35,386 nt of DNA from Micavibrio sp. (GTDB lineage Bacteria; Pseudomonadota; Alphaproteobacteria; Micavibrionales; Micavibrionaceae). Under the pieces are notes generated by a model that saw only the letters and a list, made by a program, of their open reading frames with translations, ran no database searches and was not told the origin of the DNA. This document shows positions 1-35,386 of the stretch, one piece after another. Made by a program: the position numbers and the translations under genes. How positions within the stretch are numbered: position 1 is the stretch's first letter; each line of letters starts with the position of its first letter. The stretch lies in NCBI GenBank assembly GCA_002708415.1, contig PANS01000028.1:1-35386 (forward strand). Direction: 5' to 3'.

Positions 1-126
1 ATCCTGCCAGTGAGATTTCCAGTTTTCACGCCTTGCCTTTGCTAACACATAGCGATCAATAAAGGGTTGAATTTCTACTGCCTCATCTGCGCGAACTTCA
101 TTTTTTTTATTTATATTCTCTATCAT
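1..126 (-). CDS. Phage head-to-tail connector (portal) protein, N-terminal fragment
   Basis: Too short for the ORF track and cut by the window edge. Reading the minus strand from ATG at 126 gives 42 codons without a stop, beginning MIENINKKNEVRADEAVEIQ and continuing to DRYVLAKARRENWKSHWQD. The pattern of an acidic start, a helix rich in A/R/K and then W-x-x-HWQD resembles the N-terminus of T7-like head-to-tail connector proteins, which form the dodecameric portal through which DNA is packaged. The start is supported by TTAGGAGAATAATA directly upstream and by a 2-base gap from the preceding stop codon. It is the fourth gene of a packed minus-strand operon. Only the first 42 residues are visible, so the family call rests on a short stretch; another virion protein is possible. 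Confidence 0.5.
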   Translation of the reverse strand, partial: MIENINKKNEVRADEAVEIQPFIDRYVLAKARRENWKSHWQD

Positions 127-128
127 TA

Positions 129-383
129 TTATTCTCCTAACAGCGTTTTACGCGTCGATTGTTCACCTTCAGAAAGAAAGCCTTTGAACCCTGTAAATAT
201 CGTACCTAAACGCCCCCTTGTGCGGCGAAGAAGACTCTCTTTTCTTTCTTCAGAAGTAACTTGAGCTTCGCTCGCCTCTGTACTAACTGCAGTAACCTCA
301 GGGCTTGTTGGATTATTGACGTAAATTGTTTTAACAGGAGGAACCTGTTTTGGAATTTTAGGACGTTTTGTTAAGCTACCCAT
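129..383 (-). CDS. Small basic phage-operon protein of unknown function
   Basis: The ORF track opens this frame at 461, but the likely start is the ATG at 383, giving 84 residues beginning MGSLTKRPKIPKQVPP. Directly before it the minus strand reads AAAGGAGAGCTCC, an excellent ribosome binding site, and this start overlaps the end of the preceding gene by only 13 bases. The N-terminal half is proline- and basic-rich with TIYVNNPTSPEV. The middle is Ser/Glu/Thr-rich and probably disordered, and the C-terminus has RRTRGRLGTIFTGFKGFL, a short amphipathic basic segment. I do not recognise the family. Its position immediately before a portal-like gene suggests a small virion accessory or assembly protein; that is inference from neighbourhood only. 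Confidence 0.6.
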   Translation of the reverse strand: MGSLTKRPKIPKQVPPVKTIYVNNPTSPEVTAVSTEASEAQVTSEERKESLLRRTRGRLGTIFTGFKGFLSEGEQSTRKTLLGE

Positions 384-832
384 TGGAGCTCTCCTTTCGT
401 AAACTGATCTTCTTGAATTTGTTTTTCTGCTTTGTTTGTTAGGCATTGATAAAGCTGCCATGGTGTAACCACAAAGCGCTTATGAATACCCAAAAGGCGC
501 TTAATTGCTTCGACACACGTGAACATCATTGGCGGCGCTGCTTTTTTCTGTTCTCTATTGATTGATGCCTTACAAATTTTATAGCCACGGCTTTCAAGCC
601 AAGATGGCAAATCAAAGCTTGGATTAAGATGATGATAAATTTGCACTTCTGTATAAGGCGAAAGCGGATCAATACTCATCCAGCGCTCTCCATCATTCAT
701 AAGAACAAAGCAATGCCTAAATCCTGGCTTTAAAAATTTAAGCCACGGTAAATCTGTTTCACCCGAAAAAATAACCCACGCGTTTTGTGACAGCTTTTCA
801 TTATTATCATTGTGTAATTGTTGATCTACCAT
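371..832 (-). CDS. Phage-operon protein, possible permuted papain-fold (NlpC/YiiX-like) enzyme
   Basis: 153 residues. The start at 832 is supported by AGCAGGGGACATC upstream and by a 7-base overlap with the previous gene. No signal peptide or membrane segment is visible. Visible pattern: a strand-like FRHCFVLM with His40, a following WMSIDPL with Asp55, and a later helix start FTCVEAIKRLLGI with Cys106, then TPWQLYQCL. A His on a strand preceding a Cys at a helix N-terminus is the order found in circularly permuted papain-like folds (YiiX/YaeF, LRAT-type), so a peptidase or amidase role is conceivable. I have only seen such sequences as uncharacterised proteins in phage-like clusters. The enzyme idea is inference; a structural protein is the alternative. 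Confidence 0.6.
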   Translation of the reverse strand: MVDQQLHNDNNEKLSQNAWVIFSGETDLPWLKFLKPGFRHCFVLMNDGERWMSIDPLSPYTEVQIYHHLNPSFDLPSWLESRGYKICKASINREQKKAAPPMMFTCVEAIKRLLGIHKRFVVTPWQLYQCLTNKAEKQIQEDQFTKGELQWVA

Positions 833-1386
833 GATGTCCCCTGCTCAATTGTATTTAGATGTGTCGTGCTTTTAATTGCGTTTAATGAAATATTGGAGCG
901 CACAGACGATGTTTTTTCATTGCCTTGATGCACAACCGCCCCGTGCGCCCAGAATTTATTCGGGCGATTGCAAGTCAGCTTTTTTGCGCGAACTATTCCC
1001 TTACGAACAAGAACAGGCTCAATACGATCAAGCGCTTCTTTCCAAAGCTTATGCGCTCGTACCTCTTTAATACGTCTTGGATCAGGCGGGATTTGACGGC
1101 GGCCATAATGACGTAGCACCAGTAAATGGTCACGCACCAAACGGCGATTGCGATATAAATTGTCTAAGATTTTTAAAATATCTGTTGGCTCACAATTGCG
1201 CGGCGTTATAGATAAACCAGCAGTAAAACGTGCGCCTTCATTCTTGGCCTCTTGCGCCTTAATAAACCAAAACCATGTTTCCACTGCGCTTTCAAATGGC
1301 ACTGTATCCATTTCAGGTTGGTGCTTTGGGGAATAAATTCTATCAGATGCCATTCTTTTTGTTCTTTCCTGTTTTCTTGATTTCAT
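826..1386 (-). CDS. Basic phage-operon protein of unknown function, first gene of the operon
   Basis: 186 residues, strongly basic, with no signal peptide or membrane segments. The core, roughly residues 35-130, is helical and highly charged: ETWFWFIKAQEAKNEGARF, then CEPTDILKILDNLYRNRRL, HLLVLRHYGRRQ and HKLWKEALDRIEPVLVRKGIV. The Ser/Thr/Asn-rich C-terminus is probably disordered. Start choice is uncertain: ATG at 1386 is the longest reading, while ATG at 1353 (MASDRIYSPKH) has a distant AGGAAAG upstream. Being first in the operon and carrying many Arg/Lys residues, it could bind nucleic acid, for example as a packaging or regulatory protein, but no motif proves this. A promoter with a LexA-type box lies directly upstream. 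Its stop overlaps the next gene by 7 bases. Confidence 0.65.
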   Translation of the reverse strand: MKSRKQERTKRMASDRIYSPKHQPEMDTVPFESAVETWFWFIKAQEAKNEGARFTAGLSITPRNCEPTDILKILDNLYRNRRLVRDHLLVLRHYGRRQIPPDPRRIKEVRAHKLWKEALDRIEPVLVRKGIVRAKKLTCNRPNKFWAHGAVVHQGNEKTSSVRSNISLNAIKSTTHLNTIEQGTSW

Positions 1387-1414
1387 AAGATATGTTCTCT
1401 TTTTAAACCTTTTT

Positions 1415-1429
1415 GTTCTCTTTATGTTC
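1415..1429 (-). promoter_or_regulatory. LexA (SOS) box, GTTC-N7-GTTC
   Basis: The plus strand reads GTTCTCTTTATGTTC, an exact match to the alphaproteobacterial LexA consensus GTTC-N7-GTTC. It lies just downstream of the -10 hexamer of the phage-operon promoter, where bound repressor would block transcription start. An extra GTTC half-site occurs at 1394. Binding is not shown, but spacing and placement are ideal. Confidence 0.7.
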
Positions 1430-1432
1430 CTA

Positions 1433-1461
1433 TTTATGATAGAGTGGTTTTATAAAGTCAA
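1433..1461 (-). promoter_or_regulatory. Sigma70-type promoter of the phage-like operon
   Basis: On the minus strand TTGACT (1456-1461) is followed after 17 bases by CATAAA (1433-1438). The -35 matches consensus at 5 of 6 positions and the -10 at 4 of 6. The predicted start site near 1426 falls inside the LexA box, leaving a leader of about 40 bases before the ATG at 1386. Confidence 0.5.
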
Positions 1462-1466
1462 GAGAA

Positions 1467-1488
1467 AAATAGGATTTATTTCCTATTT
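1467..1488. promoter_or_regulatory. Inverted repeat, probable operator between divergent genes
   Basis: AAATAGGA-TTTATT-TCCTATTT is a perfect 8-base inverted repeat with a 6-base spacer. A third copy of the half-site TCCTATTT lies at 1428-1435, overlapping the LexA box and the phage-operon -10. A TTGACG at 1494-1499 just beyond could be the -35 of the S24 regulator gene. The placement fits an operator for the adjacent S24 regulator; this is inferred, not shown. Confidence 0.45.
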
Positions 1489-1543
1489 ACTTTTTGACGC
1501 ATAAATGGGAGTTTAATCCTAATCGTAAAATGAGGACGGTGAG

Positions 1544-2194
1544 ATGCTCACACATGATAAGATTTGGCAAGCGGTAGACAGGCTCGCAACGTTATTTGGA
1601 TATAGCCCCTCTGGGCTTGCAAAACAGGCAGGGCTTGACCCAACATCATTCAATAAAAGCAAACGTTTTGGCGTTGATGGAAAACCACGCTGGCCTTCAA
1701 CAGAAAGTATTTCACGCATCTTGGGTGCAACAGGCGCCACGATGTCTGATTTCCTAAGCCTTATCGATGATGAGGTAGAGCAAGCAAGTCATAATAACGC
1801 ATTTAGTATCCCCGTTATCGGCTTCGCACAGGCGGGGACAAAGGGGTACTTTGACGAAGACGGCTATCCGCTTGGTGATAGTTGGGATGAAGTACAATTT
1901 CCGCAATTTGAGAAAGTCAGCGACAGCAAAGTTTACGCCCTTAAAATCAATGGCGATTCAATGGAACCGCTATACCGTAAAGGAGATGTTTTAATTGTTT
2001 CCCCTCACGCTAAAATCAAACGTGGTGATCGTATTGTAATTAAGACTACTGGTGGCGAAGTCATGGCTAAGCACCTTGCACGTCAAAATTCGAACGGTGT
2101 AGAGCTGAATTCCCTTAACCCTGCACACAACAATATAAAGATACCCAGCAATGATATTGCATGGATGGGAAGAATCCTCTGGGTTAGTCAGTAA
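1544..2194 (+). CDS. LexA-like helix-turn-helix regulator with S24 peptidase domain
   Basis: 216 residues. The N-terminal part (about 1-72) is a helix-turn-helix region with SPSGLAKQAGLDPTSFNKSK and RWPSTESISRILGATG. This matches a regulator type widespread on alphaproteobacterial chromosomes, not only in phages. The C-terminal part (about 88-216) is an S24/LexA-type self-cleaving domain. The probable cleavage bond is Ala97-Gly98 in FAQAGTKG, the nucleophile Ser139 in INGDSMEP and the general base Lys176 in VMAKHL, so all elements for RecA-stimulated autocleavage are present. It is transcribed away from the phage-type operon, and the shared 157-base spacer holds a LexA box and an inverted repeat. 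It probably represses itself and/or that operon and is relieved by DNA damage. It is not LexA itself: the N-terminal domain differs. Confidence 0.85.
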   Translation: MLTHDKIWQAVDRLATLFGYSPSGLAKQAGLDPTSFNKSKRFGVDGKPRWPSTESISRILGATGATMSDFLSLIDDEVEQASHNNAFSIPVIGFAQAGTKGYFDEDGYPLGDSWDEVQFPQFEKVSDSKVYALKINGDSMEPLYRKGDVLIVSPHAKIKRGDRIVIKTTGGEVMAKHLARQNSNGVELNSLNPAHNNIKIPSNDIAWMGRILWVSQ

Positions 2195-2243
2195 AAATTG
2201 ATATAAAGACTTATTACAAAGGATAAATAAAAGGATCAAAGAC

Positions 2244-2909
2244 ATGGACAAACAAGAAATCGCCAAGAAATCGGCAGAAATACTTATCAATACAAAATGT
2301 GTAGGCTTTAACGCGGCCGAGCCTTTCGTGTATACATCAGGAGCCATTGGCCCTGTTTATGTTGATTGTCGCCGCCCTATTGCTTTTGCAAAAGAGCGTA
2401 ATCAACTGATGAGTTTTGCAACAGACATCTTAAAAGATCTAGGCATTGACTATGTTGCTGGCGGTGAAACTGCTGGTATTCCTTATGCGGCCTTCTTAGC
2501 AGAGCGCATGAACCTTCCAATGCTCTACGTTCGTAAGCAGCCAAAAGGCTTTGGACGCATGGGACAAATTGAAGGTCATTTTGAAGAGGGCTCTAATCCT
2601 AACGTTTTACTCGTTGAGGATTTACAACGTGATGGCGGATCAAAAGTGCCGTTCGTAAAAGCCCTTCGTCAAGCTGGCGCACAAGTTAAAGACAGCTTCG
2701 TTGTTTTTCATTACGGCACATTTGCAAAAAGTGAAGAGCGTATGAAAGAACTTTCAATGAACCTTCATGCGCTTTGTAATTGGTGGGATGTATTAGATGT
2801 TGCCAAAGAAAAAGGATACTTTGATGCGGCAACAATTGATTCAGTTGAACTCTTCTTAAATGATCCTGAAACATGGCAGGCGCAAAATGCGCACCTCAAA
2901 AAGGCCTAA
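2244..2909 (+). CDS. pyrE: Orotate phosphoribosyltransferase
   Basis: 221 residues. PyrE transfers phosphoribosyl from PRPP to orotate to give OMP, the fifth step of de novo pyrimidine synthesis, in the cytoplasm. The type I phosphoribosyltransferase fold is recognised by [16 protein letters not shown] near the start, [17 protein letters not shown] around residues 72-90, [17 protein letters not shown], and the PRPP-binding loop [14 protein letters not shown] near residue 120. Length fits the alphaproteobacterial form, which has a C-terminal helical extension of about 40 residues. The start is preceded by AAAAGGATCAAAGAC, a good ribosome binding site. NAD kinase follows after 19 bases, suggesting cotranscription. 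Confidence 0.95.
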
Positions 2910-2928
2910 AGTAGAAAGCCTAATAAAC

Positions 2929-3699
2929 ATGGCCAATAGCCCAAAAATCACGTTTCATGCCGCAGACACACCCGAAGCACAGAGTGCTTTGAATGATCTA
3001 CTACAGCATTACGATAACCACGCGCCTGAAAATGCAGATATTGCCGTTGCTATTGGTGGTGATGGTACAATGCTTGAAATGCTGCATAGCCTTTATGATT
3101 TAAGATTACCAGCTTACGGTATTAATGTTGGCTCCGTTGGTTTCCTACTCAACCCTTTTCGACCAGAAAAATTAAAAGACCGCCTGTCTCAAGCACAAAA
3201 AGTAGATATCTATCCGCTTCAAATGATCGCTACAGGAAAAGATGGACAACAACACGAAGCGCTCGCGTTTAATGAAGTTTCTCTGTTAAGAGAAACGCGA
3301 CAGGCCGCGAAACTTCAAATTTCAGTCGATGGAATAGAACGTATTCCTGAGCTCGTCTGTGATGGAATTTTAGTTGCAACACCAGCAGGAAGTACGGCTT
3401 ATAATTTATCCGCCCACGGCCCGATCATTCCATTATCAGCAAATGTCTTAGCCCTCACACCTATAAGCGCTTTCCGTCCAAGACGTTGGCGCGGCGCTTT
3501 ATTGCCATCTCATTTAAAAATAAAGATAGATATCTTAAACAACGAAAAGCGCCCTGTCAGTGCAACATCAGATTCAACAGAAATTCGTGACGTCGTTAGT
3601 GTAGAAATTCAACAATCCGATACTGCAGGATGCACTCTTCTCTTTGATCCAGATCACAATCTAGAAGAACGTATCTTGAAAGAGCAGTTTATTTCTTAA
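2929..3699 (+). CDS. nadK: NAD kinase
   Basis: ATP-dependent phosphorylation of NAD to NADP. The ORF track opens at 2860 inside pyrE; I prefer ATG 2929 ([13 protein letters not shown]), 256 residues, because it follows the pyrE stop and matches the short alphaproteobacterial form. Signature motifs are IGGDGTMLE (GGDGT at 43-47), [11 protein letters not shown] (65-75), FNEVSLL (114-120) and [22 protein letters not shown] (145-166). The last third is [17 protein letters not shown]. The ribosome binding site is weak, consistent with translation coupled to pyrE. The stop codon shares the palindrome TTAA with the stop of purC on the opposite strand, so no terminator can fit between them. Confidence 0.92.
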
Positions 3700-4553
3700 G
3701 ACTTACGTGGCGTTTTAGGCACAATTTTATTAACCGAACGCAAACGACGCTCTTTGATTTGATCGTTTTCGATACCGCTTAGGCCTTCAAGAACTTCTTC
3801 CTTCACGCTACCATCTTCCATGATACCGCTTTCAGGAATCAAACCTAAGCGTTTGGCAATTTCTTGATAGCCTTCAACGAGGTCACCAAGATCTTGACGG
3901 AAACGATCTTTATCCATTTTTTCGCCAGATTTTACATCCCATAAACGACAGTTATCAGGAGAGATTTCGTCCGCCAAAATAATATAAAGATCGCCATGTT
4001 CTCCCCAAAGACGTCCAAATTCCAATTTGAAATCCACAAGACGTAGGCCAATACCTTGAAACAAACCACTCAAGTAATCGTTCACGCGGTAAGCCAAACC
4101 AACCATTTCTTCGAGTTCATAAGGATCAGCCCAGCCAAAATTTATAATATGGCTTTCGCTGATTAACGGATCATTCAGTTCATCTTTCTTATAAAAATAT
4201 TCAACGATTGGCTGAGAGAAGATCGTTCCTTCTTTCACACCATAACGTGTACAAATAGATCCTGCTGCTACATTACGAATAACAAGCTCAATCGGAATAA
4301 TTTCAACCTGACGCACAAGCTGCTCACGCATATTAAGCTGCTTCATAAAATGAGTTGGAACACCCATCTCTTCAAGTTTTGTCATAATATGAGAGGATAT
4401 ACGATTATTCAACACCCCTTTTCCAGAAATCACGTCATGCTTTACCGCATTAAAGGCCGTTGCATCATCTTTGAAATATTGTACAACCGTACCTGGCTCT
4501 GGGCCTTCAAAGATTGTTTTCGCTTTACCGTCATAGAGTTGTTTTCTATTCAT
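3696..4553 (-). CDS. purC: Phosphoribosylaminoimidazole-succinocarboxamide (SAICAR) synthase
   Basis: 285 residues. PurC ligates aspartate to CAIR using ATP, a step of de novo purine synthesis. Recognised by [23 protein letters not shown] at the N-terminus, [32 protein letters not shown] around 85-100, [10 protein letters not shown] near 173-182 and [13 protein letters not shown] near 195. The usual bacterial protein is close to 240-255 residues; here about 30 extra residues follow the core ([35 protein letters not shown]), a basic tail of unknown role. The start ATG at 4553 is preceded by AAAGGTCAATT, and a promoter is readable upstream. It is convergent with NAD kinase and its stop overlaps that of NAD kinase. 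Confidence 0.95.
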
Positions 4554-4594
4554 AATTGACCTTTAATTCTTGGCTAAAATTTGCGTAATATCTG

Positions 4595-4623
4595 TATATA
4601 AGCATGGATTTCAAAAGATTCAA
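4595..4623 (-). promoter_or_regulatory. Sigma70-type promoter of purC
   Basis: Minus strand TTGAAT (4618-4623), 17-base spacer, TATATA (4595-4600). The predicted start near 4588 gives a leader of about 35 bases to the purC ATG at 4553. Spacing and both hexamers are good; this is a pattern match only. Confidence 0.5.
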
Positions 4624-4649
4624 ATGATACCTTACTTTTAATTGAATTC

Positions 4650-4670
4650 TTTAGAGGAAAAGCCTCTAAA
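4650..4670 (+). promoter_or_regulatory. Perfect 8-bp hairpin in the leader of the zeta-subunit gene
   Basis: TTTAGAGG-AAAAG-CCTCTAAA forms a perfect stem with a 5-base loop, ending 22 bases before the chosen ATG (4693) and before its ribosome binding site. No T-tract follows, so it is not an obvious terminator; an mRNA-stabilising or regulatory leader structure is more likely. It also argues against the upstream ORF-track start at 4642. Confidence 0.4.
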
Positions 4671-4692
4671 ACAGCAAGAAAAAGAGGAAAAA

Positions 4693-5016
4693 ATGGCTGA
4701 TTTTAAAGACAGAGAAAGCGCATTTGAAAACAAATTCGCACTAGATGAATCACTGATGTTCAAGGCAGAAGCACGCGCTTGTAAGCTTTTTGGCCTATGG
4801 CTTGGCAAAAAATTAAACTTTTCAGAAGGTGAAGCACAAGCTTTGGCAGCCAACCTTGTAGGGGCCAATCTAGAAGAAGCTGGTTTTGATGATGTAAAGC
4901 GCGCTATTGCACCAGTTATTGTTGATAGTGGTGTCGCCGTAACAGACGAAGAGATTGATACTCAATTAGAGAAACTATTCATTGACGCTCAAGAGCAAAT
5001 TAAAAACGAAGCGTAA
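4693..5016 (+). CDS. F1-ATPase inhibitor zeta subunit (DUF1476 family)
   Basis: 107 residues from ATG 4693, preceded by AAAGAGGAAAAA. The ORF track adds 17 residues that run through a leader hairpin and are unlikely to be translated. The N-terminus MADFKDRESAFENKFALDE is the hallmark of the alphaproteobacterial DUF1476 family, shown in Paracoccus denitrificans to be the zeta subunit that binds the F1 sector of ATP synthase and blocks ATP hydrolysis. The N-terminal 15-20 residues are the inhibitory segment, followed by a four-helix bundle (FKAEARACKLFGLWLGKKL, EAQALAANLVGANLEEAG, FDDVKRAIAPVI, DEEIDTQLEKLFIDAQ). It heads a probable operon with bolA and grxD, divergent from purC. Confidence 0.88.
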   Translation: MADFKDRESAFENKFALDESLMFKAEARACKLFGLWLGKKLNFSEGEAQALAANLVGANLEEAGFDDVKRAIAPVIVDSGVAVTDEEIDTQLEKLFIDAQEQIKNEA

Positions 5017-5028
5017 AAGGTTATTACC

Positions 5029-5262
5029 ATGGCAATGGATGCAGAAAACATTAAAGAACTCATTATTGAGGGCATACCAGACGCGGTTGTTGAAATCACA
5101 GACCTTCGCGGCGATGGGGATCATTATGCAGCGCATATTACTTCTGCGTCTTTTGAAGGCTTATCACGCGTTCAACAACACCAAAAAGTATATAATGCCC
5201 TTCAAGGTCGTATGGGAAATGAACTTCACGCCCTTGCCATACAAACGTCAACACCCGCGTAA
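5029..5262 (+). CDS. BolA family protein
   Basis: 77 residues. Small BolA-type proteins partner with monothiol glutaredoxins to bind or pass on [2Fe-2S] clusters and are linked to iron homeostasis and stress. Visible family features are the N-terminal helix MDAENIKELIIEGIPDAVVEITD, the strand GDHYAAHITSASFEGLSRVQQHQKVYNAL with the conserved FxGxSxxxxHxxVY-type core, and the C-terminal helix RMGNELHALAIQTSTP. The short length and the sequence resemble the BolA2/IbaG-like branch more than E. coli BolA. It starts 12 bases after the zeta gene and is followed 25 bases later by grxD, the usual partner pairing. Confidence 0.9.
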   Translation: MAMDAENIKELIIEGIPDAVVEITDLRGDGDHYAAHITSASFEGLSRVQQHQKVYNALQGRMGNELHALAIQTSTPA

Positions 5263-5287
5263 TTACTAAAAACAGAAAGAGTAAAAA

Positions 5288-5626
5288 ATGGAAAATATTA
5301 TCTTTGACCAAATTAAAAAAGAAATCGCCAGCAACGACGTTGTTCTTTACATGAAAGGCACAGGCGTATTTCCACAATGCGGTTTTTCTGCTGCCGTTGT
5401 TCAAATCCTTTCCGAATTCGGCGTATCTTTTAAAGATGTAAACGTTCTCGAAGATCAAACAGTCCGCGAAGCTATTAAAGAATTTAGCCAGTGGCCTACT
5501 ATTCCGCAACTCTACGTTAAAGGTGAGTTTATTGGTGGCTGTGACATCGTGCGTGAAATGGCAGAAACTGGAGAGCTTGCTCAACTTTTTCAAGACAAAG
5601 GCATCTCCTTTAATCAGGCAGCTTAA
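5288..5626 (+). CDS. grxD: Monothiol glutaredoxin, Grx4 type
   Basis: 112 residues. Grx4-type glutaredoxins carry a bridging [2Fe-2S] cluster with glutathione and deliver it to targets with BolA. The CGFS active-site motif is present ([10 protein letters not shown], Cys32 area), with the glutathione-binding elements [19 protein letters not shown]. Length is standard. One oddity: the conserved KGTP before the active site reads KGTG here, so a normally near-invariant proline is glycine. The start at 5288 follows AAAAACAGAAAGAGTAAAA, an AGAAAGAG-type ribosome binding site. The stop abuts the rodA stop on the other strand with no gap. Confidence 0.93.
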
Positions 5627-6760
5627 TTACATTCTCGGCATTTTTGCATCGCGGTGTACATAAGCCGAAAGCATTAAGCCAAAGCCTACTAAAACAGTCA
5701 GCATGGATGTCCCTCCATATGAAATCATCGGGAGGGGCGCGCCGACAACGGGGATTAAACCCATCACCATTGCCGTGTTAATAAAAACATACAGTGAAAA
5801 GTTCACGATCAACCCAACAGCCAATAAACGCCCAAAAGAATAACGTATTTTTTGCGCTATAATATGACCATATAAAAATAATGCTCCGAACACTCCGAAT
5901 AAAAATAGGCCACCAATTAACCCCCACTCTTCTACCCAAAGCGTAAAGATGAAATCAGTTTGTTTTTCTGGCAAAAAGTTCAAACGGCTTTGTGTTCCTT
6001 GTAAAAAACCTTTTCCTTCAATACCACCCGAACCAATAGCAATTTTTGATTGAATAATATGATAGCCAGAGCCCAGTGGATCAGACTCTGGGTTTAAAAA
6101 CGTCAAAACCCTTTGCTTTTGATAGCTATGCATCAAACTCCACGCGACAGGAAGAGAGAGAACTGCCAGAACACCTCCGACAATGAAATATAAAATAGGC
6201 GCGCCAGATAAAAAAAACATCGTAATTCCTGCCATTACAATCATCAAAGATGTTCCCAAATCTGGTTGTAACAAAACCAATCCCACGGGTGCTAAAATCA
6301 AAAAAACTGCAGGAGTTAAAAAGCGCGGGCTTTTCATTTCCTCTGGCGTCGCCGTATGAAAATACTTCGCCAAAGCCAGTACAACAACAATCTTCATAGC
6401 CTCCGATGGTTGGATCTGAATAAAACCTAAATCAATCCAGCGTTGGGCTCCCATACCAATCTGCCCTTTAATCTCAACAATCACGAGCAAGATAAAACCA
6501 AGGATATAAAGGGGGTAAGCAAGGCGGTACCACCACCTGATATCAAACATAGCAATAATAATCATCCCCGCGATTCCAACACAAAAACGGGTTATCTGAC
6601 GCGATGCCCACGGATCAAAATTACCGCCTGCCGCAGAATATAGCGCAGTAAAACCTATAAACGCTATCACAATAATTAGTGTAATAAATCCCCAGCTCAA
6701 CCGAGACAGCTTATTAAAGATGTTCATATTATTATCAAGAGATGGTGCAGATTTAATCAT
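5627..6760 (-). CDS. rodA: Rod-shape determining peptidoglycan glycosyltransferase RodA
   Basis: 377 residues, SEDS family. RodA polymerises lipid II in the elongation machinery together with PBP2. About ten hydrophobic segments are visible. Diagnostic stretches are IQIQPSEAMKIVVVLALAKYF near residue 116, LVLLQPDLGTSLMIVMAG near 163-180, GIEGKGFLQGTQSRLNFLPEKQTDFIFTLWVEEWG around 243-278 with the conserved ETDFIF-type motif as QTDFIF, and PVVGAPLPMISYGGTSML near 340-357. The start at 6760 lies 15 bases after the mrdA stop. An internal Met12 (MNIFNKLSRLSW) could be the true start, but neither has a strong ribosome binding site, fitting translational coupling. Last gene of the mreBCD-mrdA-rodA operon. 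Confidence 0.95.
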   Translation of the reverse strand: MIKSAPSLDNNMNIFNKLSRLSWGFITLIIVIAFIGFTALYSAAGGNFDPWASRQITRFCVGIAGMIIIAMFDIRWWYRLAYPLYILGFILLVIVEIKGQIGMGAQRWIDLGFIQIQPSEAMKIVVVLALAKYFHTATPEEMKSPRFLTPAVFLILAPVGLVLLQPDLGTSLMIVMAGITMFFLSGAPILYFIVGGVLAVLSLPVAWSLMHSYQKQRVLTFLNPESDPLGSGYHIIQSKIAIGSGGIEGKGFLQGTQSRLNFLPEKQTDFIFTLWVEEWGLIGGLFLFGVFGALFLYGHIIAQKIRYSFGRLLAVGLIVNFSLYVFINTAMVMGLIPVVGAPLPMISYGGTSMLTVLVGFGLMLSAYVHRDAKMPRM

Positions 6761-6775
6761 ATTTTCAAATTGCTC

Positions 6776-8620
6776 TTACCGCACTTTAATTTCTGATTTA
6801 TCAAGCTCACGCTCTTGAACAAAACGAAGTAAATCTCTTGCAAGAGGCGCTGCCGTTCCTGAACCACTGCCCCCATGTTCAATAACTGTAGAAACAACAT
6901 ATTTAGGATTATTAAGCGGCGCATATCCTACAAACAGTGCATGATGACGATAATTCCAATTATCATCACCCGAACGCTCTCCAGACATTCTTTGTTTCTT
7001 TGTAATTCTCTTTACCTGCGCTGTTCCTGTTTTACCGCCCATGCGCCACTTCTTTTCTTCTATTTGCGAACTATATGCGGTACCCTTTTCATCATCAACC
7101 GCTCGATCCATTCCGCGTTTGATGATTTTCAAATGACGTTGATTAACATTCATTGAAGGCCAGTTTTCCTGATTCACTTTTTTATCACCAACATAGCCCA
7201 CCATCCACGGTTTCACAGCCTTACCGCCATTAACCAAGCGGCTTGTCATGACAGCCAACTGGAGCGGCGTTGCAGAAATATACCCTTGACCAATACTCGA
7301 AACAATAGTTTCTCCAGGGCGCCATTTTTGCCCAAGAGTGGCCATCTTCCATTCTTTGTCAGGAAGAAGTCCTTGCCGCTCCCCTCCAAGATCAAAATCA
7401 TATGTCTCCCCTAAACCAAATTCTCTGGCGGTTTCAACCATTTTATCAATACCAATTTCTGTCGATAGTTTATAAAAATATGTGTCGCACGACTTCATCA
7501 ATGCCGATTCCATGCTTACATATTTATGCCCACCGCGTTTCCAACAATAAAATATATCGGATCCATACTCATAACTACCTGTACAATTAACAAGCGTTTT
7601 AGATGTTGCCACGCCTGACCTTAAAGCCGCTAAAGCCGTAATCATTTTAAACGTCGAACCCGGGGGGTACTGACCACTAATTGCTTTATTATTAAAAGGG
7701 AATTGAGGATTATTTAAAATTTCCTGATAACGATCAACACCAATACCATTAACAAACAAATTTGGATCAAAGGAAGGGTAAGAAGAAAGCGCATAAACCG
7801 CACCAGTATGAGCATTCATTACAATAGCCGACGCACTTCTTTCCTGTGACAAACGGTTTTGTGTAAAACGCTGCGTTTCAGCATCAATACTTAATGTAAG
7901 CCGTTCGCCCTCAAAACTTTTTTCTGAATTAAGCTCGCGCACTTCACGGCCACGAACATTGACCTCCATGTGTGAAGTTCCCTCCTCACCACGAATTTCC
8001 TCTTCAAAGGATTTTTCTAAACCTGTTTTACCAATTTTAAAATCTGGTAATTTTAAAATATGAGCAGGGTCTTTTTCTAAATCATTTTGAGTAACTGAAC
8101 CAACATATCCAACGATATGTGCCGTTGCCTCAGCCAATGGATAGCTTCTTACTTCGCCCACATCAATATTTATTCCTGGAAGATCTGGCAAATGTACTTC
8201 AATTTTTGCAACATCATTCCACGTCAAGTTATCTGTCACCTCTAAAGGAACAAAAGAAGCAGCCTTTTTAGATTGCTTAATAATTTTCTGAATCTGTTTT
8301 TCATCAAGATCGATATACTGAGAGAGCATTTTAAGCGCTTTGTCTAAATCCTTAGATTGCTCTGGAATAACCATAACCCGAAAGTTTTGATTATTGATTG
8401 CCAGAGGAACACCAAAGCGATCAACGATTTCACCGCGCGAAGGCAACGTCATTTTAACATTGATACGGTTTTTATCTGCCAAAGTTTTATATTTTTGCCC
8501 TTCAACCAACTGCAACCAAGCAAGGCGACCGCCTAAAACTGCCAACATGCCACCTTGAACCGCCCCAACAACAAAGGCGCGGCGCGTAAAGCTTTTTGAC
8601 CGATCGAAGTTTTTATCCAT
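6776..8620 (-). CDS. mrdA: Penicillin-binding protein 2, elongation transpeptidase
   Basis: 614 residues. This class B PBP crosslinks peptidoglycan during cell elongation. One N-terminal membrane anchor (about residues 16-38), then a dimerisation/pedestal region (LPSRGEIVDRFGVPLAINN) and a transpeptidase domain from about 240. The catalytic motifs are intact: Ser322-Thr-Phe-Lys325 in YPPGSTFKM, SCD at 377-379, the PBP2 form of the SxN motif, and KTGT at 530-533. The length matches the alphaproteobacterial family. It lies between mreD (47 bases upstream) and rodA (15 bases downstream). Its SEDS partner RodA is encoded next to it. Confidence 0.95.
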   Translation of the reverse strand: MDKNFDRSKSFTRRAFVVGAVQGGMLAVLGGRLAWLQLVEGQKYKTLADKNRINVKMTLPSRGEIVDRFGVPLAINNQNFRVMVIPEQSKDLDKALKMLSQYIDLDEKQIQKIIKQSKKAASFVPLEVTDNLTWNDVAKIEVHLPDLPGINIDVGEVRSYPLAEATAHIVGYVGSVTQNDLEKDPAHILKLPDFKIGKTGLEKSFEEEIRGEEGTSHMEVNVRGREVRELNSEKSFEGERLTLSIDAETQRFTQNRLSQERSASAIVMNAHTGAVYALSSYPSFDPNLFVNGIGVDRYQEILNNPQFPFNNKAISGQYPPGSTFKMITALAALRSGVATSKTLVNCTGSYEYGSDIFYCWKRGGHKYVSMESALMKSCDTYFYKLSTEIGIDKMVETAREFGLGETYDFDLGGERQGLLPDKEWKMATLGQKWRPGETIVSSIGQGYISATPLQLAVMTSRLVNGGKAVKPWMVGYVGDKKVNQENWPSMNVNQRHLKIIKRGMDRAVDDEKGTAYSSQIEEKKWRMGGKTGTAQVKRITKKQRMSGERSGDDNWNYRHHALFVGYAPLNNPKYVVSTVIEHGGSGSGTAAPLARDLLRFVQERELDKSEIKVR

Positions 8621-8667
8621 GCTTACCTTTCACTATAAATCCTTTATGATAAAAATACCCGCTATAA

Positions 8668-9201
8668 TCAATAAGACTTTAGATTAGGGGGTAATATTCT
8701 CTGAATAAAGGTCAGCACAAGAGCCATCAAAGGAAACATTAGAATCGTCAGTAAATTGCTCGCAAGAATATCTGTCACAGGCATTAAAGAAAGATAACGT
8801 AGCGAAAAGAAGAACCACTGCGCCATATATACGCCCGTTGAAATAACTGTAAAGCCAAGCCAAAACATTAAATAAGGTTGGCCCATCAAAAAGAGTCGCT
8901 GTGATCTCATAATTACATGGACAACAACAAATAACGCCGCATGTAAACCTACAGGAAAGCCTGAAATAAAATCAACAATGAGACCCAACACAAAAACCAA
9001 CACAGCAGGTATAAGCGATGGCCTATAAATACCCCAATAATAAATTGGTATAATAATAAAAAGCGGGCGAACACTTTCTGTATAAGGAAGAGAAAAACTT
9101 ACAATACTGAGTAAAAGAAATAAAATTGTGGTCATTTGTGCCGCACCCATACGTGCTACCCAACGAGCTCCTTCATAGTTAATATACCCACCAAGCATCA
9201 T
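8668..9201 (-). CDS. mreD: Rod shape-determining protein MreD
   Basis: 177 residues, an integral membrane protein of the elongation complex. About five hydrophobic helices are visible (for instance MTTILFLLLSIVSFSLPY, LIPAVLVFVLGLIVDFISG and LLTILMFPLMALVLTFI), with MreD-type features RPLFIIIPIYYWGIYRPSLIP and DFISGFPVGLHAALFVVVH. The start is one of two adjacent Met codons at 9201/9198. The gap to the mreC stop is only 6 bases, indicating cotranscription. Function is known mainly from complex membership with MreC, RodA and PBP2; no enzymatic activity is expected. Confidence 0.92.
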   Translation of the reverse strand: MMLGGYINYEGARWVARMGAAQMTTILFLLLSIVSFSLPYTESVRPLFIIIPIYYWGIYRPSLIPAVLVFVLGLIVDFISGFPVGLHAALFVVVHVIMRSQRLFLMGQPYLMFWLGFTVISTGVYMAQWFFFSLRYLSLMPVTDILASNLLTILMFPLMALVLTFIQRILPPNLKSY

Positions 9202-9207
9202 TAACCG

Positions 9208-10137
9208 CTATAGAAGGTCATCCAAATTACCAGAGGATAAATTCGGATTAACGTCCATGTTGATAATACGAACATTTGTTATATTGTGAACATCGGCGAA
9301 TGGTTGTGCTAATATTTCAATGCCATCAATAGCCTCAATACGCCCCACGGGAAGTCCTACAGGAAACATTCCCCCATCGCCAGAAGTAACGAGACGTGTA
9401 CCTACGGTAACAACACTATCTTCAGGGATATACTTCAATATAGGCAGCGTATGATTACCACCAACCAGAACAGCCTTTTGCCTACTACCCTCAAGAAGAA
9501 CAGGAATACGGGAGTTAAAGTCTGTAACAAGCATGATACGTGAAGAGTTTTTCCCAACTTCAATGACGCGACCAACGAGCCCTTCACCAGCAAGAACAGG
9601 TTGGTTCTTTTTAACACCATCGGCGCGGCCAACAGCAACCAAAACAGTTTTAACAAAAGAGTTGCCTGAGTCAGCGATCACTTTAGCCGTTACATATTGA
9701 TGTGGCGCAGAGACTTTTACATTAAGCAATGCTTGCAAAGATTGATTTTCAGCCTGAAGCATAAGTGCCGTTTGATACCATTCACGCAAACGAACATTTT
9801 CTTCTTTTAGCTTTGCATTTTCCGCACGTAAATTTGTAAGGCCTGAAACACCGCCAATAAAATTAGCAGCGCCTTGAAAAGGCGCATTTACCGCTTTTAA
9901 AATTGGAGCAAAGCCATCAACAACATTTGTTCGCGCGCCTTGAAAAAAAGAAGGGTTAATAATCGAGGCAGAAAGAAATAAAAGGGAGAGAAGAATGAGA
10001 AAAACCGCGATAGACTTACCACTCATAAAATCGAATGGAAGCGCTCTTGTAAAAGATCTATTTCTGATTTTAGTATTCAATTTATTGCCAACATTTCCCG
10101 TACAAAACTTATCTCTTATGAAACGATCAGTACTCAT
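9208..10137 (-). CDS. mreC: Rod shape-determining protein MreC
   Basis: 309 residues, a bitopic inner-membrane protein whose periplasmic part scaffolds the elongasome. A basic cytoplasmic N-terminus of about 40 residues precedes one membrane segment (SIAVFLILLSLLFLSASII, about 42-60). A coiled coil (LRAENAKLKEENVRLREWYQ) and the MreC beta domains follow, with VTAKVIADSGNSFVKTVLVAVGRADGVKKNQPVLAGEGLVGRVIEVG, LVTDFNSRIPVLLEGSR and VTSGDGGMFPVGLPVGRIEAI. The C-terminus is short, lacking the long Pro-rich tail of some relatives. It is separated from mreB by 88 bases and from mreD by 6. Confidence 0.94.
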   Translation of the reverse strand: MSTDRFIRDKFCTGNVGNKLNTKIRNRSFTRALPFDFMSGKSIAVFLILLSLLFLSASIINPSFFQGARTNVVDGFAPILKAVNAPFQGAANFIGGVSGLTNLRAENAKLKEENVRLREWYQTALMLQAENQSLQALLNVKVSAPHQYVTAKVIADSGNSFVKTVLVAVGRADGVKKNQPVLAGEGLVGRVIEVGKNSSRIMLVTDFNSRIPVLLEGSRQKAVLVGGNHTLPILKYIPEDSVVTVGTRLVTSGDGGMFPVGLPVGRIEAIDGIEILAQPFADVHNITNVRIINMDVNPNLSSGNLDDLL

Positions 10138-10225
10138 ATAAATTTATGGCAAAAATAACCGTATGACAATGCTTAAAGCAGGATAATCCCACATTCGTTC
10201 AATAGTTTTAAAACGGAAAATTAGG

Positions 10226-11311
<1,086 letters not shown>

Positions 11312-11421
11312 TTAAATCGAATGATTTATAGCAAAGTTATCAAACAGGCGCACCCCTTCTTTTCAAGCAAACCACATAAATTAAAAAAGTTTTAAGTATG
11401 AATTCTCAAATTTCAGGCAGT

Positions 11422-11453
11422 AAAAAAGCCTTCCTTGTTGCCAAGAAAGGCTT
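11422..11453 (-). terminator. Rho-independent terminator of rpmJ
   Basis: On the minus strand AAGCCTTTCTTG-GCAA-CAAGGAAGGCTT is followed at once by TTTTTA. The stem is about 12 bp with one G-T wobble, and the loop is GCAA. It lies 20 bases after the rpmJ stop and insulates rpmJ from mreB. Confidence 0.85.
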
Positions 11454-11472
11454 ACAGAGCAATTTTATAAAA

Positions 11473-11598
11473 TTAACCTTGGCGCGCTTTAAAGCGTTTA
11501 TTGACCTTATTGATCACATAAACACGTCCTTTACGGCGAATAACACGACAATTTCTATCACGTTTTTTCAATGTTTTCAATGAGTTAACAACCTTCAT
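11473..11598 (-). CDS. rpmJ: 50S ribosomal protein L36
   Basis: Missed by the ORF track because it is only 41 residues long. Minus-strand reading from ATG 11598 gives [20 protein letters not shown] followed by [21 protein letters not shown] and TAA. This is the alphaproteobacterial L36 form: one cysteine remains (RNCRVIRR) and the four-ligand zinc site of the classical 37-38-residue L36 is lost. AAGAAAGATAAACCG precedes the start. A consensus-like promoter lies upstream and a strong terminator follows, so it is a single-gene transcription unit. Confidence 0.95.
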
Positions 11599-11637
11599 CG
11601 GTTTATCTTTCTTTTATAAATTCTTAAATCTGAGCGG

Positions 11638-11667
11638 AAACTACTAATTTTAGGTCTAATTTGTCAA
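11638..11667 (-). promoter_or_regulatory. Probable rpmJ promoter
   Basis: Minus strand TTGACA (11662-11667), a perfect -35, is followed 18 bases later by TAGTTT (11638-11643), a weak -10. It lies 40 bases upstream of the rpmJ start. The -35 is convincing, the -10 less so. Confidence 0.4.
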
Positions 11668-11690
11668 CCCTTTAAACCACTTTAAGTACT

Positions 11691-11714
11691 TTAATTAGGA
11701 ACAATTCCAATTAA
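11691..11714. repeat. Near-perfect inverted repeat after the DUF3307 gene
   Basis: TTAATTAGGAA-CAA-TTCCAATTAA pairs over 10 bases with one bulged A. It sits directly after the DUF3307 stop and upstream of the rpmJ -35. There is no T-tract, so it could be a weak terminator stem or an operator; neither is proven. Confidence 0.3.
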
Positions 11715-11716
11715 GC

Positions 11717-12112
11717 CTAAAAGGTTAAACCACCATTATGCACAACAACGACCACAATATAAGCTAAATGCGTTAAATTATGCGCTTCTTGATCAAATCC
11801 GAAGGCCCACCAGAACGCTGTATCCGTTGGTTTCCAACCGCATTTATTCGTTAGAATACCTTTTGTACGATCAACGGTACTATGAACAAACAAATCAACG
11901 ATTCCCATCCACCATAAAGCCGGTGCAAATATCAGCATAATCAATGTTGTCGCCACGCCGTGAATTAATGTATGCGAAAATAAAGCGTGATATCCCTCTT
12001 TCCCCGGCTTTCCCTTTGTTAGAGCCATCCAGTCTGTTTGCAACAAAAAATCACAGCTAAATTGTTTAGCGCGAAAGAAAAGGTAAAGAGCAAGAAGAGA
12101 TAATGGTGTCAT
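11717..12112 (-). CDS. DUF3307 family membrane protein
   Basis: 131 residues with three or four hydrophobic segments (MTPLSLLALYLFFRA, HTLIHGVATTLIMLIFAPALWW, WWAFGFDQ, LTHLAYIVVVVV). The family is recognised by FxCDFLLQTDWMALTKGKP near the start and the His-rich pattern ALFSHTLIHG, VDLFVHSTVDRTKG and FGFDQEAHNLTHL. These are spaced conserved His/Asp residues that could bind a metal in the membrane. The role of DUF3307 is unknown to me. It stands alone on the minus strand between rpmJ and the divergent CNB-EAL gene, with no sign of an operon. Start at 12112. Confidence 0.75.
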   Translation of the reverse strand: MTPLSLLALYLFFRAKQFSCDFLLQTDWMALTKGKPGKEGYHALFSHTLIHGVATTLIMLIFAPALWWMGIVDLFVHSTVDRTKGILTNKCGWKPTDTAFWWAFGFDQEAHNLTHLAYIVVVVVHNGGLTF

Positions 12113-12313
12113 GATGAGTAATCTTGAATAGTTTTAAACATTATGCCTATGAAATTGTCTTTCGCCAAGGATTTGTTAGGCAAATAATTATATCTCAACT
12201 AAAACATACCAAAACATACATTAAGCCCATAAATTAAATTGATTTAACACTTAAACCAAAGCATCATTGTAGAAGTAATTTTTATATTTTCATTTATATT
12301 TTAGCGCTTATAC

Positions 12314-13525
12314 ATGTCATCCCTTCAAAAACGTAATTTTCAATCTGGCGATACTATAATGACTCAAGGTCAGCATGGAGATAATGCCTTCATGATTGAA
12401 AAGGGGCGCGTTGAAATTTTAATCGAAAAAGAAAAGGGTCTAGTACAACGGGTCGGCACACGTGGGGCCGGAACCATCATTGGCGAGATGGCTCTTATTG
12501 ATGATGAACCACGTACGGCAACAATCAAGGCCACCGAAGAGTGCTCTCTCTTAGAGATAAACCGCAAAGAGTTTAATAGACGATTAGAAAACTCTGATCC
12601 TGTTATGCGTATGGTCATGCAGATTGTTTTAACACGCTATCGTGACATGCTTTCAAGAGCTGCTATTTTAGGTGAACAAAGTGGTGCCAATCAACCAGAA
12701 GATCTTGAACGCGAGTATGCAGAAAAAAGTAATGCCGTCGACACTTTTAAAATAGCAAATGAATTTGCTCTCGCCATTGAAAGAGATGAATTATCCTTAC
12801 ATTACCAACCTATGATCGACCTAAAAACAGGTTCTATCAATGGATTTGAAGCATTGATGCGATGGCATCACCCCGAACAAGGTGATATATCTCCGAATGT
12901 TTTCATTCCAATAGCAGAAGAAACAGGGCTTATTGCAAAGGCTAGTCTTTGGGCATTCGAAACAGCCTGTAAGGCGCTTTCAAAATTTCAGGCCTTATCA
13001 GACAATCATTCAGATTTATTTATGAGTGTTAATTTTTCTAGCGAAGATTTTACAAATCCGCAACTTGCACATGAACTCTTAAACATTTTAAACCGCACTG
13101 GAATAAAACCAAACAACATTCACTTAGAAATAACGGAACGACTTCTTATTTCTCACCCGACACGTGCCAAAGAAACATTAGAAAAATGTCGCGATGCTGG
13201 TATGGAAATTTCCATTGATGATTTTGGAACGGGATACAGCTCACTCAGTTACCTACATTATTACCCAATTGATATTTTAAAAATTGACCGCAGCTTCATC
13301 AAGAATATGAACGAAGATAAAACAGCCCAAGAACTCGCAAAATCTATTATCGCCCTTGGCCAAAATATGGGAATGAAAATCATTGCAGAAGGCGTTGAAA
13401 CAGAACGTGATGCGAGTGAAGTTCGTGCAATGGGTTGCGATATTGCACAAGGGTATTTTTTCTCTCGCCCTCAAGACCTCAATAGCGCCCTAAATTTCGT
13501 GAATTCTGCCGAATTTGACTTCTAA
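12314..13525 (+). CDS. Cyclic-nucleotide-binding / EAL c-di-GMP phosphodiesterase
   Basis: 403 residues, soluble. Residues about 5-115 form a cNMP-binding (CNB) domain with the phosphate-binding cassette IIGEMALIDDEPRTATIKA, including Glu58 and Arg67. A linker follows, then an EAL domain at about 148-400. The EAL active site looks complete: Glu179-Ala-Leu, Asn240 in MSVNFS, Glu272 in LEITERL, DDFGTGYSSL at 302-311, Lys323 and Asp325 in ILKIDRSF, Glu359 in AEGVE, and QGYFFSRP. It should hydrolyse c-di-GMP to pGpG under control of cAMP or cGMP. Thr68 after the cassette Arg is the residue type seen in cGMP-dependent kinases, while cAMP kinases have Ala, so the ligand is open. No GGDEF, HAMP or membrane segment is present. 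The ribosome binding site is weak. It precedes the T1SS substrate gene by 197 bases. Confidence 0.92.
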   Translation: MSSLQKRNFQSGDTIMTQGQHGDNAFMIEKGRVEILIEKEKGLVQRVGTRGAGTIIGEMALIDDEPRTATIKATEECSLLEINRKEFNRRLENSDPVMRMVMQIVLTRYRDMLSRAAILGEQSGANQPEDLEREYAEKSNAVDTFKIANEFALAIERDELSLHYQPMIDLKTGSINGFEALMRWHHPEQGDISPNVFIPIAEETGLIAKASLWAFETACKALSKFQALSDNHSDLFMSVNFSSEDFTNPQLAHELLNILNRTGIKPNNIHLEITERLLISHPTRAKETLEKCRDAGMEISIDDFGTGYSSLSYLHYYPIDILKIDRSFIKNMNEDKTAQELAKSIIALGQNMGMKIIAEGVETERDASEVRAMGCDIAQGYFFSRPQDLNSALNFVNSAEFDF

Positions 13526-13639
13526 ATCAGCTAAATAGCCATTTAAATCGCTAAATTACTCAAAACTCCTCAAAATCAGTTAAATACCTAAAAATTGATC
13601 TAATCTTAGGATGTTTTTAAACCTTCTCCTGTATTCTTA

Positions 13640-13687
13640 TTAAGTGCGCAAAGGGAAAATTGCGCCTTAAAATTTAACAATATTGTT
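13640..13687 (+). promoter_or_regulatory. 5' leader hairpin plus 12-bp palindrome before the secreted-protein gene
   Basis: TTAAGTGCGCAA-AGGGAAAA-TTGCGCCTTAA (13640-13670) pairs over 11 bases with one bulged T. Nine bases later comes AACAATATTGTT (13676-13687), a perfect 12-base palindrome, then the ribosome binding site AAAGGGGAAATC and the ATG at 13723. The hairpin may be an RNA element and the palindrome a protein site; both are untested. Confidence 0.4.
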
Positions 13688-13722
13688 TATTTACAATGTC
13701 TTAAGGGGGCAAAGGGGAAATC

Positions 13723-16700
13723 ATGGTACAGGGAAATTCAACACTCTCGGAAAACCAAACTTTTAACGCAATGGATAATTCTTCTATCGAATTACCAGAA
13801 GGTAGCGCTTTTGCAGACATGGAAATGTCACGTGAAGGACAAGACCTCATCCTGCAATCAAACAATGGGCAAGATTTTGTCATTGAAAACTATTTTTCAG
13901 CTGATCCAGCACCTACATTAGAAAATGCCGATGGTTCTGTTTTAACACCAGAACTGGTTGAAGCTTTTGTTCAATCCCCAGAGCATCTCGCACAAATTGA
14001 AACAGCTGCAGGAACAGAGCCTGTTGGCGCTATTGAAGAATTGCACGGTGAAGCGACAGTTACACGCACCGATGGATCATCCGAACCTGTAACGCTCGGC
14101 ACACCGATTTATCAAGGTGACATTGTTGAAACAAGCGCCGATGGTGGTGTGAACATTCTTTTTGTTGACGAAACAAGCATGGCTTTAAGTGAAGGTGCGC
14201 GTTTTGCCGTTAAAGATTACAGCTTTGATGCTGAAACAGAGAGCGGCACAACTGATTTTTCTGTTCTACGCGGCGTTTTTGTTTTCACAAGTGGCCTTAT
14301 TGGTCGTGATGATCCGGACGATGTCACTATTGATACGCCTGTTGGATCAATTGGTATCCGTGGAACAATTATCGCAGGTAACATTAACCCTGAAGGTGAA
14401 AGTACAATATCTGTTGTTGAAGGGGCGATTGTTATTAAAAATGGCGCTGGTGAAAGAACGCTTTCTGAGCAATTTGAAACCATTACGATCAATGGCTTTA
14501 ACTCTGAAATACAAGATATTGGCGTATTAGAGCCAGCCGCAGTAACCAATGCTTATGGCTCTGCGAGCTATGTTATTCCTTCTCTATTCAGCAACATTAA
14601 TGATGCGGCCAAAGAAAAAGCAGCAGCAGAAGAGCAAGCGCAAGAAGAAATTTTAGAGGCAGAAACTCTTGAAGAAACAAAAGAAGAAATCATTGAAGAG
14701 CCAGTGGAAGAGCTTATGCCTGAAATGATGCAAGAGCCAGTGAATCAATCGCTTGAGTTCAAATTGATGCAAGAGCAAAATCCAATAGAAATGAAAAGAA
14801 TGCAGCGTCTTAAAATGCGTATAGCAGAGCAGCAGCAAGAAAAAGAACGTATTGATGACTTACAAAATCCTGATGTTATTGCCAATGCACAAACACCAAA
14901 ATTTACTATCGTAAACAGATTAACAGAGAACGAGCAAGACGGTGGAATTGTTGCAAGGCTTATTACAAACAAATCTGGCACACAATTTACTTTTGCTAAT
15001 GGAACAGATACAAGCACTGATGATAATTTTCAAATCATTGGTAATAATGTTGTTTTAACCACAACAGGCTATAGTGTACTAACAGGATTGGTTTCTGCCT
15101 CTGGTGCGTCTGGTTTTGACACAAGTACTCTTTGGGGTAATTACGCTATTCGCGCTACTGGTCCGGATGGACAAACCGTTATGCGTGCCTTTAATCCCGT
15201 TATTGAAGATGTTGGTATAAACTTGAATGGTAGTGGTCAAGGCCAGTATGAAGATGGATTGATCAATGTTGGTGATACAAATAATGATGGCAATGATGAC
15301 TTTGCCCTTATAAATGGTACAAGTGTCGAAACTGTTAATAACCTTCTAGGCTCCGTACTTTCAACAACAAGTACATATAACTATACATCTATTGCAGCCA
15401 TTGGTGATCTAAATAATGATGGATTCATTGATCTTGTTACAGGAAATGAATCGCTTAGTGCTGGCTCTGTTATCAATGGTAGTCTAGGCGGAGGATTCAC
15501 AGAGAATGCTTTAAGTGCATATGGCGGAGGATATGGTTCTTCCGTTTCTGGCGCAGGTGATTTTGATGGTGATGGTCAACTTGATTATATCGTTGGTGCC
15601 CCTGGTACAAACGGTGGTAATGGGCGTGTTTACCTTCATTATGCTGGTGGTAGTAACGATATTCAAATAGAAGGGACCAGCGGCGAAGGACTCGGTCAAT
15701 TTGTAGCTGGTGTTGGTGATACAAACGGCGATGGATTGAGCGATATTCTTATCGGTGGAAATAATCAAAGCCAAGCGTATCTTATTTATGGAACAACATC
15801 ACCTGGCGTATTAAACGGAATTACTACCAGTACCCTTGGAGGATCTGGCACAACAATTGATGTTAGTGGTACAGGTCAGATGATCTTGACCGGTGGCAAT
15901 GCTGGTGACTTCAATGGCGATGGTTATAGCGACATGATCATCTCCACAACAAATGGAACCGACGTCAAAAATTTTGTAGTTTTTGGTGGAAACACACTTC
16001 TATCAACAATAGATATGGCGTATCTAGAAAATCCGGATAATGCATTTAAAATAAATGATGTAAGCGGGTTTGATACAAACTACACTGTTCGATCAGTCGG
16101 TGACGTAAACGGCGATGGATTTGATGATGTTGAAGTCGGCTCAGTAGCAACAGGATTTTATATCGTCAATGGTGGGTTACAAGGAAATGTAGCATATGTT
16201 GCTGATGGTGCGCCGAATGACCTTAACCTAAGCAGTGGTAACGTATGGGCAAGCAATGATGGTCAGGCAATGGTTAATGGTCGAAATTTTTACGATAACA
16301 ATTTCAACAACTTGAGTATTCTCGGTAACAGTCAAAATAATACAATAACAGTAACTGATGAAACATTCAGAAGCATTGATGCAGGAACCGGCATGGATAC
16401 TCTTCGCTACGGCACAGCTGCTGGATCATTAGATTTTACTAATATCAATTACGAACAAATATCTGGCATTGAACGCCTACAATACTCACAAGATGGTGCA
16501 ACAATACAGCTAACCGTTGAAAATATCTTTAATTTATTAAAGACAAGCGATACTGGAGAGTTAAAAATTGAACTTGATGATTTAGGTGGCGTTACTTCAG
16601 GTAATCTTATTATTAGCGATGGTATAGGTGGAGACGATTATACAGGATCTAATCCAGAAGATGATATTGCTACAATGCTAACAGCAAGTTCTTTGAGCGG

Positions 16701-16809
16701 CGTTACAGTTTCTAACCCTAGCGGTGGAACAGGATCAGATCCATATCAGTATGACATTGGAGGATACACTCTTTATATTGATAATAACATTGCAATTGAT
16801 GCGGCGTAA
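13723..16809 (+). CDS. Large FecR-domain / FG-GAP repeat protein, probable type I secretion substrate
   Basis: 1028 acidic residues without a Sec signal peptide. In order: an N-terminal region (1-92, ELPEGSAFADMEMSREGQDLILQ); TAAG at 94-97; a FecR-like domain at about 100-260 (LGTPIYQGDIVETSADGGVNILFVDETSMALSEGARF, IDTPVGSIGIRGT); a Glu/Gln/Met-rich probable coiled coil at 293-385; and a cadherin-like segment at about 390-490. Then come six FG-GAP repeats with calcium loops DxNxDGxxD near 518, 562, 613, 666, 729 and 794, an Asp-rich propeller type. The C-terminal region from about 870 (TITVTDETFRSIDAGTGMDTL, ISGIERLQY) resembles ends of large T1SS adhesins. A TolC/ABC/HlyD exporter operon converges on it. 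Likely a surface or released calcium-binding protein or adhesin. No enzymatic domain was seen. Start supported by AAAGGGGAAATC. Confidence 0.82.
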   Translation: MVQGNSTLSENQTFNAMDNSSIELPEGSAFADMEMSREGQDLILQSNNGQDFVIENYFSADPAPTLENADGSVLTPELVEAFVQSPEHLAQIETAAGTEPVGAIEELHGEATVTRTDGSSEPVTLGTPIYQGDIVETSADGGVNILFVDETSMALSEGARFAVKDYSFDAETESGTTDFSVLRGVFVFTSGLIGRDDPDDVTIDTPVGSIGIRGTIIAGNINPEGESTISVVEGAIVIKNGAGERTLSEQFETITINGFNSEIQDIGVLEPAAVTNAYGSASYVIPSLFSNINDAAKEKAAAEEQAQEEILEAETLEETKEEIIEEPVEELMPEMMQEPVNQSLEFKLMQEQNPIEMKRMQRLKMRIAEQQQEKERIDDLQNPDVIANAQTPKFTIVNRLTENEQDGGIVARLITNKSGTQFTFANGTDTSTDDNFQIIGNNVVLTTTGYSVLTGLVSASGASGFDTSTLWGNYAIRATGPDGQTVMRAFNPVIEDVGINLNGSGQGQYEDGLINVGDTNNDGNDDFALINGTSVETVNNLLGSVLSTTSTYNYTSIAAIGDLNNDGFIDLVTGNESLSAGSVINGSLGGGFTENALSAYGGGYGSSVSGAGDFDGDGQLDYIVGAPGTNGGNGRVYLHYAGGSNDIQIEGTSGEGLGQFVAGVGDTNGDGLSDILIGGNNQSQAYLIYGTTSPGVLNGITTSTLGGSGTTIDVSGTGQMILTGGNAGDFNGDGYSDMIISTTNGTDVKNFVVFGGNTLLSTIDMAYLENPDNAFKINDVSGFDTNYTVRSVGDVNGDGFDDVEVGSVATGFYIVNGGLQGNVAYVADGAPNDLNLSSGNVWASNDGQAMVNGRNFYDNNFNNLSILGNSQNNTITVTDETFRSIDAGTGMDTLRYGTAAGSLDFTNINYEQISGIERLQYSQDGATIQLTVENIFNLLKTSDTGELKIELDDLGGVTSGNLIISDGIGGDDYTGSNPEDDIATMLTASSLSGVTVSNPSGGTGSDPYQYDIGGYTLYIDNNIAIDAA

Positions 16810-19080
16810 TCACTTACTCTTTGCGATAAAAACACCGTCCCAGTCATCTGTGGGCGGTTTTTTTGTGAATTCCATGATACGTTTTTTGTAGAGTTTGTAA
16901 TATGCGTCCATATTCGTACCAAAAACTTTTTTAGCAGCCACTTGAGCTTCTTTTACATCCTGGGCCGCACATCCAAAATCTGCTGCGCGATAAGCCGCCA
17001 ACATTCCATTATGTGTTGCCTTCCATTTCTTAAATTCTTTTGATTGAGCAACCTCATCATCGCCAATCAAAGTAAAAATACGAACAGGGATTTCTTTACC
17101 AACAACTTTAATCAGATCGATTTCAATGAAAGCTAAATCACTTGCTTGATTTTTTGTTTCTTCTCCAACTAAAATTTCAACGCCATAGGCTTTCGTTTGC
17201 CCTTCTAAACGTGACGCTAAATTCACACTATCACCAAGCGCAGAGTAAGCAAATCGTTGCTGAGAGCCCATATTGCCTACAGAACATTCACCCGTGTTGA
17301 TACCAATTCCTGCGCTTAAAACTTTAGCTTCTTGCCCTTTTTCTTTTGCTTTTAATGCAAGAGCTTCATTCACAGGAACAAGCGCTTTATTCATTTTTAA
17401 CGCCGTTAAACAAGCATTACGCGCATGATTTTTATCATCAAGAGGCGCATTCCAAAACGCCATCATCGCATCACCCATATATTTATCGATGGTTCCTTTA
17501 TTTTCCATCACCAAATCTGACATTGGTGTAAGAAAATCATTCATCAATTGTGTTAATTCTTCTGGATCCAGACTTTCAGAAATTTTTGTAAAGCTTCTGA
17601 TATCTGTAAACATAACAGAGAGCTCTTTCGTCTCCCCCCCGAGTTTTAAACTATCAGGATTTTTTGTCAGTTCATCCATATAATCTGGAGAGATATAATA
17701 CCCAAACGCGCCGCGAATTTGGCTCTTTTCCGATTCAGACCGCACATAAGCCAATAATGAAGAGAGTATAAATAATGAAAATAAAACGGCACTAGGATAG
17801 ACAGGATCAAGCAATAAACCCATATCAGAAAAAGCAATCCACGATCCAGCAAACATCGTTCCCGCTAAAGCAACCGTAATCAAACCGATCCAAAACAGAT
17901 TAAAAAACAAAGATAATATAATAATTGAAAGACCTGCCAAGGCAATCAAAGCCCCTTCTTTATCAATTATTTTATCGGGTCTTGTTAAGAATTTACCTTG
18001 AAGAATTTGCTCTGCAATATTCACATGTACTTCAACCCCTGGCGCAAATAAATTGAGCGGCGTTGAACGAATATCTTTTAAACCCTCTGCGCTCGTTCCG
18101 ATAAAAACAATTTTATTATCTATTTTTTTACGCAGTGTTTCTTTTATTTTTTTATCCAATATTTTATAAGCAGAAACATAATCATCTTTTGTTATGTCGC
18201 GATAATAAACCCACATTTTCATATGCTCATCAACTGGAATAGAATATTGATCGAGCTTCACAAGATATTTTGTATCAACGCTCGTATTCTTTTTATTTGA
18301 ACGAATAATATAACGCGCCTTGGGATCAACAAAAACACGAAGTGCTTCTAAAGCTAACAATGGGTAATAAGAGACCTTTTGTGTTGCACTCCCCTCTTTT
18401 GGATATTTATAAAAACTATGAACGCGGCGGATAATGCCATCACTTTCTGGGCTAACCATAAAATGTCCGTTACCTGCAGCAAGCTTTGACAAAATGGGAA
18501 GATTTGTTGCCACGCCTTCAGGTGCACTCACATTGCGTTCAAATTCTTTACGATCCCTAACAAGAACAGTAGGCGAAGAAACAAGGTGCGGCGTTCTACG
18601 TGTTTCTTCTTTACGGGCACGAGAAAAGCCCGTCACAACATTACCAGAATCTTTAATAGCTTGAGAAAAAATAAAATCATTATCAGGAAAACTTTTTAAA
18701 GCATCTTTGATAATTTTTGTTTCTTCAACAACAGGTAGATTCTTTGCAATATGGCGCGGCGACGTTCTATCCGTTTCCGCAAACACCATATCAAAAGCAA
18801 TCGCTTTTGCGCCCAAGTCAGTCAAATTACTAACGAGGTCAGCGACAATGTTACGGGACCATGGCCACTGACCAATTTCTTTAAGAGAGTCTTCATCCAG
18901 ATCAACAATGATTACTTGATTTGTTTTTTCACGCGGTTTTAAACGATTATATTGATCAAAAACGATATTTTGAACCTTCTTACGCGCCCCTGTTTCAGAG
19001 AAGCTATAAAGCGTTGCACAAATAAGAAAGATAAAGAGTAAACCTAAATGCACCCATTTATTGATTATAATATTCTTCAT
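16810..19080 (-). CDS. CHASE2-domain class III adenylate cyclase
   Basis: The track starts at GTG 19089; ATG 19080 (MKNIIINKWVHLG) is more likely, giving 756 residues. In track numbering: membrane segment about 12-30, periplasmic CHASE2 sensor about 40-370 (VIIVDLDEDSLKEIGQWPWSRN, FDMVFAE, DIRSTPLNLFAPGVEVHVNIAEQIL), three membrane segments about 377-448, and a cyclase domain about 488-675. Metal Asp496 (FTDIRSFT) and Asp540 (YMGDAMMAFW), transition-state Asn623 and Arg627 (VNLASRLEG), and base-selecting Lys536 with Ser616 point to an active enzyme of the bacterial adenylate type. CHASE2 cyclases are often encoded near FecR-domain proteins. It is the last gene of the tolC-ABC-hlyD operon, 24 bases after hlyD, and its 3' end contains a bidirectional terminator. 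Confidence 0.92.
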   Translation of the reverse strand: MKNIIINKWVHLGLLFIFLICATLYSFSETGARKKVQNIVFDQYNRLKPREKTNQVIIVDLDEDSLKEIGQWPWSRNIVADLVSNLTDLGAKAIAFDMVFAETDRTSPRHIAKNLPVVEETKIIKDALKSFPDNDFIFSQAIKDSGNVVTGFSRARKEETRRTPHLVSSPTVLVRDRKEFERNVSAPEGVATNLPILSKLAAGNGHFMVSPESDGIIRRVHSFYKYPKEGSATQKVSYYPLLALEALRVFVDPKARYIIRSNKKNTSVDTKYLVKLDQYSIPVDEHMKMWVYYRDITKDDYVSAYKILDKKIKETLRKKIDNKIVFIGTSAEGLKDIRSTPLNLFAPGVEVHVNIAEQILQGKFLTRPDKIIDKEGALIALAGLSIIILSLFFNLFWIGLITVALAGTMFAGSWIAFSDMGLLLDPVYPSAVLFSLFILSSLLAYVRSESEKSQIRGAFGYYISPDYMDELTKNPDSLKLGGETKELSVMFTDIRSFTKISESLDPEELTQLMNDFLTPMSDLVMENKGTIDKYMGDAMMAFWNAPLDDKNHARNACLTALKMNKALVPVNEALALKAKEKGQEAKVLSAGIGINTGECSVGNMGSQQRFAYSALGDSVNLASRLEGQTKAYGVEILVGEETKNQASDLAFIEIDLIKVVGKEIPVRIFTLIGDDEVAQSKEFKKWKATHNGMLAAYRAADFGCAAQDVKEAQVAAKKVFGTNMDAYYKLYKKRIMEFTKKPPTDDWDGVFIAKSK
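16834..16864. terminator. Bidirectional terminator inside the end of the cyclase gene
   Basis: Plus strand ACCGTCCCA-GTCATCTG-TGGGCGGT with one bulged base, followed by seven T. It ends the FecR/FG-GAP transcript 25-55 bases after its stop. On the minus strand the same stem is followed by GTTTTTATC, so it can also stop the T1SS/cyclase operon. It encodes part of the last cyclase residues (PPTDDWDGVFIA). Confidence 0.7.
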
Positions 19081-19104
19081 AGATAACACTTTGTTTTCTT
19101 AAGC

Positions 19105-20415
19105 TTATCGCTCTGTTAACGCTTTATCTTTTGCGCGAAGTACAGGCTTTAACAGATAATCCATGACTGTTCTTTTTCCTGTAATAACTTCAACATCCGC
19201 AATCATGCCTGTTGTAATCGGTAGAGGATTTTCTTCTGTACCTAAATAATTCTTTTCTGCACGCAGCTCTATTTCAAAGAAAACATCATCTTTTCCATCA
19301 GAGACGCTATTGGCACCAATACGGATAAGCTCTCCTTTGAGCGATCCATAACGCTGCGAATCATAAGCAGAAATTTTTATATTTGCCGCTTGCCCGACTT
19401 TAACAAAAGCAATTTCATGCGGCGCAACACGAGCAACTATTTTTAAATCACCACCAAGGGGCACAACTTCAACAAGTTGCATAGCAGGTTCAATAATTCC
19501 GCCCTTTGTCTTAATTGTAATTTTGTTGATCACGCCATCAACAGGAGAGCGAACTTCTGTTCTAAAAACACGATCTTCAATTGTGCTCATGCTTTCAGAA
19601 ATCTGAGAGAGTTGCGTTTCAACATCATTCAATTCACCAAGCGCCTGAGATTTAAATTTATCTTCCTGGTCTTGGCGTTCTTTCTTTGCCGCCGATAAGT
19701 CGGCATTTAAACCACTGCGCTTTTGAACAGCCTCACTAATTTGACCAGAGATATCACTCAGTTCACGATTAAGGCGTATCTCATCAATTTTAGGAACAGC
19801 TTTCTTACGCACCATTTCTTTTGTAATCGCCAACTCTTCATTCAGTAATTTTCTGCTTTGGCTTAAACGGTTAATTTTTGCACCAACCTCAGATAGACCA
19901 GCACTCGCGCTGCTAATACGGCTATCTAAAATAGATTTAGCATTATCCAATTCTTGCTGACGTGATCGATACAACGCCTCTTCATTACGCGCAATATTGG
20001 GTGATTTTTCAACAATCTCTGCATCAATCTCCAAAGGCTTCGCATTCGCTTCCGCCATCAAACGATTTTTCTTTGCTTTTAATGCCAAAAATTGAGCTTC
20101 AGCGCCACGACCTTCCGAAGCAAACATCAAATCTTTAATACGCAAGATAACTTGATCTTTAACAACTTTATCACCTTCACGTACGAGTAATTCATCAAGG
20201 ATTCCACCTTCAAGGCTTTGCACGATTTGAATTTCTTTAGAAGGCACAACTTGCCCTGACCCTCGCGTAATTTCTTCCACTTCAGAAACAGATGCCCAAA
20301 TCACCATCGTCACCACCATAGAAACAACAGCGATAAGCATAAGATTAGAACTCAACGATGGCTTCATTCTCGCCGCCGCGTCTAACTCTGTCATAAATTC
20401 CTTATCATCGGCCAT
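19105..20415 (-). CDS. Type I secretion periplasmic adaptor (HlyD/LapC family)
   Basis: 436 residues. It links the inner-membrane ABC exporter to the outer-membrane TolC-like channel. Short cytoplasmic N-terminus, one membrane segment at about 24-43 (LMLIAVVSMVVTMVIWASV), and a first biotinyl-lipoyl half (GSGQVVPSKEIQIVQSLEGGILDELLVREGDKVVKDQVI). A long helical hairpin follows at about 95-285, and then the second lipoyl half and beta barrel (FRTEVRSPVDGVINKITIKTKGGIIEPAMQLVEVVP, VGQAANIKISAYDSQRYGSLKGELIRIGANS). The C-terminal MIADVEVITGKRTVMDYLLKPV is typical of HlyD/LapC adaptors. The start is supported by AAAGGATAGTAACG. It lies 5 bases after the exporter gene and 24 before the cyclase. 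Confidence 0.95.
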   Translation of the reverse strand: MADDKEFMTELDAAARMKPSLSSNLMLIAVVSMVVTMVIWASVSEVEEITRGSGQVVPSKEIQIVQSLEGGILDELLVREGDKVVKDQVILRIKDLMFASEGRGAEAQFLALKAKKNRLMAEANAKPLEIDAEIVEKSPNIARNEEALYRSRQQELDNAKSILDSRISSASAGLSEVGAKINRLSQSRKLLNEELAITKEMVRKKAVPKIDEIRLNRELSDISGQISEAVQKRSGLNADLSAAKKERQDQEDKFKSQALGELNDVETQLSQISESMSTIEDRVFRTEVRSPVDGVINKITIKTKGGIIEPAMQLVEVVPLGGDLKIVARVAPHEIAFVKVGQAANIKISAYDSQRYGSLKGELIRIGANSVSDGKDDVFFEIELRAEKNYLGTEENPLPITTGMIADVEVITGKRTVMDYLLKPVLRAKDKALTER

Positions 20416-20420
20416 CGTTA

Positions 20421-22556
20421 CTATCCTTTGGGAACCTTAATATTTCCGCTCGCAATTGCTTCCATTACTTCATCACGTGGACCGCTCATAATAACATGCC
20501 CCTGATCCATTAAAATAAGGTGATCAACCAATGTTAAAAGATGATGGCGATGCGTAATAAGAATAAGTGTCTTATCTCTACTTTGCTCTTCAATCGTTTT
20601 AACAAAAGCCGCTTCAGCTTGCGCATCCATAGCATTTGTTGGTTCATCACAAATAAAGATATTCGGCTCTAATAGCATTGCACGAGCAAGCGCTATACAT
20701 TGACGCTGCCCGCCGCTTAAACCTTCGCCACGTTCCCCAACTGGTGCATCATACCCCATCGGATGATTAGATATAAATTCATGTACGCCCGCTGCTTTAG
20801 CAACACGAAGAATATCCTCTTCGCTGGCATGCGGTAAACTAGCTGTAATGTTATCGCGCACAGTGCCATTAAATAAAACAATATCCTGAGCAATATAAGC
20901 AATGTTGCGGCGCAAATCCGCAGGATCAATTTGCCTATAATCCGTATCATCAAAATGAATAGAGCCATGCGAGGGTTGGTAAAGACCTAAAGCCAGACGC
21001 GCAATTGTACTTTTTCCTGAACCAATACGACCAATAATTCCAACACGCTGACCCTCTTTAATTGAAAAACCAACATTATCTAAAACCTTACGATCTGTAT
21101 TTGGGTAAGAAAAACTAACTTTCTTAAAATCAATTTTTCCGTTTAATATTGGACGATGTAAAAACTTATTATGCTCAGGCCTTTCCGTTGGTTTAGACAT
21201 AATATCATTAAGCGTTTTATACGCCGTGCGCGCCGAATGATAACGGCTCATTAAATTAGCTATCTGACCAATCGGTTGAATAGCACGCCCCGCTAAAAGC
21301 ACGACTGCGATAAGAGCGCCAACGCTCATTACCTGATCAGCAATAAGATACATTCCGATCAACACAGCAAAAGTTGTGGCCGTTTGTTGAACAAACGTGG
21401 CCAGATTAACACCCAACGCAGATACAAAACGGCTTTCCTGTGAACAGGCTGCATTTTCTGCAATATATTGCCCATAGCGAGAACGTAAGCGTCCATCAGC
21501 ACCAATTGCTTTAATCGTTTCTAAACCATGAATACTTTCAATTAAAAGGCCGTGTTTTGCCTCTGCAGATCGCACCGATTTACGCACGGTACGGCGCAGT
21601 GGAAATTGCAAAACAACGCCAATAGCAAAAACAACAACGATAAGAAAAAAGAGTAAGAATGCTATCGGACCCCCTAGTATCCAAATTACAAACAAGTATA
21701 AAAATGTAAACGGAAGATCGACTAACGTTGTCATTGATGCTGAGGTTATAAAATCACGTACCGAGTCGAAATCACGAAGCATATTTGCAAAAGCGCCACT
21801 TGATTGTGGACGATCCGATAATTTAATATTGAGAAGTTGATCATAAATTTTACGGCCACTTAAAACATCAATCCGGCGCCCAGATAGATCAATAAAATAT
21901 CCGCGCAATGTACGCATAATAAAATCAAAGAAAAATAATGTAAGAGCGCCAATACCAAGAACCCAGCCTGTCTCAATCGCATTATTCGGCAAAACGCGAT
22001 TATAAACATTCATAATAAATATTGGGCTTGTCAGGCCAAACAGGTTAATCAAAATCGCAGCCATAAAGGCTCTGGCATAAATCCCTTTGCCTTGAAAAAA
22101 CGGCCCCCAAAACCAATGTTTATCAGCAGATGTTTCTTCCTCATGATTATCTTGCGATGCTTCTAAAACTGGATGAACATAAATAGCATAACCTGAATAT
22201 TTCTTCTTAAAATCCGACAGCTTTACCGAACGTTCAGATTTTGTTTCCGGCGACCATATTACCGCGCTCTTTTCCCTTGAATGAATTCGCAATAAAACAC
22301 ATGCCTGTCGATCTTTCATAATCAACACCGCTGGCAGAACGGGCTGTATAATCTTTGTAATATTATCACGTTTTACAGTTTTTGCCTTTAAGCCTGTCTT
22401 TTCTGCGGCTTCACAAAAAAGTTCTGGCGACATATTATTTTCATCATAGGCCAGACCAGCTGTTAAAGCTTGCTTGGATTTTGACTGACCGTAATGAGCT
22501 GTGAGAAATGAAAGGCATTCAAGCAAAGGATCAACGGAAGAAGATTCAATAGTCAC
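20421..22556 (-). CDS. Type I secretion ABC exporter, LapB-like, with inactive C39-like domain
   Basis: 711 residues from a GTG start at 22556 with AAAGG about 10 bases upstream. Residues about 1-130 form a C39-like domain (DPLLECLSFLTAHYGQSKSKQALTAGL, PAVLIMKDRQACVLLRI) lacking the usual catalytic Cys/His context. Such domains bind unfolded substrate and do not cleave it. Six membrane segments follow at about 165-450 (SPIFIMNVYNRVLPNNAIETGWVLGIG, TTLVDLPFTFLYLFVIW). The nucleotide-binding domain from about 480 has Walker A GRIGSGKST, signature LSGGQRQCIALARA, Walker B IFICDEPTNAMD and switch LITHR, all intact. The LapB/RTX-exporter type implies a large substrate with a C-terminal secretion signal, presumably the convergent 1028-residue protein. 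The gap to tolC is 35 bases. Confidence 0.95.
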   Translation of the reverse strand: MTIESSSVDPLLECLSFLTAHYGQSKSKQALTAGLAYDENNMSPELFCEAAEKTGLKAKTVKRDNITKIIQPVLPAVLIMKDRQACVLLRIHSREKSAVIWSPETKSERSVKLSDFKKKYSGYAIYVHPVLEASQDNHEEETSADKHWFWGPFFQGKGIYARAFMAAILINLFGLTSPIFIMNVYNRVLPNNAIETGWVLGIGALTLFFFDFIMRTLRGYFIDLSGRRIDVLSGRKIYDQLLNIKLSDRPQSSGAFANMLRDFDSVRDFITSASMTTLVDLPFTFLYLFVIWILGGPIAFLLFFLIVVVFAIGVVLQFPLRRTVRKSVRSAEAKHGLLIESIHGLETIKAIGADGRLRSRYGQYIAENAACSQESRFVSALGVNLATFVQQTATTFAVLIGMYLIADQVMSVGALIAVVLLAGRAIQPIGQIANLMSRYHSARTAYKTLNDIMSKPTERPEHNKFLHRPILNGKIDFKKVSFSYPNTDRKVLDNVGFSIKEGQRVGIIGRIGSGKSTIARLALGLYQPSHGSIHFDDTDYRQIDPADLRRNIAYIAQDIVLFNGTVRDNITASLPHASEEDILRVAKAAGVHEFISNHPMGYDAPVGERGEGLSGGQRQCIALARAMLLEPNIFICDEPTNAMDAQAEAAFVKTIEEQSRDKTLILITHRHHLLTLVDHLILMDQGHVIMSGPRDEVMEAIASGNIKVPKG

Positions 22557-22591
22557 TTGAGGTAGCCTTTGTTTATTTGGTTCAATTATAT

Positions 22592-24079
22592 TTATTTACT
22601 CACGCCAGTATAAATACGTTCTTCAATCACAGATTGACTAAGCGATGTAGGTTGTTGAGATACAACAGGAAGCGTTTCTAATTCTGGCATAATTGCTGGC
22701 GTTTGACGAATAACATGCCCCCGGGGCTTTTCTTGCAAAGAGGCTGCCTTTGTCATTACAGGGGCAGTAGCCATAACGGGGGCCTGTGCCAAATACTGAT
22801 TTAATTTTCCCATAGATGCCAAAACAGCATACTCCGCAAGCTTATAACGGTAATCTGCGTTCAAACGTTCAATATCAACATTAAACAATTGATTCTCAGT
22901 TTGCATAAGTTGTAATAAACGAACGCGCCCACCTTCAAATTGTGTTTCATAGGCACTTAAAAGTTCTTCTGCGACAGTCTTACGTTCATCAATAATCTTC
23001 ATTTGCTTTTGTGCCGTTTGCATTTCTACATACGCCCTACGAATATCACCTTGAATTTGCAGAAGTGTTTCTTGCTTACGTGCAAGGAGTTCAGATTTTT
23101 CTGCAAGCGCACGATCCCTACGCGCAAACTGCGCACCTCCCGTGTTAAACAGCCAGTTCATTTTCAATAGAGCGCGGCCATCTTCGATTTCACCACCGAT
23201 TTCTTCTTTTTGATCTTTCTTATAAAGGGAAAGCTCTCCATCAACCGATGGAAAAAGTAGCCCACGTTCTGCTTTAGAATCAAATTCGCTTGCTTGCATA
23301 TTGCGATCAAGGGACATTAACAGCGGATGCTCCGTTTGTGAGGCAGGCAAAGCCTCTTTAGAATTTTTAGGAACTAAGTGACCGATTGCCAAAGGCTCTT
23401 GAAGGCTAGATCTCGGCGCATTACCGACAACCTGCACATAATTTGCCAAAGCTGTTTCAACTTGGCCTTCATAATCAATAATGCTTGTTTCTAATGTTAA
23501 AAGAATATTACGCGCTTGCGCCGTTTCAGATTCATCAGCCGCACCTTCATCCACCATCATTTGAATACGATCTAAATAACTTTGAATCGTTTCATTATAA
23601 GAGTTAATTTTAGATAAAAGGCGTTGTGAGTGAAAAAGCCCCCAATATGCTTGAACAGCTTGATAGGCCAAAGATTCACGCGCATCTGCAATATTATACT
23701 CTTCTGATTGAATTCTTGCATCTGCAGCCTTCACACGATTACTCGTTTCAAAACCATCAAAAATAGGCTGTGTAATTGATGCACTTACCTCGCCTAAACC
23801 TGAATAAGCCGCTCCGCGACTGATTGTTAACCCACGACTAGTACTATTATCACCATAGATACGTCCAGCGCTCGCACTCGCGTTGATTTCAGGAAAGTAA
23901 CCTGAACGTTGCTCTCTTTTTGTTTCATTCGCCACTTCACGCGCAGCTGACGCCACATCAATAGAAGGATGTGATGACAAAGCAAGCGCCACAGATTCTT
24001 GTAACGTTTCGGCAAAAACAGGCATTGAAAAACCACCTAACACGAGTGAACAACAAGAGAGTAAAAGAGCTTTTTTCAT
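22592..24079 (-). CDS. TolC-family outer-membrane channel of the type I secretion system
   Basis: 495 residues from ATG 24079 (MKKALLLSCCSLVLGGFSMPVFA); the track adds three residues from ATG 24088. A Sec signal peptide ends around VFA-ET. Then LQESVALALSSHPSIDVASAAREVANETKREQRSGYFPEINASASAG, the usual opening of TolC-like proteins. Two repeats of strand/long-helix architecture follow, with YSGLGEVSASITQPIFDGFETSNRV and LLKMNWLFNTGGAQFARRDRA as equivalent strand-turn regions. After the second bundle comes an unusual Pro/Thr-rich tail of about 60 residues (APVMATAPVMTKAASLQEKPRG) of unknown role. It is the first gene of the exporter operon. No clear ribosome binding site was seen for either start. 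Confidence 0.92.
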   Translation of the reverse strand: MKKALLLSCCSLVLGGFSMPVFAETLQESVALALSSHPSIDVASAAREVANETKREQRSGYFPEINASASAGRIYGDNSTSRGLTISRGAAYSGLGEVSASITQPIFDGFETSNRVKAADARIQSEEYNIADARESLAYQAVQAYWGLFHSQRLLSKINSYNETIQSYLDRIQMMVDEGAADESETAQARNILLTLETSIIDYEGQVETALANYVQVVGNAPRSSLQEPLAIGHLVPKNSKEALPASQTEHPLLMSLDRNMQASEFDSKAERGLLFPSVDGELSLYKKDQKEEIGGEIEDGRALLKMNWLFNTGGAQFARRDRALAEKSELLARKQETLLQIQGDIRRAYVEMQTAQKQMKIIDERKTVAEELLSAYETQFEGGRVRLLQLMQTENQLFNVDIERLNADYRYKLAEYAVLASMGKLNQYLAQAPVMATAPVMTKAASLQEKPRGHVIRQTPAIMPELETLPVVSQQPTSLSQSVIEERIYTGVSK

Positions 24080-24306
24080 GATGACCATTTAACAAATAAA
24101 ATAAAAATCCCGTGAACACAGGATGAGGAAGAAATTACGTATATAAATTTAAAGGGTTTCGGCCATTTAAGCAAGCCTTCTACGCATTAAGCACCTTGAA
24201 ACATCACTATTCTGTAAAGTGGATTTATTTTTCAGTTTTTCTTCACAAAAACGCAAGAATAAGGCAATGTCTTTTCTCTTCCATTTAGACAAAAAGGATA
24301 AGAAAC

Positions 24307-25599
24307 GTGCCGTTAACGATTTCTATTATTAAGGAAAATGCAAATCACGAAAGTCGCATCGCGGCCTCTCCCGAAACTGTAAAAAAACTTACAGCGATGG
24401 GCTGCAGCATTAAAATTGAATCAGGTGCTGGTGAAAAAGCGCATTTCACAGATGATACTCTTAAAGCAGCAGGCGCTAAAATAGCGAAAACAGCATCTGA
24501 AGCATGCTCTAAATCAGACATCCTTTTAAAAGTTCAAGTAACAGAAGCAGACATTACCCTCATGTCAAAGGGTTCAAATATCATTGGTCTCGTCAATCCT
24601 TACTTAAACGAAGCGTTAATTAAAAAAGCAAAAGAAGCAGGCGTTAACCTTTTCGCCATGGAACTTGTGCCACGTATATCACGCGCACAAAGCATGGACG
24701 CGCTTTCTTCCCAATCAAACCTTGCTGGTTATAAAGCTGTTCTTGATGGCGCAGAACATTTTGCCAAAGCTTTCCCTATGATGATGACTGCAGCCGGAAC
24801 AATTGCGCCAGCTAAAGTGTTTATTATGGGCGCTGGCGTTGCAGGTCTTCAAGCCATTGCAACAGCAAAACGTTTAGGCGCAGTCGTTTCAGCAACAGAC
24901 GTTCGTCCTGCGGCCAAAGAACAAGTTCAATCGCTTGGCGGTACATTTATCGCCATCGAAGATGACGAGTTCAAAGAGGCAGAGACAGCTGGTGGTTATG
25001 CCAAAGAAATGTCAGCCGCTTATAAAAAGAAACAAGCGAAGCTGATTGAAGAAACAATCGCAAAACAAGATATTGTCATCACAACAGCGCTCATTCCAGG
25101 GCGCCCAGCGCCCAAACTTCTAACCGAAGCCATGGTTAAATCCATGAAGCATGGCTCTGTGATTGTCGATATGGCCGTTGATAATGGAGGAAACTGCGAT
25201 GTATCCGAAGGCGGTAAAGTTGTATCAAAGCATGGCGTTTCAATCATTGGGCATTACAATACGCCAAGCCGTTTACCGACTGATGCTTCTGCTCTGTATG
25301 CAAAAAATTTACTTAACTTACTTAATCTAATGATTGATAACGAAGGCAAAGCTCTCAATATTGATTGGGAAGACGAAATCATAAAAGGCATTGCCCTGAC
25401 AAAAGATGGATCCATAATTCATCCAAACTTTGACGGCAGGAAATCACCTGCTAAAGGGGCGCAAAAAACGACTAAAAAATCACCCGTTAAAAAGACCACA
25501 ACCAAAAAATCGACGACTAAAAAAACTGCGGTCAAGAAAGCGGCTAAGAAAACAACAACTAAGAAATCTTCTCCAAAAGAAAATAAGGAGCAATCATAA
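24307..25599 (+). CDS. pntAA: Proton-translocating NAD(P) transhydrogenase subunit alpha part 1, with H1-like tail
   Basis: 430 residues from a GTG start preceded by AAAAAGGATAAGAAAC. PntAA is the peripheral NAD(H)-binding domain I of transhydrogenase, which uses the proton gradient to reduce NADP with NADH. Features: [28 protein letters not shown]; the RQD-loop region [14 protein letters not shown] at 123-136; the Rossmann motif [29 protein letters not shown] at 173-201; and [10 protein letters not shown] at 263. The family normally ends near residue 380. Here residues about 378-430 form a Lys/Thr/Ala/Ser/Pro tail ([20 protein letters not shown]) resembling histone-H1-like repeats, not part of the enzyme fold. 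The stop overlaps the pntAB start (TAATG), so the tail is in frame in an intact operon. Confidence 0.95.
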
Positions 25600-26018
25600 T
25601 GACTACTGAAAATACTCAGCACGCCAACAGCTTAAGTGAAACAGCTGTTGACCTTGCTAACCAAGCAAAGGCACTCGCAGATCAAGCTGCTGAAGTTGCC
25701 GTACAAGCTTCTCAAGCTATGAATGGACACGAAGCAGGGTTTTTTCTTTCTGGCTTAACAGTCTTTCTGCTTGCCTGTTTTGTTGGCTACTATGTTGTTT
25801 GGCGCGTCACCCCAGCCCTTCACTCTCCTCTCATGGGCGTAACAAACGCTATATCAAGTGTGATTATTGTGGGCGCGTTACTCGCCGCAGGCCCTATGGA
25901 TATGAGTTTTTCAAAATTTATGGGATTTTTGGCTGTTATCCTTGCCTCTATCAATATTTTTGGCGGCTTTATCGTCACAAAACGCATGCTCCACATGTTC
26001 AGTAAAAAGAAAGCTTAA
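25599..26018 (+). CDS. pntAB: NAD(P) transhydrogenase subunit alpha part 2
   Basis: 139 residues, the first half of membrane domain II in the three-gene arrangement known from Rhodospirillum rubrum. A soluble Ala-rich helix ([25 protein letters not shown]) precedes four hydrophobic segments: [44 protein letters not shown] and [25 protein letters not shown], with [15 protein letters not shown] as the conserved loop. The C-terminus is basic (FSKKKA). Its ATG overlaps the pntAA stop; pntB follows after 5 bases. Confidence 0.94.
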
Positions 26019-26023
26019 ATACA

Positions 26024-27403
26024 ATGGAAACACTATCAACTCTCGCCTATTTAGTTTCATCCGTTTGTTTCATTATGGCGCTTCGCGGCCTATCCGGTCC
26101 TGATACCGCGCAACAAGGTGTAACTTACGGTATCGCTGGTATGGCCATTGCTATCGTAACAACGCTTTTAAATGTTGAAAGCTGGGGTATGATTATCTGG
26201 GGTGTTCTCATCGGTGGAACGATCGGTACTGTTATTGCCAAGAAAATTGAAATGACGGCTCTACCGCAACTCGTAGCCGCCTTCCACTCACTTGTCGGTT
26301 TGGCCGCGGTCTTTGTTGCCGCCGCCGCTTTCTTTAATCCTGAAGCCTTCGGCATTGGCTTGGTTGGAGATATTCATACTTCTAGTCTTATAGAGCTTTC
26401 ACTCGGCTTAACGATTGGTGCAATCACCTTTACAGGATCGGTTATTGCCTTCGGTAAGTTACAGGGTATTGTTTCAGGAAAACCTGTCAGCTTTCCAAAT
26501 CAGCACGCTATTAACGCCGCTATTGGTGGAGTGATCTTATTCCTTATCTTTATGCTCTGCACAACACAAAGCGCCTTTTTCTTCTGGGTGCTTGTCTTAT
26601 TTGCTTTTGTGATTGGTGTATTGATTATCATCCCAATCGGCGGTGCGGATATGCCTGTGATTGTATCTATGCTAAACTCATACTCAGGTTGGGCAGCAGC
26701 TGGTATTGGTTTTACTCTGCAAAACAACTTACTAATTATCACAGGTGCGCTCGTTGGGGCTTCAGGAGCAATCCTTTCTTACATCATGTGTAAAGCCATG
26801 AACCGTTCGTTCATCAGTGTTATCCTTGGTGGATTTGGTGGAGAAGAAGCTGGTGCAGCCCAAGACATGGGTGATCGTCAGGCTAAGATCGGCTCTGCCG
26901 AAGATGCGGCTTTCATCATGAAAAATGCCTCTAAAGTCATTATCGTACCTGGTTACGGTATGGCGGTGGCGCAAGCACAGCACGTAGTTAAAGAGCTTGC
27001 CGATACGCTAAAAAAAGAAGGTGTCGATGTGAGTTACGCTATCCACCCTGTAGCAGGGCGTATGCCTGGCCACATGAACGTTCTTTTAGCCGAAGCAAAT
27101 GTTCCATATGAAGATGTGCATGAATTAGAAGATATCAACCGTGACTTCGCTCAAGCTGATGTCGCTTATGTTATCGGGGCGAATGATATTACTAACCCTG
27201 CAGCAAAGAATGACAGCTCTTCTCCTATTTACGGCATGCCTGTCCTAGATGTTGAAAAAGCAAAGACTGTTCTATTTGTAAAACGCTCTATGGGTTCTGG
27301 TTATGCTGGCATTGAAAATCCTCTCTTTTATGCAGATAATACTTATATGCTACTTGATGATGCCAAGAAGATGACAGAGAATATCGTTAAGGCCTTTGAA
27401 TAA
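26024..27403 (+). CDS. pntB: NAD(P) transhydrogenase subunit beta
   Basis: 459 residues. The N-terminal part (about 1-265) has eight or nine membrane segments forming the rest of the proton channel (GIAGMAIAIVTTLLNVESWGMIIWGVLIGGTIGTVIAKKI, VAAFHSLVGLAAVFVAAAAFF, MLNSYSGWAAAGIGFTLQN). The C-terminal part (about 280-459) is the NADP(H)-binding domain III with VIIVPGYGMAVAQAQHVVKELAD, YAIHPVAGRMPGHMNVLLAEANVPYEDVHELEDIN, VIGANDITNPAAK and SPIYGMPVLDVEKAKTVLFVKRSMGSGYAGIENPLFY. All family signatures are present and the length is normal. Its stop is 3 bases before the next gene. Confidence 0.96.
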   Translation: METLSTLAYLVSSVCFIMALRGLSGPDTAQQGVTYGIAGMAIAIVTTLLNVESWGMIIWGVLIGGTIGTVIAKKIEMTALPQLVAAFHSLVGLAAVFVAAAAFFNPEAFGIGLVGDIHTSSLIELSLGLTIGAITFTGSVIAFGKLQGIVSGKPVSFPNQHAINAAIGGVILFLIFMLCTTQSAFFFWVLVLFAFVIGVLIIIPIGGADMPVIVSMLNSYSGWAAAGIGFTLQNNLLIITGALVGASGAILSYIMCKAMNRSFISVILGGFGGEEAGAAQDMGDRQAKIGSAEDAAFIMKNASKVIIVPGYGMAVAQAQHVVKELADTLKKEGVDVSYAIHPVAGRMPGHMNVLLAEANVPYEDVHELEDINRDFAQADVAYVIGANDITNPAAKNDSSSPIYGMPVLDVEKAKTVLFVKRSMGSGYAGIENPLFYADNTYMLLDDAKKMTENIVKAFE

Positions 27404-27406
27404 TCA

Positions 27407-32113
<4,707 letters not shown>

Positions 32114-32128
32114 AAATCCCCGCTCTCT

Positions 32129-32977
32129 CTAATCAGGTTTAAACAATGAATCGATTGTCTTATCAACAAATGAACGATTATCTAGAATTTTTTCTCTGGA
32201 TGCTGGTTTTAAAATCTTATACGTATCCTCATACCAATCCGAACCAGGATAATTATGCCCTAAAACAGCAGCAACTCTTACAGCCTCACTTTCAAGGCCT
32301 AGTGTTAGATAAGATTCAACAAGGCGGTGTAGTGCCTCTGGAACATGTGTTGTTGTTTGATAATCTCTCACAACATTTGTAAAACGGTTAATTGCTGCGT
32401 TGACCTGATTACGATTAAGATAATAACGACCAATCTCCATTTCCTTACCTGCTAGATGATCTAGCGTTAGGTCACGCTTTAACTTGGCATCACGTGTAAA
32501 CTCACTATTTGGAAAGCGTGTAATCAGAGTATCCAAAGATTTCAACGCCATTTCTGTCATAGCCTGATCACGCGCCACATCAGAGATTTGTTCATAATAT
32601 GCAAGCGCACGTAAGTAATGCGCATAATCAATATCTTCATTACCTGGATGAAGTTCAATAAAACGTTCCAACGCCAAAATACCTTCATCATAGCGATCTG
32701 CTTCATAAGCAGCGTATGCGGCCATCAATTTTGCTTTTGTTGCCCATTTTGAATAAGGGTACTGGCGCTCAACATCTTCGAACATTTTTTTCGCTTCAAG
32801 ATATTTTTTATCATCTAATGTATCTGCAGCTTGGTTATATAAATCTTCAACAGGTGTTTGCGCCTCAACAATCGGCTTTCCATCTGGATCAACATGCTCT
32901 TTATCGCTGCCGCTACAAGCCGCCACTGAAAGAATAACTGAAAGACCTAAAGCCCATAAAAGATATTGTTTTTGCAT
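32129..32977 (-). CDS. bamD: Outer-membrane assembly lipoprotein BamD
   Basis: 282 residues from ATG 32977; the track start at 33004 adds nine residues (MERSAVSIT) in front of the signal peptide. The N-terminus MQKQYLLWALGLSVILSVAAC is a lipoprotein signal with a VAAC lipobox, placing the mature Cys at the periplasmic face of the outer membrane. The rest is a run of TPR-like helical pairs: VEDLYNQAADTLDDKKYLEAKKMFEDVERQYPYSKWATKAKLMAAYAAYEADRYDEGILALERFIELHPGNEDIDYAHYLRALAYYEQI. These match BamD, the partner of BamA in beta-barrel insertion. Neither start has a clear ribosome binding site. It precedes recN by 15 bases and follows the lpxC terminator. Confidence 0.94.
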   Translation of the reverse strand: MQKQYLLWALGLSVILSVAACSGSDKEHVDPDGKPIVEAQTPVEDLYNQAADTLDDKKYLEAKKMFEDVERQYPYSKWATKAKLMAAYAAYEADRYDEGILALERFIELHPGNEDIDYAHYLRALAYYEQISDVARDQAMTEMALKSLDTLITRFPNSEFTRDAKLKRDLTLDHLAGKEMEIGRYYLNRNQVNAAINRFTNVVRDYQTTTHVPEALHRLVESYLTLGLESEAVRVAAVLGHNYPGSDWYEDTYKILKPASREKILDNRSFVDKTIDSLFKPD

Positions 32978-33008
32978 AGTTATTGATACCGCGCTACGCT
33001 CCATAAGA

Positions 33009-33034
33009 AAAGGGGCTTTTATGCCAAAGCCCCT
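33009..33034 (-). terminator. Rho-independent terminator after lpxC
   Basis: Minus strand AGGGGCTTT-GGCATA-AAAGCCCCT followed by TTTCTTATG. A 9-bp perfect stem lies about 40 bases after the lpxC stop. It separates lpxC from the bamD-recN-ligA unit. The loop is short and the T-tract interrupted. Confidence 0.75.
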
Positions 33035-33070
33035 ATAATTCCCACATATTTTAGTTAAAAAAAACTAAAT

Positions 33071-34009
33071 CTAGCGCGGCGTCACAGCTATTTTTGGTGT
33101 GTTCTGTTGATAAACAGCCATATCAGCTTCTTTGATATCAACATACAGATCAACAATCTCCCATGCGCTATCATCAGCGAATAACGCTTTTAAAATCTTG
33201 TTATTCATATCGTGACCTGCACGTAGACCTTTATAATGACCAATAACCAAACCACCAGCAAGAGCAAGATCACCAACAGCATCAAGAATCTTATGACGAA
33301 CAAATTCATCACTATGGCGTACACCATCAGGATTTAAAACATGGTCGTCATCAACGATAACCGCATTATCCAGCGAACCTCCTAGACCCAAACCAGCAGC
33401 CTTCATTGCCTCAACTTCGTGTAGAAGTCCAAAAGTACGACAATCGGCCACATCATGCTTAAAATTACCATTAACAAGTTTTAGCGTATATGACTGGTCG
33501 CCAATAATTGCAGCGTTTGTATATTCAATACGGCCTTCATAAAGCGGAACAGCAGAAGGTGACAACGTAATACTCTTATTACCGTCAGTTACCGTAACAT
33601 CCTTTAAAATCCGAATGGCACGACGCGGTTGACTTTGTTCTTGAATGCCCGCTTCTTCAATAGCCTCTATAAAACCAATAGAGCTTCCATCAAGAACAGG
33701 AACTTCGCCTGCATCAATTTCAACGAGAGCATTATCAATACCTGCAGCGCGAATCGCAGCCATCAAATGTTCAATTGTTCCCACAATTGCGCCATGCTCA
33801 TTACCAATAACAGTGCAAAGGCGCGTATCAACAACCCGATCCCATTTTGCAGATATACGTTGTTGTTCTTCATTCAGATTTTGTAAATCCACACGCTTAA
33901 ACACCACGCCATGATCTGGAGCGGCTGGCTTTACCGTCAAACTAACGTCTACACCTGAATGTAGACCGATATCAGTAATATTAAAGCTATTTTGTAGTGT
34001 GTGTTGCAT
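33071..34009 (-). CDS. lpxC: UDP-3-O-acyl-N-acetylglucosamine deacetylase
   Basis: 312 residues. Zinc-dependent deacetylase, the committed step of lipid A synthesis. QNSFNITDIGLHSGVDVSLTVKPA opens the fold. Catalytic/zinc residues are Glu80-His81 in GTIEHLMAA, His239 and Asp243 in EFVRHKILDAVGDLAL, and His266 in LRAGHDMNNK. DGSSIGFIEAIEEAG and ADCRTFGLLHEVEAMKAAGLGLGGSLDNAVIVDDDHVLNPDGVRHSDEF are typical. The start at 34009 is preceded by AAGAGGACATCTAT. Terminators lie on both sides, so lpxC appears to be its own transcription unit although it keeps the conserved order after ftsZ. The organism therefore makes lipid A. Confidence 0.97.
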   Translation of the reverse strand: MQHTLQNSFNITDIGLHSGVDVSLTVKPAAPDHGVVFKRVDLQNLNEEQQRISAKWDRVVDTRLCTVIGNEHGAIVGTIEHLMAAIRAAGIDNALVEIDAGEVPVLDGSSIGFIEAIEEAGIQEQSQPRRAIRILKDVTVTDGNKSITLSPSAVPLYEGRIEYTNAAIIGDQSYTLKLVNGNFKHDVADCRTFGLLHEVEAMKAAGLGLGGSLDNAVIVDDDHVLNPDGVRHSDEFVRHKILDAVGDLALAGGLVIGHYKGLRAGHDMNNKILKALFADDSAWEIVDLYVDIKEADMAVYQQNTPKIAVTPR

Positions 34010-34109
34010 ATAGATGTCCTCTTACAGCTTAAATATACGGGATCGCATATGTACTTCTCAAATCACTGTTTGTATCGCTCTGTTACAATAGTAATCATCT
34101 GAAACAGAA

Positions 34110-34138
34110 CAAAAAAAGGGGCTCAATAAAGAGCCCCT
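34110..34138 (-). terminator. Rho-independent terminator after ftsZ
   Basis: Minus strand AGGGGCTC-TTTATT-GAGCCCCT followed by TTTTTTTG. A perfect 8-bp GC-rich stem with a clean T-tract lies about 66 bases after the ftsZ stop. Confidence 0.88.
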
Positions 34139-34203
34139 ATCAAGGATAAATCTGGAGGACACCAGATAATTCGTTTAAAACTGGCGAGATTTAGTTCGTC
34201 CCA

Positions 34204-35386
34204 CTAGTTTGCTTGGCGGCGAAGGAACGCCGGAATATCAAGATCTTCATCTGACTTAACACGACTGGCCGCAGGAGAATCGATATTCAACTGGCCTTGC
34301 GATGGTGCTTCAGGAGCACGTTCTGCACGTAAACCAGAATGAAAACCACCAGTACTACCTGTTCCTTGTGAACCTTGATCTACATCATCAGAAGCTTGTG
34401 CTTCTTGTGAAGAATGACCAAAACCACCAACACCTGTAATACGTTCAAATAAAGAAGGTGATTTCTTGCGTTCCGCCGCATGCGCCCCTGGAACAGGTGG
34501 ACGAAGAACAAGGCCACCCTGTGATGCAGGGACTGTTTGCGCTTGCTGTGGCTCAACATAAGTTGGCTGTGTCTGTTGCACAGCAGGTGCTGCCGCAACG
34601 GGCGCTTGAGCATATGTAGGCGTAGCTGTCGGAGCAGCATGTGGAATCACATCTTGTTTTTCAGGAACAATAGGACTTGGAGGAATAAAATTACCAGCCT
34701 GAACACTACCGCGCATAGAATTTGAAGAAGCAACTTCTCCAGCAGGGGAAGTAGCGGTAAATTCACGCTGTTCAAACATATCTGCTTCAGGTTCCGCCGC
34801 TTTAGGTGTAGCAGAAGCATCTTGTCTCGCCATCATTGTCATTTCACGAGCAACTTCCGTTTGCGGTTTCGTACCAGCTGGCGTTGCACGTTCTAGAGCT
34901 GGCTTAGACGCTTCGCTTGAACCTGATAGTTTACCAACAGCCGTTACACGAACGCCGCCTGTACCACCGCGTGTTTTTGAGGCTTCAGCCATATCAATAC
35001 CTGTTGCCACAACAGAAACGCGCATATTACCTTCCATTTTTTCATCGAAAGTAGAACCAAAGATGATATTTGCATTTGGATCAACTTCATCACGGATGCG
35101 ATTACAGGCTTCATCCACTTCGTAAAGCGTCATGTCATGGCCACCTGTAACATTAATGATAACACCGCGAGCACCTTTCATTGAAACATCATCAAGAAGC
35201 GGGTTGTTAATAGCTGCTTCAGCCGCTTCAACCGCACGACGCTCACCTTCAGCCTCACCATTACCCATCATTGCCTTACCCATTTCAAGCATCGCTGAAC
35301 GAATATCTGCAAAATCAAGATTGATAAGACCTGGCATAACCATCAAGTCAGTTACACCGCGAACACCCGATTGCAACACGCCATCA
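34204..35386 (-). CDS. ftsZ: Cell division protein FtsZ, 5' end outside the window
   Basis: Partial: about 393 C-terminal residues are visible and the frame stays open through the window edge ([19 protein letters not shown]). The codon the track uses as start is an internal GTG. FtsZ is the tubulin-like GTPase of the division ring. The C-terminal half of the GTPase/T7-loop region shows [94 protein letters not shown]. Then comes a long low-complexity linker rich in Pro/Ala/Gln/Thr (about 200 residues), characteristic of Alphaproteobacteria, and the C-terminal conserved peptide [13 protein letters not shown] that binds FtsA and other partners. A strong terminator follows. Confidence 0.97.

Follow-up and report, generated by a model that had tools for sequence, protein, structure and literature searches.

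A putatively domesticated podovirus-type cassette of Micavibrionaceae carries a candidate host LexA box and paired operators of a dedicated repressor

Nearly all sequenced Micavibrionaceae carry a phage-derived gene cassette which probably encodes a damage-induced particle kept for the use of the host. Our preferred explanation, to which we assign a probability of about 70%, is that this is a domesticated GTA-like podovirus cassette under the direct control of host LexA as well as of a dedicated repressor, and that DNA damage induces particles which would probably package mostly host DNA. The window analysed here, a stretch of 35,386 nucleotides from Micavibrio sp., is contig C28 of a genome assembly of 1.37 Mb that is 77% complete. 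Its positions 1-1544 appear to comprise the control region and the first genes of the cassette.

Promoter and gene content of the cassette

The operon promoter, TTGACT-N17-CATAAA, reads leftwards on the minus strand. Its -35 element TTGACT is located at 1461-1456 (1456..1461, minus strand), with TTGACA/T kept in relatives, and a 17-nt spacer separates it from the -10 element CATAAA at 1438-1433 (1433..1438, minus strand). Directly after the -10 element, and occupying exactly 1415-1429 (1415..1429) of the window sequence, is the repeat GTTC-N7-GTTC (GTTCTCTTTATGTTC; GAACATAAAGAGAAC when read in the direction of the operon), a candidate LexA (SOS) box listed without strand. Since the box directly follows the -10 element, transcription is expected to start inside it. 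This arrangement is as the earlier note had described it, down to the positions, and the promoter does feed a phage-type gene set, as proposed there. This set comprises the genes at 826-1386, 371-832 and 129-461 and the start of a portal gene at 1-126. An Rfam search for an RNA element in the operon leader gave 0 matches.

The first gene on the minus strand, g1 (826..1386), encodes a small protein predicted by modelling to be all-helical. Its translation probably starts at codon 12 (~1353), where the homologues begin in the alignment, rather than at the annotated start. The product of the second gene, g2 (371..832, minus strand), is modelled with a mixed alpha/beta fold and has invariant R39-H40, D55 and C106 in the alignments. 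Both models are confident, and a PDB fold search found no match for either. These genes are followed on the same strand by g2b (129..461), coding for a small phage protein of phrog_831, and by the N-terminal 42 codons of a podovirus-type portal (1..126), which is cut by the contig end; the whole portal (PF12236) is present in relatives. The rest of the cassette of this genome, from portal to terminase, is on contig C2 (locus L158).

Where relatives have whole contigs, g1 and g2 are followed in order by the portal, a T7-type scaffold (PF05396), a PilZ-like gene and the capsid (PF19821), and downstream of the capsid by two T7-type tail tube proteins, a tail-region protein and a pectate-lyase-like tailspike (PF12708). 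The cassette ends with a terminase (PF17289), a cell-wall hydrolase (PF07486) and a GTA-type three-TM holin (PF11351). The operon thus continues into genes for portal, capsid, tail and terminase, the capsid and terminase being the genes that the earlier note had suggested looking for to the left of coordinate 1. All cassette genes are open in the cultured M. aeruginosavorus ARL-13 (G038), where the cassette is intact. Within the window's genus, everything from mid-capsid to holin is lost in G003 (L029:4768-5079), and an in-frame stop lies inside the portal gene of G001 (L020:2016-2018). In most family cassettes, the PilZ-like gene lies on the opposite strand between scaffold and capsid (e.g. 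L031:4022-4402, minus strand), its Pfam score being just below the curated cut-off.

Conservation of the box and its likely ligand

For a single site, a chance origin of the box would be acceptable. The window holds 2 matches to GTTC-N7-GTTC as compared to 0.76 expected, and at least 2 matches were obtained in 15 of 100 shuffles. The genome of the window contains 28 matches as compared to 38 for the reversed pattern; there is thus no genome-wide enrichment, and this count was left out as evidence. Several of the other matches in the genome fall within ORFs. Chance is ruled out, however, by conservation across relatives. The box is exact in 42 of 53 intergenic regions between the repressor gene and g1, against 0.21 expected. 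Among Micavibrionaceae genomes with g1, it is found at the same place exactly in 81/92 and within one mismatch in 87/92, while the proportion of control windows holding it is 1.5%. Using only the repressor operator and the TTGAC of the -35 element as anchors, the box was placed 29-33 nt past the start of the -35 element in 78 of 85 relatives. The distance is 31-32 nt in most of the relatives. A box not conserved in homologous operons, one of the findings which the earlier note had named as speaking against its LexA proposal, is therefore not what we observe.

LexA is encoded in all 10 genomes of the window's genus. The same motif is present in this genus ahead of recA (exact in 8/8) and of lexA (exact in 5/10, with one mismatch in 4 more), which favours host LexA as the ligand. 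The sequence features of an alphaproteobacterial LexA regulon are found together here, i.e. a site at the core promoter, a host LexA with boxes at recA and lexA, and conserved orthologous promoters. The proposal that the box is a LexA-type site is thus supported by the motif shared with recA and lexA and by its family-wide conservation at the start site. In the wider family, the recA gene has an exact box in just 17 of 29 readable genomes, and LexA specificity may therefore differ in some genera. Ahead of lexA, an overlapping double box, GTTC-N7-GTTC-N7-GTTC, was also seen (e.g. L136, L143).

Alternatively, the repeat at the start site could be bound by a factor other than LexA, either the HTH of the repressor or some further activator, or could be conserved as initially transcribed sequence. 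Inside the box, the seven bases ATAAAGg are nearly invariant in the window and 79 aligned relatives, unlike the interior of the recA and lexA boxes, and the conservation of ATAAAG exceeds what a LexA site needs. In addition, the HTH domain is kept even in the PyrE fusions described below. Against this, the GTTC-N7-GTTC direct repeat is the very motif of alphaproteobacterial LexA that is carried by recA and lexA in this genus, and Oleisolibacter and Niveispirillum lack the box but keep the HTH as well as a TAGGA operator, so that the HTH does not need it. A ligand other than LexA appears unlikely to us, and we retain host LexA as the probable one.

The box is absent in G005, G008 and G009, which belong to the window's own genus, and is also missing from most relatives beyond the family. 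In G008 (L032/L079), ~3.7 kb separates the repressor gene and g1, an apparent IS1595-type transposase ORF is seen, and the LexA box is gone.

A dedicated repressor and its operators

According to the earlier note, the operon would be induced independently of a dedicated phage repressor; the note had overlooked the divergent gene at 1544-2194. This gene (1544..2194, plus strand) encodes a dedicated HTH + S24 repressor of 216 aa (PF00717, E=5.9e-26; phrog_4, transcriptional repressor). In the alignment, the protein keeps the cleavage pair A97-G98 together with S139 and K176, that is, both the A-G pair and the Ser-Lys dyad, and judged by these residues it looks self-cleavable. Two operators of the repressor were recognised, both listed without strand. 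O2, a perfect TAGGA-N6-TCCTA (1470..1485), lies just upstream of the -35 element of the operon. O1, TGGGA-N6-TCCTA (1506..1521), lies 36 bp from O2 on the side of the repressor gene, where it would serve autoregulation of the repressor. In the window, the two operators overlap or adjoin the promoters beside the operon. TAGGA-N6-TCCTA palindromes, commonly paired 36 bp apart, are present within one mismatch in 50 of 53 regions, as compared to 0.27 expected. For the window, independence of a dedicated repressor is thus not supported, in view of the divergent HTH-S24 repressor, its intact cleavage residues and its two operators. The same claim fits better in sister genera whose repressor has lost cleavability.

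Classification of 83 family repressors gave 29 intact, 19 degenerate and 7 HTH-only proteins and 28 HTH-PyrE fusions. Self-cleavage is impossible in 54 of the 83, the S24 domain being degenerate, lost or replaced by PyrE, and of the 54 genomes with a non-cleavable repressor, 53 have the box with at most one mismatch. On a tree of portal, capsid and tail, repressor cleavability switches at least 4 times. Box loss was not significantly associated with an intact S24 domain (Fisher p=0.12). A strict rule confining box loss to genomes with an intact protease was rejected, being just a trend, with G015 and L119 as exceptions.

Fusion of the repressor HTH to PyrE

The pyrE gene, coding for orotate phosphoribosyltransferase, is a separate gene in the window (2244..2909, plus strand; NF001729 above cut-off) and is fused to the repressor HTH in a related clade. 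The in-frame fusion is found in 28 family genomes (e.g. L090:8911-9834, minus strand), has a length of about 300-316 aa and scores above the NCBIfam PyrE cut-off. In nearly all fused genomes examined, there is no second PyrE above the cut-off. G093 has two complete-looking cassette heads (L242, L251), both with HTH-PyrE fusions. On the tree of portal, capsid and tail, the fused rows form one group, which includes one HTH-only row.

PurR of Bacillus consists of a phosphoribosyltransferase fold and a DNA-binding domain. The Micavibrionaceae fusion resembles it in that a DNA-binding domain is joined to a phosphoribosyltransferase, but its enzyme is the sole PyrE of the cell, and its DNA-binding domain is the HTH of a phage repressor. 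The PyrE part is matched weakly by TIGR01743 (purR_Bsub). HTH-PyrE is a possible enzyme-repressor of a phage-derived cassette and, by analogy with PurR, could make pyrimidine or PRPP supply a second input.

Distribution and signs of domestication

A homologue of g1 is present in all 10 genomes of the window's genus. Family-wide, g1 was found in 94 of 104 genomes and the capsid in 88 of 104, nearly always in single copy, and most family loci share the gene order purC-nadK-pyrE-repressor-g1-g2-portal. Values of dN/dS are mostly 0.01-0.15 within the family and 0.10-0.33 between two Skermanella. The distances of portal and capsid correlate with the purC and nadK distances (Mantel r=0.70, 0 of 999 permutations). 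Synteny, single copy and purifying selection all fit the domesticated phage which the earlier note had considered. Class-wide, g1 is present in 28 of 190 sampled genomes, 26 of these outside the window's genus (26/188). A capsid homologue accompanies it in 24 of the 26 g1-carrying genomes outside the genus, as compared to 0 of 12 genomes without g1. The cassette is also present in Skermanella, Oleisolibacter and Niveispirillum. Particles have reportedly been seen in Azospirillum, in work of Boyer from 2008 cited in PMC3245306, and are reported to be induced by mitomycin. In G277 and G154, the two halves of the cassette, g1 to portal and capsid to terminase, are separated on a single contig by about 145 kb and 60 kb, and capsid and terminase are kept.

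We weighed the cassette as an ordinary temperate podovirus prophage with its own self-cleaving repressor, in which the GTTC repeat would be incidental or a phage-borne SOS box. The repressor of the window, with all cleavage residues and its operators, would suit such a prophage, as would the phage homologues of capsid and terminase and the listing of such cassettes in IMG/VR as viral contigs. However, the integrase or excision genes, own replication and mobile location of a temperate prophage are not what is seen. Most of the family shares one chromosomal flank of the cassette, the cassette distances track those of host genes, and a scan confined to the cassette ORFs (G001, G004 and ARL-13) found no integrase or replication gene. 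Its size is ~14-16 kb, as compared to 31-38 kb in most capsid-related phages. It is under purifying selection, and split halves have been retained. We consider a temperate prophage very unlikely. Three features of a GTA (viriform) are observed: chromosomal structural and packaging genes, vertical inheritance with purifying selection, and a cassette with no integration or replication module. A domesticated, GTA-like cassette remains the preferred reading.

A search of IMG/VR with a single g1 sequence gave no close relatives, and a search with a capsid profile gave at least 540. Among the best 80 of these (L301-L380), many are 9-18-kb viral records with the same layout. In viral databases these cassettes figure as short proviruses, and they may be included in phage counts. 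The 33-kb viral contig L307, with a capsid 72% identical and a portal just 30% identical, may come from a free phage relative. Pelagibacter phage EXVC031P and related podoviruses resemble the cassette in their capsid, which is 50% identical over 99%, but EXVC031P has a free phage genome of 34 kb as compared to a chromosomal cassette of ~15 kb.

The particle could also be a killing or prey-directed device of a predator and not a DNA-transfer agent. The Micavibrio hosts are epibiotic predators (PMC3189940), and the cassette encodes wall hydrolases and an unusually conserved tailspike (~75% within the genus). Portal and terminase, however, are under strong selection and would be needless for a DNA-free weapon. 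Furthermore, Skermanella, Oleisolibacter and Niveispirillum, which carry the cassette as well, are not known to be predators. We find a weapon improbable as compared to a particle which transfers DNA.

Comparison with known systems

Like RcGTA/CcGTA (Rhodogtaviriformidae), the cassette is a structural cluster of phage origin in Alphaproteobacteria that is inherited vertically and has no replication genes. RcGTA has a head-tail cluster of its own, whereas the portal, scaffold, capsid and tail of this cassette are all assigned by Pfam and PHROGs to podovirus/T7-type families and not to an RcGTA-type cluster. Going by these families, the cassette is independent of the RcGTA lineage. Control differs too: in the passage of PMC6363796 that cites Kuchinski 2016, LexA affects RcGTA indirectly via CckA, whereas the Micavibrionaceae cassette has the box at its structural promoter. 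RogA, an HTH + LexA/cI-like repressor with cleavage residues lost (PMC9632790), is the nearest regulator, and many Micavibrionaceae repressors have likewise lost these residues. RogA represses the activators gafYZ, whereas the operators of the Micavibrionaceae repressor are at the structural operon.

With lambda cI/S24 phage repressors and LexA-repressed phage genes, the system shares a divergent self-cleaving repressor, paired operators and SOS induction, the last being predicted here. It differs in that the operon also carries a box for host LexA, and in that the repressor protease was repeatedly lost in Micavibrionaceae. Our literature search, of incomplete coverage, found one podovirus-like GTA-like element, FpGTA of Faecalibacterium. 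In the excerpt of PMC12946183 (2026), its structural and lysis genes form two separated operons, which recalls some of the split cassettes. FpGTA has a Firmicute host and particles shown by experiment, whereas the Micavibrionaceae cassette is known from its genes and is compared here by description. Neither a LexA box nor a repressor fused to PyrE is reported in the same excerpt. For Micavibrio, the literature search, whose coverage was likewise partial, turned up no earlier account of a GTA, a prophage or this cassette.

Proposed control and its meaning

We propose that host LexA, at the box on the transcription start, would repress the particle operon directly, and that the divergent dedicated repressor would also silence it through the paired operators around the -35 element. 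DNA damage would activate RecA, leading to removal of LexA, and a repressor with intact S24, as in the window, would cut itself. The derepressed operon would yield podovirus-like particles packaging DNA, and the hydrolase and the GTA-type holin would bring about cell lysis. The particles most likely carry host DNA, as in GTA, since the cassette is without replication genes and is vertically inherited. In most sister genera, with a repressor incapable of self-cleavage, host LexA would be the only remaining direct input of DNA damage. In one clade, the DNA-binding domain of the repressor would now be part of the sole PyrE enzyme. A broader reading, for which we see an even chance, is that the cassette represents a separate podovirus-type GTA lineage under host SOS control, whose repressor lost damage sensing and in one clade became fused to PyrE, so that gene transfer would be tied to DNA damage and pyrimidine supply.

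If this is true, a tailed phage would have been domesticated a second time and separately, the resulting cassette being widespread in Alphaproteobacteria and present in cultured predatory bacteria, and hence testable now. It would also mean that control was handed over stepwise from the phage's own damage sensor to host LexA, and that a phage repressor became fused to an essential biosynthetic enzyme, PyrE.
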